Of a stretch of 57,587 bases of DNA, positions 1-57,587 are shown one piece after another. The first letter of the stretch is position 1. Each line of letters opens with the position of its first letter. Source of the stretch: Gemmatimonadota bacterium (GTDB lineage: Bacteria > Gemmatimonadota > Gemmatimonadetes > Longimicrobiales > Gaopeijiaceae); assembly GCA_022826005.1 (NCBI GenBank), contig JAJDVT010000014.1:1-57587 (forward strand), in the 5' to 3' direction. Below the pieces are notes generated by a model. That model was given only the letters and a program-made list of their open reading frames with translations. It did no database searches and was not told where the DNA came from. Both the position numbers and the translations under genes were made by a program.

Positions 1-706
1 CCCACCAGCCGCCGAACCGGTGGACCGAGTACGCGGAGTCGATCCTGACGAAGCCTATCGGCGCCCTGTAGACCACCCCGGACCGATCCGGCCGGGCCCA
101 TTCGACCTGGTGCACCGACATCCCGAACGATCCGTCCGGGAACGGCCACGGGATCTCGCCCGGTTGCTGGTTCCCCGTCCGCGTCGCCTCCACAAGGGCC
201 CCCAGGTCGATGCGCCGCTCCCTGACGATCCCGCCCGAAGGGTCGAAGTAGTAGACAGGCCCGAACATGACGTCCCAGACCGCGATGGTGTCCCCCGGAA
301 GCACCTGCATACCGACAGGACGGACGAACTCTCCCGGTCCCCGTCCCGACCGTGCGAAGGCCGCCGACAACCGCCCCGCGGTCTCGTAGACCAGCACCTT
401 GTGGTCGCCGCGGGGCGCCAGCATGGCGATCCGGCCGTCCGAGAGAGGCTTGACTGCCCTGATGTCCCAGATGAAGTGGGCCGAGTCGCCCGACGCCTCC
501 AGACCGCCCAGCACGAACTCCGGCTCGGGGTCCACCGTCCAGAACTCGCCGCTGTCCCACACGGGGGCGTGGTTCTCAACGATCTCGATGCCGGCCGAGT
601 CCCGGATGGTGGCACCGGGGTCCTGCCCGGCGGCGGCCGCTTCGGACGCGGGCGTGCCGCATGCGGTCGATGAGAGAGACAGCACCGCGGCCGCGAACGG
701 GTACAT
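1..706 (-). CDS. six-bladed beta-propeller lipoprotein, 3' end outside window
   Basis: The reading frame runs without a stop from an ATG at 706 to the window edge (about 235 codons), so the C-terminus is missing. AAGGAGG immediately upstream of the ATG fixes the start. The N-terminus MYPFAAAVLSL is a short signal sequence ending in the lipobox-like STAC, so a lipid-anchored exported protein is likely. The body shows repeated blade-like strands with motifs such as SGDSAHFIWDI, SDGRIAMLAP, GPGEFVRPVG and PGDTIAVWDV, the pattern of the six-bladed beta-propeller (NHL/TolB-like) family. Function unknown; such proteins are usually binding or scaffold proteins at the envelope. The truncated gene at 21187-21681 resembles the same family. 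Identification rests on motif pattern only. Confidence 0.7.
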   Translation of the reverse strand, partial: MYPFAAAVLSLSSTACGTPASEAAAAGQDPGATIRDSAGIEIVENHAPVWDSGEFWTVDPEPEFVLGGLEASGDSAHFIWDIRAVKPLSDGRIAMLAPRGDHKVLVYETAGRLSAAFARSGRGPGEFVRPVGMQVLPGDTIAVWDVMFGPVYYFDPSGGIVRERRIDLGALVEATRTGNQQPGEIPWPFPDGSFGMSVHQVEWARPDRSGVVYRAPIGFVRIDSAYSVHRFGGWW

Positions 707-800
707 CCTCCTTGCAACAGTCAAAGTTGCCTCCAGCCACCTGAGGTCACCGAACGCCTCCAGTCCCGGGCGCGTCCCGGTAGAGCAGTCCGGCGCTAAC

Positions 801-829
801 GGTATCCCCGCCCCACCGGTTTTCGTCAA
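801..829 (-). promoter_or_regulatory. candidate sigma-70-like promoter for the beta-propeller lipoprotein
   Basis: On the minus strand TTGACG (829-824) is followed after 17 bases by GATACC (806-801). The spacing is ideal, the -35 matches 5 of 6, and the -10 is weak. It lies about 95 bp upstream of the ATG at 706. No other signal is seen in the 180 bp between this gene and the phosphomannomutase gene. Confidence 0.35.
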
Positions 830-886
830 GTGGACCCGTCCCAGGCGACCCGGAAGCGGCCGTTGCCGGAGCCGGGTCCTCCCACC

Positions 887-2290
887 TCACACCCCCACCC
901 CCTCCCCCCGCAGCCACCCCTCCATCGCGTCCCGGATCCCGGCCAGGCGCTCCGCCGTCTTCGCCTCGTACCGGGCCACGATCACCGGCTGCGTGTTCGA
1001 CGCGCGCACCAGCCCCCACCCGTCGCCGAAGAGGACGCGCACGCCGTCCACCGCGACCACCTCGTGGCGGGCGCTGAAGTGCGCGACGGCGCGCTCGACC
1101 AGGTCGAACTTCTCCGCTTCCGGGACTTCGATGCGCAGTTCGGGGGTCGACACGTAGGCCGGGAGCGACGCGGTTGTGGCGGAGAGCGGTTCCGGGGAGG
1201 CCGCCACCATCTCCAGGAGGCGGCAGGCGGCATAGAGGGCGTCGTCGAAGCCGAGATACTCGTCGGCGAAGCAGATGTGGCCCGAGAGCTCGCCGGCGAT
1301 GAGCGCCCCCGTCTCGCGCATCTTTTCCTTGATGAGGGAGTGGCCGGTCTTCCACATGACGGGCACGCCGCCCGCGCGCGCGAACTCCTCCGGCAGGATC
1401 TGCGAGCACTTCACGTCGAAGACGAGGGTTTCGCCGGGGCCCCGGCGCCGTAGCAGGTCGAGGCCGAAGAGGAGCAGGAGAACGTCGCCCCGGATGATCG
1501 CGCCCCGGTTGTCCACGACGCCGATCCGGTCCGCGTCGCCGTCGAAGCCGATGCCGAGGTCGGCGTCGTGGGCGCGCACGGCGGCGATCATGTCCTGCAC
1601 GTTTTCGTCCACCGTCGGGTCGGGGTGATGGTTGGGGAAGGTGCCGTCGGACTCGCAGTAGAGCGGCACCAGGTCGGCGCCGACCGCTTCGAGCAGCTCG
1701 ACCGCGACCACCGAGCCGGTGCCGTTGCCGCAGTCGACCACCGCCTTGACGGGGCGGGCGAGGCGGAAGCGGCCGGCGATATCGGCGACGTAGGCCGGGA
1801 GCACATCGCGTTCGTCCAGCGCGCCGTCTCCGCTCGCCAGGTCGCCCTCGCGGATGCGTCTCAGGAGCCCGCGGATCGCGCCGCCGTGCAGCGAAGCGCC
1901 GCCCATCGTCATCTTGATGCCGTTGTACTCGGACGGATTGTGGGAACCGGTGATCTGCACCGCCCCGTCGGCTGCATACTCGTGCTCGGCGAAGTAGGCG
2001 ACCGGGGTGGGCACGGTGTTCAGCTGAATCGCGTCGCACCCGGAGGACCTCAGTCCGGCGGCCAGCCCCGCCCGCAGAACCGGCGACGACGGGCGGTTGT
2101 CCTCGCCCACCACCACCCGCGGCGACGCCTTCCCGGTGCGCGCCCGAAGCTCGGAGCCGTACGCCCTGCCCACGGCCTCCGCCACCCCCGCGTCCAGATC
2201 CTCACCGACGATCCCGCGGATGTCGTACTGGCGGAAGATGTGGTCCTTCAGGGGAAGCGGGTTTGCCGGGGGCGGATTCACGGGCGGCAT
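887..2290 (-). CDS. manB: phosphomannomutase/phosphoglucomutase
   Basis: A 467-residue alpha-D-phosphohexomutase, the usual length for the AlgC/ManB type. It interconverts hexose 1- and 6-phosphates for nucleotide-sugar, LPS and exopolysaccharide synthesis in the cytoplasm. Visible hallmarks are the N-terminal FRQYDIRG, the phosphoserine loop TGSHNPSEYNG (about residue 115), the Mg-binding loop DGDADR (about 245), the sugar-binding GELSGH (about 325) and the C-terminal phosphate loop RASNTQP. It starts at an ATG 82 bases downstream of nuoN on the same strand, so it may be read through from the nuo operon. Substrate preference (mannose versus glucose) cannot be decided from sequence; the symbol is a family-level choice. 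Confidence 0.9.
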   Translation of the reverse strand: MPPVNPPPANPLPLKDHIFRQYDIRGIVGEDLDAGVAEAVGRAYGSELRARTGKASPRVVVGEDNRPSSPVLRAGLAAGLRSSGCDAIQLNTVPTPVAYFAEHEYAADGAVQITGSHNPSEYNGIKMTMGGASLHGGAIRGLLRRIREGDLASGDGALDERDVLPAYVADIAGRFRLARPVKAVVDCGNGTGSVVAVELLEAVGADLVPLYCESDGTFPNHHPDPTVDENVQDMIAAVRAHDADLGIGFDGDADRIGVVDNRGAIIRGDVLLLLFGLDLLRRRGPGETLVFDVKCSQILPEEFARAGGVPVMWKTGHSLIKEKMRETGALIAGELSGHICFADEYLGFDDALYAACRLLEMVAASPEPLSATTASLPAYVSTPELRIEVPEAEKFDLVERAVAHFSARHEVVAVDGVRVLFGDGWGLVRASNTQPVIVARYEAKTAERLAGIRDAMEGWLRGEGVGV

Positions 2291-2372
2291 CGGGCTGGCG
2301 GCCCGCTGTCAGGGTCCGTGCGGCATTCGAGCGACGATGCATCCATAGACCGCCTGCCGTGGACGGCCGCCG

Positions 2373-3884
2373 TCAGTTCCCCGCCACGGGCCCGGCCATG
2401 AAGTCCCTCAGCCCCACCACCGAGTCCGCCGCCATCTCCAGCAACGCGCCGGGGAAGATGCCGCCCAGCAGAATCAGTCCGACGCTCACGAAGAGGACCA
2501 CATGGGTGGCGAAGGGGGTGAGGGCGTGGGCCGGACCGCCCGCGGCCGCCTCCTCTGGCGCCTCCTTCATCCACATGTACCAGGCCACGCGCAGGTAGTA
2601 CCAGTACGACACGACCGTGGTGAGCACGAGGATCACGGACAGCACCCACAGCCGCGACTCGGCCGCCCCCAGCAGCAGGTTGTACTTGGCGATGAAGCCC
2701 GCCGTCCCCGGGAACCCGGCCAGCGAGAGCAGGAATATCGTCATGAAGACGCCCATCACCGGCTTGCGCCACCCGAACCCGGCGTAGCTCTCGATGCTCA
2801 TGTTCTCTTCGGACTGGTTCCCCACCGAGATCACGATCGCGAACGCGCCGATGTTCATCACGGTGTAGATCAGCAGGTAGAACAGGAGCGCCGCGGCGGC
2901 GGTGTCGTTGGCGGCCACCAGGGCGACCAGCAGATAGCCCCCGTGTGCGATCGACGAGTAGGCCAGCATGCGCTTGACGCTGGACTGGACGAGCGCGATC
3001 ACGTTGCCCGCGACCATCGTGATCGCCGCGAGCCACCACAGGATGCTCCACCACTGGTTGTAGACGCCGTCCAGCCCGACCACGAAGACGCGCAGGAAGG
3101 CCGCGAAGGCCGCCGCCTTGACCGCGGCCGCCATGAACGCGGTGACGGGGGTGGGGGCGCCCTCGTAGACGTCCGGGGTCCACATGTGGAAGGGCACGAC
3201 CGCGACCTTGAAGGCCAGCCCGATGGCGAGGAGCGCGACTCCCGGGACCATAAGGGCAGCGGGCGCGGCCCCGTCCTGAACCGCCACCGCGACCGCGTGG
3301 ATGTTGGCGCTGCCGGTCGCGCCGTAGACCAGCGCGATGCCGAAGAGGAGGAAGCCGCTGGCGAAGGCGCCGAGCAGGAAGTACTTGAGGCCGGCTTCGG
3401 CGCTGCGGCGGTCGCGGCGGTTGAAGCCGACCAGCGCGTAGACGGCGATCGACATGAGCTCGAGGCCCAGGAAGATCACCATCAGGTCGCGGGCGGCGGC
3501 CATGACCATCATCCCGATCGTCGCGAAGAGGATCAGCGAGTAGTACTCCCCGGCCTGGAGGCGCTGCCGGTCCACGTAGGCGAGTGAGATGACGATCGAG
3601 AAGGCCGCGCCGATCAGGAAGACCCAGTTGGCGAAGAGGCGGAAGCCGTCGAGCGCGAACATTGCGGTGGCGCCGGATTCGCTCACCCCCGAATAGAGCC
3701 ACCCGTTGGCCACCGCCGCGACCGCCAGCACGGCCAGCGAGATCCACCCCAGTTCGGCGCTGTGACCGCCCTCGCGGCCGCGCACCACCCCCATGATCAG
3801 CACCAGCATCCCCCCGACCGAGATAACCACCTCCGGGAGGAGCGCCAGGACGTAGTGGAAGCTGGACGAGTAGTCGAGCAGCAT
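2373..3884 (-). CDS. nuoN: NADH-quinone oxidoreductase subunit N
   Basis: Last gene of the nuo operon; about 503 residues with roughly 14 predicted membrane helices. NuoN is one of the three antiporter-like proton channels of the complex I membrane arm. The family pattern includes a lysine/histidine-rich core, with SSVKRMLAYSSIAHGGY and FKVAVVPFHMWTPDVYEGAPTPV visible in pieces. The ATG at 3884 (MLLDYSSSF) was chosen because it follows a GGGGAG site and lies four bases after the nuoM stop. A longer in-frame extension upstream is proline/arginine-rich shadow of the nuoM tail. Translation is probably coupled to nuoM. Confidence 0.95.
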   Translation of the reverse strand: MLLDYSSSFHYVLALLPEVVISVGGMLVLIMGVVRGREGGHSAELGWISLAVLAVAAVANGWLYSGVSESGATAMFALDGFRLFANWVFLIGAAFSIVISLAYVDRQRLQAGEYYSLILFATIGMMVMAAARDLMVIFLGLELMSIAVYALVGFNRRDRRSAEAGLKYFLLGAFASGFLLFGIALVYGATGSANIHAVAVAVQDGAAPAALMVPGVALLAIGLAFKVAVVPFHMWTPDVYEGAPTPVTAFMAAAVKAAAFAAFLRVFVVGLDGVYNQWWSILWWLAAITMVAGNVIALVQSSVKRMLAYSSIAHGGYLLVALVAANDTAAAALLFYLLIYTVMNIGAFAIVISVGNQSEENMSIESYAGFGWRKPVMGVFMTIFLLSLAGFPGTAGFIAKYNLLLGAAESRLWVLSVILVLTTVVSYWYYLRVAWYMWMKEAPEEAAAGGPAHALTPFATHVVLFVSVGLILLGGIFPGALLEMAADSVVGLRDFMAGPVAGN

Positions 3885-3888
3885 GGCG

Positions 3889-5598
3889 TCAGCTCTCCCC
3901 GCCGGGCGTGGTGGGGGGGGTGGGAGCGGGGGACGGTGTAGCGGCCGGACTCTGGGCGGCGGGAGCCGGCGTGGTGGCGGGGGCGGAGGTGGCGTGCGGG
4001 TCGCTCGACGGGCCGGTGTCGACAAGCGGAAGCGCCCGCTCGGGCGCGTTGGCCAGCTCGGAGCCATCGATCGCGCCGGGCTCCGCCGCGGCCATCGCCC
4101 CCTCCTCCACCCGCTCCAGTACCGCCTGCACGCTGGGCTCCATGCGCTCCAGGAACGGCCCGGGCTGCACGCCGATCCAGATCATCAGCGCGACGAGGGG
4201 GCCGAGGACCCACATCTCGCGCCGCGACAGGTCGCTGAAGTTGCGGTTCTCCTCCTTGTCCAGCTCGTTGAAGAGGACGCGCTGCACCATCGGCAGCATG
4301 TAGTAGGCCGCGAAGATCACGCCGGTGGCCGCGATGATCGCGACGACGGCGTGCGTCTCGAAGGTGCCGATCAGCGCGAGGAATTCGCCGATGAAGCCAC
4401 TGGTGCCGGGGAGGCCGATCGAGGCCAGCGCCGTGATCACGAAGGCGGTGGCGAAGAGGGGCGCGACCCGCCCGATGCCGCCGAAGTCGTCGATGAGGCG
4501 GGTGTGGCGGCGTTCGTACATCATCCCCAGCAGGAGGAAGAGCGCGCCGGTGGAGACGCCGTGGCTGATCATCACGACGAGCCCGCCCTGCAGCCCGTTG
4601 ACGGTCAGGGCGAAGACGCCGATCACAACGAACCCCATGTGCGCGACCGAGGTGTAGGCGACCAGCTTCTTCGCGTCGGGCTGCACCGCAGCCACCCAGG
4701 CCGCGTAGATGATCCCCGCCACACCGACGACGAGCATCACCGTGACCACGGTGGAGTGCTGCGCGGCCCCGGGGAAGAAGGGCAGCAGGAACCTGAGGAA
4801 GCCGTAGGTGCCCATCTTGAGCAGCAGCGAGGCCAGGATCACCGAGCCCGGCGTGGGCGCCTCCACGTGCGCGTCGGGGAGCCAGGTGTGGAGCGGGAAG
4901 ATCGGCACCTTGATCCCGAAGGCCAGCGCGAAGGCCGCGAAGAGCCACAGCTGCTCCCGCAGCGAGAGATCCGCGTTCAGGAACGCCTCGTAGCTGAAGG
5001 AATCCACCCCGCTGCTGAAGTACATGTACAGGATCGCGACCAGCATCAGCAGCGACCCGACCGCCGTGTAGAGGAAGAACTTCACGGCGGCGTAGATCCT
5101 TCGCTCTCCCCCCCAGATGCCCACGATGAAGTACATCGGGACGAGCGTGAGTTCGAAGAAGACGTAGAAGAGGAAGATGTCGGTCGCCAGGAACACCCCC
5201 GTCACGCCCGTCTGCAGCAGGAGCATCAGCGCGTAGAAGGCCTTCCGCCGCTTCCTGATGTAGTTGAAGGATCCGAGGATGGCGATCGGGGTCGTCAGGG
5301 TCGTGAGAATGACCATGAAGACGGAGATGCCGTCGATTCCCAGCGAATAGTTCACCCCCCAGGCCTCGATCCACGGCACGGAGGACTCGAAGGCGAAACC
5401 GCCGTTTCCGGGATCGAACGCCCACCACAGTCCCACGCTGAGGATGAACACCAGCCCGGACCACCGGAACGCAATCACCTTGCTTCGTTCTCCGGGAGTT
5501 GCCAGCACGTGAACCAGCCCCACCACCGGCAGCCACACCAGCGCATGGAGGATCCAGTCCTCGTACAGTCCCGGAATCGAAGCGACGAAGCTGGTCAT
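3889..5598 (-). CDS. nuoM: NADH-quinone oxidoreductase subunit M
   Basis: Antiporter-like subunit of complex I, about 569 residues. Conserved pieces include LGIDGISVFMVILTTL, the TM7 region KVPIFPLHTWLPDAHVEAPT, and AYTSVAHMGFVVIG with the conserved lysine just upstream. The start is the ATG at 5598 (MTSFVASIPG), four bases after the nuoL stop. The last about 65 residues, beyond the final helix, form an alanine/proline/threonine-rich hydrophilic tail that is not part of the core fold and is absent from short NuoM homologues. It sits directly upstream of nuoN with coupled spacing. Confidence 0.95.
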   Translation of the reverse strand: MTSFVASIPGLYEDWILHALVWLPVVGLVHVLATPGERSKVIAFRWSGLVFILSVGLWWAFDPGNGGFAFESSVPWIEAWGVNYSLGIDGISVFMVILTTLTTPIAILGSFNYIRKRRKAFYALMLLLQTGVTGVFLATDIFLFYVFFELTLVPMYFIVGIWGGERRIYAAVKFFLYTAVGSLLMLVAILYMYFSSGVDSFSYEAFLNADLSLREQLWLFAAFALAFGIKVPIFPLHTWLPDAHVEAPTPGSVILASLLLKMGTYGFLRFLLPFFPGAAQHSTVVTVMLVVGVAGIIYAAWVAAVQPDAKKLVAYTSVAHMGFVVIGVFALTVNGLQGGLVVMISHGVSTGALFLLLGMMYERRHTRLIDDFGGIGRVAPLFATAFVITALASIGLPGTSGFIGEFLALIGTFETHAVVAIIAATGVIFAAYYMLPMVQRVLFNELDKEENRNFSDLSRREMWVLGPLVALMIWIGVQPGPFLERMEPSVQAVLERVEEGAMAAAEPGAIDGSELANAPERALPLVDTGPSSDPHATSAPATTPAPAAQSPAATPSPAPTPPTTPGGES

Positions 5599-5602
5599 GG
5601 CG

Positions 5603-7780
5603 TCATTGCAGGAAGACTGCCGCCCCCAGGATCGCAAGGACGCCGAGGGTCAGCACGAAGGCGTAGGTGGTCGCCTGGCCGGTCTGGAAGAGGCTGGCGA
5701 GCCAGCCGGCGAGGCGGGTGAAGTTGCCGACGAAGTTGACGAAGCCGTCGATCAGGACCGTGTCGACCACCTTCCAGCACCACCGCGAGGCGGCGAGGAT
5801 GGGCTGTACGATGGTGCGGTCGAAGACCTCGTCGAAGTACCACTTGTTATAGAGGATGCGGCCGAGCCCGCTCGACGGCGCGGCCGCTTCGGCAGCCGGG
5901 ACGTACTTGCGGGCGAGCAGGTACCGGCAAGCCCCGGCGACCACCACGGCCGCCGCCGCTGTCGAAATCAGCGCCCACATCACCTCGCCACCCCCGACCA
6001 GGGGCGCGCTGTAGGACGGATCCCCCATCGCAGCGACCTGGACCCCGGCCGCGCCGGCCGTAACCGGCTCGAGCCAGTGGTGCAGCCACTCGCTCATCGG
6101 CAGCGCGCCGAAGAACCCCACCACGGACGCCTGGAGCGCCTCGGGCACGTTCACCCATCCCCCGAACACCGACAGCACCGCCAGCACGATCAGCGGCACC
6201 GTCATCACGGGCGGCGCTTCGTGAAGGTGGCCGCGGGCCCCCTGCTCCACCCGGCTCGCCCCGTGGAAGGTCATGATCATCAGCCGCGTCATGTAGAAGG
6301 CCGTGAGGAGCGCCGTGGCGAGCGCGACCAGCCAGTACACCGTGTAGAGCCATCCGTAGGGGTTCGACTCCGCCCCGGCCCACGCCGCCGTGTACCAGAT
6401 GATCTCGTCCTTCGAGAAGAACCCGGCGAAGGGCCAGATCCCCGCGATGGCGAGGGTGGCGATCCACATCACCACCCAGGTGATGCGCATGCGGGTGCGG
6501 AGCCCTCCCATGTTCCGCATGTCCTGCGCGTCCTCGTGGCTGCCGGCCTTGTGCAGCGCGTGGTGCATGGAGTGGATGACCGCGCCCGCGCCCAGGAAGA
6601 GCAGCGCCTTGAAGAAGGCGTGGGTCATGAGGTGGAAGATGGCGGCCGTGAATGCGCCCACGCCCGCGCCGAGGAACATGAAGCCGAGCTGGGAGACGGT
6701 CGAGTAGGCCAGCACCTTCTTGATGTCGTACTGCTTGAGCGCGATCGTCGCCGCGACGAGCGCGGTGAGCACCCCGATCCCCGCCACCACCGCCTGGCTG
6801 GTGGGCGCCAGCGCGTACAGCACCGACGAACGCGCCACCATGTACACCCCGGCCGTGACCATCGTGGCCGCGTGGATGAGCGCGGAGACGGGCGTCGGCC
6901 CGGCCATCGCGTCCGGCAGCCAGACGTGCAGCGGCACCTGGGCGCTCTTCCCGGCGGCGCCCAGCATGAGCAGCAGCGTGATGGACGTGACGACGGCGCC
7001 GCCCGCGACCAGCTGCCCCTCCGCATCGCCGAAGATCGTGCCGAATTCGAGCGTTCCGAAGGCCTGGTAGAGCAGGAACATCGCCACGAGGAACCCGAAG
7101 TCCCCGATCCGGTTGACGATGAACGCCTTCTTGCCGGCGTCCGACTTCTCCCGGTCGGTGAACCAGTACCCGATCAGCAGGTAGCTGCAGAGACCCACGC
7201 CCTCCCAGCCGATGAACATCATCCCGTAGCCTGCGCCCATCACCAGCACGAGCATGAAAAAGACGAAGAGGTTCAGGTACGCGAAGTAGCGCGGGTAGCC
7301 GACGTCGTCCCGCATGTAGCCCACGCTGAAGACGTGGATGAGGAAGCCGACCCCCGTGACCACCAGCATCATGATCATCGAGAGCTGGTCGAGCTGGATG
7401 GCGGCGTCGACGGTCAGCGTGCTGGTGGCGATCCAGGTCCAGAACGTCTCCACGACCGGTTCGTCGAGGTGCGCCGCCCACATTCCCTCGAAGTTCCACA
7501 GCGTCAGCAGGAAGGCGAGGGCCATCACCCCCGGGCCGATCCAGGTGGGAAGGGTGTGCGTGAGGGGACGCCTGTCGCCTGCGAAGGGGTCCCATTCGCC
7601 CCCGGCCCGCACGGCTGCGGAGGACTGCCGGGCCGCCCACAGCGCGAGAATGCTGTTCGCGATGAACCCCAGCAGCGGCAGCAGGATGATCCACCCGGGA
7701 AGCAGCGGCTCCCATTCGGCGGCCTGCGGGGCCAGCGGGGCCGAGCCCGGCACGGCTGCGGCGGTGGCGGCGAAGACCAT
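5603..7780 (-). CDS. nuoL: NADH-quinone oxidoreductase subunit L
   Basis: A 725-residue antiporter-like subunit at the distal end of the complex I membrane arm, including the long C-terminal lateral helix region. Recognised from DQLSMIMMLVVTGVGFLIH, GWEGVGLCSYLLIGYW, GKSAQVPLHVWLPDAMAGPTPVSALIHAATMV (in pieces) and YSTVSQLGFMFL. About 15-16 hydrophobic segments are visible, plus an insert of variable sequence before the last helix. The ATG at 7780 follows the nuoK stop by four bases. It couples quinone reduction to proton translocation together with nuoM and nuoN. Confidence 0.96.
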   Translation of the reverse strand: MVFAATAAAVPGSAPLAPQAAEWEPLLPGWIILLPLLGFIANSILALWAARQSSAAVRAGGEWDPFAGDRRPLTHTLPTWIGPGVMALAFLLTLWNFEGMWAAHLDEPVVETFWTWIATSTLTVDAAIQLDQLSMIMMLVVTGVGFLIHVFSVGYMRDDVGYPRYFAYLNLFVFFMLVLVMGAGYGMMFIGWEGVGLCSYLLIGYWFTDREKSDAGKKAFIVNRIGDFGFLVAMFLLYQAFGTLEFGTIFGDAEGQLVAGGAVVTSITLLLMLGAAGKSAQVPLHVWLPDAMAGPTPVSALIHAATMVTAGVYMVARSSVLYALAPTSQAVVAGIGVLTALVAATIALKQYDIKKVLAYSTVSQLGFMFLGAGVGAFTAAIFHLMTHAFFKALLFLGAGAVIHSMHHALHKAGSHEDAQDMRNMGGLRTRMRITWVVMWIATLAIAGIWPFAGFFSKDEIIWYTAAWAGAESNPYGWLYTVYWLVALATALLTAFYMTRLMIMTFHGASRVEQGARGHLHEAPPVMTVPLIVLAVLSVFGGWVNVPEALQASVVGFFGALPMSEWLHHWLEPVTAGAAGVQVAAMGDPSYSAPLVGGGEVMWALISTAAAAVVVAGACRYLLARKYVPAAEAAAPSSGLGRILYNKWYFDEVFDRTIVQPILAASRWCWKVVDTVLIDGFVNFVGNFTRLAGWLASLFQTGQATTYAFVLTLGVLAILGAAVFLQ

Positions 7781-7784
7781 CAGG

Positions 7785-8078
7785 TCACCACTTCAGCAGG
7801 TTGAACTTGTCCACGTTGACCGTCTCGTAGTGCCGAAAGATCGAGATGATGATCGCCAGCCCCACGGCCGCCTCCGCCGCGGCCACCGTCATCACGAAGA
7901 AGACGTACAGCTGCCCCTCGATGCCCGTGTAGCGCGACAGCGCCACGAAGGCCAGGTTGACCGCGTTGAGCTGCAGTTCGATGCAGAGGAAGATCACGAT
8001 CGCGTTCCTGCGCACGATCACGCCCAGCGTGCCGATCACGAAGAGCGCGGCGCTCAGGATGAGGGCATGGGTCAGCAT
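7785..8078 (-). CDS. nuoK: NADH-quinone oxidoreductase subunit K
   Basis: A 97-residue, three-helix membrane subunit, the typical NuoK length (about 100). The conserved intramembrane glutamates are present in [18 protein letters not shown] and [21 protein letters not shown]. These belong to the proton-relay axis between the quinone site and the antiporter subunits. GGGAGACCG precedes the ATG at 8078. It lies between nuoJ and nuoL with very short gaps. Confidence 0.96.
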
Positions 8079-8093
8079 CGGTCTCCCGGGGGC

Positions 8094-8621
8094 TCAGTTG
8101 CGCGGTTTGGCCAGCACGACGGCGGCGACGATCGCCACCAGCAGCAGCAGGCCCATCAGCTCGAAGGCGACGACGTAGTCGGTGAAGAGCGGCTCGGCGA
8201 TCACGCCGGCCACCCCCTGCTCGCGCGCGGCCTCGTCCAGAGCGGCGGCCACGGCGGCCCCGTCCTCCCGGAAGCCGGTGTCTCCCACGTCCATGAACCC
8301 CTGCGCGAGCACCCCCGCCGTCAGTCCCACGACCACAAACGCAAGCAGCGACCAGAGGCCGAACTTCAGGTCCGCGCGGTAGTCGTGGCCGAGGTTCAGC
8401 AGCATGATCACGAAGAGGAAGAGCACCATGATCGCGCCGGCGTACACCAGCACCTGGATGGCGGCCAGGAAGTGCGCCTCGAAGAGCACGTAGATCCCGG
8501 CCACGCTCGCCAGGGTGGCCACCATGAAGAGCAGGCTGGCCACGGGGCTCCGGCTGATCACGACGCCGAACGCGCCACCGAGGGCGACGACGGCGAAGAG
8601 GACGAAGAGGACTTCGGTCAT
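8094..8621 (-). CDS. nuoJ: NADH-quinone oxidoreductase subunit J
   Basis: A 175-residue membrane subunit with five hydrophobic segments. The family signature LVYAGAIMVLFLFVIMLLNL is visible in the middle, the TM3 region that contains a pi-bulge in structures of the family. The ATG at 8621 overlaps the nuoI stop as ATGA, which argues for coupled translation and against the longer upstream frame, which is arginine/proline-rich nuoI shadow. The loop between the last two helices carries an extra hydrophilic stretch (about residues 105-145). Confidence 0.95.
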   Translation of the reverse strand: MTEVLFVLFAVVALGGAFGVVISRSPVASLLFMVATLASVAGIYVLFEAHFLAAIQVLVYAGAIMVLFLFVIMLLNLGHDYRADLKFGLWSLLAFVVVGLTAGVLAQGFMDVGDTGFREDGAAVAAALDEAAREQGVAGVIAEPLFTDYVVAFELMGLLLLVAIVAAVVLAKPRN

Positions 8622-9118
8622 TCGGAGCGCGGGTCGGAGGGGTCCCAGAGGAGCGTGGTCGGGTGGTCCTGCTCCATCAGGCGGTCGAGGTCGTAGACGA
8701 AGCGGTCGCGGGTGTACTCGGCGTTCTCGAAGTGCTGGCCGACGTGGATCGCCTCCACCGGGCAGACCTCCTGGCACATCCCGCAGAAGATGCAGCGGAA
8801 TTCGTCGATTTCGTAGACGATCGGGTAGCGGTTGCCCTGGTCGTCCTCACCGCCCACCAGCCGGATGCAGTTCGCGGGGCAGACCGTGGGACATAGCCCG
8901 CAGGCCACGCACTTGGGGCGCCCGTCCGCGTGCACCTCCATGCGGTGGGTGCCGCGCCAGCGGGGGTGGAGATCCGGCTGGTCCTCGGGGTACTCCAGAG
9001 TGACCTTCTTGAGCCGCACGAGGTGCTTGAAGGTCAGGCTCATCCCCTTGAGAGTGGCCCGCATGTACGAGGTGCGCCCCGGCTCGGGGCGCCGCATCAC
9101 CTTGACCGATATCGCCAT
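8618..9118 (-). CDS. nuoI: NADH-quinone oxidoreductase subunit I
   Basis: A 166-residue subunit with two ferredoxin-type 4Fe-4S motifs, CVACGLCPTVCPANC and CIFCGMCQEVCP, corresponding to clusters N6a and N6b that pass electrons from NuoG towards NuoB. The ATG at 9118 (MAISVKVM) is preceded by GGGAG at good distance. It lies 16 bases after nuoH and overlaps nuoJ by four bases. It sits in the peripheral arm at the membrane interface. Confidence 0.97.
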   Translation of the reverse strand: MAISVKVMRRPEPGRTSYMRATLKGMSLTFKHLVRLKKVTLEYPEDQPDLHPRWRGTHRMEVHADGRPKCVACGLCPTVCPANCIRLVGGEDDQGNRYPIVYEIDEFRCIFCGMCQEVCPVEAIHVGQHFENAEYTRDRFVYDLDRLMEQDHPTTLLWDPSDPRSE

Positions 9119-9134
9119 TGCAGATTGCTCCCGT

Positions 9135-10412
9135 TCAGCTGGAGGCCGAAGCCCGCGCCCGGATCCGCGCCACGCTGCCCTGCCCGTGGGCACCGCCGAT
9201 CACCCGGTCGCGGTCGACGAAGAAGAGGAAGGCGACCGTGGTCACGCCGCTCACCCCGGTCAGGATCAGTCCGTATCTGAAGCCGAAGGGGACGCCTAGC
9301 TGGTCGAGGACGAGCATCGTCCCGGCGATCAGCACGATGTACCCGAGCGCCGCGGGCAGGAGCACCTTCCACCCCAGGTGCATCACCTGGTCGTAGCGGA
9401 AGCGCGGCAGCGTCCAGCGGATCCAGATGTAGAGCAGCACGAAGAAGGCGGTCTTGGCCGAGAACGCGCCCAGCGTCAGCAGGGTGATCAGCACGCTCGG
9501 CGTCGCGGCGATCGGGGCGCCGGCTTCGTCGAACCCGCGGATCAGCGCGCCCTCGTGCCAGAACATGTCGTCGCCGGTCCAGACGGGGATGTCCCAGCCG
9601 CCGAAGAAGAGCGTGGCCATCAGCGCCGACGCCGTCAGCACGTGCGAGTACTCCGCGATGAAGAACATCGAGAACTTCATGGCCGAGTATTCGGTGTGAT
9701 AGCCGGTGATGAGCTCCGATTCGGCCTCCGGCATGTCGAAGGGGAGCCGGTTGGTCTCGGCCAGCGCCGAGATGACGAAGAAGATGAACGCCAGCGACAG
9801 CGGGAAGACGAACCACAGCTTCATCTGCTGCTGCTGCCACACCATCTCGGTCAGCGTCAGGTTGCCGGCCAGGAGGAGCACCGCGATCACGCTCAGCCCC
9901 AGCGCGACCTCGTAGGAGATCATCTGGGCGGATGCCCGCAGCCCGCCGAGGAAGGCGTACTTGTTGTTCGACGCCCAGCCGGAGAGCACGATCCCGTAGA
10001 CCGCCAGCGAGGACAGCGCCAGGATGTAGAGGATGCCGATCGGCACGTCGGCCACGATCATGTCCACCGTCCCCACCGGGGTGGGAAGCGGCGCGGCGAT
10101 GGGGATGACCGCGAAGGTCACCACCGCCGGCATGATCGCGAGCATCGGGCCCAGCACGAAGTAGAACTTCGCGCTCGTCCCCGGCATCGTCTCCTCCTTG
10201 ATGAGGTTCTTCACCGCGTCGGCGATGGGCTGCAGCAGCCCGAAGGGCCCCACCCGGTTCGGCCCCAGCCGGTCCTGGATGAAGCCCGACACCCGCCGCT
10301 CGGCGAGCGTCATGTACGCGACCGCCAGCATGACCACGGTGAACACGCCGATCACCTTCGCGGCGCCCGCCACCCAGAACCAGAAGGTCGAGAGCTGGTT
10401 CATCTCATGCAT
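9135..10412 (-). CDS. nuoH: NADH-quinone oxidoreductase subunit H
   Basis: A 425-residue membrane subunit with about eight to nine helices that forms the quinone chamber of complex I. Recognised from YMTLAERRVSGFIQDRLGPN, GWASNNKYAFLGGLRASAQM and AETNRLPFDMPEAESELI with conserved acidic residues. The ATG at 10412 overlaps the nuoG stop by eight bases; an alternative in-frame ATG is at 10403. The C-terminus is longer than in E. coli, ending in an alanine/arginine-rich tail. Confidence 0.96.
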   Translation of the reverse strand: MHEMNQLSTFWFWVAGAAKVIGVFTVVMLAVAYMTLAERRVSGFIQDRLGPNRVGPFGLLQPIADAVKNLIKEETMPGTSAKFYFVLGPMLAIMPAVVTFAVIPIAAPLPTPVGTVDMIVADVPIGILYILALSSLAVYGIVLSGWASNNKYAFLGGLRASAQMISYEVALGLSVIAVLLLAGNLTLTEMVWQQQQMKLWFVFPLSLAFIFFVISALAETNRLPFDMPEAESELITGYHTEYSAMKFSMFFIAEYSHVLTASALMATLFFGGWDIPVWTGDDMFWHEGALIRGFDEAGAPIAATPSVLITLLTLGAFSAKTAFFVLLYIWIRWTLPRFRYDQVMHLGWKVLLPAALGYIVLIAGTMLVLDQLGVPFGFRYGLILTGVSGVTTVAFLFFVDRDRVIGGAHGQGSVARIRARASASS

Positions 10413-12009
10413 GGGCGGCCTCCAGGCGGGTGCCCGAGGTGCCGATCGCCTCCCAGGTCAGGCCGGCGAAGGCGGCGTGCGCCTCCGCCATCCGTTCGAA
10501 GGCATCCGCGGCGCTCGCCGGCGTCCCGTCGCCCCGCAGAGCGCCCACAAGCGCCCCCAGAACCAGCCAGGCGGGCCGCGCGTACCCCGGTGCCTGCAAC
10601 CCCTGCCGGAAGCGCTGGACGCGCCCCAGGACGTTCACGAACGACCCCTCCTCTTCGGCGAAGGTCGTCACGGGGAGGACAAAGTCCGCGTTCCGTGCCG
10701 CCGGCGAGTCCGCCGTGCCGAGATAGACAAATAGGCTCGCGGCGGCGCCGAAGTCCTCGCTCTGGTCGCGAAGCTCGTCTCCCAGCACCAGGATGATCCC
10801 GTCGTGGCCAGCGACTTCCCGCAGCCCGCCCGCCGCGTCATCCCCGCCAACCCGCTCGAACCCCAGGATCCCGGCGCCATCGACGTTGGGCGCCAGGTCG
10901 CGGCGGCGCACCAAGGTGGGGAAGCCAGGCAGGGGATCTTCGTCGGGGGCCCGCGGTGAGCGGAAGACACACGCCTCAATGCTGCCCACCTCGCCGCCCA
11001 GCGCCGCCAGCCCCGCCAGCGCCTCATTCGATGCCAAGGGCGATCCGACGATCCGGACCCCGGCCCCACCCGCATCCGAGAGCCGCTGGAAGAGCGATGC
11101 CAGCGCCTCCTGCCAGTCCGCCGGCCGACGGTCATTCCCCCGCCCCACCTCCGGCTCCTCGAGCCGGCCGGGATGGTTCATCCACTCGTAGTTCGCGCGC
11201 CCGTAGTCGCACATCCAGTGGCCGTTGACCTCCTGGTTCTCGCGGGGCTTGAGCCGCTGTACCAGGTTGTCGCGGGTGTGCAGCTCGATGTTGCAGCCCT
11301 GCGAGCACCCCGGGCAGATCGACTCCGTGTGGTCCAGATCCCAGGCGCGCGCCTTGTGCAGGAAGTCCTTCGACACGAGCGCGCCGACCGGACAGATGTC
11401 CACGATGTTGCCCGCGTACGACGCCCCCTCCAGCCCATGTTCGAAGAAGGTGTCGATCACGGCCCGGCTCCCCCGCTCCACCACCGTCAGGCGCGGATCG
11501 CGCGCGACCTCATCCATGAAGCGCACGCAGCGGGTGCACATCACGCAGCGGTCGCCGTAGAAGAGCACGTCCCCACCGAAATCGTCGCGGCCGAAGACGC
11601 GCTTGGGCTCGCGGCTGCGCCCCTTTTCGCGACCCTCTTCGAAGACGTAGTCCTGCAGCATGCACTCGCCCGACATGTCGCAGATGGGGCAGTCCAGCGG
11701 GTGATTGACCAGGTAGAACTCGAGCACCCCCTTGCGCATCCTGACCGCGGACGGGCTCTCGGTATGCACGACCTGACCGTCCTCGGCCATCGTCACGCAC
11801 GACGGTTGCAGCTTGGGCGCGCCCTCCACCTCGACCAGGCAGATCCGGCACTGGGCCGGCGCGCTCAGTCCGGGGTGGTAGCAGTAGTGCGGCACCTCTA
11901 CCCCGAGCCCCTCGGCGGCGTGCAGCAGCGAAGTCCCCTTCGGGACCGTGACCTCCCGGCCGTCGATCGTCAGGGTGACCGTGTCCGCCTTGCGACCGTT
12001 ATCCGGCAT
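10405..12009 (-). CDS. nuoG: NADH-quinone oxidoreductase subunit G (short form)
   Basis: A 534-residue iron-sulfur subunit of the peripheral arm. The N-terminal 2Fe-2S domain has CYHPGLSAPAQCRIC, followed by HPLDCPICDMSGEC, CVMCTRCVRF and CPGCSQGCNIE, which together ligate the electron-transfer clusters. The molybdopterin-oxidoreductase-like C-terminal part is much shorter than in the about 900-residue E. coli protein. The frame is intact and the length resembles other compact NuoG forms, so I do not call it broken. GAGGAGG sits just upstream of the ATG at 12009. A 54-base gap separates it from nuoF, the widest gap in the operon. Confidence 0.95.
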   Translation of the reverse strand: MPDNGRKADTVTLTIDGREVTVPKGTSLLHAAEGLGVEVPHYCYHPGLSAPAQCRICLVEVEGAPKLQPSCVTMAEDGQVVHTESPSAVRMRKGVLEFYLVNHPLDCPICDMSGECMLQDYVFEEGREKGRSREPKRVFGRDDFGGDVLFYGDRCVMCTRCVRFMDEVARDPRLTVVERGSRAVIDTFFEHGLEGASYAGNIVDICPVGALVSKDFLHKARAWDLDHTESICPGCSQGCNIELHTRDNLVQRLKPRENQEVNGHWMCDYGRANYEWMNHPGRLEEPEVGRGNDRRPADWQEALASLFQRLSDAGGAGVRIVGSPLASNEALAGLAALGGEVGSIEACVFRSPRAPDEDPLPGFPTLVRRRDLAPNVDGAGILGFERVGGDDAAGGLREVAGHDGIILVLGDELRDQSEDFGAAASLFVYLGTADSPAARNADFVLPVTTFAEEEGSFVNVLGRVQRFRQGLQAPGYARPAWLVLGALVGALRGDGTPASAADAFERMAEAHAAFAGLTWEAIGTSGTRLEAAHA

Positions 12010-12063
12010 TGGCCCTCCTCGGGTCCGGGGGCTCCACCGGGCGGGATGCTCGCGCGCGCCGCA

Positions 12064-13356
12064 TCAGGCCGCTCCCACCCGCTCGCCCCGGCGGATCAGC
12101 GCCAGGTAGTCGTCGCGGAACTTCTCGATCGACGAGATGATCGGCATCGCCAGCGAATCCGAGAGCACGCAGATCGTGGTCCCGGTCATCTGCTCGGAGA
12201 TCTCGATGAGGGTGTCGAGGTCGTCCTCGGTGCCGCGGCCGTCCTCGATGCGGCGCAGGATCCGGGTGGCCCAGGTGGTGCCCTCCCGGCAGGGGGTGCA
12301 CTGGCCGCAGGACTCGTGCGAATAGAAGTAAGCCATCCGCCGCACCTGCTTGACGATGTCCGCGGTCTCGTCCATCACGATCACCGAGGCGCAGCCGAGC
12401 ATGGAGCCGGCGGCCTCGACGCCCTCGTAGCAGAGCGTGCAGTCGCGGCAGTCGTCGGCACTCATGATCGGGACCGAGCTGCCACCGGGGATGACCGCCT
12501 TGGGGGCGTTGCCGTCGCGCATGCCGCCGCAGACGTCCTCGATGAGTTCCATGAGGGGGAAGCCGAGCGGGAATTCGTAGTTGCCGGGCTTGTTCACGTG
12601 GCCGGAGACGCAGAAGAGCTTCGTGCCGGGGCTCTTGTCGGTGCCCCATTGGCGGTACCACTCGCCGCCGTGGCGCGCGATGTGGGGGGTGGCCGCCAGC
12701 GTCTCGACGTTGTTGATCGTGGTCGGCATCCCGAAGGCGCCCACCGCCGCCGGGAAGGGCGGCTTGATGCGCGGCTCGCCGCGGCGCCCCTCCAGCGAAT
12801 TCATCATGCCGGTCTCTTCGCCGCAGATGTAGGCGCCCGCGCCGACGTGCAGCGTCATGTCGATGTCGACGCCCGACCCCATGATGTCCTTGCCGACCAG
12901 CCCCTCTTCGTACGCCTCCTCGAGGGCCCGCGCCATCACCCGGGTCGACTCGAAGAACTCGCCGCGCAGGTAGATGTAGCAGTGCGACGCGCCGATCGCG
13001 TACGACCCCACAAGGCACCCCTCGATCAGCTGGTGCGGGGTCCAGCGGATGATCTCGCGGTCCTTGAAGGTGCCGGGCTCCGATTCGTCGGCGTTGCAGA
13101 GCAGGTAGTGCGGACGGCGGGTGTCCTTCGGCATGAACGACCACTTGAGGCCGGTCGGGAAGCCCGCGCCGCCCCGCCCGCGCAGCCCCGACCGCTTGAC
13201 CTCCTCGATCGTGGCCTCGCGGCCGATCTCCAGCGCCCGCGCGATCCCTTGGTAGCCGCCGTACTTCTTCCACCCGGCGACGGTGCGCGCGGCGGGATCG
13301 CCGAAGCCCTCGCTCAGGACTCGCGTCTCCTTTTCGTGCCGGTAGGGGTATGCCAC
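12064..13356 (-). CDS. nuoF: NADH-quinone oxidoreductase subunit F
   Basis: A 430-residue NADH-oxidising subunit carrying FMN and cluster N3. The NADH/FMN loop GLRGRGGAGFPTGLKW is at about residue 45, GAGAYICGEETG at about 165, and the 4Fe-4S site ESCGQCTPCREG near residue 345. The GTG at 13356 was chosen because it follows a GGAG site and lies five bases after the nuoE stop. The longer in-frame upstream stretch is only shadow of nuoE. Confidence 0.96.
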   Translation of the reverse strand: MAYPYRHEKETRVLSEGFGDPAARTVAGWKKYGGYQGIARALEIGREATIEEVKRSGLRGRGGAGFPTGLKWSFMPKDTRRPHYLLCNADESEPGTFKDREIIRWTPHQLIEGCLVGSYAIGASHCYIYLRGEFFESTRVMARALEEAYEEGLVGKDIMGSGVDIDMTLHVGAGAYICGEETGMMNSLEGRRGEPRIKPPFPAAVGAFGMPTTINNVETLAATPHIARHGGEWYRQWGTDKSPGTKLFCVSGHVNKPGNYEFPLGFPLMELIEDVCGGMRDGNAPKAVIPGGSSVPIMSADDCRDCTLCYEGVEAAGSMLGCASVIVMDETADIVKQVRRMAYFYSHESCGQCTPCREGTTWATRILRRIEDGRGTEDDLDTLIEISEQMTGTTICVLSDSLAMPIISSIEKFRDDYLALIRRGERVGAA

Positions 13357-13361
13357 GGTGG

Positions 13362-14045
13362 CTACTCCGGAGTCGCGGGGGCATCGCCGCCGCCGTTCAG
13401 TTCCGACTTCAGGCGCGCCAGAATCCCGGGCACGTCCGCCACGGAAACGTCCTCGAAGTAGCGTTCGTTGATCTGCACGCAGGTCGGGAAGCCGCACGCC
13501 GCGAGGCACTCCGCCTCGGCCACGGTGAAGTTCCCTTCCGCCGACGTGTCCCCCAGCTCCGTGTCCGTGTGCTTCAGGAAGGCCGCGAGCACCTCGTCGG
13601 CGCCGCACAGATTGCAGGAGATGTTGGTGCAGACCTGTATGAGGAAGCGCCCCACGGGACGCTTGTTGTACATCGTGTAGAAGGTGGCCACGCCCCGCAC
13701 ATAGGCGCTGCTGAGCCCGAGCAGCTCCGCCACCTCGTCCATCGTCTCCGGGGAGACGTGCCCGCGCAGCTCCTGCGCCAGGTTCAGCGCCGGGAGCAGG
13801 GCTGCCATCGCGGTCGGGTAGCGGCCGCGGATCTTCTCGAAACGCTCCTGGTAGGGTCCCTCGAAGAGGGGTGCGCCGGGGTCCCGTGCCACCAGCTGGA
13901 AGGGGTGACTGGCAGCGGTACTGGGGTGCCTGCCCTGCGGGGGCAGCTCGCCCGCATAGCCGGCGCCCCGCACGTCGTCCTCGGTGAGGTCGAATTCCCC
14001 CGTGTTCCCCGCCCAGCCGGGATTGTGGAAGCGCGCCTTGCTCAC
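13362..14045 (-). CDS. nuoE: NADH-quinone oxidoreductase subunit E
   Basis: The 24-kDa-type 2Fe-2S subunit, 227 residues. The thioredoxin-like core begins near residue 65 (ERFEKIRGRYP) and contains VRGVATFYTMYN, the first cysteine pair in CTNISCNLCG and the second in CLAACGFPTC. The first about 60 residues are an extra hydrophilic N-terminal segment. The GTG at 14045 overlaps the nuoD stop as GTGA and is preceded by GGGAGAG, so coupled translation is likely. Confidence 0.95.
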   Translation of the reverse strand: MSKARFHNPGWAGNTGEFDLTEDDVRGAGYAGELPPQGRHPSTAASHPFQLVARDPGAPLFEGPYQERFEKIRGRYPTAMAALLPALNLAQELRGHVSPETMDEVAELLGLSSAYVRGVATFYTMYNKRPVGRFLIQVCTNISCNLCGADEVLAAFLKHTDTELGDTSAEGNFTVAEAECLAACGFPTCVQINERYFEDVSVADVPGILARLKSELNGGGDAPATPE

Positions 14046-15319
14046 CGGTCGATCTCTCCCAGCACGATGTCCAGGCTCGCGTTGATCATGATGAGGTCCG
14101 CCATCAGGTGCCCCTCGGCGAGCTTCGGGATCGCCGACAGGTTCACGAACGAGGGCGGCCGGATCCGCCAGCGCACCGGCTTCGGTCCTCCGTCCCCCAC
14201 CACGTACATCCCCAGCTCGCCCTTCGACCCCTCCACCGAGAACCAGCAGTCCTCGGCGGGCGCCGGGATCCCCTCGGTGATCAGCTTGAAGTGGTGGATC
14301 ATGGACTCCATGTCCGACATGCAGTCGGTTTTCGACGGCAGGCTGATCCGCGGGTCCTCCACGTCCATGGGACCGCCGGGCAACCGGTCGAGCGCCTGGT
14401 GCAGGAGTCGTACGCTCTGCCGCATCTCCTCCATGCGCACGAGGTAGCGGTCGTAGCAGTCCCCGTGGCACCCGATCGGGACCTCGAAGTCGTAGCTCTC
14501 GTAGTCGTAGTACGGGCGGTCCTTGCGCACGTCGTACGGGACGCCGCTCGCCCGCAGGTTGGCTCCCGTAAGCCCGTGGTTCACCGCCTCTTCCGCCGAA
14601 ATCGCCCCGATCCCCTGGGTGCGCCCGATGTGGATGGCGTTGCAGGTCAGGAGCGTGTCGATCTCGTCGAGGGTGGCCGGCAGGTTGTCTGCGAATTCGC
14701 GCACGCCCCTGGTCCACCCCTCCGGGAAGTCGGCCATCATCCCGCCGATCCGGGTCGCCGACGTGGTGATGCGCGCCCCCGTCAGCGCCTCGTGCAGCTT
14801 GTAGACCTTCTCGCGCTGCTGGAAAGCGTACAGGAAGGGGGTGAAGGCGCCCACGTCGATCGACCAGGTCCCGAGCCATAGCAGGTGGGAGAAGATCCGG
14901 TCCATCTCCATGCAGATCACCCGCGCGACCTTACAGCGTTCCGTTACCTCGATGCCCATAAGCTTTTCTACAGCCATCACATAGGCGCAGTTATAGATAA
15001 GGGGCGCGAGGTAATCCATCCGGTCCGTAAGCGTCACGACCTGGTTCCACGTGCGGTACTCGCCGAGCTTCTCGAAGGACGAATGGAGGTAGCCCAGCCG
15101 CGGCACCACGCTCACGACCGTCTCGCCGTCGAGCTCCACCACCAGCCGCAGCACACCGTGGGTCGCGGGGTGCTGCGGCCCCACGTTCACCAGCATGGTC
15201 TGGGAGCCGAGCTCCGGTTCGGGGGCGTCGAAGGGCTCCAGCGGGCTGGGCACCGGAGTGCCGGCCGGGCCCATCTCGGGGTTGCGCCCGACCGCGTATT
15301 CGACCGTGCTAGAGGCCAT
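14042..15319 (-). CDS. nuoD: NADH-quinone oxidoreductase subunit D
   Basis: The 49-kDa-type subunit, 425 residues, evolutionarily related to the large subunit of NiFe hydrogenases and part of the quinone-binding cavity with nuoB and nuoH. VNVGPQHPATHGVLRL near residue 45 contains the quinone-site histidine. LGYLHSSFEKLGEY and the C-terminal SLDIVLGEIDR are typical of the family. The ATG at 15319 (MASSTVEYAV) overlaps the end of nuoC by 11 bases. Confidence 0.97.
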   Translation of the reverse strand: MASSTVEYAVGRNPEMGPAGTPVPSPLEPFDAPEPELGSQTMLVNVGPQHPATHGVLRLVVELDGETVVSVVPRLGYLHSSFEKLGEYRTWNQVVTLTDRMDYLAPLIYNCAYVMAVEKLMGIEVTERCKVARVICMEMDRIFSHLLWLGTWSIDVGAFTPFLYAFQQREKVYKLHEALTGARITTSATRIGGMMADFPEGWTRGVREFADNLPATLDEIDTLLTCNAIHIGRTQGIGAISAEEAVNHGLTGANLRASGVPYDVRKDRPYYDYESYDFEVPIGCHGDCYDRYLVRMEEMRQSVRLLHQALDRLPGGPMDVEDPRISLPSKTDCMSDMESMIHHFKLITEGIPAPAEDCWFSVEGSKGELGMYVVGDGGPKPVRWRIRPPSFVNLSAIPKLAEGHLMADLIMINASLDIVLGEIDR

Positions 15320-16052
15320 CGTCGCCCCCTTCGGTGCCAACGCCCGCCCCGCTCCCCGCCGCGTCGTCCCCCCCGTCCGCACCGCTCCCCACCACCTGCG
15401 GCGTCCGCTCGCCGATCTCGCCCGGCATGTAGTAGTCCTCCGGGTCCTGGGTCAGCGCCCGGCGCGTCTGCTCGGCGCGCGAGAAGCGGCCCCGCAGCGG
15501 GAAGTCCTTCCTGAGCGGATGGCCCTCGGCGTAGTTCTCCGGCATCAGGATCCGGCGCAGGTCGGGGTGTCCCTGGAAGGTGACGCCGAACAGATCGTAG
15601 ACCTCGCGCTCCAGCCAGTCGGCCCCCACCCAGATGCCCGTCACGCTGTCGATCTCCAGCGCGTCAAGCGGAAGCTCGCACTTGACGCGAAGCGCTGCCC
15701 GGTGAGGGATCGACCAGAGCTGGTAGACCACCTCGATCGGCCTGCCGCCCCCGTAGTCCACCGCCGTCACGTCGGCCAGGTGGTCGTACTGCTGCCCGGC
15801 CGTCTCGTGGAGCCAGCCCAGGATCTCCGTCACCCGCTCCGGGTCGATGTAGACCACATCTTCGTCGCCGGCGCAGACCCGGTTGCGCAGGACCCCATCC
15901 GGGAACTGCTCCCACAGCGCCGTGACGGTGGGATTGCCGGGCGGGACACTCGCCGGCCCCTCCCGCTCCGGGACCTCCGCCCGCGAACGAACCGGACCGG
16001 AGGCGACAGTCGAAAAGTCTGGCGCAGACGCGACGGATCCCTTGTCCGGCAT
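15309..16052 (-). CDS. nuoC: NADH-quinone oxidoreductase subunit C
   Basis: The 30-kDa-type subunit, 247 residues. The core signature EREVYDLFGVTFQGHPDLRR is at about residues 148-167, followed by PLRKDFPLRG. The N-terminus (about 40 residues) and the glycine/alanine-rich C-terminal tail (about 25 residues, GADGGDDAAGSG) are low-complexity additions. It has no cofactor of its own and holds the peripheral arm together with nuoD. It is not fused to nuoD here, unlike in E. coli. Confidence 0.95.
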   Translation of the reverse strand: MPDKGSVASAPDFSTVASGPVRSRAEVPEREGPASVPPGNPTVTALWEQFPDGVLRNRVCAGDEDVVYIDPERVTEILGWLHETAGQQYDHLADVTAVDYGGGRPIEVVYQLWSIPHRAALRVKCELPLDALEIDSVTGIWVGADWLEREVYDLFGVTFQGHPDLRRILMPENYAEGHPLRKDFPLRGRFSRAEQTRRALTQDPEDYYMPGEIGERTPQVVGSGADGGDDAAGSGAGVGTEGGDDGL

Positions 16053-16080
16053 CAGGTCCGTGACTCCCGGCGGGTGCGCC

Positions 16081-16734
16081 TCACGGCAGCCGGTCCTCCG
16101 GACGCCCGACGGCGCCGGTATCGACCAGGCCGCTGACCTGGTTCTGTTGTGTCGAGTTGCCGAAGGGCCCGGTCAGGTCGGAAACCTCCTGATCGTCCGC
16201 CCGCGGCCGGCCGACCGCCAGCGGATCCTCGGCGCGCAGTTCGCCGTGACGGGTCAGACTCTCGCCCCGGATCTTCTCCTGGACCATCATGAGTCCGTAG
16301 ATGAGCCCCTCCGGCCGGGGCGGGCACCCGGGGATGTAGACATCGACCGGCACGATCGTGTCGATCCCCTGCACCATCGAGTACACGTCGAAGACGCCGC
16401 CGGACGACGCGCACGCCCCCATGGAGATGCACCACTTGGGCTGCATCATCTGGTCCCAGATCCGGCGCAGCACCGGCGCCAGCTTGTACGGGACGCGCCC
16501 GGCGCAGATGAGCACGTCCGCCTGCCTCGGGCTGAAGGACATCCGCTCCATCCCGAAGCGGGCCAGGTCGAAGTTGCTTGCCGCCGAAGCCATCATCTCG
16601 ATGGCGCAGCAGGCGGTTCCGAAGGGCATCGGCCACAGCGAGTTGCGCCGCGCCCAGTTGACCACGAAATCGAGCCGGGTGGTGAGGAACGCCGGCGTGC
16701 CGGCCCCGAGGACGCCCGGTTTGTCTACTCCCAT
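16081..16734 (-). CDS. nuoB: NADH-quinone oxidoreductase subunit B
   Basis: A 217-residue subunit holding cluster N2, which reduces quinone. The tandem cysteines in [11 protein letters not shown] and the distal ones in MGACASSGG and [11 protein letters not shown] are the four family ligands. The start [10 protein letters not shown] at 16734 overlaps the nuoA stop by ten bases. After residue about 160 there is a C-terminal extension of about 50 residues ([11 protein letters not shown]) beyond the conserved fold. Confidence 0.96.
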
Positions 16735-17081
16735 TCCAACCCGCCTTTCTTCCACTCGTAGATCAGCCCCACCGCCAGGACGACCACGAAGAGGAACACT
16801 GCCACGAACGGGCCCCAGCCCAGCTCGCGCACCCGCACCGCCCAGGGCACGAGGAAGATCGCCTCCAGGTCGAAGACGATGAAGCTGATCGCCACCATGT
16901 AGAACTTGATCGAGAACCGCGCCCGCGTATCGCCAAGAGGGATCATCCCCGACTCGTAGGGCATCGACTTCTGCGGAGTGGGACGGCGGGGATTCAGGAT
17001 GTGGGAAGCGACGGCCATCCCCACGGCGTTGAGAACCGTCACCGCCAGGATGATCAGGAGCGGTATGTAGGACTTCGCCAT
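16725..17081 (-). CDS. nuoA: NADH-quinone oxidoreductase subunit A
   Basis: First gene of the 14-gene operon, 118 residues with three hydrophobic helices. The family motif [20 protein letters not shown] and the second helix [15 protein letters not shown] with conserved acidic residues are clear. The ATG at 17081 (MAKSYIPLL) is taken as start because the longer frame begins in sequence without membrane character. The 428-bp region upstream holds the likely operon promoter and a Rex-type site. Confidence 0.95.
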
Positions 17082-17177
17082 GCTGACTGAAGGTCCTCCG
17101 TGCTGGGCTCCCCGCCCTGGCGGGCTTCGCTCGTCGCGGAGCATCCGCCGACGCGGGGTTTGCCGACCCCCACGAGC

Positions 17178-17195
17178 TTGTGAAATTTTTCACGA
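17178..17195. promoter_or_regulatory. Rex-type redox operator upstream of nuoA
   Basis: The 18-mer TTGTGAAATTTTTCACGA matches the known Rex consensus (TTGTGAA, four bases, TTCACAA) at every fixed position but one. It lies 97-114 bp upstream of the nuoA ATG in the divergent nuoA/dcd intergenic region. Rex represses respiratory genes when NADH/NAD+ is low and is released by NADH; a nuo operon is an established target in other bacteria. No rex gene is in this window, so the link is inferred. A weak minus-strand TTGATT lies just upstream of it. Confidence 0.65.
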
Positions 17196-17274
17196 ACTCT
17201 CGAATCAAGGCTGTAAGATACGGGCGAAACCGGGCGGATTCAACTGTGCGGCTGTTTGTGTGCGGCCGGGAGCC

Positions 17275-17312
17275 CGATGACCACCGGAGAGCAGCACCTC
17301 GATGACCACCGG
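17275..17312. repeat. 13-bp direct repeat in the nuoA/dcd intergenic region
   Basis: CGATGACCACCGG occurs at 17275-17287 and again at 17300-17312, a 25-bp period. No protein or RNA gene is recognised between 17082 and 17509; besides this duplication the region holds the Rex-type site and a candidate dcd promoter. Confidence 0.6.
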
Positions 17313-17385
17313 TCAGCACGTTCCGCCACCCCGTCCCGGGCACGTTCACCGAACCGCGTGCGGCTGTCGGCGGCGGCGTTCCCGC

Positions 17386-17415
17386 TTGGCGTCCCGTCCG
17401 CCGCTGACCTATCTT
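17386..17415 (+). promoter_or_regulatory. candidate dcd promoter
   Basis: TTGGCG (17386-17391) and TATCTT (17410-17415) are separated by 18 bases, giving a plausible but weak sigma-70-like promoter with a leader of about 90 bases before the dcd ATG. Confidence 0.3.
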
Positions 17416-17509
17416 CCCGGCAACCGTCACCACCGCCCACCCGCGCTCCCCCTTCCATCCCCGGCTTCCATCCCCCGCGTCCGTCCAACCCCACCCTAGT
17501 CAGGCACCC

Positions 17510-18064
17510 ATGCCAGTAAAGTCCGACCGCTGGATCCGCAGGATGGCCCTCGAACACCGGATGATCGAGCCCTTCGAGACCGGACAGGTCAGGAACGGTA
17601 GCATCTCCTATGGACTCTCCTCCTTCGGCTACGACATCCGGGTGGCGCCGGAGTTCAAGGTCTTCACCAACGTCCACAACCTGGTCGTGGACCCGAAGGC
17701 GTTCGACGAGCGCTCCTTCGTCGACGTGAGGGGCCGCGACTGCATCATCCCGCCCAACTCCTTCGCGCTGGCGCGCACGGTGGAGCACTTTCGAATACCG
17801 CGCGACGTTCTCGTCCTGTGCGTGGGGAAGAGCACCTACGCGCGCTGCGGGATCATCGTGAACGTGACCCCGCTGGAGCCGACCTGGGAGGGTTTCCTGA
17901 CGCTGGAGATTTCGAACACGACCCCGCTGCCGGCGAAGATCTACGGGGGTGAGGGGATCGCGCAGCTCGTCTTCTTCCAGGGGGACGAGGTGCCGGAGGT
18001 GGCGTACGCGGACCGGAAGGGGAAGTACCAGGGCCAGGTGGGGGTGACGCTGCCGAAGCTGTAG
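17510..18064 (+). CDS. dcd: dCTP deaminase
   Basis: A 184-residue trimeric dUTPase-superfamily enzyme that deaminates dCTP to dUTP in pyrimidine deoxynucleotide synthesis. Diagnostic stretches are [13 protein letters not shown] (about 33-45), the active-site region [13 protein letters not shown] (about 107-119) and the catalytic-glutamate segment [15 protein letters not shown] followed by [10 protein letters not shown]. Length and order of motifs are normal. Whether it is a monofunctional deaminase or a bifunctional deaminase/diphosphatase cannot be told here. It is transcribed divergently from the nuo operon. Confidence 0.95.
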
Positions 18065-18094
18065 CGGGCCGCAGGCAGGTCGGAGTGCGGATCC

Positions 18095-18333
18095 TCAGGG
18101 CTCCACCCTGACCAGCTCCAGCAGGTAGACCATGACGGCGTTGCCGGGCACCCGTCCGTCCGGGGAACCGGCTCCACCGAAGGCGAGCCCGGGCGGCACC
18201 ACCGGCTGGCGCCTGCCGCCGACGCGCATGCCGGCGAAAGTCCGAGGTCCCAGGCGGCGATGGTCTGGCCGCTGCCCACGAGGTAGCAGACTTCGCTATC
18301 GAAAGGACTGACGAAGGCACCGGGCCGGCCTCA
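18095..18333 (-). pseudogene. decayed FKBP-type peptidyl-prolyl isomerase fragment
   Basis: Two overlapping minus-strand frames together give the C-terminal half of an FKBP domain. Upstream are GAFVSPFDSE and VGSGQTIAAWDLGL, the equivalent of the family's FDSS and LGSGQVIKGWDEGL. After a +/-1 shift comes GMRVGGRRQPVVPPGLAFG, then GNAVMVYLLELVRVEP and a stop at 18095. The frame breaks between DLGL and GMRVGG. The N-terminal half is absent and the fragment abuts the amidohydrolase gene. This is seen directly from translation; a sequencing indel could explain the frameshift, but not the missing N-terminus. Confidence 0.75.
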
Positions 18334-18347
18334 TGGCCCGGTTCCCG

Positions 18348-20153
18348 TCACGACACGCCGAGCAGGTCGTGCACGATCCGGCCGCCGACCACCGTCAGCT
18401 CCACGCGCAGGTCCTTCAGCTCGGCTCCCGGCACCTCGAGCGGATTGCGGTCCACCACCACCAGGTCCGCCAGGAACCCGGGCGCGATCCGCCCCTTCAC
18501 GTCCTCCTCTCCGGACGCGAAGGCGTTGTTGACCGTGTAGGCGCGGAGCGCGCTCTCGATGCTGATCCTCTCTTCGGGGAACCACCCCTGCTGCGGCTGC
18601 CCGTCGAGGGTCTGCCGGGTGACGGCCGAATACATGCCCACCAGGGGATTGGAGGTGTACCAGGCCGCGTTCGTCCCCGGCCAGTCGCTGCCGAAGGACA
18701 GGAGGACGCCCGCGTCCTGGAGGGTCTTGAAGGCGTAGGCCCAGCGGGACCGCTCCCCGATCCGCTCCTCCATCCAGCGCATGTCGTCGATGGTGTGGTA
18801 GGGCTGCATCTCCGCGATGATTCCCAGTTCCGCCATGCGCCGGGCCGGCTCGGGTCCGCTCAGCACCTGGACGTGGATGACCGCGAAGCGCCGCGCCGGG
18901 TCGGGTCCGTTGGTGGTGATCACCTTTTCGAAGATGTCGAGGAGGGAGTCGATCGCGTGGTCGCCGATGGCGTGGACCTTGGGCGAGAGGCCGATCGAGT
19001 CGGCGCCGAAGACGAGCCGCTCCATGTTGCCGGGCGGGTCCATGCCCGAGCCGCCGTCGCTGACGTGCCCGGTGTTGGCGGGATTGCGCCACTCGCCGCG
19101 GACCCCGGTAGTGAGGTAGGGCTCATGGAAGCGGGCCGACGAGTTGCCCATGATCCCGTCAACGAAGCCCTTCAGGCCGTTGAAGCGGAGCCAGCCGTCG
19201 CCGTAGCCCTGGCCGATCCCGAGGTGGCCCAGTTCGTCCCAGCTGTCCAGCACGGGCCGCACGTTGACGCGGGTGGTCAGCTCGCCCAGACGCCTCAGCT
19301 CCTGGTAGACCGGAAGCTGTTCCGGCGGCGTGATGTCGAAGATCGACGTGACTCCGTTCTCGGCGAGACGCTGAAGCGCGATGCGGGCCTCGGCGAGGCG
19401 CTGGCTGTCGGTCTTGGGCGGGATCGCGGCACGGATCCGGTTGGCTGCGGTTCGGCCGACCCGGCCGGTCATCTCTCCGTTCTCGCCGCACTCGACGCCC
19501 GGCCAGTCGCACTCCGCGCCGGCGGCTTCCAGCGCGGCCCCGTTGGCCAGGTGGAGCGACCGGTCCCAGTTCCAGAGAATCGCCGGGTTGTCGGGGGAGA
19601 CGGCGTCGATCAGGGACCGGTCCGGGTCGAAGGGGCCCGTCCCACCCTGGCCGGCGTCCTCGCCCTGCGCCTCCCCTTCCCTGCCTGTCGAACTCATCTC
19701 CCACTGCTCGTAGGCGCCCCAGCTGCCGCCCACCATCCACGCCCCGTCCGGCAGCCGGTCGGCCGCCTCGCCCACCCGCAGCGTCATGCCTTCGGCGTCG
19801 GACACATCCAGCAGGTTGACGCCCAGCAGCAGCTCGCCCGCCCGGTTGAAGTGGGTGTGGTTGTCGATGAATCCCGGCGACAGGAAACGCCCCCCCAGGT
19901 CGATGACCGTGGTGGCGGCACCGGCCATGCCGGCAATCTCCCCGCTCGTGCCCACCGCGGCGATCATGCCGCCTTCGACAGCGACGGCTTCGGCGAACGG
20001 CTGATCCTCCACGCCCGTCCAGACCACGCCACCCGTGAGGATCATGTCGACTCCGGGCGCCGCGGCCCCGGTGCACCCGGCGATGGCGAGGACGGCGGCG
20101 GACAGGGCGAGCGGGCGAAGGCGCAAGCGAATGCGTATCATGTCATGGGGCAT
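18348..20153 (-). CDS. YtcJ-like metal-dependent amidohydrolase, lipoprotein
   Basis: About 601 residues. The N-terminus after MPHDMIRIRL is a signal peptide ending in the lipobox LAIAGC, so the enzyme is probably lipid-anchored and periplasmic. The amidohydrolase barrel follows, with FIDNHTHFNRAG (metal histidines), GFVDGIMGNSSA, HAIGDHAID and LSFGSDWPGTN (late metal aspartate). The C-terminal AYTVNNAFASGEEDVKGRIAPGFLADLVVVD is typical of Amidohydro_3 proteins. Substrate unknown; relatives hydrolyse formamide-like or cyclic amide bonds. An upstream in-frame ATG at 20222 and an internal one at 20141 are alternative starts. It is divergent from the lipoprotein gene at 20261. Confidence 0.85.
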   Translation of the reverse strand: MPHDMIRIRLRLRPLALSAAVLAIAGCTGAAAPGVDMILTGGVVWTGVEDQPFAEAVAVEGGMIAAVGTSGEIAGMAGAATTVIDLGGRFLSPGFIDNHTHFNRAGELLLGVNLLDVSDAEGMTLRVGEAADRLPDGAWMVGGSWGAYEQWEMSSTGREGEAQGEDAGQGGTGPFDPDRSLIDAVSPDNPAILWNWDRSLHLANGAALEAAGAECDWPGVECGENGEMTGRVGRTAANRIRAAIPPKTDSQRLAEARIALQRLAENGVTSIFDITPPEQLPVYQELRRLGELTTRVNVRPVLDSWDELGHLGIGQGYGDGWLRFNGLKGFVDGIMGNSSARFHEPYLTTGVRGEWRNPANTGHVSDGGSGMDPPGNMERLVFGADSIGLSPKVHAIGDHAIDSLLDIFEKVITTNGPDPARRFAVIHVQVLSGPEPARRMAELGIIAEMQPYHTIDDMRWMEERIGERSRWAYAFKTLQDAGVLLSFGSDWPGTNAAWYTSNPLVGMYSAVTRQTLDGQPQQGWFPEERISIESALRAYTVNNAFASGEEDVKGRIAPGFLADLVVVDRNPLEVPGAELKDLRVELTVVGGRIVHDLLGVS

Positions 20154-20260
20154 GGCAGGTCGGGTTTCAGGGCGGGCGCGGGGACGCACGGGTACACTGA
20201 CGGAACCCCGGCGGCCGGGCAAGGCCGTTCAGGGGACTCGGCACCAGAGGGAGAAACACG

Positions 20261-21169
20261 ATGAAGAACCGGTGGAGAGACGGATCCGCAGTCCTTCGGA
20301 GCGGCGGCTCGAGTGCGGCAGGGGAGTCCGCGGAGGACCGCCGGTGGAGGAGGCCCGCGGCCGGACTTGCTTCCCTGCTGCTGGTTGGCGCCGTCGCTTG
20401 CAGCGGCGAACCGGCGCCGCCGGGAACCTCGGCCGACTCGCGGCTGCCCGCCGACGGGATGGCCGAGGCGCTGGTCGACGGGTGGATCGAGTCGCTCGGC
20501 GGCATGGAGACCTACTGGAAGCTGCGCAGCGCGACCTACACCCTGACGACCGAGATGTGGGACCCCGAGTCCGGACGCCTCCGGCGGACGCGGCCGCGCT
20601 ACGTCACTCTCGCGCGCCTGGAGACCGGCGAGGCAGCCCGGATCGAGCGCTGGGAGGGCAACGACTTCATCCAGCACGGCTTCGACGGCGTCCAGGAGTG
20701 GGCAGTCATGAACGGGGAGACGCTGTCGCCCGGCGACAAGGACTACGACGAGGCACGCTACGTCTCCGGAGACGTCTTCTACTGGATTTCGCTCCCCTTC
20801 AAGCTGAAGGACCCCGGCGTCTTCCTCCATTACGACGGCACCGACGAGGAGGGGCGCCACCAGGTGCGCGTCACCTTCGGCGAAGGCGTCGGCGACCACA
20901 ACGACACATGGTACTACGTCTTCGAGGAGGGGCGCGCGATGCCGGTCTCCATCGGTTACCGCGAGGAGGGGCGCCCGAACGTCAGCCGCACCTACTGGGA
21001 GGACGTCCAGGAGGTCGACGGCTACATCTTCACGGGCCGGCGCGTGCATGTGAACGCGGACGGCAGGATCTGGAAGGTGCTGGTGACGACGGACTTCGTG
21101 TTGAACCCGGAGGTGGATCCGGCGGTGTTCAGTTCCGCCGTGTTTCCCAGTGTTTCATACGGTCGCTAA
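20261..21169 (+). CDS. unknown lipoprotein, LolA/LppX-like fold suspected
   Basis: 302 residues. AGGGAG precedes the ATG. After a hydrophilic 30-residue n-region there is a hydrophobic run ending in the lipobox VGAVAC, so it is a predicted lipoprotein. The mature part begins with an acidic helix (ALVDGWIESLGG), then alternating strands (YTLTTEMWDPES, ARIERWEGNDF, FLHYDGTDEEGRHQVRVTF, VHVNADGRIW). This resembles outer-membrane lipoprotein-sorting-like half-barrel proteins of unknown function. I do not recognise a catalytic motif. Its 3' end converges on a truncated propeller gene 18 bases away. Confidence 0.7.
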   Translation: MKNRWRDGSAVLRSGGSSAAGESAEDRRWRRPAAGLASLLLVGAVACSGEPAPPGTSADSRLPADGMAEALVDGWIESLGGMETYWKLRSATYTLTTEMWDPESGRLRRTRPRYVTLARLETGEAARIERWEGNDFIQHGFDGVQEWAVMNGETLSPGDKDYDEARYVSGDVFYWISLPFKLKDPGVFLHYDGTDEEGRHQVRVTFGEGVGDHNDTWYYVFEEGRAMPVSIGYREEGRPNVSRTYWEDVQEVDGYIFTGRRVHVNADGRIWKVLVTTDFVLNPEVDPAVFSSAVFPSVSYGR

Positions 21170-21186
21170 CTCGTTTGGTATTGCAG

Positions 21187-21681
21187 CTATCTCCTGTGGA
21201 GTGTGGGTGTGAAGATGTCCATCCAGACTCGATCCGAGTCATCAATCCTGAGTGCGGGTATCAGTCCCTGAAACGTCAACCGCGACAAGTTCGGTTCAAA
21301 GCGTCGAGATGCCAGAACCGAGCCGCTTGTCACGTCAATAGCCTCTATCCTTCGGTACAGCCCCCGATTCGTCGGTTCAAAACTCGCACCAACCGCCGAA
21401 TAGGTAGACAATTCGTACGCATTCCTCGGCGCGACCCATAACACGCCCTCGGTGTCGATCGCTATGCCGCGATGTTCGAGCAAGGCTCCATCCGGTCGAG
21501 ACAGCGGAGGGTCGGCCCCGAACGAGTGTAGAACGCCACCGTCCGGACCGATGGTGTGCAACGGCCAGCCGACCCGTTCGCGCGTCGGGATGCTCGAGTT
21601 GACGACCGTCAGGGCCGATGATGGTACCGGCACGATCTGCCACGCCGAGGCGGGAATTGGATCCGATCTCAAGAACACCAT
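21187..21681 (-). pseudogene. truncated beta-propeller lipoprotein gene (internal/C-terminal fragment)
   Basis: The open frame of about 164 codons has no signal sequence and starts in the middle of a fold. VGWPLHTIGPDGGVLHSFG, EHRGIAIDTEGVLWVA and IDDSDRVWMDIF are blade strands of the same propeller family as the gene at the left edge. Upstream in frame there is a TGA within 30 bases, and the sequence becomes a degenerate dispersed repeat (21682-21876). I therefore read it as a fragment cut off from its 5' half, not an intact small gene. The frame itself is still open, so a short product is possible. Confidence 0.55.
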
Positions 21682-21876
21682 GCGGGCCCGCAGCCACAGA
21701 GAGCTGCATCAAGAGGCCGGACATACGACAGTACCTGACCAGACTGCCACCCACTCGGTTCCCAAGTCGCGCTTGCACACCCGGGGGAGTCCACCTACGT
21801 GATTTGCGCCACCTGCAACCTGCCAGCCCGGCGCCTCGCCGCCCTCGGGTGCGACGCGGGGATTATCCACGGCCTG
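21682..21876 (-). repeat. degenerate copy of the inverted-repeat-bounded dispersed element
   Basis: Read on the minus strand from 21876, the end CAGGCCGTGGATAATCCCCG and then GGCGGCGAGGCGCCGGGCTGGCA match the start of the element at 26382 with few changes. Weaker similarity continues (GTGGCGCA, GGGAACC, CCTCTTGA) to about 21690. The far inverted repeat is not recognisable. The exact inner boundary is uncertain by about 20 bp. Confidence 0.6.
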
Positions 21877-21971
21877 CTCGCCCGGACCTGGCTACTCAGC
21901 CGTCCGCGGATGATTCCGCGTGAACACCGGGAGCGGTGATGCCCCCCGGGGGAATCCCCGGCCACCGCCGG

Positions 21972-22898
21972 CTACAGGCTCGCCATCACCCCGCGCACAT
22001 GGTCGGCGCTCTTCGCCAGCGCGGCGCTCTCGCTGTCGGTGAGCTCGACCTCGATCACCTCGTGCAGACCGCCCTCGCCCAGCTTGCACGGCACGCCCAG
22101 ATAGATGCCCTCCTGGCCGTACTCGCCCTCCAGGTAGGCCGCCGCCGGGAGGATGCGCCGCTTGTTGCGCACGATCGACTCGGCCATCTGCACGGCTGCG
22201 GCCGATGGCGCGTAGTAGGCGCTGCCCGTCTTCAGGTGCTTGACGATCTCGGCGCCCCCGTTGCGGGTGCGCTCGATGATCGCGTCGAGGCGGTTCTGCG
22301 GGATGAGGCGCGAGACCGGGATGCCGCTGACCGAGGTGTAGGACACCAGAGGCACCATTGTGTCGCCGTGCCCGCCGAGGACCATCGCCTGGATGTCCTC
22401 GACGCTCACATCCAGCTCCATCGCGATGAAGGCGCGGAAGCGGGCCGTGTCGAGGACGCCCGCCATGCCGATCACCCGCTCGCGCGGGAAGCCGGTCGCC
22501 TCCTTGGCAACGTAGGCCATTACGTCCAGGGGGTTGGAGACCACGATTACGACCGCATCGGGCGCCACCCGGGCGATTTCGGTGCTGACCGAACGCACGA
22601 TCCCGGCGTTGGTGCGCAGCAGGTCGTCGCGGCTCATTCCCGGCTTGCGGGCGATCCCCGCCGTCACGATGAAGAGATCGGACCCCTCTGCCGGGCCGTA
22701 GGCGTTCGAGCCCGTGACCATGGTGTCGAAGCCTTCGACCGGCGCGCTCTGCCACTGGTCGAGGCCCTTCCCCTGTGGAATGCCCTCGACGATGTCGATG
22801 AGCACGACTTCCCGGCACAGCTCCTTCTCGGCGAGCCGCTGGGCGCACACTTCGCCGACGTGCCCGGCACCGACTACGGTGATCTTTCTGGCTGACAT
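21972..22898 (-). CDS. mdh: malate dehydrogenase (LDH-like type)
   Basis: 308 residues; NAD-dependent oxidation of malate to oxaloacetate in the TCA cycle. The Rossmann motif [11 protein letters not shown] is at the N-terminus, the substrate arginine loop is [12 protein letters not shown], the NAD-contacting [10 protein letters not shown] is near 120, and the catalytic histidine is in [10 protein letters not shown]. This pattern is that of the lactate dehydrogenase-like, tetrameric MDH group. GGAGAA lies upstream of the ATG. It is the last gene of the carA-hup-moaDEA-mdh series, 28 bases after moaA. Confidence 0.95.
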
Positions 22899-22926
22899 CT
22901 GGGTATTTGTTCTCCGTGGGTTGGTA

Positions 22927-23973
22927 TTATCCGCCCGTCTGGGAGAGGGCGATCAGGCCCCCCGATCCCTCCGACGAGCCCTGCACCAGTAGGTGCTTCT
23001 CGGGCTTGATGCGGAGCGTCTCGCGCACCAGCGGACGCAGGTCCTCGCCGCGCCTGAGCGCGCCGCGCAGAGGCGTCTGGATCGTGCCGAAAAGACACGG
23101 CCTGAGCTGGCCGTCCGCCGTGAGGCGCATGCGGTTGCAGCGGCTGCAGAAGTTGTGGCTCATCGGCGTGATGACGCCGATCGTGCCGAGTGCTCCGGGG
23201 AAGCTGAAGTAGGTGGCGGGACCGTTGCCGGGAGGACCGGCGACGGGCTCGAGGGCGTCCACCTCGGCGACCGCGGCGAGCGCCTCGTCGCAGGAGAGGA
23301 AGTTGGAGGCGCTCAACTCCAGGTTCGACTCGGTGGGCATGACCTCGATGAAGCGCACATGAAGGGGGCGGTGACGCGACAACGCGGCGAAGTCGGCCAC
23401 CTCGTCGTCGTTCTCGCCCCGCATCAGCACCACGTTGATCTTGATGGGTTCGAAGCCGACTCGTTCGGCGGCGTCCAACCCCCTGAGCACCTTCGCCAGC
23501 GTGCCCGGCCGGCGCGCGATGGCGTCGGCCCGCTCCGGACGCAGCGAGTCCAGCGAGATGTTGACCCGGGAGACGCCGGCGTCCCTGAGGCTATCCGCCA
23601 TCTGCGCCAGGAGGACGGCGTTGGTGGAGAGCGCGATGTCCCCTATCCCCGGCACCGCGGCGAGCATGGCCACCAGACGCGGGATGTCCTTGCGCACCAG
23701 CGGCTCCCCCCCGGTCAGGCGCACCCGCCTGAGCCCCATCCCGGCCATCACCCTCACCACCTCGGCGATCTCCTCGTAGGTGAGGATCTCGTCGCGGCGC
23801 AGCCAGGGCATCCCCTCCTCCGGCATGCAGTACACGCACCGGAGGTTGCACTTGTCCGTCACCGAGATGCGCAGGTACTCGATCCGGCGGCCGAAGCCGT
23901 CGACCATGCCGGCGGTTGCGCCGTTGCTGCGAAAACCGTTCACTGACTGCCCATTTTCGTGAAGAACACTCAC
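22927..23973 (-). CDS. moaA: GTP 3',8-cyclase
   Basis: 348 residues; radical-SAM enzyme that, with MoaC, converts GTP to cyclic pyranopterin monophosphate in molybdenum cofactor synthesis. The N-terminal cluster CNLRCVYC is preceded by YLRISVTDK, the second cluster lies in [21 protein letters not shown], and the protein ends in the characteristic GG. The GTG at 23973 overlaps the moaE stop (TAGTG) and is preceded by GGGG; ATG-M49 (MVDGFGRR) would be a shorter alternative. No moaC is in the cluster, so that step must be encoded elsewhere. Confidence 0.93.
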
Positions 23974-24422
23974 TATCCCCGCTCCGCCTCCACGACCGGG
24001 AGGTGGCCCTCCAGCCACTCCGCATCCCGGTCCAGGTAGTGCTCCCGCTTCCACACCGGGAGACGTTTCTTGATCTGCTCGATAATGTACCTCGCCGCGT
24101 CGAACGCCTCCGCCCGGTGAGGCGCCGAAACCGCGATCGCCACGCTCACTTCGCCGACCGCCAGAGACCCAAGGCGGTGAACCGCCGCGATGCGGCCGCC
24201 GCCGGCCCGTTCGGCCGCCTCCGCCACGATGGCGGCGAGCTCCTCGCGGGCCATCTCATCATACCCCTCGTACTCCATCCCGGACACCGCACGCCCCTCG
24301 TTCTCGTTGCGTACCACCCCTGCGAAGAAAGCGACCGCCCCGTCCCCGGGCCGGCCCACGCGGGCAAGCACGGCACCCGGATCGATGCTCTCCCTGGTCA
24401 TGTCGGTCCAGACCATTGTCAC
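23973..24422 (-). CDS. moaE: molybdopterin synthase catalytic subunit
   Basis: 149 residues. It transfers sulfur from the MoaD thiocarboxylate to cyclic pyranopterin monophosphate. Family pieces are AFFAGVVRNENEGRAVSGMEYEGY, AAVHRLGSLAVGEVSVAIAV and the C-terminal IKKRLPVWKREHY with the active-site lysines. The GTG at 24422 overlaps the moaD stop as GTGA. It is flanked by its partner moaD and by moaA. Confidence 0.95.
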   Translation of the reverse strand: MTMVWTDMTRESIDPGAVLARVGRPGDGAVAFFAGVVRNENEGRAVSGMEYEGYDEMAREELAAIVAEAAERAGGGRIAAVHRLGSLAVGEVSVAIAVSAPHRAEAFDAARYIIEQIKKRLPVWKREHYLDRDAEWLEGHLPVVEAERG

Positions 24423-24697
24423 CCCCCGGCCACCGGGGGAATGAGCGCCACCTCGTCGCCTTCATAGAGCACGGTGTCCCCGCTGGCATACCTGCGGTTC
24501 ACTGCGACCGCCGCGCGGCTGGGCAGACTCGCCCATTCCCCTCCGCGCGCCCGCAACTCGGCCAGGAGCACGTCCACCGTGGCCCTTTCGGGCAGCGTCA
24601 CGACGGTGTCGGCCCGTCCCCCCGCAAGTTCGCGGTGCGCGGCAAAGAGAAGCACGGTGATGTCCACGGGCCGGTCCCGGTCAGCGCGAACCGCCAT
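24419..24697 (-). CDS. moaD: molybdopterin synthase sulfur-carrier subunit
   Basis: About 92 residues, ubiquitin-like fold, ending in the essential GG (PPVAGG) that is adenylated and thiocarboxylated. The middle shows DVLLAELRARGG and VAVNRRYASGDTVLYEGDEVALIPP. The ATG at 24697 would overlap the hup end by 17 bases; a later GTG is possible, so the N-terminus is uncertain. It partners with the adjacent moaE. Confidence 0.88.
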   Translation of the reverse strand: MAVRADRDRPVDITVLLFAAHRELAGGRADTVVTLPERATVDVLLAELRARGGEWASLPSRAAVAVNRRYASGDTVLYEGDEVALIPPVAGG

Positions 24698-25007
24698 CCG
24701 GACCCGGCCGCGAGATCCTGGCATTACCCTCGGCGACCTGGGCACGCAGGAACTTGGAAGGTTTGAAGACCGGAGTCGAGCGGGCAGGCACCCTCACGGG
24801 CTCACCGGTCCTCGGGTTGCGTGCCATGCGCTCTTTCCGCTCGCGCACCTTGAAAGTGCCGAACCCCCGAATCTCGATGTGGCGACCCCCGGCGAGCGCG
24901 TGCTTGACCGCGTTGAGAAAGCCGTCAACGACCAGGGCACAGTCCCTCTTGGTGACGCCTGGTCCGATCGCTTCCGCAACTTGTTCAACCAGGTCGGCTT
25001 TAGTCAT
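24681..25007 (-). CDS. hup: HU/IHF-family DNA-binding protein
   Basis: 108 residues, slightly longer than the usual about 90. MTKADLVEQVAEAIG, the strand region HIEIRGFGTFKVRERKER, the beta-arm tip ARNPRTGEPVRVPARSTPVFKPSK and a short basic tail identify a bacterial HU-type nucleoid protein. AAGGAGG is placed ideally before the ATG, by far the strongest ribosome site in this cluster, fitting an abundant protein. A hairpin (25036-25063) lies in its leader. Confidence 0.95.
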   Translation of the reverse strand: MTKADLVEQVAEAIGPGVTKRDCALVVDGFLNAVKHALAGGRHIEIRGFGTFKVRERKERMARNPRTGEPVRVPARSTPVFKPSKFLRAQVAEGNARISRPGPDGGSR

Positions 25008-25035
25008 TCAACCTCCTTGGGGGATCCGGCCGCGA

Positions 25036-25063
25036 AACCGGCGGCGACCCCTGGGCGCCGGTT
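25036..25063. repeat. 8-bp inverted repeat between carA and hup
   Basis: AACCGGCG (25036-25043) and CGCCGGTT (25056-25063) are perfect complements around a 12-base loop, 10-38 bases after the carA stop and 28-56 bases before the hup ATG. There is no T-run, so it could be a leader hairpin, a processed junction or a weak terminator. Confidence 0.45.
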
Positions 25064-25073
25064 ATTCGGTATC

Positions 25074-26249
25074 TCATGAACCAATATACGAACCGCGACT
25101 GTTTCCGGCCCCCGCGAGGCGGGCGGCCGCCATCATGGAGACGAAGTCGTCGAAGAGGTAGCTGCTGTCGTGGGGGCCCGGCGCCGCCTCGGGATGGTAC
25201 TGCACCGCGATTACCGGCAGCCGCGCGTGAGCGACACCCGCGACGGTGCCGTCATACAGGTTGCTGTGGGTGATCCTCAACTCCGGCGCCCCCGCCACCT
25301 CGAGGTCCTCCCCGGCCCGGACCGCGAACCCGTGGTTCTGCGATGTGATCTCGACCGTCCTCCGGTCGTGGTTCATGACCGGGTGGTTGCCACCGTGGTG
25401 CCCGAACGGGAGCTTGAAGGTTTCTCCGCCGAAGGCCCTCGCGATCAGCTGGTGGCCGAGGCAGATGCCGAACACCGGGATCCCCCGGGAGGCCACCTCC
25501 CGGATGGTCTCGCCCGTCCGCTCCACAGCCGCGGGATCCCCCGGTCCGTTGGAGAGGAAGAGGCCGTCGGGTTCCATCCGCAGCACATCCGCCGTGTCCG
25601 CCTGCGCTGGCAGGACCGTCACCCGGCATCCCCGTTCGGAGAGCAGTCGGGGTGAACTTGCCTTTACGCCGAAGTCGAAGGCGGCGACGTGGTACCGCTC
25701 CTCACCCATCGCTGCCACGGTGTAGGGCCGCTCGGTCGACACCCCGCAGGCCAGCTCCTGCCCCTCCATCCTGGGGTGCTCAAGGACGCGCCGGAGCAGT
25801 TCGCCGGCGGGCACGTCCCCACCGGCGATCCCGCCCCGCATCGCGCCCCTGCTGCGGATATGGCGGGTGAGCGCCCGCGTGTCCACGTCCTGGATTCCCA
25901 CGACGAGATGAGCCGCCAGGTAGTCATGCAGGCCGGAGCGGCTCCGCCACGAACTGGGGGAGCGGGCCGCCTCGCGTACGATGAAGCCGGACACCCGAGG
26001 CCGCGCCGACTCCACATCCTCATGGTTGGTACCGTAGTTGCCGATCAGCGGATAGGTCATCGCCACGAGCTGCCCGGCGTAGGAAGGATCGGTGAGCACC
26101 TCCTGGTAGCCGGTCATGGAGGTGTTGAAGACGACTTCGCCGATGGCGACGCCAGCGTGACCGAGAGAGAGTCCGTCGAAGCATCGCCCGTCCTCGAGCA
26201 GGAGGCAGGCCGAGCTAGGGCGTTCGCCGGGGGTTGGACTGGAATGCAT
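25074..26249 (-). CDS. carA: carbamoyl-phosphate synthase small (glutaminase) subunit
   Basis: 391 residues. The N-terminal domain (GEVVFNTSMTGYQEVLTDPSYAGQ, GIQDVDTRALTRHIR) is followed by a class I glutamine amidotransferase with the nucleophile loop GICLGHQL and the HPEAAPGPHD end. It releases ammonia from glutamine for the large subunit in arginine and pyrimidine synthesis. carB is not adjacent. There is no Shine-Dalgarno sequence before the ATG and a candidate promoter lies so close that a leaderless mRNA is predicted. Confidence 0.95.
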   Translation of the reverse strand: MHSSPTPGERPSSACLLLEDGRCFDGLSLGHAGVAIGEVVFNTSMTGYQEVLTDPSYAGQLVAMTYPLIGNYGTNHEDVESARPRVSGFIVREAARSPSSWRSRSGLHDYLAAHLVVGIQDVDTRALTRHIRSRGAMRGGIAGGDVPAGELLRRVLEHPRMEGQELACGVSTERPYTVAAMGEERYHVAAFDFGVKASSPRLLSERGCRVTVLPAQADTADVLRMEPDGLFLSNGPGDPAAVERTGETIREVASRGIPVFGICLGHQLIARAFGGETFKLPFGHHGGNHPVMNHDRRTVEITSQNHGFAVRAGEDLEVAGAPELRITHSNLYDGTVAGVAHARLPVIAVQYHPEAAPGPHDSSYLFDDFVSMMAAARLAGAGNSRGSYIGS

Positions 26250-26255
26250 CCGGTC

Positions 26256-26283
26256 AATGTAGCCCCGCCCGCCAGGCTATCAA
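26256..26283 (-). promoter_or_regulatory. candidate carA promoter, predicted leaderless transcript
   Basis: On the minus strand TTGATA (26283-26278) is followed after 16 bases by TACATT (26261-26256). Only six bases separate the -10 from the carA ATG at 26249, so transcription would start at or within a base or two of the start codon. Confidence 0.45.
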
Positions 26284-26381
26284 CCCCACCGGCAGCCGCC
26301 GGATCACCGAAGTGAATCCACCGAAGGCGCGGGGGACGCTATCTTTCCGGGGACACGGGCAACCCGGACGAGCGCCCCCAG

Positions 26382-26626
26382 CAGTCCGTGGATAATCTCC
26401 GCGTAGCACCGAAGGCGGCGAGGCGCCGGGCTGGCAAGGCGGGACGAAGGGCGCATAGCGGAGCTATTCGCCCGAGGAGCAACGCAGAGCGGTGCTTCGG
26501 GAACCCGGAAAGTAAAGTAGACGTGACAATTCGTACGGTCCTCTTGACATTCCGAGTGCGTGAGCTCCGCGGTCCGGCCCGGATGCATCGCCTCGCGAAT
26601 GCAGCGGGGACTTATTCCACGGACTG
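26382..26626. mobile_element. 245-bp inverted-repeat-bounded dispersed element (MITE-like)
   Basis: The ends are CAGTCCGTGGATAAT (26382 inward) and, on the opposite strand, CAGTCCGTGGAATAAG (26626 inward): 11 identical terminal bases. CCAG flanks both ends (26378-26381 and 26627-26630), a possible 4-bp target duplication. Inside is a strong hairpin, GGGCG, ATAGC, GGA, GCTAT, CGCCC with one mismatch (about 26445-26470), and a larger imperfect fold pairing the GCACCGAAGG and GGTGCTTCGG regions. No protein is encoded. A degenerate copy lies at 21682-21876 and a 50-bp internal-deletion form at 32084-32133. It occupies most of the carA/RNase H intergenic region. Confidence 0.65.
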
Positions 26627-26641
26627 CCAGGGAGCGGTCGG

Positions 26642-27226
26642 ATGACGAGCGCAAACGAGGTTCACATACACGCCGACGAATCATGTCTGGGCAATCAGTT
26701 CGTGGGGCGGGACCGTCCCGGCGGGGCCGCCGCGCTCCTCGAATACTGGGCGCGGGACCGCTGGGAGCGCCGCGACCTCTGGATCTCCGAACCTTCGACG
26801 ACCAACAACCGGATGGCGCTGATGAGTGCGATCGTGTCGCTGCGAGTTCTGAAGGGCCGGCGCCGAGTGGTGTTCGCATCCGACTCCCAGTACCTGGTGA
26901 AGGGGGCATCGCAGTGGATGCCCGGCTGGAAGCGACGCGGCTGGAAGCGCAAGGGCGGGCCAATCGAGAACCTGGAGCTGTGGCGGCGGCTGGACGGGAT
27001 AGCGGCTCGGCACGAGGTGAGGTGGCGCTGGGTACGCGGACACGCCGGCGATCCCCGCAACGAGTACGTCAACGAGCTCGCGCAGCGGGCCGCGCAGGAG
27101 CAGTCGGCGCGGCCGGACCCGGGGCCCTCAGGTTTCGAGGCATGGCTCGAGGAGCAGCGGGAGCGGAATGACCGATACTTCGACTACTTCGAGTTCGCGC
27201 CTCCGGGGTCGTCCACCGAGCCGTAG
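26642..27226 (+). CDS. RNase HI-like protein with degenerate active site
   Basis: 194 residues with the full RNase HI fold: IHADESCLGN (first strand), STTNNRMALMSAI, FASDSQYLVKG, QWMPGWKRRGWK, WRWVRGHAGDPRNEY and NELAQRAA. Of the four carboxylates that bind the two metal ions in the family (D10, E48, D70, D134 in E. coli), D12 and D81 are present. The E48 position is Ala59 (GCG) and the D134 position is Asn144 (AAC). The histidine His134 is kept. Hydrolysis of RNA in RNA:DNA hybrids is therefore doubtful; hybrid binding could remain. There is an extra C-terminal 40 residues. Its 3' end overlaps the convergent lipB by 43 bp. It is preceded directly by the dispersed element. Confidence 0.85.
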   Translation: MTSANEVHIHADESCLGNQFVGRDRPGGAAALLEYWARDRWERRDLWISEPSTTNNRMALMSAIVSLRVLKGRRRVVFASDSQYLVKGASQWMPGWKRRGWKRKGGPIENLELWRRLDGIAARHEVRWRWVRGHAGDPRNEYVNELAQRAAQEQSARPDPGPSGFEAWLEEQRERNDRYFDYFEFAPPGSSTEP

Positions 27227-27930
27227 CCGAATTCCGCCGCCATGGCAGACACGACGGCCGGGGCGGCCGCGCCGGGAGTGACCCGCCGGGCGAGGAGCCG
27301 GCTGATGCTGGTGACCTGTCGCCCGTGCAGACCGCACGGCACGATCGCGTCGAAGTAGGAAAGCTCGGTTTCGGCGTTGAGGGCGAAGCCGTGCGAGGTG
27401 ATCCAGCCCGACGAGACCCGGATCCCGATGGCGGCGACCTTGGCTCCGCCGACCCACACTCCCGTGGCACTTTCGTCGCGCTCACCGGCCAGGCCGAATG
27501 CGCCGAGCGCGCGGATCAGCACGGCCTCCAGGCTGCGCAGGTAGCGGTGGAGGTCCCGGCGGTTCGGCTTGAGGTCCAGGATGGGATAGCCGACCAGCTG
27601 GCCGGGGCCGTGGTAGGTGACGTCGCCACCGCGGCCGGTCTCGTACAGCGCGATGCCGCGCCGCGCGAGTTCGTCTGCCGGGATGAGGACGTGGCCGGCG
27701 CATCCGGAGGACCCCAGGGTGATGACGTGCGGGTGCTCCAGCAGGAGAAGGGTGTCGGGGATTTCTCCCCGCCGGCGCCGCTCCACCAGGGTGGCCTGGA
27801 GCTCCAGCGCGGGCTCGTAGCCGATCCTGCCCGGATAGCGCACCGCCAGGGTTCGGGTGTCCCATCCGGCCTCGCGGCCGCCGTCCTCCGCGCGGTTGCC
27901 CGCCCGCTCCGGCGTCGCGACAGATCTCAT
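27184..27930 (-). CDS. lipB: lipoyl(octanoyl) transferase
   Basis: 248 residues; transfers octanoate from acyl carrier protein to lipoyl domains. Motifs are RGGDVTYHGPGQLVGYPI, GVWVGGAKVAAIGIRV with the catalytic lysine, the substrate histidine in ITSHGFALNAE, and the catalytic cysteine in IVPCGLHGRQVTS. The ATG at 27930 was chosen because the upstream extension is E2 shadow. It follows the E2 gene by 29 bases, so the lipoylation enzyme is co-transcribed with its substrate protein. Confidence 0.94.
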   Translation of the reverse strand: MRSVATPERAGNRAEDGGREAGWDTRTLAVRYPGRIGYEPALELQATLVERRRRGEIPDTLLLLEHPHVITLGSSGCAGHVLIPADELARRGIALYETGRGGDVTYHGPGQLVGYPILDLKPNRRDLHRYLRSLEAVLIRALGAFGLAGERDESATGVWVGGAKVAAIGIRVSSGWITSHGFALNAETELSYFDAIVPCGLHGRQVTSISRLLARRVTPGAAAPAVVSAMAAEFGYGSVDDPGGANSK

Positions 27931-27959
27931 CCTGCCAGGCCTCCTTCCCGCCGCCTTCC

Positions 27960-29432
27960 TCAGGCGTCCTCGGGGAAGTCCTCCAGGAACTCCTTCAGCC
28001 GCGACAGGAAGCGCGCGGAGTCTGCGCCGTCCACCAGCCGGTGGTCGTAGCCGAGCGAGAAGAAGCAGCGTTTGCGGATCGCCATCGAGTCCTCGCCGGT
28101 AGCCGGGTCGGTGACCACGACGACCCGCTTGTCGATCGATCCCGTGCCGAGGATCGCCGAAGTGCCCTTCGGGATGATGGGCATGCCCACCATGGTGCCG
28201 AGCACCCCCGGGTTGGTGATCGTGAAGGTGGCGCCCTGGATCTCCCCGGGCGAGAGCTGGCGTGACTTCGCCCGGGTCGCCAGATCGACTATCTTCCGCG
28301 CGGTCCCCACGAGGCTGAGGTCGTCCGCGTCGTGGATCACGGGGACGATCAGTCCCGGGTTCAGGTCCACCGCCATCCCGATGTTCACGGCGCCCCGGTA
28401 CACGATGTTGTTCCCCGAGATCGTGCCGTTGACGGTCGGGAAGTCCCGCAGGATCCGCGAGCAGGCCCACGCCACGAACACGGTATACGAGACCCGCGCG
28501 CCGCGCTCGGCCCACTTCGCCCTGTTCTCCCGGCGGATCCGGTCCACGGTCGAGAAATCGATCTCGATGATGGAGTGCACATGCGACGAGATCCGCTTGG
28601 CCAGCACCATGTGCTCCGCGGTGAGGCGGCGCACCTTGTTCATGGTCTCGACCCGGTCGCCCTCGCGAACCGGGAAGACGGGGTGCTCGACCTCCTTGTG
28701 GAAGCGCTTCCAGAGGTCGGAGGGTGACGGGGCCGCGGCCGGGGTGCGGGCCGGTTGGGTGGGACGGGTGGCCGCAACTGCGGGGATCCGCGGAGCTTCC
28801 GGAACGGGCTCGGGGGCTTCCCTCGTGGCTGCCGGCGGCGATGCATAGGGTCCGCCCCGCTCGATGAAGGAGAGGATGTCCTGTTTCGTCACCCGGCCTT
28901 GGTGGCCGGTGCCGGGAACCGAAGCGATGTCGATCCCCGCCTCCTGCGCAATCCTGCGCACGACGGGCGTCGAACGTGTCCGCAGGCGCTCCTCGCTGGT
29001 GGTCGTGCAGACGACCTCCTGACTGTCGCCGTCGCTGGACGCGGACGCGCCCGGTTCATGCGAGGGAATCGGGGGAAGCGGGATCGCCGAATCGGAAGGC
29101 CTCGCGTCCCCGCCGGGGTCGCGAGGCGCGCCCGCCGATGCGGCCTGCGCAGGTTCGGGCGCCGGCTCCGGTGCGGCCACCGGCTCGGCAACGCCTTCGC
29201 TGATGTACGCCACCACCGTTCCCACCTCGACGGTTTCCCCCTCGCCAACAAGGATCTCCGCCAGCGTCCCGGCCGCCGGGGCCGGAATCTCCGCGTCCAC
29301 CTTGTCCGTCGATATCTCCAGGATGGGCTCGTCGCGCTTGACGGCGTCCCCCTGTGCCTTCAGCCACTTTGAAACCGTGCCCTCGGCGATCGACTCGCCC
29401 ATCTGGGGCATCGGGACTTCGATTCGGGACAC
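27960..29432 (-). CDS. 2-oxoacid dehydrogenase E2 (dihydrolipoamide acyltransferase)
   Basis: 490 residues: one N-terminal lipoyl domain with the modified lysine in EISTDKVDAEI (about residue 43), a long Ala/Pro linker, a peripheral subunit-binding domain (TPVVRRIAQEAGIDIASVPGTGHQGRV, about 155-185), a second linker, and the catalytic trimer domain ending in the HxxxD site YDHRLVDGADSARFL. It starts at a GTG with GGGAGAAG upstream. Complex type (pyruvate, branched-chain or 2-oxoglutarate) cannot be fixed; the E1 alpha/beta split favours a branched-chain or Gram-positive-type pyruvate complex. No E3 gene is in the window. Confidence 0.9.
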   Translation of the reverse strand: MSRIEVPMPQMGESIAEGTVSKWLKAQGDAVKRDEPILEISTDKVDAEIPAPAAGTLAEILVGEGETVEVGTVVAYISEGVAEPVAAPEPAPEPAQAASAGAPRDPGGDARPSDSAIPLPPIPSHEPGASASSDGDSQEVVCTTTSEERLRTRSTPVVRRIAQEAGIDIASVPGTGHQGRVTKQDILSFIERGGPYASPPAATREAPEPVPEAPRIPAVAATRPTQPARTPAAAPSPSDLWKRFHKEVEHPVFPVREGDRVETMNKVRRLTAEHMVLAKRISSHVHSIIEIDFSTVDRIRRENRAKWAERGARVSYTVFVAWACSRILRDFPTVNGTISGNNIVYRGAVNIGMAVDLNPGLIVPVIHDADDLSLVGTARKIVDLATRAKSRQLSPGEIQGATFTITNPGVLGTMVGMPIIPKGTSAILGTGSIDKRVVVVTDPATGEDSMAIRKRCFFSLGYDHRLVDGADSARFLSRLKEFLEDFPEDA

Positions 29433-29500
29433 CTGTGCTTCTCCCTGCGCGTTGGTCGTCGGCGGCGGTTCCCCTCAGGGTCGTTGTATCCGCCGCCGCA

Positions 29501-30523
29501 TCAGTAGTCCACAAGATAACGCCCCGCGGTAACGACATCCGCAACCGAGGGGAGAAAATAGTCCTCCAGTTCACCGCTGAAGGGAACCGGCGAATCGATT
29601 GCCGTCACTCTCAGAATCGGTCCGTCCAGCCATTCGAAGGCCCGCTCGTTGATCCGAATCGCAATCTCGCCCGCGATTCCCCCCGTGCGCGTGTCCTCAT
29701 GCACGATGAGCAGCTTGCCGGTCTTCTGCACCGAAGCGACGATCGCATCCTCATCGAGCGGCAGCAGGGTGCGGAGATCGATCACCTCCACCCGGACCCC
29801 GTCGCGGCCGAGCTCGGCTGCGGCCTCCAGAGCGTGGTGGACCATGAGCCCGTAGGTGACGATCGTCAGGTCCTCTCCCTCCATGGCGACGCGCGCCTTG
29901 CCCAGCGGAACCACATGGTCGTCAGCGGGGAGCATCTCGCGGCAATGGGGTGCGCGGTACAGTCCCTTGTGCTCCTCGAAGATGACGGGATTGTCGTCGC
30001 GAATTGCGCTCTTCAGCAACCCCTTCGCGTCCGCTGCAGTCGACGGATAGACGATCCTGAGGCCGGGCGTGTGGAAGAATGCCATCTCGACGTTCTGCGA
30101 ATGGAAGGGTCCCCCCCGGTTCCCTCCGCCGACGGGGCCCCGCACCACCATGGGCAGCGGGCCCGCTCCCCGGTAGAGCGATGTGGCGATGTAGTTCGTG
30201 AGCACATCGTAGGCGGGTGAAATGAAGTCCATGAACTGCATCTCCACCACCGGCCGGAGTCCCATGTGCGCCGCCCCGGCGGCGGCTCCCGTAAACCCAC
30301 CCTCGGCAATGGGCGTGTCGATGACCCGGGACTGGCCAAAGTGCTCGAGGAAGCCGCGCGTAACCTTGAAGGCTCCCCCGTAGGCCCCGATGTCCTCCCC
30401 CATGAGGAAAACCCTGGAGTCGCGTTCCATCTCCTCCCAGAGGGCCTCGGCGATCGCCTCGAGGAAGGTCGCGGGGCGGCCCTCCCGGGTCCGCGTCACA
30501 TGCCGGGGAAGTTCACCGGGCAT
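29501..30523 (-). CDS. 2-oxoacid dehydrogenase E1 component, beta subunit
   Basis: 340 residues of the transketolase-type pyrimidine-binding and C-terminal domains. VFLMGEDIGAYGGAFKVTRGF contains the conserved ThDP-activating glutamate; DTPIAEGGFTGAAAGAAHMGLRPVVE, YPSTAADAKGLLKSAI and VTYGLMVHHALEAA are typical. The ATG at 30523 (MPGELPRH) has a GGGAG site and overlaps the E1 alpha end by 11 bases. Active-site features on this subunit look intact, in contrast to the alpha partner. Confidence 0.93.
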   Translation of the reverse strand: MPGELPRHVTRTREGRPATFLEAIAEALWEEMERDSRVFLMGEDIGAYGGAFKVTRGFLEHFGQSRVIDTPIAEGGFTGAAAGAAHMGLRPVVEMQFMDFISPAYDVLTNYIATSLYRGAGPLPMVVRGPVGGGNRGGPFHSQNVEMAFFHTPGLRIVYPSTAADAKGLLKSAIRDDNPVIFEEHKGLYRAPHCREMLPADDHVVPLGKARVAMEGEDLTIVTYGLMVHHALEAAAELGRDGVRVEVIDLRTLLPLDEDAIVASVQKTGKLLIVHEDTRTGGIAGEIAIRINERAFEWLDGPILRVTAIDSPVPFSGELEDYFLPSVADVVTAGRYLVDY

Positions 30524-31493
30524 CGTGAAGCTCCCGCGGATCACCGGTCGCGCGCCACCCGGGTTCCGGCGGCACCCGGCGGGTCCATGGGGGCTGCGGG
30601 ACTTCGTGCGCGCAGGCCGGAACCAGAGCGTCATGGGGTTCCGCTTCCGGTTCCCTGGCGAGACGGTTGAGAGCGTGGTCGACCCCGGCGGACGCCGCGC
30701 GTTCGATTGCCCTGACCTCGACATCGGAGACACCGGCCTCGTCGAGCGCCCGGGCCACGAAGGCGTCGTGGAGCGCCCAGGGATCGCCCTCGCCACGTGG
30801 AAGCATGGCGATCAGCGTCGGACCCCTCCCCCGCACGGCCCGCCGGCGAGCGGAGGCCACCGTCCGGAAGAGCCGCGGATAGGGCTCCTCGGCGACCGCG
30901 GCCGCCGACACGCCGTAGCCGCGAGCGATCGCATCGACTGCTCCGGTCCCCGCCCGGTCCGCGGGCTGCGTCATGTCCAGCACGACGATCAGCGGAGCCG
31001 ACTGGGCCGCCGCGAAGTTCATCCCTTCATGCCAACCACCGGTCTCCGTGGCCACGAACTCCTCGAACACCAGCGCTGCCCGATCCTGGCCGCGCTGGGC
31101 GAAGGCCAATGCCGCACCGGCCAGCACCTGGGTCATCGTGCCCGGCGGGCCATCCCAGCCGATCAGTCCCCGCCTCTGGTCCGTCCAGCTCCGGCCGCCG
31201 CTACGGGCCGCGGCCGGGGCGGTCCCCTTCCGGCCGAGCTGCCGCAGGAACTCCAGGGGCGTGGCACCGAAGGCAAGCATCGGGCCGGGCGAAAGGTGGC
31301 CCGGGCAGCAGAGGTCGCCCTTGCCGTCCGAGGAATGCCGCATCGCCCGCGCCATGACCACGGTCCGGATGTCCACGCTGACCGGAGTGTCCCCCGGCAT
31401 GCCCGCGCCGCCAGCAAGCAAGCGGGCCTGAAACCCCTGGTAGAGGAGATCCCGAACGACTTCCCGGCTCAGGGGGCTCGCGTCACCGTGCAT
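30513..31493 (-). CDS. 2-oxoacid dehydrogenase E1 alpha-like subunit, divergent ThDP motif
   Basis: 326 residues. The overall alignment to E1 alpha is clear from SPGPMLAFGATPLEFLRQLGR, GPPGTMTQVLAGAALAFAQRG and WHEGMNFAAAQSAPLIVV. In the ThDP/Mg motif the usual GDG reads E145-F146-V147 and the distal NN reads Asp173-Met174, so the Mg-ligating residues are missing. The C-terminal HDDxxY phospho-loop is also not seen. The subunit may be structural, use a different cofactor geometry, or be inactive. It overlaps E1 beta by 11 bases and follows secG by 40 bases. Confidence 0.8.
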   Translation of the reverse strand: MHGDASPLSREVVRDLLYQGFQARLLAGGAGMPGDTPVSVDIRTVVMARAMRHSSDGKGDLCCPGHLSPGPMLAFGATPLEFLRQLGRKGTAPAAARSGGRSWTDQRRGLIGWDGPPGTMTQVLAGAALAFAQRGQDRAALVFEEFVATETGGWHEGMNFAAAQSAPLIVVLDMTQPADRAGTGAVDAIARGYGVSAAAVAEEPYPRLFRTVASARRRAVRGRGPTLIAMLPRGEGDPWALHDAFVARALDEAGVSDVEVRAIERAASAGVDHALNRLAREPEAEPHDALVPACAHEVPQPPWTRRVPPEPGWRATGDPRELHDAR

Positions 31494-31533
31494 CGCCGGT
31501 CGAATGCGGCAGGGGACTTCGGCCTCGGTCCGC

Positions 31534-31995
31534 TCAGGAGCCCGGAGGCGTGCCCGCTTCCCCCGGATGGTTCCCCCCGTCCGGAGGATTACTCCCGGCG
31601 GGATCCTCCGCGCCGGGCGGTTCCTCCTCGCCGGGCGGATCCTCTCCCGGAGGGTCCTGTTCGTCGTCGCCTGGAAGCAGGTCGGTTATCGGAGACCCTT
31701 CCGTCAGCAGGGGCTGGGGCGCCACTTCCGGCCTGATCCCCTCCAGGACCGTCGTCGGCCCTTGTGAACGCGAAGACAGGATGGCCAGCACCAGTGAGAG
31801 CACCATGAAGGCGCTCCCCAGGATCCAGGTTGCCCGAGTCAGCAGGGTCGTAGCCTGACGGCCTCCCAACACGTCGGTCGCCGCGGCCCCGCCACCCATC
31901 GCCGCCAAGCCCCCGCCCTTGCCCGCCTGAAGCAGGATGACCACACCCAGCAGAACCCCGTCCAGCACCAGAAGAGCCAACAGAAATCCGTACAT
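31534..31995 (-). CDS. secG: preprotein translocase subunit SecG with long acidic tail
   Basis: 153 residues. The N-terminal 75 residues are a normal SecG: helix LLALLVLDGVLLGVVILLQ, the conserved QAGKGGGLAAMGGG loop, and a second helix ILGSAFMVLSLVLAIL. SecG aids SecYE-dependent export. The remaining about 75 residues are an acidic Pro/Gly/Glu-rich tail built of PPGE-like repeats, which the family normally lacks. A tpiA-secG order is common in other phyla, supporting the call. The dispersed-repeat hairpin lies between tpiA and secG. Confidence 0.9.
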   Translation of the reverse strand: MYGFLLALLVLDGVLLGVVILLQAGKGGGLAAMGGGAAATDVLGGRQATTLLTRATWILGSAFMVLSLVLAILSSRSQGPTTVLEGIRPEVAPQPLLTEGSPITDLLPGDDEQDPPGEDPPGEEEPPGAEDPAGSNPPDGGNHPGEAGTPPGS

Positions 31996-32083
31996 TTTAC
32001 ACTCGTCTGCATGGTCGATTGCCCAGCCTTCGGGCGTTCAGGAACGTGTCCGGGAATGGCCTCGGTGTCAACCCGGGGTCGCG

Positions 32084-32133
32084 CAGTCAGTGGATAATCT
32101 CCCGAATGCAGCGGGGACTTATTCCACGGACTG
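32084..32133. repeat. 50-bp internally deleted copy of the dispersed element, at the tpiA stop
   Basis: This palindrome-like copy keeps both ends, CAGTCAGTGGATAATC and (opposite strand) CAGTCCGTGGAATAAG, joined directly by CCGAATGCAGCGGGG. The mRNA of tpiA would fold it into a long imperfect hairpin. The terminal 15 bases on the tpiA strand read GAGCAGTCCGTGGAATAA in frame, so the last codons and stop of tpiA come from the repeat. There is no T-run for a classical terminator. Confidence 0.65.
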
Positions 32134-32853
32134 CTCGCCCGCTGCCGCGATCCGCGCGAACACCTCCGGCTCCAGACTCGCTCCGCCCACCAGCACCCCG
32201 TCCACATCGGGCGCGGACATCAGGGCAGCCGCGTTGCCGGGCTTGACGCTTCCCCCGTACAGGATGGGCGCCTTCCCGAGTGCCCCCAGCGCCTCGCGCA
32301 CGATCCCGTGGGCCTCGGATGCATCGTACGGTGTGGCCGTCTCCCCGGTTCCGATCGCCCAAACCGGCTCGTAGGCAACCATGAACTCGCCAGACCCCCG
32401 CAGGGCCGGTACGAAAGCCGAGACCTGCCTGCGAAGAACCTCGGCCAGGCGGCCCGCCCGGCGCTCCTCCAGAAGCTCCCCCACGCACACGACCGGCACG
32501 AGCCCGGCCCGCACGGCGGCCGCTACCTTGCGACTCACCTCGGCGTCGGTCTCGCCGAAGACATGACGCCGCTCGGAGTGCCCGGCCAGGATGTACGACG
32601 CCCCCGCCTCAGCCGCCATCTCGGCCGACATCTCCCCGGTCAGGGCTCCGGAAGGCTCCCAGTGGATGTTCTGGACTCCCAGGCCCACGGGCACCCTCGC
32701 GCTCGCCTCGACCGCGTGCAGCGATAGTCCCGCGACGAAGAAGATCAACTCCACCGACTCCGGATCCGTCTCGGGTCGGAAGCGGTCAAAGAACCCCGCC
32801 GCCGCGACGGGACCGTGATTCATCTTCCAGTTGCCCGCGACGATCTTGCGCAT
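32119..32853 (-). CDS. tpiA: triosephosphate isomerase
   Basis: 244 residues, normal length; interconverts dihydroxyacetone phosphate and glyceraldehyde 3-phosphate. MRKIVAGNWKMN (Asn/Lys active site), AGHSERRHVFGE (catalytic His), VAYEPVWAIGTGETA (catalytic Glu) and LYGGSVKPGNA are all present. AGGAGG precedes the ATG at 32853, 12 bases after the pgk stop. The last four residues, QSVE, and the stop codon lie in the end of the dispersed repeat, an unusual case of a repeat supplying a gene terminus. Confidence 0.96.
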   Translation of the reverse strand: MRKIVAGNWKMNHGPVAAAGFFDRFRPETDPESVELIFFVAGLSLHAVEASARVPVGLGVQNIHWEPSGALTGEMSAEMAAEAGASYILAGHSERRHVFGETDAEVSRKVAAAVRAGLVPVVCVGELLEERRAGRLAEVLRRQVSAFVPALRGSGEFMVAYEPVWAIGTGETATPYDASEAHGIVREALGALGKAPILYGGSVKPGNAAALMSAPDVDGVLVGGASLEPEVFARIAAAGEQSVE

Positions 32854-32864
32854 TATCAGGCCTC

Positions 32865-34112
32865 CTACCGCCGGGGATTCCCGGCCGGGCTCCGTTCGGA
32901 AAGGGCCTCCAGTCCCGGCAGGGCCTTCCCCGCCAGAAGATCGAGAGACGCTCCCCCTCCCGTTGAAACGTGGGTGATCCGGGCTGCGACCCCGGCCGAG
33001 CGGACGGCCGCCACGGAGTCCCCACCCCCGACGATCACCTTCGCACCCGCTTCGGCCGCCGCGGCAGCGCTGAGCGCCACCGCCCGCGTCCCGCTGGCGA
33101 AGGCGTCGATCTCGAAGGCACCCACCGGTCCGTTCCAGACTACGGTACCCGCGCCGGCGAGGTAGCTGCCGAAGAGAGCGGCCGTAACCGGGCCCACGTC
33201 TCCGATCACATCCTCTGCCGTCACTGCCGAACGGTCCACGCTGCGCGTCTCGACCCCCGCGGTCAACGACGCGGCCACTACGCAGTCCACCGGCAGCACA
33301 AGCCGGGACCCCGCGGCCTCCAGGATTCGCCTGGCCACCTCCGCCCGCTCCGCCTCCACCAGCGAGGCACCCGTCTGCAATCCCATGGCCAGGAGGAAGG
33401 TGTTGGCCATGGCGCCGCCAATCAGGAGCACATCCACGCGCGCGAGCAACGCCGCGATGACATCGATCTTGCCCGAGATCTTCGCTCCGCCGATGACCCC
33501 CACGAACGGCCGTCCGGGATCGTCCAGCACGCCGCCAAGCACATCCAGTTCCTGTGCGACGAGGAACCCGGCCACCGCCTCGCCGCCCTTCAGCCGCACG
33601 GCATGGGGCAAGCCCGCGGTGGAGGCGTGAGCGCGGTGCGCCGTCCCGAAGGCGTCCAGCACGAAGTGGTCCGCCCACCTCGCCCAGTCGGCGGCCAACC
33701 CGGGATCGCCCGCCGTCTCACCAGCCAGGTACCGGGTGTTCTCGAGCAGAAGCACCGACCCCTGCGCCAAACCCGCCACAGCGTCGCGAACCGCGTCACC
33801 GCCAATGTGTGGCAGAAAGGCAACCGGCGCCTCGACCAGTCCGTCCAGGCAATCCGCCACCGGCCGCAGCGTGAACTCGGGCCGCACCCGTCCCTCCGGG
33901 CGACCCAGGTGTGACAGGATCACGACCCTGGCTCCGGCCGCGACAAGGTGATCTATCGTGGGAATGGTGGACTCGATGCGCGCCGAGTCGGAGACGCGCC
34001 CGCGGCCAAGCGGGACGTTGAAGTCGGCTCTCAACGCGACAACCGTGCCTGAAAGCAGGGCCGGCTCGAGATCCTGGAGGGTCTTCCAGGGGGAGAGTGG
34101 AGACCTCTTCAA
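32865..34112 (-). CDS. pgk: phosphoglycerate kinase
   Basis: 415 residues; makes ATP from 1,3-bisphosphoglycerate. VALRADFNVPLGRGR, HLGRPEGRV, PFVGVIGGAKISGKIDVI, FEIDAFASGTRAVA and GGGDSVAAV mark the two-domain fold. Only a TTG at 34112 is available as start in register with the usual family N-terminus (WKTLQDLEPALLSG). It overlaps the stop of the upstream TonB-domain gene as TTGA, which suggests re-initiation coupling to a gene unrelated to glycolysis. tpiA follows 12 bases later. Confidence 0.95.
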   Translation of the reverse strand: MKRSPLSPWKTLQDLEPALLSGTVVALRADFNVPLGRGRVSDSARIESTIPTIDHLVAAGARVVILSHLGRPEGRVRPEFTLRPVADCLDGLVEAPVAFLPHIGGDAVRDAVAGLAQGSVLLLENTRYLAGETAGDPGLAADWARWADHFVLDAFGTAHRAHASTAGLPHAVRLKGGEAVAGFLVAQELDVLGGVLDDPGRPFVGVIGGAKISGKIDVIAALLARVDVLLIGGAMANTFLLAMGLQTGASLVEAERAEVARRILEAAGSRLVLPVDCVVAASLTAGVETRSVDRSAVTAEDVIGDVGPVTAALFGSYLAGAGTVVWNGPVGAFEIDAFASGTRAVALSAAAAAEAGAKVIVGGGDSVAAVRSAGVAARITHVSTGGGASLDLLAGKALPGLEALSERSPAGNPRR

Positions 34113-34870
34113 TTGCCAAGCGGGATCCGCAGCGACCCGGCTTCGGGCTCCGGCTCTGTCTCAGTGGCGTTCGGCATGAACCGGATCGGCAGGGTGACCC
34201 AGGTCCCCACAGCCTCACCCAGCCGCCTCGCGGGCCGGAACCGCATGGCAAGGGCAACTCTCACCGCGGCACGGTCCAGTTCGGCCACCCCCGACGAACT
34301 GTCTATCTGCACAAGCTCGGTGCCACCCTCGGTATTCACCCATGCGACTATTTCCACGGTGCCTCCAATGCCTCTTTCCTGCAACTGGGGCGGATACTCC
34401 TCGGCCACGACTCGCCGGGCCTCGCTCAGGTCCGCGATTACCGGGATTGTGGCGCGCGCCGGATCGCCGTCGGACAACTCCTCGGAGCGATCAAGAGCGG
34501 GCAGCATCTTGATGGCGGGAGTGGAAGCCAGTGGTACCATCCACCCCACCGAATCCGGCGATGCCGGGACCTCCGGGGTGCCGGGCCGGAACGGCCCCAG
34601 AAGAGCAGCCCTGGTCCGGGGAATGGACAGAACACCGCCTGCCACCAACACGACCGCGGCGGCCCATGTCCACCGGAAGCCACGCGCCGCAGGAAGCGGT
34701 TCGTCCCCGTCACCACGCAACCGGTCGTACTCCTCCACCAGTTCGGAGCGCAACTCGGCCCCGAACGAACACCTCTCGTTGATGGTGATCCCCCGCAAGG
34801 CCCTGTCGAACGCATCGACTCCGGCCGAATCCGGACTCCTCCGTCCCGGGCTTCGCTGCAACGGCGTCAT
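34109..34870 (-). CDS. membrane protein with anti-sigma-like N-terminus and TonB C-terminal domain
   Basis: 253 residues. Residues 1-65 are hydrophilic and cytoplasmic in prediction (LRSELVEEYDRLRGDGDE). One membrane helix (about 68-83) follows, then a proline-rich periplasmic stretch, then a TonB C-terminal-type domain at about 165-235 (GTVEIVAWVNTEGGTELVQID, SSGVAELDRAAVRVALAMRFRPA). The gene overlaps the ECF sigma stop as ATGA with GGGAGGAAC upstream, the position where an anti-sigma factor is expected. I therefore infer a sigma regulator with a TonB-like sensor domain. The regulatory role is unproven and no zinc-binding anti-sigma motif is seen. Confidence 0.75.
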   Translation of the reverse strand: MTPLQRSPGRRSPDSAGVDAFDRALRGITINERCSFGAELRSELVEEYDRLRGDGDEPLPAARGFRWTWAAAVVLVAGGVLSIPRTRAALLGPFRPGTPEVPASPDSVGWMVPLASTPAIKMLPALDRSEELSDGDPARATIPVIADLSEARRVVAEEYPPQLQERGIGGTVEIVAWVNTEGGTELVQIDSSSGVAELDRAAVRVALAMRFRPARRLGEAVGTWVTLPIRFMPNATETEPEPEAGSLRIPLGN

Positions 34871-35466
34871 TGTTCCTCCCGCCGATTGCCGGCCTCGACC
34901 GCCGCTTTCAGCCGAACCAGGGCGCGATGCACCCGCACGGCTGCCACATTCCTGCTCGTGCCCAATGTTTCCGCGATCTCCGCGTTCTTCAGTCCGGCTC
35001 CGTACCTGAGCGACAGAATCTCCTGATCGGCTTCCCTCAGCGTCGCGGCCGCGTTCAGGAGGCGGCGCACCTGCTCCTCCCGCAGGATCCGCTCCTCCTG
35101 CGACGGCGCCTGCGATACCAGATCCGGCGCCCGGTCCAGGGACACCTGAAGGTACCCGCGCCGCCGCAACGCCCGAAGGTGGTCGGTCACCGCATTGCGG
35201 GCTATGCGCAGCAACCACGTTCTGGGGGCGGCGCGACGGCGGTCATAGTGGTCCAGCGACCGCAGCGCCTTCACGAACACATCGGAGGTGATATCCTCCG
35301 CCAGCTCCCGCGTTGCGACCCGGAACCGCACATAGCGGTACACCGGCTCGCGATGTTCCCGGAACCACGACTCGAAGTCCTGCGGTAGATCAGACGACGA
35401 ACCCCGGTCATCCCGCCGCGCGGACGGCTGCGCGGCGTGCGGCTTCCTGGAGGAGTCGGTCTTCAT
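34867..35466 (-). CDS. ECF-type RNA polymerase sigma factor
   Basis: 200 residues. The region 2 core is FESWFREHREPVYRYVRFRV with ELAEDITSDVFVKALRSL and TWLLRIARNAVTDHLR; region 4 is DQEILSLRYGAGLKNAEIAETLGTSRNVAAVRVHRALVRLK. It lacks sigma regions 1 and 3, as ECF factors do. The ATG at 35466 is two bases after the gapA stop (an in-frame ATG at 35490 would overlap gapA). It is wedged between gapA and pgk, with the TonB-domain membrane protein as translationally coupled partner. Target promoters are unknown. Confidence 0.93.
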   Translation of the reverse strand: MKTDSSRKPHAAQPSARRDDRGSSSDLPQDFESWFREHREPVYRYVRFRVATRELAEDITSDVFVKALRSLDHYDRRRAAPRTWLLRIARNAVTDHLRALRRRGYLQVSLDRAPDLVSQAPSQEERILREEQVRRLLNAAATLREADQEILSLRYGAGLKNAEIAETLGTSRNVAAVRVHRALVRLKAAVEAGNRREEQ

Positions 35467-35468
35467 GT

Positions 35469-36491
35469 CTACGGGCGCGGCGGAAGGCATCCGCCGACGA
35501 ACTCGGCCAGGTCGACCACGCGCGACGAGTACCCCCACTCGTTGTCGTACCATGCCAGAACCTTGACCATGCGGCCATCCATGACCGACGTGCTCAGCGC
35601 GTCTACGACCGAACTCGCCGACTCGCCGGTGAAGTCCACCGAAACCAGCGGCTGCTCCTCGACCCGCAGTATCCCCGCGAGATCGGTCTCGGCCGCGGCC
35701 CGCAGTGCGTCGTTGATTTCGCCTGCCGAGACGTCCGTGCCCAGCTCGGCAACCAGGTCGACCAGCGAGACATCGGGCGTGGGGACGCGGATGGCCATCC
35801 CGTCGAGCTTTCCCTCCAGCTCCGGCAGGACCAGGGAGATCGCCCTGGCAGCCCCGGTCGTGGTGGGGATCATGCTGACGCCTGCCGCGCGCGCGCGCCG
35901 AAGGTCCGAGTGGGGACCATCCAGAACCGCCTGGCCGCTGGTGTAGGCGTGGATGGTGGTCATGAGCCCGCGTGCGAAGCCGAAGCGCTCGGTGAGCACC
36001 CTGGCCACCGGCGCGAGGCAGTTGGTGGTGCAGCTGGCGTTCGATATGATGTGGTGCTTCCCGGGATCGTAGGCCTGGTGATTGACTCCGAGCACGATGG
36101 TGATGTCCTCGCCGCTGGCGGGTGCCGAGATGATTACCTTGCGCGCACCCGCCTCCAGATGCTTCGCAGCGAGCTCCCTGGTACGGAACCGCCCGGTCGA
36201 CTCCACCACGATGTCGACCCCCAGCTCCCCCCAGGGCAGATCGGCCGGATCCTGCTCCGACAGGACGAGAATCTCGTCGCCGTCCACGACAATCCCGTCG
36301 CCGGACACCTCAACCGTTCCGGGGTAGCGGCCGTGTACGGAATCGTACCTGAGCAGGTGGGCCAGGGTCTCGCTGCCGGTCAGGTCGTTGACCGCCACGA
36401 AGTCGAGGTTGTCCCGCCCGGACTTCTTGGCGGCCCTCAGGACGTTCCTGCCAATGCGGCCGAAGCCGTTGACGGCGACTCGAATGGACAT
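35469..36491 (-). CDS. gapA: glyceraldehyde-3-phosphate dehydrogenase
   Basis: 340 residues. [17 protein letters not shown] (NAD site), the catalytic loop [13 protein letters not shown] with the nucleophilic cysteine, the histidine in [10 protein letters not shown], and [15 protein letters not shown] define the enzyme. The Asp equivalent for NAD preference cannot be assigned with confidence. The ATG at 36491 is the family start; upstream extension is shadow of comF. It opens the gapA-sigma-TonB-pgk-tpiA arrangement. The first part of the open frame upstream has no GAPDH character. Confidence 0.96.
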
Positions 36492-36528
36492 GGATCCGGG
36501 AAGGCTCCCCGACGGCGGCACCGTCGAA

Positions 36529-37338
36529 TCAGTTGATGTCTGTGGAAAGCGGAACCGTGCGCGCAAACGCATAGGCAACGACTGCGCCAGGGGCGCCGGC
36601 ACCCAGCGCCTCCACCGCAGCCAGAACGGTGGCGCCCGTGGTGATGACATCGTCGACCAGCACAACCCGGCTGCCCGCCACGACATCCCTGAACCGCCCC
36701 GTCAGCAGGAAGGCACCACTGACGTTAGCCCGTCGCTGCACCGGATTCAAGGCGGTCTGCGTACCCTCCTGGCGCCGCCGCTCCAGACAGGGAACGAGAG
36801 GCAGGTTCAATCCCGCTGCCAGCGCGTCGGCGATCACGGCAGCCTGGTTGTAGCCGCGGCGACGAAGGTTCCGGCGGGAGGTAGGGACGGGCACCACGCA
36901 GTCGGCACTCACCACGCTCTTCGGCGCGCGGCGGGCCATCTCAGCCCCCATGAAGCCGCCGACCCCGCGCCATCCCTGGTACTTGAGCGCGTGGACCAGC
37001 TCGCGGGCCGGGGACTCGAGGAGGCACAGCGCGTGCGCGCCGGCGACCTCGTCAGGCCAGTCCGCGCACTCCAGACAGGACGGTGCCTCTCCTGTTCCGA
37101 GGGGAGCGCCGCAGCGGTCGCAGGCCGGATGGGGGAGCGGGGGCAGGCCCAGGCGGCAGTTCTGACATACCGGTCCGGCTCCGGCACGCACTTCTTCCGT
37201 CGCCGGACTTCCGCAGGCGGCGCAGGCGGGCGGCAGCAGGAAGTCGGCCAGGCCGGCAAGCAAGCCTGAGGTGCGATTGCCCGCGGCACGATGACCGACC
37301 GACCGGAGGCCCGACTGGAGGCTCGACAGAGGACGCAT
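36529..37338 (-). CDS. comF: ComF family amidophosphoribosyltransferase-like protein
   Basis: 269 residues. The N-terminal zinc-ribbon has CAACGSP, CQNC, CDRCG and CLEC; the C-terminal phosphoribosyltransferase domain has [18 protein letters not shown] and the PRPP loop [13 protein letters not shown]. ComF is needed for DNA uptake in competent bacteria and is linked to helicase PriA in some. No other competence gene is nearby. It sits between aroE and gapA, eight bases after the aroE stop. Confidence 0.92.
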
Positions 37339-37346
37339 TCAGGAAT

Positions 37347-38177
37347 CTATCCGATTGCCCGCGCCATCACCCCCCTCGGAGGCGGCTCGCCGAACCACCG
37401 CACCTGCGACGCCTCCGCCTGTCGCACGAGCATCTCCAGTCCGTCCACCGCAACTGCACCCAGCGCCAGCGCATGCCCGCACAGCGGAGTCGGCTCGCTG
37501 CCGTACACGAGGTCGATGACCTGCCGGGGGGGAGCACCGAGGCGGGAAAGGTCGATGGGGACGGTTCGCCCGTCCAGCCCGGCCGAGGTCGCGTTCACGA
37601 CCACCTCCGGCGCCGTGCCGGCGTAGTGGTGGAGCAGCTCGATCCCCCCTCCCCCGAAGTGGTCGACGAGCGCTCGGGCCCGAGCTTCCGTCCGGTTCCA
37701 CAACGTGATCCGCCGCGGCGCCGGGGTCTCCAGCAGCGCGAATAGGACAGCGCGCGCGGCACCGCCGGCGCCGAGCACCAGGACCTCGACGCCTCCCCGC
37801 AGTCCTGCGGTCGCCCGTTCCCAGGTGCCGCGGAACCCCTCCACGTCGGTGTTGTCCCCCCAGACGGCTCCCTCCTCCGCCCAGAAGGTGTTGCAGGCTC
37901 CGGTCACCTCCACCGCCTCGGTCCGGCGGTCCAGGAAGGGCAGCACCTCCTCCTTGTGCGGCACCGTGACGTTTCCCCCGCCGCCAGCCAGCGCCAGGGA
38001 CCGCAGCACGGGACCGCACTCCTCGGCGGTTACCCTTCGCGCCAGATAGACCGCGCTTCGCCCCATCGCCCGGAAGGCCGCATTGTGGATCGTGGGCGAC
38101 AGGCTGTGGCTTACCGGATCGCCAAGCACCGCGTAGACCAGGGGCTCACACGGCACTCCTCCGGACCCGCCCGTCAT
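37347..38177 (-). CDS. aroE: shikimate dehydrogenase
   Basis: 276 residues; NADPH-dependent reduction of 3-dehydroshikimate in aromatic amino acid synthesis. VLGDPVSHSLSPTIHN binds shikimate, GNVTVPHKE carries the catalytic lysine, WGDNTDVEGF the catalytic Asp, and VLGAGGAARAVLFAL is the nucleotide fold with NRTEARA for NADP. The C-terminal DGLEMLVRQAEASQVRWFGE is typical. The ATG overlaps the upstream tsaC-ywlE stop (ATGA). Confidence 0.95.
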   Translation of the reverse strand: MTGGSGGVPCEPLVYAVLGDPVSHSLSPTIHNAAFRAMGRSAVYLARRVTAEECGPVLRSLALAGGGGNVTVPHKEEVLPFLDRRTEAVEVTGACNTFWAEEGAVWGDNTDVEGFRGTWERATAGLRGGVEVLVLGAGGAARAVLFALLETPAPRRITLWNRTEARARALVDHFGGGGIELLHHYAGTAPEVVVNATSAGLDGRTVPIDLSRLGAPPRQVIDLVYGSEPTPLCGHALALGAVAVDGLEMLVRQAEASQVRWFGEPPPRGVMARAIG

Positions 38178-39304
38178 CCCGCGTCCTCCTCCCTTCCCGC
38201 GCCTGTGAGCACCGCCCCGACCAACTCGCGCAGCTGCCGGCAGGTGGAAGCGTACACGTCGTCCGTCCCCCCGAAGGGATCCTCGACGTCACCGGCCGAT
38301 CCGGCCATTTCCGAGAGCAGGTACGTGTGACCCTCTCCTCCCAGCTCCAGGGCGCGCCACAAGTGGGCGCTGCTCATGCAGAGAACCAGTCCGGACGACT
38401 TCACGACCTCTTCCGTCAGCAGGACACTTTCATGGGACCCCAGGTCGAGCCCTGCTCGCGCCGCCGCGCGGAGCGCTCCTCCACTCGCCGGAGCCCCCGG
38501 CCACGCGGCAGTTCCGGCGGAACCCACCGTCACCCCGCCAATCTCCTCATCTGCGATGATCCCGCGGGCGATGGCCTCGGCCATGGGTGACCGGCAGGTG
38601 TTCCCGGTGCAAACGAAGGTGATGTGGAGCGCCGCCTCTCCGCCCGATTCGGTCCGCGCCCCGTCGGGCCCGAGCCTTGCGCCGCCCCGATTCACCTCCA
38701 TTCCGCCCATCGCCTCCTCCAGTTGCGGCATGCCGACCGTGCCTTCCCGCAGCAGGATGGGGCCCTCCGGACCGGGACGCACCAGCGTCGATACGGCGCC
38801 GCCCGGGAGCGGGCCCGCGTCGAGGGCGAAGAGGGTGCGGCCCCGGGCGCGGGCGGCTCGCGCCGCTCCGGCCGCCGTGCGCGCGGGGAGCTCCCCGGGC
38901 GGGTTGGCGGAGCTGGACGTAATGGGTCGTCCGCACGCGCCGAGGAGCTGCAGCGCCAGCGGGTGGCCCGGCACGCGAACCGCGATCGAGCCGTCCCCGG
39001 CCCGGGCACGGGGGTGGAACCGCCCGCCCGGGTCGTCCAGCACGAGTGTGAGCGGACCCGGCCAGAACGCTTCCGCGAGGGCGCGCCCGGTCTCACCGAG
39101 CATCCCGGCCACGGCATCCGCCGAAGGGATCAGCACCACGAAGCCGCGACCCGTCCGTCCCTTGATCTCCTCCAGCTCGCCCAAGGGGCCGTCGTCCAGA
39201 AAACCGCCGACACCGTAGACCGCTTCCGTGGGATGGATGATTACATGGCCGCGCTCCAGGTGCCGAACCGCTTTGCGAATCGCCCGCCCGCTCACCTGCG
39301 CCAC
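38174..39304 (-). CDS. TsaC/Sua5-YwlE fusion: threonylcarbamoyl-AMP synthase plus arginine phosphatase-type LMW-PTP
   Basis: 376 residues with two complete domains. Residues 5-195 are a YrdC/TsaC domain (HPTEAVYGVGG, IKGRTGRGFVVLIP, PITSSSANPPGELP), the first enzyme of tRNA t6A37 synthesis. Residues 225-376 are a low-molecular-weight phosphatase with the P-loop VCTGNTCRSPMAEA (Cys232, Arg238) and the C-terminal DPFGGTDDVY. The Thr236 in the P-loop is the hallmark that separates the YwlE protein-arginine phosphatases from tyrosine phosphatases, which carry Ile there. In Bacillus the two are separate neighbouring genes (ywlC, ywlE). The GTG start at 39304 is uncertain because a repeat tract lies directly upstream. 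Confidence 0.9.
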   Translation of the reverse strand: MAQVSGRAIRKAVRHLERGHVIIHPTEAVYGVGGFLDDGPLGELEEIKGRTGRGFVVLIPSADAVAGMLGETGRALAEAFWPGPLTLVLDDPGGRFHPRARAGDGSIAVRVPGHPLALQLLGACGRPITSSSANPPGELPARTAAGAARAARARGRTLFALDAGPLPGGAVSTLVRPGPEGPILLREGTVGMPQLEEAMGGMEVNRGGARLGPDGARTESGGEAALHITFVCTGNTCRSPMAEAIARGIIADEEIGGVTVGSAGTAAWPGAPASGGALRAAARAGLDLGSHESVLLTEEVVKSSGLVLCMSSAHLWRALELGGEGHTYLLSEMAGSAGDVEDPFGGTDDVYASTCRQLRELVGAVLTGAGREEDAG

Positions 39305-39525
39305 CCGCTCACCTGCGCCACCTGCGCCGCCTGCGACGACTGCGCCGCCTGCGCCGCCTGCGAAGCCTGTGCCGCCTGCGACGACTGTGCCGCCTGCGAC
39401 GACTGCGACGACTGCGCCGCCTGCGACGACTGTGCCGCCCGCGCCCTCCGCGCCGTTCGTCCCGCCTGTCTCATATACTCTTCTGTATATTCCTGACGCG
39501 AATATATACCATCATATAAATCCAC
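39292..39525 (-). CDS. possible small protein spanning the ispD-tsaC gap, repeat-encoded
   Basis: A 77-codon frame from GTG 39525 fills the whole gap, overlapping ispD by 14 bases and the tsaC-ywlE start by 13, like other junctions here. The first 20 residues (DLYDGIYSRQEYTEEYMRQA) are tyrosine/acid-rich and AT-rich in coding. The remainder is an AAQ/SSQ repeat made by the 9-bp tandem array. No homology is recognised and there is no clear ribosome site. It may simply be spacer. Confidence 0.25.
   Translation of the reverse strand: MDLYDGIYSRQEYTEEYMRQAGRTARRARAAQSSQAAQSSQSSQAAQSSQAAQASQAAQAAQSSQAAQVAQVSGWRR
39313..39438. repeat. 9-bp tandem repeat, 14 units
   Basis: Fourteen consecutive 9-mers of the types CTGCGCCGC, CTGCGACGA and CTGTGCCGC (plus a CTGCGAAGC and a CTGCGCCAC) run exactly from 39313 to 39438. 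The types alternate, so units have been duplicated in blocks. The array ends nine bases upstream of the tsaC-ywlE start. Because the unit is three codons, changes in copy number keep every frame. Confidence 0.9.
39486..39506. promoter_or_regulatory. AT-rich inverted repeat and possible extended -10 after ispD
   Basis: TATATTC (39486-39492) and GAATATA (39500-39506) form a perfect 7-bp inverted repeat with a 7-base loop, in a 50-bp AT-rich island just after the ispD stop. On the minus strand TGGTATATATT resembles an extended -10, so a promoter for tsaC-ywlE or an attenuating hairpin is possible. Confidence 0.35.
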
Positions 39526-40192
39526 CCGTGATAAGCGCCTCCGCGACCGCCAGATCTTCCGGAGAAGTGATCTTGATATTGCTCACGGATGCCTGCACCA
39601 TCCGCACTTCCATCCCCAGCCGCTCGACCATGGAAGCGTCGTCGGTGGGCGTTGGGCCACCCGCGCGGCAGTGCGCGACCGCTCGCGCGAACATGTCGCG
39701 CGGGAAGATCTGTGGAGTCTGCGCATACCACAGGGTGTCGCGGGCAGGCGTGTCCGCGATCACGCCGGAGCCCGACGTCCGCTTAACGGTGTCGACGGCC
39801 GGAATCCCCGCGACCGCCCCGACTCCCCGGGCCGCCAGGCGGACGCAGGCATCGATGGCGGCAGCGGGCGGAAAGGGACGGGCCGCGTCGTGGACCGCGA
39901 TCAGCCCGGCCTCCGACTCCAGGCGCTCGAAGGCGTTCGCAACCGACTCGAAGCGGTTCGTCCCCCCCTGGGTCACGCGAACGCGCGGATCCATGAATAC
40001 GGGATCGTGCGGATCGGGCCTGGTTCCGAGGGCCACGATCACCTCGACGACATCGCGGCGCGCCAGAAACGGAGCGAGCGAGCGGTCGAGGACGGAGCGC
40101 CCCGCCAGCTCCAGGAACGGCTTGCGCACCCCGCCCATTCGCACACCGGAGCCGGCCGCCGGCACGAGCAGCGCGACGGAGGCCCGGATCAA
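39512..40192 (-). CDS. ispD: 2-C-methyl-D-erythritol 4-phosphate cytidylyltransferase
   Basis: 226 residues of the MEP isoprenoid pathway. The CTP-binding N-terminus VPAAGSGVRMGGVRKPFLEL, the loop GGTNRFESVANAF, VHDAARPFPP, TVKRTSGSGVIADTPARDTLW and the C-terminal TSPEDLAVAEALI are all conserved. The only plausible start is a TTG at 40192 that overlaps the dnaB stop as TTGA. The ispF partner is not adjacent. Confidence 0.93.
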   Translation of the reverse strand: MIRASVALLVPAAGSGVRMGGVRKPFLELAGRSVLDRSLAPFLARRDVVEVIVALGTRPDPHDPVFMDPRVRVTQGGTNRFESVANAFERLESEAGLIAVHDAARPFPPAAAIDACVRLAARGVGAVAGIPAVDTVKRTSGSGVIADTPARDTLWYAQTPQIFPRDMFARAVAHCRAGGPTPTDDASMVERLGMEVRMVQASVSNIKITSPEDLAVAEALITGGFI

Positions 40193-41592
40193 GCCACGCC
40201 TTCCGGCGGCTCCGGTGTCCGGGAAACCGAGTCGAAACGGGTGTACATCTTGTGGAAGAACAGATCGACCGTTCCGGTGGGGCCGTTGCGCTGCTTGGAG
40301 ACGATCAGCTCCGCCTTTCCCTCCAGCGAGTTGCCGTCCTTGTCGGTGGGTCCGTGGTAGTACTCGGGCCGGTACAGGAAGATCACTATATCGGCGTCCT
40401 GCTCGATGGAACCGCTCTCGCGCAGATCCGACAGCTGCGGGCGCCGGTCCGTCCGCTGTTCGGGAGCGCGGCTGAGCTGGCTCAGGGCTATCAGCGGAAC
40501 CTCCAGCTCGCGAGCCAGCGCCTTGAGGCCGCGCGAGATCTCCGAAACCTCCTGCACGCGGCTCTCCTTGCGGGTGGAGCCCGTCATAAGCTGCATGTAG
40601 TCCACCACCACCAGTCCGAGCCTGGACTCGGCCTTGAGCCGGCGCGCCTTCGCCTTCATCTCGAGAACGTTTCCGGTCGCCGAGTCGTCGATCCAGATCG
40701 GAGCCGTGTTGAGGTGGCCGGCCGCCCGTGCAAGCCGGGGATACTCGTCCCCTTCGAGTCTGCCCCGCCGCAGCCGCAGCGCGTCCACGCGCGCCTCTGC
40801 GCACAGGAAGCGCTGAACGAGCTGCTCCTTCGACATCTCCAGGCTGAAGATGGCGACCGGAACTTCGCGCTCGATCGCGACGAACTGCGCCACGTTGAGG
40901 GCCCACGACGTCTTCCCCATCGAAGGACGTCCCGCGACGACCGTCAGATCGCCGGGCTGTAGACCGGTGGTCATCCTGTCCAGCTCCTGGAAGCCGGTCG
41001 CCAGCCCGGAGATCCCGTCGGGAATCTCCTGCAGCCGCTCGATCTGCTCGAACGTCGGCCACAGCACTTCCTTGATCCAGACGAATCCCTCGTGTCCCCG
41101 CGACTGGGAAACGTTGAAGACCCTTTGTTCGGCCTGGTCAAGGATCTCCCCGACCTCACGTTCCCCCGGGTCGTAGACATCTCGCACGATCGTCTGGGCC
41201 GCGTCGATGAGCCTCCTCAGGACCGCCTTCTCACGGACGATCCGCGCATGGTACTCGATGTTGGCCGCCGTGGGAACCGCGTCGAGGAGCGAGGCCAGGT
41301 AGTCCATCCCCCCCGCACCTTCCAGCTCTCCGGCTTTCTTCAGTTCGTCCGACACCGTGATGGGGTCGATGACCCTGCCCCGTTCGAAGAGCCGCGCCAT
41401 GGAACGGAAGAGCCGCCGATGCGCCTCCCGGTAGAACATGGAATCGTCGAGGAAGTCGACCACCCGCGCGGCCGCTTCCCCTTCGCCGAGTATCCCCCCC
41501 AGGACCGACGCCTCCGCCTCCGGGGAGAACGGGGGCTGGCGGTCGTAGCCGGGGCTCTCCTGGGGCTGCGGGATTGGAATGGGCTCGCTCAC
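40189..41592 (-). CDS. dnaB: replicative DNA helicase
   Basis: 467 residues. The N-terminal domain (EAEASVLGGILGEGEAAARVVDFL, FYREAHRRLF) and the RecA-like C-terminal domain with Walker A AGRPSMGKTSWALNVA, Walker B LVVVDYMQLM and the arginine-finger region DLRESGSIEQDADIVIFLYRPEYY are complete, with no intein. It unwinds the replication fork as a hexamer. The GTG at 41592 is preceded by AGGAAGAG. ispD is coupled downstream by a four-base overlap. Confidence 0.96.
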   Translation of the reverse strand: MSEPIPIPQPQESPGYDRQPPFSPEAEASVLGGILGEGEAAARVVDFLDDSMFYREAHRRLFRSMARLFERGRVIDPITVSDELKKAGELEGAGGMDYLASLLDAVPTAANIEYHARIVREKAVLRRLIDAAQTIVRDVYDPGEREVGEILDQAEQRVFNVSQSRGHEGFVWIKEVLWPTFEQIERLQEIPDGISGLATGFQELDRMTTGLQPGDLTVVAGRPSMGKTSWALNVAQFVAIEREVPVAIFSLEMSKEQLVQRFLCAEARVDALRLRRGRLEGDEYPRLARAAGHLNTAPIWIDDSATGNVLEMKAKARRLKAESRLGLVVVDYMQLMTGSTRKESRVQEVSEISRGLKALARELEVPLIALSQLSRAPEQRTDRRPQLSDLRESGSIEQDADIVIFLYRPEYYHGPTDKDGNSLEGKAELIVSKQRNGPTGTVDLFFHKMYTRFDSVSRTPEPPEGVA

Positions 41593-41641
41593 CTGTCTCT
41601 TCCTTGCCTCCTGCCGGGTACGCCACTACGTCCCGCGGGCG

Positions 41642-42451
41642 TCAGGACGGCCCGTCCATCACCTGGCGAAGCAGCTGCAGGTCATCCCAGCAGAGGCGGT
41701 TCCACCCGGGATTGCGCAGCAGGGCCGCGGGATGGTAGGTCACGACCAGCGGTACTCCCTGATAACTGTACACTTCGCCGCGAAGCTTGCCCAATGGTTT
41801 GTTCGTTTCGGTCAGCCACCGGGCGGCGAAGGTGCCCGCCGCCAGGAGCACCTCGGGGGATACCAGATCGATCTGGCGCTTCAGCAGCGGGGCGCACGCG
41901 TCGATCTCGTCCGGGAGCGGATTGCGGTTCCCCGGAGGCCGGCACTTGAGCACGTTGCAGATGTACACCGAGTCGCTGCGCGACAGACCGACGGACGCAA
42001 GCATCAGGTCGAGGAGCTTGCCGGCCTGGCCGACGAACGGCAGGCCGGTCGCGTCCTCCCGCGCCCCTGGCGCCTCCCCGACCACCATGAGGCGCCCGGC
42101 GGGATTCCCGTCGGAGAAGACCACATGCCGGCGACCCTCGGCCAGCCGGCACCGGGTGCAGGCAAGGGCCATTTCACGAAGGGCCCGGTAGTCGGCGGAG
42201 GCAGCCTCGGGGAGTGGGAATGGGGAGGCCGAACCCCCGGCGGCGTTCCCCTTCGCGGACTCGGCCTCCCTGGAGGCGGGGACCACCCCCTGCCCCCCCG
42301 CCTCCCGCCGACGACCGGAAGCGGGAGCCGCGGTGGTCCGCAGAAGCGCCAGCAGCTCGCCAGGAGCGAGCTCGGCGGGCATGACCCCCGGCTCCCCCAT
42401 CCTCCGCCGCTGATCGAGGTAGGTCGCAAGCCGGCCGCGCGGGTCGCTCAT
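41642..42451 (-). CDS. uracil-DNA glycosylase, family 4 (4Fe-4S)
   Basis: 269 residues; removes uracil from DNA. Motif A GEAPGAREDATGLPFVGQAG, ICNVLKCRPPGNRNP and the C-terminal TYHPAALLRNP are diagnostic for the iron-sulfur family 4. Cluster cysteines appear in CTRCRL, near CRPPGNR and in DACAPLL. The first about 80 residues are a linker-like N-terminal extension rich in Ala/Arg/Pro. The ATG overlaps the coaBC stop (ATGA). Confidence 0.93.
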   Translation of the reverse strand: MSDPRGRLATYLDQRRRMGEPGVMPAELAPGELLALLRTTAAPASGRRREAGGQGVVPASREAESAKGNAAGGSASPFPLPEAASADYRALREMALACTRCRLAEGRRHVVFSDGNPAGRLMVVGEAPGAREDATGLPFVGQAGKLLDLMLASVGLSRSDSVYICNVLKCRPPGNRNPLPDEIDACAPLLKRQIDLVSPEVLLAAGTFAARWLTETNKPLGKLRGEVYSYQGVPLVVTYHPAALLRNPGWNRLCWDDLQLLRQVMDGPS

Positions 42452-43704
42452 CGTCCCCCCTCCCCCTTCCACCGCAGCCGGTCCTCCACGGCCTCCATGA
42501 TCTCCCACGCCGCAGCGAATTTCGTCATCAGCGGGAGCTCGCGCGGCGGGGCGTCCCGGCCCACGATCGTCACCCGGTTCGTATCCGTCCCGAATCCGGC
42601 ATCCCTTTCGCCTGCCGGGTTGGCCACGATCAGGTCGAACCCCTTCGCGGCAAGCTTTCCCTCTGCGCGGGCAACCAGGTCGGACGTCTCCAGCGCGAAC
42701 CCCACCGCGACGCTCCCCACCCTCATCCGCGCGGCGCACTCGGCCGCGATGTCCGGATTCCTCACCAGGTCCACCGTGAGCGCGTCCCCGGCCTCGGCCC
42801 GCTTCAGCTTCCCCGGGTGCGGCGACCGCGGCCGGTAGTCAGCCACCGCGGCCGCGTGCACGGCGACGTCCACCCCCCCCACCCGCCCCAGCACGGCTTC
42901 CCGCATCTCGCCGGCGGTCCCGACCTCTACCACGGCGACCCCGTGCGGCACGGCCACCGCCATGGACCCCGCCACCAGCGTCACCTCCGCCCCCCGGAGC
43001 CAGGCCGCGCGCGCCAACTCGGCCCCCATCCTCCCCGAAGACCGGTTGCCCAGGTACCTGACGGCGTCCACCGGCTCCCGCGTCCCCCCAGCGGTTACCA
43101 GCACGTGCTTCCCCGCCAGCGCACCGCCCCCGGCCAGCGCACGGCCCACCGCGTCCGTGATCGCGTCCGGCTCGGCCATGCGCCCCGGCCCGCTACCCTC
43201 CCCCGCGGCAAGGCGCCCGTCGGCGGGCCCGACCCGGTGGCAGCCCTGCACCTCCTCGAGCTGCGCGAGGTTTCGGCGCGTGCGGGGGTGGGCGAACATG
43301 CGGTCGTTCATTGCGGGAGCCACGACGACCGGGGCGCTCGTCGCCGCGAGGACGGTGGTGAGCAGATCGCTGGCGCGCCCGCTCGCCGCCCGCGCGATGA
43401 AATCCGCGGTCGCCGGGGCCACGCAAACGCAGTCGGCGTCCCGGCCCAAGGAGATGTGCAGCGCTGCCTCCCTGGCCGCAAAGAGGTCGACCAGCGGTCC
43501 GCGCCCCGTCACCCCCTCGAACGACAGCGGCGCCACGAATCTGCGCGCCGATCCGGTCAGAACGACATCGACGGCGGCGCCAAGAAGGGAAAGGTCACGT
43601 GCGACCTGGACGGCCTTGTACGCGGCGATGCCCCCGCAAACCCCCAGGACGACGGTGCGCCCCTCCCAGGGCGGACCGGACTCGCGGGGGCCGCCGGGCG
43701 CCAC
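42448..43704 (-). CDS. coaBC: bifunctional phosphopantothenoylcysteine decarboxylase/synthetase
   Basis: 418 residues, the usual fused form. The N-terminal CoaC flavodoxin-like domain has VLGVCGGIAAYKAVQVARDL, the His motif ALHISLGRDADC, CVAPATADFIARAASG and VAPAMNDRMF. The CoaB domain has VTAGGTREPVDAVRYLGNRSSGRMG, HAAAVADYRP, the KLKR lysine and NPDI. It makes 4'-phosphopantetheine from phosphopantothenate in coenzyme A synthesis. It starts at a GTG seven bases after the rpoZ stop. Confidence 0.95.
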   Translation of the reverse strand: MAPGGPRESGPPWEGRTVVLGVCGGIAAYKAVQVARDLSLLGAAVDVVLTGSARRFVAPLSFEGVTGRGPLVDLFAAREAALHISLGRDADCVCVAPATADFIARAASGRASDLLTTVLAATSAPVVVAPAMNDRMFAHPRTRRNLAQLEEVQGCHRVGPADGRLAAGEGSGPGRMAEPDAITDAVGRALAGGGALAGKHVLVTAGGTREPVDAVRYLGNRSSGRMGAELARAAWLRGAEVTLVAGSMAVAVPHGVAVVEVGTAGEMREAVLGRVGGVDVAVHAAAVADYRPRSPHPGKLKRAEAGDALTVDLVRNPDIAAECAARMRVGSVAVGFALETSDLVARAEGKLAAKGFDLIVANPAGERDAGFGTDTNRVTIVGRDAPPRELPLMTKFAAAWEIMEAVEDRLRWKGEGGR

Positions 43705-43710
43705 GGCCTG

Positions 43711-43938
43711 CTATTCGGCTTCGGGACGGCGGCGCCTCAGCAGCCGGTATTCCACCTGGCCCGAGGTGATCGCTTCGAGGGCGCGCGTGGAGAGCTTCTT
43801 CTGGTCGGAGAGCTGGATGGCCCCCTCGGGCAGGCGGTTGAGTTCGCGGGCGTACTTCGCCGCCACCAGCACTCCCTGGTACTTGCTCTCGTTGTGTTTG
43901 GCGATCTCTTCAGGGGTGAAAACTCTCATTTGTCTCAC
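43711..43938 (-). CDS. rpoZ: RNA polymerase omega subunit
   Basis: 75 residues. VFTPEEIAKHNESKYQGVLVAAKYARELN and LSTRALEAITSGQVEYRLL match omega, which assists folding of beta-prime. The gmk-rpoZ-coaBC order is widespread and supports the call. The GTG at 43938 is chosen because AAGGAGC is eight bases upstream; an ATG nine bases later is the alternative. Confidence 0.93.
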   Translation of the reverse strand: MRQMRVFTPEEIAKHNESKYQGVLVAAKYARELNRLPEGAIQLSDQKKLSTRALEAITSGQVEYRLLRRRRPEAE

Positions 43939-43941
43939 TTG

Positions 43942-44652
43942 CTATGCTCCTTGGCCGGCGGAAGCGGCCTCGTCGGCCAACTCCAGCCGTTCGATCTCGA
44001 ATCGTGCGCCCCTCTCCAGCGCGCGACGCAGTGACGCGAAACCCGGGCCGCCGCCCCGTTCCCCGCCTGCTCCCTCCACGAGGGTCAGCACCTCGTCGAC
44101 CGCGCGTTCCAGATCGGCGTTGACGACGAATCGGTGGAAGGACCGCGCCTCTGCGAGCTCCCGCAACGCCGTGCGAAGACGCCGCGCGATCTCACGGGGT
44201 GACTCCGTCCCCCGCCCCGCCAGCCGGGCGATCCACTCGTCCGGTCCGGGGGGAAGAATGAAGATAACCAAGGCGGCCGCGGCGCGCTTCATGACCTGCC
44301 GGGCACCCTGCACATCGATGTCCAGAACGGGGACGGGACCGCCCTCCAGAGCCGGAACGAGATTGGCGGCGGGGGTCCCGTACCGCTCCCCGTGGACCTC
44401 CGCCCACTCGGCGAGACCGCCCGCCCGAGCCATCTCGTCGAAGTCGCGGCGCGACACAAAACGGTAGTCGCGGCCGTCCTCCTCACCCGCGCGCGGCTCC
44501 CGCGTAGTGGCGGACACCGACAGCGCGAAACGCCCCGGGTGCCGCTCCACGAGCCGCGCGGCGATGGTGGTCTTCCCGGCCCCCGACGGTCCCACCAGCA
44601 CGAGCGGTCCGCGGAAGGCAACCCCCCGGCCTTCGAGCGGCGCGGCGCTCAC
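43942..44652 (-). CDS. gmk: guanylate kinase
   Basis: 236 residues. The P-loop is LVGPSGAGKTTIAARLV, GMP-binding segments are SVSATTREPRAGEEDGRDYRFVSRRDFDEM and GERYGTP, and DIDVQGARQVMKR with the lid RGTESPREIARRL follows. It phosphorylates GMP/dGMP. The C-terminal about 35 residues (after VEGAGGERGGGPG) go beyond the core fold. GTG start overlaps the yicC stop (GTGA). The yicC-gmk-rpoZ-coaBC cluster is a classical arrangement. Confidence 0.95.
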   Translation of the reverse strand: MSAAPLEGRGVAFRGPLVLVGPSGAGKTTIAARLVERHPGRFALSVSATTREPRAGEEDGRDYRFVSRRDFDEMARAGGLAEWAEVHGERYGTPAANLVPALEGGPVPVLDIDVQGARQVMKRAAAALVIFILPPGPDEWIARLAGRGTESPREIARRLRTALRELAEARSFHRFVVNADLERAVDEVLTLVEGAGGERGGGPGFASLRRALERGARFEIERLELADEAASAGQGA

Positions 44653-45560
44653 TCCACGTTCTCCAACTGCTCCCGAAGCCGCTCCAGCTCCTCCTTGATC
44701 GCCACCGCTTCGGCCGAGATCGCGGCATCGTTGGCCTTCGCGCCCACGGTGTTCGCCTCCCGGTGCATCTCCTGCACAACGAACCCCAGCCGCTTGCCCG
44801 TCCTGGACCGCCCGGAACTCCCCGCGGCATCCAGCGTCTCGATGAAGAGCTCAACGTGCGAGCGCAGACGCGCCACCTCCTCGGCAATGTCCCACCTCTC
44901 CGCCAGGTAGGCGATTTCGCGGGCGAGCCGTTCCTCGTCGGTCTCGACCTCTTCGGCCAGCGCCTGCACCCGCTCCCGCAGCCTGTCCCGCTCCCGCAGC
45001 AGACGCCCCGGCGCCAGCGCCTCGATCGCTTCCGTCCCGGCCTCGATGCGGCTCACCGCCCGGCGCAGCTCCTCCTCCAGCCGCCCCCCTTCGGCCTCCC
45101 GCATCCCCACCACTCCCCGCAGCGCCGCCTCCACGCAGGCCATCACCCCCTCCACGTGCGGCGCGGCGCGGTCCTCCGCCTCGTCCGGCGCGACCTCCGA
45201 CCCGAGCACCCCTGGGAGCTCGGCCAGCGTCCCCAGGCCGAGGCGGTCGTCCACTCCGAGTTCCGACCCGGCCCGCCGCAGCAGCTCCACGTAGCGCCGC
45301 GCCCTCTCCAGATCCAGCACAGGCGTTCCGGCGTCGCTCCGGCCGGGGCTCTCGCACGTCACCGACAGCGACACCGAGCCGCGCCCGAGCACCGCGCGCA
45401 CCTTCTCCATCACACCGGGGCGCAACCCTTCCCACCCGCGCGGCAGATTGGCCGAGACAGTCAGGTGGCGGTGGTTCACCGTGCGAACCTCGGCGCGCAG
45501 CACGCTCCCGTCCGGCAACGCCATCTGCGCCGTTCCGTACCCCGTCATGCTGCGGATCAT
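44649..45560 (-). CDS. yicC: YicC family endoribonuclease
   Basis: 303 residues. It begins with the family start MIRSMTGYGTA and has EVRTVNHRHLTVSANLPRGWEGL. The C-terminal DUF1732-type segment ends in GKRLGFVVQEMHREANTVGAKANDAAISAEAV with coiled-coil helices before it. YicC/YloC proteins are recently recognised RNases that act on small RNAs. The ATG at 45560 is clear; upstream sequence is shadow of the next gene. It is coupled to gmk. Confidence 0.94.
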   Translation of the reverse strand: MIRSMTGYGTAQMALPDGSVLRAEVRTVNHRHLTVSANLPRGWEGLRPGVMEKVRAVLGRGSVSLSVTCESPGRSDAGTPVLDLERARRYVELLRRAGSELGVDDRLGLGTLAELPGVLGSEVAPDEAEDRAAPHVEGVMACVEAALRGVVGMREAEGGRLEEELRRAVSRIEAGTEAIEALAPGRLLRERDRLRERVQALAEEVETDEERLAREIAYLAERWDIAEEVARLRSHVELFIETLDAAGSSGRSRTGKRLGFVVQEMHREANTVGAKANDAAISAEAVAIKEELERLREQLENVE

Positions 45561-45577
45561 CGGCCGGTCTCCCCGCG

Positions 45578-47662
45578 TCAGTTCCAGAATGTCCAGCGCA
45601 CCCCGTAGAGCCCGCGGGTGATCGGGAGCAACCTCCCGGGGACATCCTGGTTGTTGCGGCGGAAGGTGACATTCTCGACGGTCACGAAAATGATGAGATC
45701 CAGCACTCGCAGCTGCAGCCGGAAGTACCAGTCCTGGAAGAACGGCACCACCGATGGGACTCCCACCGGTTCGTCGGTCGCCGGCCCCGCGCGCATGGCG
45801 GGAACCGTTCCCGCGCGAACCGGTCCCGCGCGCGACGGAGCGGCCGTGCCCAAGAGCCCAGCGGGCGCCTCCGGATCCGGCTGGGGAACCTTCATCTCCG
45901 CTCGGCCCCTGGCGCCCACGTCGACCCACACCTCGAAGCTCCCGGTCGGGAAGTACCGCCTGTGGAAGGTGAAGCTCCCCCGGTACTGGTGTTGGGGGAA
46001 GTAGAGCAGCCCGGCCGCCGTCGAATCCTCCGCCTCCCACAACTGCACCTCACCCAGGAACTGGAGGCCGCCCGGCCAGAGCGGGACGCGCCCCGTCATC
46101 TCCAGCCCTCGCCTCCTTGGCTGCGGCAGCACGAGCCCGCCGCGGTCGAAGAGAAGCTGCGTGGGCCAGATCGAATCGGCCTCGGCCAAAACCATGGCAC
46201 CGGTGACCTCGATGTCGCGCCACGCGAGCCGGACCCCCAGACGACTCCCGCTGCGGTCCGTGAAGCGGCTCGCCGGGCCGGTGTCCACCGAGTCGGGGTC
46301 GACCGCGGCGGTGTCGGGGTCCGCGGTGCCCGGTTCCTCTACCAGGCTGTCGGGCTGCGGCGGCGGCAGCGGTTTCAGGTAGGGAACCGAACGCGCTCCT
46401 CCCCCCAGCTCCGCAAAGAGCGCCACATACGATACCGGCGTAACCCAGACGCTCAGGTCGTAGGACTCGCCGGCCGCCTCGTCCCACGACTCCCACCTGG
46501 TCCGGGCCGTCGCGCCGCCCCAGCGCGGCCAGACCGCGGAGACTTCGGCCGCGACCTCGCGGTCCACGACTCCCTCGCCCTCATTGAAACGGGCCGTCAC
46601 GCGGCCCCAAAGCCCTCCCCGGCCGGCCGAGAAGCGCACGCCGGACTGTCCCCGCGACTCCGCGGTGAAGGGGAAGGCCTCCAGGCTGTCCCCGGCGATG
46701 ACCGAAGCCCCGGTGCTCCAGGCCTCGGTCAGCAGCCCATCCATCGGGACCCAGCGGCCCTGCAGAGTCCAGTCGGAGCGGCTGACCGATCCGGGCTCGT
46801 TCGTGAAAACGTCCCTCTGGGTGCCCATGCGGCGGTACTCGAAGCCCAGTCCCGCCCGGTCGCCCCGGTGCAGACTGTAGCGGAGCCACCCGCCCGTCGA
46901 GGCGCTCGGCGTGTCTCGCCCGCGGGTATCGAGCCGCTCCAGCCCGATCGTCGCCTTCCCCCACAGGGCACGCGGATAGGAGAACGTCGCCCGCAGCATG
47001 TTGGTGTCGAGGTCCCCGGTGCCGGCCTCGATGAGCGACATGGGCCGAGGGTCGGAGTGGACGTAGCGCGACAGGTGGACGTCCACGCCGCCGGGCCGCC
47101 GAATGACCCGGACGCCTCCCAGCCCGGAGACGGGGATGCGCGCAAGATCCGGCACCGCTCCTTCGAGCGGAAGGTGTTCGACGCCGTCGTAGTACAGGTG
47201 CAGGCCACCCCCGGCATGCCCGGCGGGGAACACCGTGGCCGCCGCGCCGTAGTCCCCGCTGCGCACCGAGACCAGCCCGGGGATGTCGGCCAGGAGCTCC
47301 CACAGCGTCTGCGCCCGCGTACTCATGAGCGCCGCGCGGTCCCACTCCCATGCCCCGGTCAGGCTCCCCGCCGGCACGGGATCGGGGAGCGTCGGCATGA
47401 CCGGCGGACGTGGAATGCTGTCTACGTCCGCGGAGTCGGCGCCCGGCGAGTCCTGGCCAAGGGAATCGACGGCGAGGGAGTCCGTGACCAGGGTTGAATC
47501 CTGCAGGGAGTCGGGACCCGCCCGGAGCGAATCCGGCGGATCCTGCGCAGCCAGGGCGCCCGGAAGAAGGACGGCAACGGCCACGAAGAGCAGCCCTCGG
47601 AAAAACGCGCGTGAGCACCGGAAGCGGCGAGCCACCCCGGTAGCAGCAGCGCGGCGGGTCAC
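45578..47662 (-). CDS. outer-membrane beta-barrel protein with TonB plug-like domain
   Basis: 694 residues. The N-terminus has a signal peptide (FRGLLFVAVAVLLPGALAAQ, cleavage after ALA likely), then a repetitive acidic Asp-Ser-Leu region (SLAVDSLGQDS) of about 60 residues. A plug-like segment follows (LWELLADIPGLVSVRSGDYG, YYDGVEHLPLEGAVPDL, GLGGVRVIRRPGGVDVHLS), then many amphipathic strands, and the typical barrel C-terminus ending in Trp-Thr-Phe-Trp-Asn. No clear TonB box is seen. Transport substrate unknown. The GTG at 47662 overlaps the pepA stop (GTGA). It lies directly upstream of yicC. Confidence 0.8.
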   Translation of the reverse strand: MTRRAAATGVARRFRCSRAFFRGLLFVAVAVLLPGALAAQDPPDSLRAGPDSLQDSTLVTDSLAVDSLGQDSPGADSADVDSIPRPPVMPTLPDPVPAGSLTGAWEWDRAALMSTRAQTLWELLADIPGLVSVRSGDYGAAATVFPAGHAGGGLHLYYDGVEHLPLEGAVPDLARIPVSGLGGVRVIRRPGGVDVHLSRYVHSDPRPMSLIEAGTGDLDTNMLRATFSYPRALWGKATIGLERLDTRGRDTPSASTGGWLRYSLHRGDRAGLGFEYRRMGTQRDVFTNEPGSVSRSDWTLQGRWVPMDGLLTEAWSTGASVIAGDSLEAFPFTAESRGQSGVRFSAGRGGLWGRVTARFNEGEGVVDREVAAEVSAVWPRWGGATARTRWESWDEAAGESYDLSVWVTPVSYVALFAELGGGARSVPYLKPLPPPQPDSLVEEPGTADPDTAAVDPDSVDTGPASRFTDRSGSRLGVRLAWRDIEVTGAMVLAEADSIWPTQLLFDRGGLVLPQPRRRGLEMTGRVPLWPGGLQFLGEVQLWEAEDSTAAGLLYFPQHQYRGSFTFHRRYFPTGSFEVWVDVGARGRAEMKVPQPDPEAPAGLLGTAAPSRAGPVRAGTVPAMRAGPATDEPVGVPSVVPFFQDWYFRLQLRVLDLIIFVTVENVTFRRNNQDVPGRLLPITRGLYGVRWTFWN

Positions 47663-49251
47663 GACGACGCCCTCGTCCGCACCCATTCCAGCAGCAGCCG
47701 GCAGGGGAGGCCGAACGGACCATTCCGCAGGTAGGGCTTCTTCGTGCTGCCGTAGGCCGTGCCGGCGATGTCGAGGTGTGCCCAAGGGGTCCCGTGCGTG
47801 AATTCCGAGAGGAAGCAGGCCGCGGTGATGGTGCCTGCCGGGCGGCCGCCGACGTTGCTGAGATCGGACACGTCACTCTTCAGTTGCTTGCGGTACTCCG
47901 GGCCCAACGGGAGCGGCCAGCAGGGCTGCGCGGCCGCATCCCCTGCCGCTCGCACCTCCTCGATCAGCTCCTCGCTGCTGCCCAGCACGGCCGAGCGGTG
48001 CCGCCCGAGGGCGATCACGACCGCGCCGGTCAACGTCGCGCAGTCGACGATCGCAGCCGGATTCCACCCGGCGGCGTAGTCCAGCGCGTCGGCCAGGATC
48101 AGGCGCCCCTCGGCGTCGGTGTTGACCACCTCGATCGACTTGCCCGCGCGGCTCCCGATCACATCGCCCGGCTTCACCGCCGACCCGCCCGGCAGGTTCT
48201 CCGAGCTGGGCACCACTCCGATGACGTTCGCGGCAATCCCCAGGCGCCCCACGGCCCACATCGCGCCCATGACCGCGGCCCCGCCGGACATGTCGTACTT
48301 CATCTTCTCCATGCCCTTCGCCGGCTTGATCGAGATGCCGCCCGCGTCGAAGGTCAGCCCCTTGCCCACCAGCACCAGCGGCGCCTCGCCGGGAGTGCCG
48401 CCCCGGTGCCTCAGCACGATCATCCGCGGCTCTTCATCCGAGCCCCTGGACACTGCGAGCAGCGCCTCCATTCCTTCCGCCTCCATTTCGGCGGGTCCGA
48501 GCACCTCTATCTCGAGCCCGGCCTCGCCGCCGATCCGGCGCGCCTCGTCCGCCAGGTGGGCAGGGGTGGCAACGTTCCCGGGCCGGGCCTGGAGGGTGCG
48601 CGCCAGGTTCTCGCCCGCCGCGAAGACCTGACCGGCCCGCACCGCCTCCTCGAGTTCGCCCGACGCCGCCGCGACCACCGCAGCCGACTCCACCAGCGGG
48701 GGCGGGTCCTCTTCGGCCTCCTCGGGACCCGGGTCCGGCTCCGCCCCGGCGTCATCGTCCACACCGGCTCCGTCCCCCGTCATTCCGTCCCCGGCTCCCG
48801 CGCCCGACCGCAGCTCGTCGAACCGCCACGACGCCAGCACCAGTCCCTCGGCGGCCGCCTGGAGCCCTGTGGCACCCACTGCATCGGCATCCAGAAACCG
48901 CAGGCAGAGCGCGAGCGACCGGACGCGGAGTTCTTCCGCCGTCCGCACCGCCTTGCCCGCCGCCACGCGCAACTTCTCCGGAGTGAGCGTCTCGGAGTCC
49001 CCCACACCCAGGAAGAGCAAGCGCTCCGGTCCACTCGCCCCGGCGCGGTGGCCCAGCACCCGGTCGCGCTCGCGTCCCCGGAAGTCACCCGCCGCCGCGG
49101 CCCGGCTCAGCGTCCCGCCGGCCAGCGTGTCGAGAGCCGCCAACTCCGGTCCCGGCACCGCCTCACCCGCAGTCCGGTCCGACGCGGCCAGAACCACCAT
49201 GAGCGGCGTGTCGATCCGCTCCGGTGCTCCCGTATTGGTCTCCAGTCGCAT
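47659..49251 (-). CDS. pepA: leucyl aminopeptidase (M17)
   Basis: 530 residues; two-metal exopeptidase of the cytoplasm. The N-terminal domain (to about 190) ends in an acidic/proline-rich insert. The catalytic domain has VGKGLTFDAGGISIKPAKGMEKMKYDMSGGAAVMGAM read in pieces, EVVNTDAEGRLILADAL, ATLTGAVVIALG and HLDIAGTAY. All metal- and bicarbonate-site motifs appear present. The ATG at 49251 lies 16 bases after the icd stop. Confidence 0.93.
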   Translation of the reverse strand: MRLETNTGAPERIDTPLMVVLAASDRTAGEAVPGPELAALDTLAGGTLSRAAAAGDFRGRERDRVLGHRAGASGPERLLFLGVGDSETLTPEKLRVAAGKAVRTAEELRVRSLALCLRFLDADAVGATGLQAAAEGLVLASWRFDELRSGAGAGDGMTGDGAGVDDDAGAEPDPGPEEAEEDPPPLVESAAVVAAASGELEEAVRAGQVFAAGENLARTLQARPGNVATPAHLADEARRIGGEAGLEIEVLGPAEMEAEGMEALLAVSRGSDEEPRMIVLRHRGGTPGEAPLVLVGKGLTFDAGGISIKPAKGMEKMKYDMSGGAAVMGAMWAVGRLGIAANVIGVVPSSENLPGGSAVKPGDVIGSRAGKSIEVVNTDAEGRLILADALDYAAGWNPAAIVDCATLTGAVVIALGRHRSAVLGSSEELIEEVRAAGDAAAQPCWPLPLGPEYRKQLKSDVSDLSNVGGRPAGTITAACFLSEFTHGTPWAHLDIAGTAYGSTKKPYLRNGPFGLPCRLLLEWVRTRASS

Positions 49252-49266
49252 TCGGTTTCGCTCAGT

Positions 49267-50502
<1,236 letters not shown>

Positions 50503-50572
50503 GTGGCTGACTCCTGCTTTGAAGGTGGGAGGGCGGCGGGTGGCGCTCCGGGAGGGACCGCACCGCCCGGAC

Positions 50573-50586
50573 CGGGCCGAAGCCCG
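50573..50586. other. tetraloop hairpin in the icd leader
   Basis: On the icd strand CGGGC-TTCG-GCCCG is a perfect 5-bp stem with the very stable UUCG loop, 71-84 bases before the icd start codon. It could stabilise the leader. No T-run follows, so it is not called a terminator. The rest of the 50503-50791 gap contains only this hairpin and the TGACAGAT sites. Confidence 0.4.
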
Positions 50587-50664
50587 ACAGTGAACAGTAA
50601 TCGGTTCCGGGGCCAGGCACATCAGAAGGGGAAACCCGTCGTGAGGCGAGCACGCCGCCCACCG

Positions 50665-50702
50665 TGACAGATTCTTTGACAGATACTACCATGAATCTGT
50701 CA
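50665..50702. promoter_or_regulatory. TGACAGAT operator cluster upstream of fic
   Basis: The octamer TGACAGAT occurs at 50665-50672 and 50677-50684 in direct orientation, and inverted (ATCTGTCA) at 50695-50702. The outer pair extends to a perfect 10-bp inverted repeat, TGACAGATTC/GAATCTGTCA, with an 18-base loop. A fourth, diverged relative (GTCACAGACTG) follows. A TTGACA at 50676-50681 is embedded in it. The cluster is 90-127 bp upstream of the fic start and about 165 bp upstream of icd. Confidence 0.5.
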
Positions 50703-50791
50703 AGCAATCCGTCACAGACTGCACCTCGCACTCCGGGACGCAACCCGCGGGCGGCCCAGGCAGAAGGCGAAGGAAAGGAGGGTCGAGAGGA

Positions 50792-51931
50792 TTGGAAGCA
50801 CATACGTCGCTGTCCGGATACCGGCGCCAGTGGGGCGTCTCGCCGAAGACGCGCTACCAACTGGGCGAGTGCGACGCACTGGTTGCTGCGATTCGCTCGA
50901 CCCCCATCCTTCCCGAAGAACAGCAGCGGCTCCTCAACGCTGCACTCGCGCGGGGAGCGCACGCCACGACCGCCGTCGGGGGCAACCCCCTCCTCCCCGG
51001 CGAAGTCTCCGAGGTCCTCGCCTCCAACCGTCCGCCCCCGGGTGAACACCCCCTCGCCGCCGAGGTGCGCAACGCCGCGTCCATCGCCTGCCGGCTCATG
51101 AACGAGGCCGCCGGCGGACACCCGTCAGCCATGGACGCGGCGTTCCTGCTCAAGGTGCACCAGCGAATCGGCGACGACCTCGAAGAGCACATCGACGCCA
51201 TCCCCGGCCACTTCCGCACCGGCCCGGCCCCGGCCGGCCAGCCAGCCCCGCCCGCCGACCGGATCCCGGAACTCATCGATGGCCTCTTCGCCTGGCTCGA
51301 CCAGGAGTTCCCCGATACCGAACCCGGCGGCAACTTCGGCAACGCCATCATCCGGGCGCTGCTCACCCACGTCCACCTCCTGTGGATCCACCCCTTCGGC
51401 GACAGCAACGGCCGCACGGCGAGGATGCTCGAGTCCTGTGTCCTCCTGGCCGCGGGGGCGCCCGCGATCACCTCGCAGATTCTCACCGGCTTCTACCACG
51501 AGACCCACGCCGAATACCGGCGCCAACTTGAAATCGCGGCCCGCGACCGCTCGCCGACCTCGTTCATCGCCTACGCGGTCGAGGGGCTCCGCGACGGCCT
51601 GCGCGAGACACTGGAGGAGGTGCAAGGCACGCAATTCCGGAGCGTGTGGCGCGGCTTCGTATTCGACACCTTCGACCGGCAGCGGCACCGCAAGCGCACC
51701 GTCTTCCTGCGGCGGCGGGAACTCATGCTCGCCTTCCCGCTGGAGGGGAGGTTCGAGATCGACGAAGTCGCCGTGCTCGACACCGAAGTCGCGCGGCGCT
51801 ACGGAGGACTCTCGGAGCGCACGCTGCGCCGGGATCTGGCTTTTCTGGTCCGGACCGGACTGCTCACGGAGGGAGAAGGCGCCTTCTCGGCGAATGCCGG
51901 GGCGCTGCGCCCACTTGCGAAGCAACCCTGA
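50792..51931 (+). CDS. Fic domain protein with altered inhibitory motif and winged-helix C-terminus
   Basis: 379 residues. The Fic core motif HPFGDSNGRTAR (200-211) keeps the catalytic His and both Arg; a Ser replaces the usual Gly after the Asp. Fic enzymes transfer AMP or another nucleotide moiety to target proteins. In the N-terminal helix the class II inhibitory motif (S/T)xxxE(G/N) reads T59-T-A-V-G63-G, with Gly in place of the inhibitory Glu. The C-terminus (about 300-365; LDTEVARRYGGLSERTLRRDLAFLVRTGLL) is a DNA-binding winged helix. A TTG start follows AAGGAGGG and GAGGA. It is preceded by an operator-like repeat cluster and followed by plug-motif genes on the same strand. Confidence 0.85.
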   Translation: MEAHTSLSGYRRQWGVSPKTRYQLGECDALVAAIRSTPILPEEQQRLLNAALARGAHATTAVGGNPLLPGEVSEVLASNRPPPGEHPLAAEVRNAASIACRLMNEAAGGHPSAMDAAFLLKVHQRIGDDLEEHIDAIPGHFRTGPAPAGQPAPPADRIPELIDGLFAWLDQEFPDTEPGGNFGNAIIRALLTHVHLLWIHPFGDSNGRTARMLESCVLLAAGAPAITSQILTGFYHETHAEYRRQLEIAARDRSPTSFIAYAVEGLRDGLRETLEEVQGTQFRSVWRGFVFDTFDRQRHRKRTVFLRRRELMLAFPLEGRFEIDEVAVLDTEVARRYGGLSERTLRRDLAFLVRTGLLTEGEGAFSANAGALRPLAKQP

Positions 51932-52035
51932 AGCCCTTTAGAGTCTCCAAGAACCATGGAAGAGGACGCCGGGACGGGACGCCACCTGACCCGGCCCGCA
52001 ACCGGCACAACCAATCACCCCCCTGGAGACCCGAG

Positions 52036-52470
52036 ATGAGCCAACGAACCGACACCGTTCGTAGCATCAGCCTGATCGTCGGAAGTGCTTTCGCCGCCGT
52101 CGCCGTTACGGCATTTGCGATGATGGAGACGGAGAAGCCGGCCGAGCAGCCCTCCGCGACCACTGAAGTGAAGACCGTGGTCTTGAAGCCGGCCGACGCT
52201 TCCGGCTTCATCGTCGGGAGGGTGGAGCCCGCCAGGCCGGAGGCGGGCGAGTTACGTACGATCAGGGTCAGGGGCGCCAGCGGCGAGCGACCGGTGCTGT
52301 ACATCAACGGGGTTCGGATGGAAGGAACCACGAGGGAGGCCCTCGAGGGTATCGACCCGGCAAACATCGATTTCGTGGATGTGATCAGGCAACGCGTCGG
52401 CCGGGATGGCGAGATCAGGATCAGGACCAAGGAAGGGACGCAGGGCGGAAAAGACGGGAACGACCGCTGA
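52036..52470 (+). CDS. exported small protein with isolated TonB-plug-like motif (1 of 3)
   Basis: 144 residues. ATG with GGAG upstream. The N-terminal segment SISLIVGSAFAAVAVTAFAM is a membrane anchor or uncleaved signal. After a linker comes RPVLYINGVRMEGTTREALEGIDPANIDFVDVIRQ, read here in two halves, the pattern of the beta-strand/helix unit of TonB-receptor plugs (xxYxxDGV...DPxxIxxIxV). The protein ends soon after with REIRIRTK-like strands. No barrel or carboxypeptidase-like domain is present. It lies 104 bases after fic on the same strand. Function unknown. Confidence 0.75.
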   Translation: MSQRTDTVRSISLIVGSAFAAVAVTAFAMMETEKPAEQPSATTEVKTVVLKPADASGFIVGRVEPARPEAGELRTIRVRGASGERPVLYINGVRMEGTTREALEGIDPANIDFVDVIRQRVGRDGEIRIRTKEGTQGGKDGNDR

Positions 52471-52531
52471 TCACATCTGGACCGAGCCGCCGGCAGCGTC
52501 GGTGAAGTCCCGGGAAACAGGGAGAACAGGC

Positions 52532-53224
52532 ATGAGACAACGCAGAGAAGACGTCAGGAACTTCGCCGTGATCGTGGGAAGCGGCGCTCTGGGAGCGGTC
52601 GCCGCCCTGGTGGGGGTGTCACTGCTGGGATCGTCGGCGGAGGTGCAGGATCGGCCCGCCCCGGCGCCGGAGGTGACGGAGGCGAATCCCTCCCGGTTCC
52701 GAGCGGAGATCTCGATCAGCAGGACCGAGCGCCCATTGGTGCTGTACCGGCAGATGCCGGAGGCGAGGTTGAAGCACTTCGAGCTTCTCGAGGTCAACCA
52801 CCGCGCGATGGTGGAAGCGATGGCGCGCCGCGAGATTGTGGTGGCCCAGGCGAGGGCGACCAATGAGGAAGGCGACCGGTCTACCGCCCTGGAAGCCGAA
52901 CTTCAAGAAGAACTTCAGGGCGCACTGGCGGCACTTCAGGCCCGACTGGAAGGGTTACAGACATCGACTCGTGAACTCGAAGGGACCATCTCGGGGGTCC
53001 GGATCCTTTCTGCCGGTGACCCCGGCGCCGCACCCGTCATCTACGTTGATGGCGTTCGGTTCGATGGTCCAATGGAGGACCTGAGCCCGGTGGACATCGA
53101 GAGCATCGATGTGATCAAGGGGGACGCCGCCATCGAGCAGTATGGCAAGGAAGGCGAGCACGGCGTCATCATCATCAAGAAGAGGAAGCCGGGCAAGAAG
53201 AGGAAGGGCGGCGGCCCTCCCTGA
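52532..53224 (+). CDS. exported protein with coiled coil and TonB-plug-like motif (2 of 3)
   Basis: 230 residues. GGGAG precedes the ATG. One N-terminal hydrophobic helix (VIVGSGALGAVAALVGVSLL), then a charged segment with a long coiled coil (about 90-160; EAELQEELQGALAALQ). A plug-like unit follows: APVIYVDGVRFDG, DIESIDVIKGDAAIEQYG, HGVIIIKKRK, and a lysine-rich tail. The start MRQRR is shared with the third paralogue. It lies 61 bases after the first paralogue, probably in one transcript ended by the hairpin at 53236. Confidence 0.75.
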   Translation: MRQRREDVRNFAVIVGSGALGAVAALVGVSLLGSSAEVQDRPAPAPEVTEANPSRFRAEISISRTERPLVLYRQMPEARLKHFELLEVNHRAMVEAMARREIVVAQARATNEEGDRSTALEAELQEELQGALAALQARLEGLQTSTRELEGTISGVRILSAGDPGAAPVIYVDGVRFDGPMEDLSPVDIESIDVIKGDAAIEQYGKEGEHGVIIIKKRKPGKKRKGGGPP

Positions 53225-53235
53225 GGCAGCGCCCC

Positions 53236-53263
53236 GCCGCGCGGGCTCGCGGCATTTCTCTGT
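53236..53263 (+). terminator. candidate rho-independent terminator after the plug-protein genes
   Basis: GCCGCG, six-base loop, CGCGGC (53236-53253) followed by ATTTCTCTGT. It is twelve bases after the stop of the second plug protein. The stem is short, so efficiency is uncertain. The minus-strand VOC gene ends here as well. Confidence 0.45.
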
Positions 53264-53646
53264 CAGTTCGCCGGCCTCGGGAAGAACTGATCCACCAGGA
53301 TCGGATTCCCGTCCGGATCCATCACCACGATGCTCGCGGGTCCGGTACCGTCCGGATCCGTGTCGTTGGCAATCTCGATCCCGTCCGTGAGCAGCGACGC
53401 GCGGATGTCGCGCACGTCGGTGAAGTCCGCGACGGTTGACGCGTCCTGGGCCAGACCGGGGTTGAAGGTCAGGATGTTCTTGTCGAAGAGCCCCTGGAAT
53501 AGCCCGATGATGGTCGTCCCGTTGATCATGATGAGGTACTTGTCGTCGTCCCCGCCGGTGACCGCGAAGCCGAGCTTCTCGTAGAACGACCGCGAGGTGG
53601 CGAGGTCCTTGACGGCGAGGCTGATGGAGAAGGCGCCGAGATTCAT
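53263..53646 (-). CDS. VOC (glyoxalase/bleomycin-resistance) superfamily protein
   Basis: 127 residues. [35 protein letters not shown] is the first beta-alpha-beta unit, and [17 protein letters not shown] the conserved end of the second. The fold supports metal-dependent dioxygenases, glyoxalases and resistance proteins; the sequence does not tell which. The ATG at 53646 has no good ribosome site. It is convergent with the second plug protein and divergent from the third. Confidence 0.88.
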
Positions 53647-53774
53647 GGTGTCAGTCGAGGGCTTCAGGGTGGATGGAGGTTGTCCTTGCAAGGCAGCGGG
53701 CGCCGCGGCTATTGTCAAGGGACGGGAGGCGGCTCTCCGAGCCCACCGACGCTCCTCCGAGCGAGCCAACGAGC

Positions 53775-54284
53775 ATGAGACAGCGCAGAACAGAACCAGG
53801 GGACATCCCCCGGAAGGTTGCAGGGGGCGTTCCCGGACTGGTGGCCACGCTGGCCCTTGGTGCGTGCGGCCTTGAAACCATCGTCGCTCCGGAGGAGGCG
53901 ATGCATTCCGCTCCGATGGCGACTGACGCCCGCAATGTGGAAACGGCGTCCTCAAAGGACGCGGCAGAGCCCGGCCAGGAGTCGGCTGAGGCCCCGCAGG
54001 CGGCCGGAAATGGAGCCCCCGAGGGCTCTTCGGAGGTATTTGTGTCGGGGACGGCCTGCGTGGGCCCCACAGCCTTGCCCCTGATAATCATAGATGGTGT
54101 GCGTTCCAAAGCCAGCTTTGACGACATCGCAGCGCTTGAACTTGAAAGCTTCGAGATCGTCAAGGGTTCCCACGCAGTCGAGGACTACGGCGAGGACGGC
54201 AGGAACGGCGCCATCCTGATCTTCACCAAACAGTCGGATGGAGACGGCAAGGACGGTGGCACGCCCGAGGAGCCACCCAACTAA
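53775..54284 (+). CDS. lipoprotein with TonB-plug-like motif (3 of 3)
   Basis: 169 residues. [10 protein letters not shown] starts as in the second paralogue; a hydrophobic run ends in the lipobox LALGAC, so lipidation is likely. A Glu/Ala-rich linker leads to [37 protein letters not shown] and [10 protein letters not shown], again a complete plug-like unit and nothing else. The stop overlaps, on the opposite strand, the end of a decayed gene (54281). Function unknown. Confidence 0.75.
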
Positions 54285-54522
54285 CCGCCGGCGATCCGCC
54301 CGCTGAGGCTGACGGCCATCACGGCCACCTGACCCGCCCAGCCCCCAGCGAGTGTCAGCACCGTTTTCCACCAGCTCAACGATCGCCCGTCCCGCACCCC
54401 TACTTACCATCCCGACCGCGCAGCACGCCCCGATCACGACCGTCAGCGCGATCTAGATCTAGACCGCGGTGAACTGTCCCTCCGCGACCTCGGAGACGCC
54501 GAGCAGAGTGTGTGGTCTTCAT
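54281..54522 (-). pseudogene. possible remnant of a small membrane-protein gene
   Basis: From an ATG at 54522 the minus strand reads MKTTH, then after a shift LLGVSEVAEGQFTAV, two in-frame TAG codons created by a duplicated TAGATC (54450-54465 region), and IALTVVIGACCAVGMVSRGAGRAIVELVENG. After another shift it reads [19 protein letters not shown] and ends in a TAG at 54281. The two hydrophobic runs and protein-like composition suggest a decayed two-helix protein. No family is recognised. The rest of the gap to ruvX shows nothing. Confidence 0.3.
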
Positions 54523-54576
54523 GATGGCCGGTCGGTTTGCGTTTGCGAACATTTCCCTGAGGACCGTTATTCCGGC

Positions 54577-55059
54577 ATGCCTCCGCCACATCGCCGCGTA
54601 CTCGCCCTGGACTACGGGCTTCGCCGGATCGGAGTTGCCGTGAGCGACCCGACCGGCACACTCGCTTCTCCGGTCACAACGCTCAGGCGGCGCTCAGGAA
54701 AGCGTCCCCCCATCTCCAGAATCCTGGACCTGGGCAGCGAGCTTGGCGTGCATGGCTTTGTGGTCGGGCTTCCGTTGGAGGAGCCCGGGGGCGAGAATGA
54801 ATGGACGGCAGAGGTGAGGGCCTTCGGACGACGACTGGGGCAACGCAGTGGACTCCCCGTCCATTTTGTGGACGAACGCTACTCGTCGCTGGAGGCGGAG
54901 GTCAGGATTCGCTCGATCGGACTGCGGCGCAAAGCAAAAGAGGACAAGGCGAGAATCGATGCCGGAGCAGCGGCGATCTTCCTCCAGGACTGGCTCGACG
55001 CCGGAGCGCGGATCGACACCGGAGGGCAGCGCCACCCCGGAGGCCGGGACGACGGCTGA
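54577..55059 (+). CDS. ruvX: YqgF/RuvX family putative pre-16S rRNA nuclease
   Basis: 160 residues with an RNase H-like fold. RVLALDYGLRRIGVAVSD (first catalytic Asp), GFVVGLPLEEPG, PVHFVDERYSSLEAE (second acidic site) and ARIDAGAAAIFLQDWLD (third) are conserved. The family is implicated in 16S rRNA 5'-end maturation; the Holliday-junction role is older and unproven. The ATG at 54577 is chosen over an upstream start because the preceding codons are unrelated. It lies seven bases before mltG, a common pair. Confidence 0.92.
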   Translation: MPPPHRRVLALDYGLRRIGVAVSDPTGTLASPVTTLRRRSGKRPPISRILDLGSELGVHGFVVGLPLEEPGGENEWTAEVRAFGRRLGQRSGLPVHFVDERYSSLEAEVRIRSIGLRRKAKEDKARIDAGAAAIFLQDWLDAGARIDTGGQRHPGGRDDG

Positions 55060-55066
55060 GGGCGGC

Positions 55067-56272
55067 GTGGCACCCGGAGACACGCCGGCGGCGGCCAGCG
55101 CGGCACCCGGAGACGCCCGGGCGGAGGTGGCCAGCGTGGCGGTGCCCGATGATGCCCCGATTGCCGAGGCCGGCGCGGCGCCCGACGATGCCGCGCTGGC
55201 GGACACCGGGACGACTTCAAGTCCCGGGGTGAAGAGCCGACCCGGGATTGCCGGACGGCTCCGGGAGGTCGTCGCTCGCCGCCCTGTCGTGGCTTCGGGG
55301 GGACTCGCGACACTCGTCGTCGCGGTCGCGGTTGTGGTTTTCGCGCTGACGGCACCAGAACTGCCCGGCGGTGAAGCGGTCGTTGAAGTCCCGCAGGGGG
55401 CCACATTCCAGGATGTGGTCGGAATCCTCGAAGCGGAGCAGGTGATCGGGCGACCCCTGGTCTTCAGGATCTATGCGCGAGTGCGTGGCCTGGACCGCTC
55501 GGTCAAGGCGGGGACGTATCGGCTGTGGCGGGGTGCGCCGTACGGCGAGGTCTTGGGGATCCTGACGGTCGGGCGCGTGGTCACCCATCCGATGATGGTT
55601 CCCGAGGGATGGACGCTGGACGCGATGGCCGGGCGAATCGCCGCTGCCACCGGCTCCGACTCGACGCGCGTGGCCGAGATCCTGGACGGTGAGTCCCACT
55701 CTCGGTGGGACGTGCCCGGACCCGGGCTGGAGGGGTACCTCTTCCCCGAGACCTACCGGTTCGCCGAGGGCGTCGGGGTCGAGCGCGTTGTGGCCGCGAT
55801 GATTCACGCCTACCGCGGCTACTGGACCCCCGAGCGGCGCGAACTCCTCGCGGCCACCGGCATGACGGAACGGGAACTGGTCACCCTCGCGTCGATCATC
55901 CAGGCGGAAGCCGGCAACACCGAGGAGATGCCCACCATCTCGAGCGTGTACCACAACCGCCTCCGCATCGGGATGCTGCTGCAAGCGGATCCCACCGTGC
56001 AGTATGCGCTCACCGATTCGTTCGGCGGGCGCCGCTCGCGGCTCCTCTATGCGGCCATCGACTCGGTGGCCAACCATCCGTACAGCACCTACCACCACTC
56101 CGGGCTCCCACCGGGTCCGATCGGAGCACCCGGGGCCGCCGCGCTGGACGCCGCGCTGGCCCCCGCCAACACGGAATACCTGTACTTCGTGGCCGGCCCC
56201 GGCGGCAGCCACATCTTCAGCCGGACGCTCCGGGAACACAACAACGCGATCAACCGGATCCGGCGGCGGTGA
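55067..56272 (+). CDS. mltG: endolytic murein transglycosylase
   Basis: About 401 residues. An Ala/Asp-rich cytoplasmic segment, a membrane helix (VVASGGLATLVVAVAVVVFAL), the LysM-like part, and the YceG-type catalytic domain with EGYLFPETYRF, the catalytic glutamate in LASIIQAEAGN, SVYHNRLRIGMLLQADPTVQYAL and PYSTYHHSGLPPGPIGAPG. It cleaves nascent glycan strands and sets their length. The GTG at 55067 (after GAGGG, seven bases past the ruvX stop) is preferred; an ATG at 54959 overlapping ruvX would add 36 residues. Confidence 0.93.
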   Translation: MAPGDTPAAASAAPGDARAEVASVAVPDDAPIAEAGAAPDDAALADTGTTSSPGVKSRPGIAGRLREVVARRPVVASGGLATLVVAVAVVVFALTAPELPGGEAVVEVPQGATFQDVVGILEAEQVIGRPLVFRIYARVRGLDRSVKAGTYRLWRGAPYGEVLGILTVGRVVTHPMMVPEGWTLDAMAGRIAAATGSDSTRVAEILDGESHSRWDVPGPGLEGYLFPETYRFAEGVGVERVVAAMIHAYRGYWTPERRELLAATGMTERELVTLASIIQAEAGNTEEMPTISSVYHNRLRIGMLLQADPTVQYALTDSFGGRRSRLLYAAIDSVANHPYSTYHHSGLPPGPIGAPGAAALDAALAPANTEYLYFVAGPGGSHIFSRTLREHNNAINRIRRR

Positions 56273-56280
56273 CGCGAGCC

Positions 56281-56943
56281 ATGAGTACCGGCGCCCCGGA
56301 GCCGCAGGGGCGATTTCGCCGCCTCCGCCTGATCGTCATCACCGACTCGGATCTGGCCGCGCCGCGGGGGGTAGTGGCTGTGGTCGGCCAGGTCCTGCGC
56401 GCGGGGGCCCCGGCGGTGCAACTCCGGGACAAGGGGCTGCCTCCGCGCCAACTGCTGCCGCTCGCGAGGCGCCTGCGAGACGACACACGCGGCGCGGGCG
56501 CGCTCTTCTTCGTGAACGACCGGCTCGACCTGGCTCTTGCCGCCGGCGCCGACGGTGTCCACCTCGGCCCGGAAGATCTCCCGGTCGCGGCCGCACGCCG
56601 GATCGCGCCGCCCGGCTTCCTTGTCGGCTACTCGGCGGACGATGCCGCCGCGGCGCGGGGGGCGGTGGCCGCTGGCGCCGACTACATCGGGTGCGGGCCC
56701 GTCTTCACGACGGGCACGAAGGCGGACGCGGGAGCGGCGATCGGTCTCGGCCGTCTTGGGGAGGTGGCGCGGAGCGTGGATGTTCCCGTGGTCGGGATCG
56801 GCGGGGTCACCGTGCGGAATTCGCTGCAGGTCTTCGCGGCGGGGGCCGCCGGGTGCGCCGTCGTCAGTGCGGTGATGGGGGCCAGGAATCCGGAGCGTGC
56901 CGTGCGGGATCTCCTGCGGGCCGGGACAGAGGCGCCCGGGTAG
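56281..56943 (+). CDS. thiE: thiamine-phosphate synthase
   Basis: 220 residues of a TIM-barrel enzyme that joins the pyrimidine and thiazole halves of thiamine. LIVITDSDL, VQLRDKGLPPRQLL, FFVNDRLDLALAAGADGVHLGPEDLP, GPVFTTGTKADAGAAIGL and VVGIGGVT are the known phosphate- and substrate-site segments. It starts eight bases after mltG, so there is no room for a thi riboswitch; regulation must act further upstream or not at all. Confidence 0.93.
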   Translation: MSTGAPEPQGRFRRLRLIVITDSDLAAPRGVVAVVGQVLRAGAPAVQLRDKGLPPRQLLPLARRLRDDTRGAGALFFVNDRLDLALAAGADGVHLGPEDLPVAAARRIAPPGFLVGYSADDAAAARGAVAAGADYIGCGPVFTTGTKADAGAAIGLGRLGEVARSVDVPVVGIGGVTVRNSLQVFAAGAAGCAVVSAVMGARNPERAVRDLLRAGTEAPG

Positions 56944-57001
56944 CCGCCCGGACCGTGGACGGATCGCGAGAGAGAGCCGCCGCACACCCCCTGAACGCAT
57001 G

Positions 57002-57042
57002 AACGCCCTGCCGGGGACATCCTTCTTCCCCGCCAGGGCGTT
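57002..57042. terminator. strong hairpin between thiE and the rRNA genes, likely bidirectional terminator
   Basis: AACGCCCTG (57002-57010) pairs with CAGGGCGTT (57034-57042), and inside it CGGGGA with TCCCCG, separated by one mismatch. The loop is about eight bases. It lies between the converging thiE stop (56943) and the 5S rRNA 3' end (57052). T-runs are short on both sides (GTTTGC, GTTCATG). Confidence 0.6.
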
Positions 57043-57051
57043 TGCATGTCG

Positions 57052-57169
<118 letters not shown>

Positions 57170-57237
57170 ACGTTCCGTAGGGTGGAAGGAAGGAACCGAG
57201 CCTCATTTACGTGCCGGAGTCGTGGAAGAGGATGGCT

Positions 57238-57587
<350 letters not shown>

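What the first reader, a model, noticed from the sequence alone, without database searches (positions are those of the whole stretch)
50792..51931. Fic protein with the inhibitory glutamate naturally replaced by glycine
Seen: the region TTAVGGN (59-65) aligns with the class II inhibitory motif TSAIEGN; the Glu position is Gly63 (GGG, one base from GAG). The catalytic motif HPFGDSNGRTAR is retained, with Ser for Gly in the anion loop. Known: Glu-to-Gly exchange at this site is the standard way to relieve autoinhibition in Fic enzymes such as HYPE and SoFic. Inference: the enzyme is constitutively active, or control has moved to expression, consistent with the operator cluster upstream and the winged helix.
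Basis: partly seen in the sequence, partly recalled or inferred. Interest (0 to 1): 0.7.

Follow-up and report, generated by a model that had tools for sequence, protein, structure and literature searches.

The report
Fic enzyme turned autoregulatory DNA-binding protein
The protein does carry a natural glycine where Fic enzymes normally hold an inhibitory glutamate, but its close relatives show that the whole enzyme pocket has been decaying (nearly all have lost the catalytic histidine) while the DNA-binding tail and its own promoter operator are kept, so it is most likely a former Fic enzyme living on as a transcription regulator rather than a permanently switched-on enzyme.

Summary
In detail: at 50792-51931 (+) a 379-aa Fic/winged-helix protein carries TTAVGGN (Gly63, codon GGG) where class II Fic proteins have TxAIEGN, with HPFGDSNGRTAR at 200-211. 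The reading "constitutively active" is not supported. The window protein lies inside a 20-member clade (18 genus genomes, two other genera; support 100/100) in which 19 members have lost the catalytic His (Arg 17, Val, Ser). Position 63 is E, G, R, A, T or Q, and in three members the motif is deleted. Relatives outside the clade all keep both H and E. The window's His is nested among Arg proteins, so it is probably a back-mutation (CGC to CAC) in a pocket lacking 11 of 18 canonical residues. What stays constrained is the N-terminal segment, the winged helix, and a four-half-site array over the gene's own -35/-10 (50664-50715). Its core palindrome, TGACARAT-N10-ATYTGTCA, also precedes His-bearing homologues from two other phyla but not the paralogues. 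The clade sits at one core locus (pepA-icd<>fic-yqgF-mltG). Best model: a captured Fic/wHTH autorepressor (like Yersinia CccR) that lost AMPylation and kept DNA binding. DNA binding and inactivity are inferred, not assayed.

The parts
50792..51931 (+). Fic domain + C-terminal winged-helix protein, 379 aa, TTG start
   Evidence: Pfam PF02661 2.4e-12; AF2 model, Z 20-24 to 4rgl, FICD, SoFic, 7xux; orthologues
50912..50995 (+). helix and loop corresponding to the class II inhibitory segment (residues 41-68); Gly63 at 50978-50980 where HPF relatives have Glu
   Evidence: alignment and entropy; codons
51389..51424 (+). Fic motif HPFGDSNGRTAR (200-211): His200 (CAC) present, Ser205 for Gly; NGRxxR kept
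51689..51901 (+). winged-helix region (residues 300-370); recognition-helix positions S341, R343, T344, R347, D348, L349 invariant in the clade
50813..50959 (+). N-terminal segment (residues 8-56), most constrained part in the window subclade; presumed dimerisation segment by analogy with CccR
   Evidence: dN/dS 0.09-0.18 in window pairs; CccR dimer via alpha1 and N-terminal loops
50664..50715 (.). four-half-site operator array GTGACAGAT, TTGACAGAT, ATCTGTCAA, ATCCGTCAC; core palindrome TGACAGAT-N10-ATCTGTCA at 50677-50702
   Evidence: conserved upstream of orthologues, absent from paralogues
50664..50692 (+). putative sigma-70 promoter of the fic gene: -35 GTGACA 50664-50669, 17 bp, -10 TACCAT 50687-50692, overlapped by the array
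   Evidence: read from sequence; same 17-bp geometry in orthologues and in L006/L008; a consensus match only
49267..50490 (-). icd-like (isocitrate dehydrogenase) gene, divergent neighbour, conserved in the clade
   Evidence: synteny

Best explanation
A class II-type Fic protein with a C-terminal winged helix was probably an autorepressor before the clade arose (its operator is shared with His-bearing homologues in other phyla). In this Gemmatimonadota clade it is found at a core locus between icd and yqgF-mltG, and the clade ancestor lost the catalytic His (HPF to RPF). With no AMPylation left to restrain, the inhibitory Glu segment drifted or was deleted; Gly63 is one of these outcomes. The protein is kept as a dimeric DNA-binding repressor of its own promoter: two winged helices bind the TGACAGAT-N10-ATCTGTCA palindrome, with two outer half-sites, and occlude -35/-10. 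The window copy has regained His200 by one base change but in a degraded pocket, so it is probably inactive or nearly so. Shown: residues, tree, selection pattern, operator and synteny conservation. Inferred: dimerisation, DNA binding, repression, enzymatic inactivity.
For: Tree without the motif columns: 20 rows form one clade 100/100; excluding the window from it is rejected (AU p 5e-68). All 14 outgroup rows have H and E; the clade has R17/V/S/H at 200 and E7/A4/G3/R/T/Q/deleted3 at 63. One His loss plus one regain needs 2 changes; without regain at least 6 losses are needed on the topology. The window lacks 11 of the 18 residues that are invariant in HPF proteins but variable in the clade. 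dN/dS: Fic core 0.48 vs 0.26 for N-term+wHTH in the window subclade (bootstrap difference 0.10-0.35); HPF pairs 0.12-0.13 vs 0.19-0.21. Palindrome with 0-3 mismatches upstream of 17 of 20 clade members and 0-2 in L004, L006 (Myxococcota) and L008 (Desulfobacterales); paralogues 5-8, as in shuffles. Synteny with icd/pepA only in the clade. CccR precedent: Fic+HTH dimer repressing its own promoter through inverted repeats near -35/-10 (PMC9755527).
Against: No DNA-binding or activity data. NGRxxR stays almost invariant in the clade and the Fic core is under strong purifying selection in the E-bearing RPF subclade (dN/dS 0.15), so the pocket still does something there, perhaps ligand binding. The window protein does have His, Asp204, Asn206, both Arg, and no Glu, formally the minimum for deregulated activity. 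The palindrome is weak (4 mismatches) in L029, L030 and L031 and weak or missing in several His-bearing relatives (L026, L027, L059-L061). The HTH is weak by sequence. The AF2 model is of moderate confidence (pLDDT 73.6) from a 9-row alignment.
Confidence: 0.62

Rival explanations
1. One reading: an active, deregulated Fic AMP-transferase, held in check only by its expression level. Gly63 leaves Arg211 free for the gamma-phosphate and His200 is the base.
For: His200, Asp204, Asn206, Arg208, Arg211 present, Glu63 absent. E-to-G variants of FICD, C. elegans Fic-1 and SoFic have been made and solved, and FICD E234G is strongly activated. Operator for expression control present.
Against: His is a nested exception among Arg/Val/Ser relatives; Ser205 in the GNG anion hole; 11 of 18 canonical positions lost, including Tyr150 and Tyr243; loosest dN/dS in the Fic core. 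An unrestrained AMPylase would be expected to keep its pocket.
Confidence: 0.13
2. Pseudo-enzyme nucleotide sensor: the clade lost transfer chemistry but kept the ATP/ADP site, so nucleotide binding (no longer hindered by Glu63 in some members) tunes DNA binding by the winged helix.
For: N206 20/20 and G207, R208, R211 19/20 retained in the clade while His and Glu vary; strong constraint on the Fic core in L017-L020 (dN/dS 0.15). BepC, with a non-canonical motif, has no detected enzymatic activity and still works by binding a partner (PMC8401265).
Against: Phe and Asn of the motif also hold the loop fold (PMC4342408), so retention may be structural. L032 lost the motif yet kept the operator. 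In the window subclade the core is relaxed.
Confidence: 0.25
3. Plain decay: the gene is on its way to becoming a pseudogene and nothing is selected.
For: Catalytic residues lost repeatedly; gene absent from the same locus in four genomes (G002, G009, G013, G015).
Against: Open frame in 18 of 23 genus genomes without an inner stop; dN/dS 0.18-0.38 overall in every clade pair compared; operator and recognition helix conserved.
Confidence: 0.05
4. His200 (or Ser205) in the window is a sequencing or assembly error and the true protein is RPF like its relatives.
For: Only one genome carries it; single base from CGC.
Against: The sister L012 has Val (GTC) at the same codon, so the site is labile anyway; neighbouring genes are intact and highly identical to relatives.
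Confidence: 0.07

Closest known systems
CccR (YPK_0951, Yersinia pseudotuberculosis; PMC9755527; PDB 7xux is probably this protein, by its length and release date)
   Same: N-terminal Fic domain, C-terminal HTH; represses its own promoter through inverted repeats next to -35/-10; window model aligns over 328 residues with 7xux
   Different: CccR has His192 and alpha-inh SARIEG and AMPylates FtsZ; operator AGATAATCAT-N26-ATGATAATCT; the clade here lost His and/or Glu, has a different operator, and sits at a core housekeeping locus
FICD/HYPE (wild type and E234G forms)
   Same: best PDB sequence match; inhibitory motif aligned residue by residue; the window carries the E234G state naturally
   Different: Animal ER enzyme with TPR repeats, no winged helix; catalytic pocket intact; E234G there is man-made
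SoFic (3eqx, 3zcn, 3zec E73G)
   Same: class II Fic with C-terminal winged helix
   Different: AMP-transferase with intact motif; low sequence identity (about 15%)
Bartonella Beps (BepC, Bep8) and C. fetus Fic2
   Same: Fic domains with degenerate motifs that are retained (PMC8401265, PMC5651007)
   Different: Host-directed effectors or toxins; no winged helix reported in the passages read
DUF1612 proteins (Kinch et al. 2009, PMC2686095)
   Same: remote Fic-like N-terminus with winged-helix C-terminus; that paper already proposed that HTH fusions may regulate fic expression
   Different: Far more divergent; relationship not tested here

Membership tests
Class II Fic proteins | Fic fold with HPFx(D/E)GNGRxxR loop | tested here: met
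   Pfam Fic 2.4e-12, fold match; motif met with one departure, Ser205 for Gly
Class II Fic proteins | N-terminal inhibitory helix with (S/T)xxxE(G/N) | tested here: not met
   TTAVGGN; the segment is homologous but the defining Glu is Gly
Class II Fic proteins | catalytic histidine | tested here: met
   His200 in the window; absent in 19 of 20 clade members
Class II Fic proteins | AMP transfer, raised by removing Glu | not testable with these tools
   needs a biochemical assay
Fic-HTH autorepressors (CccR type) | Fic domain followed by C-terminal winged helix | tested here: met
   AF2 and VIA-align: 3eqx, 7xux, 4rgl over more than 300 residues; C-terminus like Fur/PerR
Fic-HTH autorepressors (CccR type) | inverted repeats over own promoter | tested here: met
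   array at 50664-50715, conserved in orthologues; the promoter itself is a consensus match
Fic-HTH autorepressors (CccR type) | homodimer, binding to and repression of own promoter | not testable with these tools
   only the constraint pattern and operator symmetry point to it
Fic-HTH autorepressors (CccR type) | active AMP-transferase (of FtsZ), secreted | not tested
   pocket decay argues against activity; no secretion test made

The most novel reading that the evidence does not exclude
A Fic enzyme was domesticated into a dedicated DNA-binding regulator that lost its chemistry but kept a nucleotide pocket as a sensor, and which acts on a family of phased operator arrays scattered over the chromosome; the window copy then regained the catalytic His without the inhibitory Glu, a natural reversal towards an unrestrained enzyme.
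Probability: 0.15. Interest if true: 0.75.

Novelty: new variant of a known kind. Interest (0 to 1): 0.5.

Why it matters
It gives a natural series in one gene at one locus (His and Glu both present, then His lost, then Glu lost or helix deleted, then probably His regained), so the order 'chemistry goes first, its brake goes later' can be seen directly. If confirmed, it shows a Fic toxin-like enzyme surviving as a transcription factor, and it warns that a missing inhibitory Glu in a database Fic protein need not mean an active enzyme.

Tried and rejected
Independent-pairs test of His loss against Glu loss: only 2 pairs, no power. Regulon reading of the scattered arrays: not adopted as part of the main claim, because several arrays lie between convergent genes or inside open frames (L113, L106) and the co-occurrence with the gene is weak statistically (non-own arrays in about 11 of 18 genomes with the gene, 0 of 4 genomes verified to lack it; one-sided about 0.045 by hand, uncorrected for kinship). 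Mobile-repeat reading: also not proven; spacers between paired arrays looked unrelated by eye. Literature searches for catalytically dead Fic transcription factors and for Gemmatimonadota Fic proteins found none in the open library, which misses most subscription journals. NCBIfam hits (XopAC, SoFic) are far under their cut-offs and were not used.

Full report
What is there. The frame 50792-51931 (+) encodes a 379-residue protein: an N-terminal helical segment, a Fic domain and a winged helix. TTAVGGN lies at residues 59-65, Gly63 is GGG (50978-50980), and HPFGDSNGRTAR lies at 200-211. The best solved relatives are human FICD chains, and the highest scores go to chains that carry the engineered TVAIGGN, because the window has the same Gly. 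A profile from 34 relatives confirms the register. The AF2 model (pLDDT 73.6, 9 sequences) aligns to full-length Fic-wHTH structures 4rgl, 8cil, 7xux and 3eqx, and its C-terminus to Fur/PerR winged helices.

The relatives change the meaning. Searches of the genus, a wider phylum sample and a species-level genome collection gave orthologues in 18 of 23 genus genomes, a few in other genera, and His-bearing relatives in Gemmatimonadota, Myxococcota and Desulfobacterales. A maximum-likelihood tree built without the inhibitory and catalytic columns puts 20 sequences (18 from the genus plus L028 and L030) in one clade with 100/100 support. Outside it, all 14 sequences have (T/A)AIEGN and a catalytic His. 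Inside it, position 200 is Arg in 17, Val in one, Ser in one, and His only in the window. Position 63 is Glu in 7, Ala in 4, Gly in 3, and Arg, Thr or Gln in one each; in three proteins (L015, L029, L031) the segment is deleted in frame. Placing the window outside this clade is rejected (AU p 5e-68). One loss of His and one regain suffices (2 changes); without regain at least six separate losses are needed on this topology. The regain is a single G-to-A change (CGC to CAC).

State of the pocket. Eighteen columns are invariant in the 14 His-bearing proteins but clearly variable in the clade; the window has the canonical residue at 7 and lacks it at 11, among them Tyr150, His229, Asn236 and Tyr243, and it has Ser205 in the GNG anion hole. 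NGRxxR is kept by 19 of 20. In pairwise counts (Nei-Gojobori) the Fic core of the window subclade evolves at dN/dS 0.48 against 0.26 for the N-terminal segment plus winged helix (bootstrap difference 0.10 to 0.35). The four pooled pairs share sequences; the two disjoint pairs alone give 0.49 vs 0.26 and 0.44 vs 0.28, with intervals that include zero. In His-bearing pairs the core is the tighter part (0.12-0.13 vs 0.19-0.21), and in RPF pairs that keep Glu it is 0.15 vs 0.27. So catalysis was lost at the base, and the window's own subclade has loosened further.

What is kept. The array GTGACAGAT, TTGACAGAT, N10, ATCTGTCAA, ATCCGTCAC at 50664-50715 covers a -35/-10 pair with a 17-bp spacer. The palindrome TGACARAT-N10-ATYTGTCA lies within 200 bp upstream in 17 of the 20 clade members with 0-3 mismatches; in L029, L030 and L031 it has 4, no better than the best shuffles, and these are not counted as conserved. 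It is perfect in L004 and L006 (Myxococcota) and has 2 mismatches in L008 (Desulfobacterales). It is weak or missing (4-7) in L026, L027 and L059-L061, so conservation outside the clade is patchy. Paralogues have 5-8 mismatches, as shuffled sequence does. Recognition-helix positions Ser341, Arg343, Thr344, Arg347, Asp348 and Leu349 are invariant in the clade. The gene order pepA-icd, divergent fic, then glyoxalase, yqgF and mltG is kept through the clade, partly even in the two other genera, and is not found around the His-bearing relatives. In four genus genomes the locus is intact with fic cleanly missing.

Mechanism. The nearest characterised protein is CccR of Yersinia pseudotuberculosis, a Fic domain with a C-terminal HTH that dimerises through alpha1, AMPylates FtsZ and represses its own promoter through inverted repeats near -35 and -10 (PMC9755527). 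Fic-HTH fusions as regulators of fic expression were proposed in 2009 (PMC2686095). I propose that the window protein works like the DNA-binding half of CccR: a dimer on the palindrome blocks its own promoter. The AMPylation half was lost in the clade ancestor, and Gly63 is one of several later outcomes at a site with nothing left to inhibit. Binding, repression, dimerisation and inactivity are inferences.

The rival. In FICD, E234G strongly raises auto-AMPylation and loss of His363 or Asp367 abolishes it (PMC4342408). The window has all three favourable states (Gly63, His200, Asp204). I rate activity at about 13% because of the degraded pocket and the nested position, but only an assay can close it.

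Beyond the gene. Arrays like the operator occur elsewhere in genus genomes: about eight further places in G000 and about a dozen or more in G021, while the reversed control pattern gave none anywhere. Pairs of palindromes sit at 72-73, 83-85 or 93-95 bp, mostly 84, close to whole helical turns of 10.5 bp, though orthologous loci are counted more than once and a single dominant spacing cannot prove periodicity. The four genomes verified to lack the gene have none. Some arrays lie upstream of genes, others between convergent genes or inside frames. Whether these are operators or a repeat family is open.

Noticed in passing
G000 C51:27816-27863 (L065), C51:11070, C61:49961, C70:23104, C75:43609 (L066), C81:136096, C133:41232, C135:16890; many in G007, G012, G018, G020, G021: Arrays like the fic operator recur over the chromosomes of genomes that carry the gene, often as pairs of palindromes 84 bp apart (also 72-73, 93-95), with zero matches for the reversed control pattern; none in four genomes verified to lack the gene. 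Operators or a repeat family is unresolved.
   Followed up: partly
L113 (LmbE-like gene), L106 (ankyrin gene), L110 (multicopper oxidase): Some arrays lie inside long open frames and are translated in frame, e.g. DRFPDRFEVESVTE, as if tolerated in linkers.
   Followed up: partly
L015:678-1700, L029:1291-2286, L031:1495-2490: Orthologues with in-frame deletions that remove the inhibitory motif and following residues (query about 62-95 and about 61-115).
   Followed up: partly
L054:3875-5065 (G000 C108): Paralogue in the same genome with an intact TTAIEGN but HPCGDGNGRTAR (Phe to Cys in the catalytic loop); G000 holds nine Fic-domain loci.
   Followed up: no
window 52036-52470, 52406-53224, 53673-54284: Three small proteins downstream each match a piece of the TonB-receptor plug domain (PF07715) without a barrel.
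   Followed up: no
window about 50620-50640 and same place in orthologues: A second conserved stretch, CACATTAGAAGGGG-like, between icd and the operator in most genus members; possibly part of the icd promoter.
   Followed up: no
L017-L020 upstream regions: A second array 84 bp upstream of the fic operator, in the subclade that also has many arrays elsewhere.
   Followed up: partly
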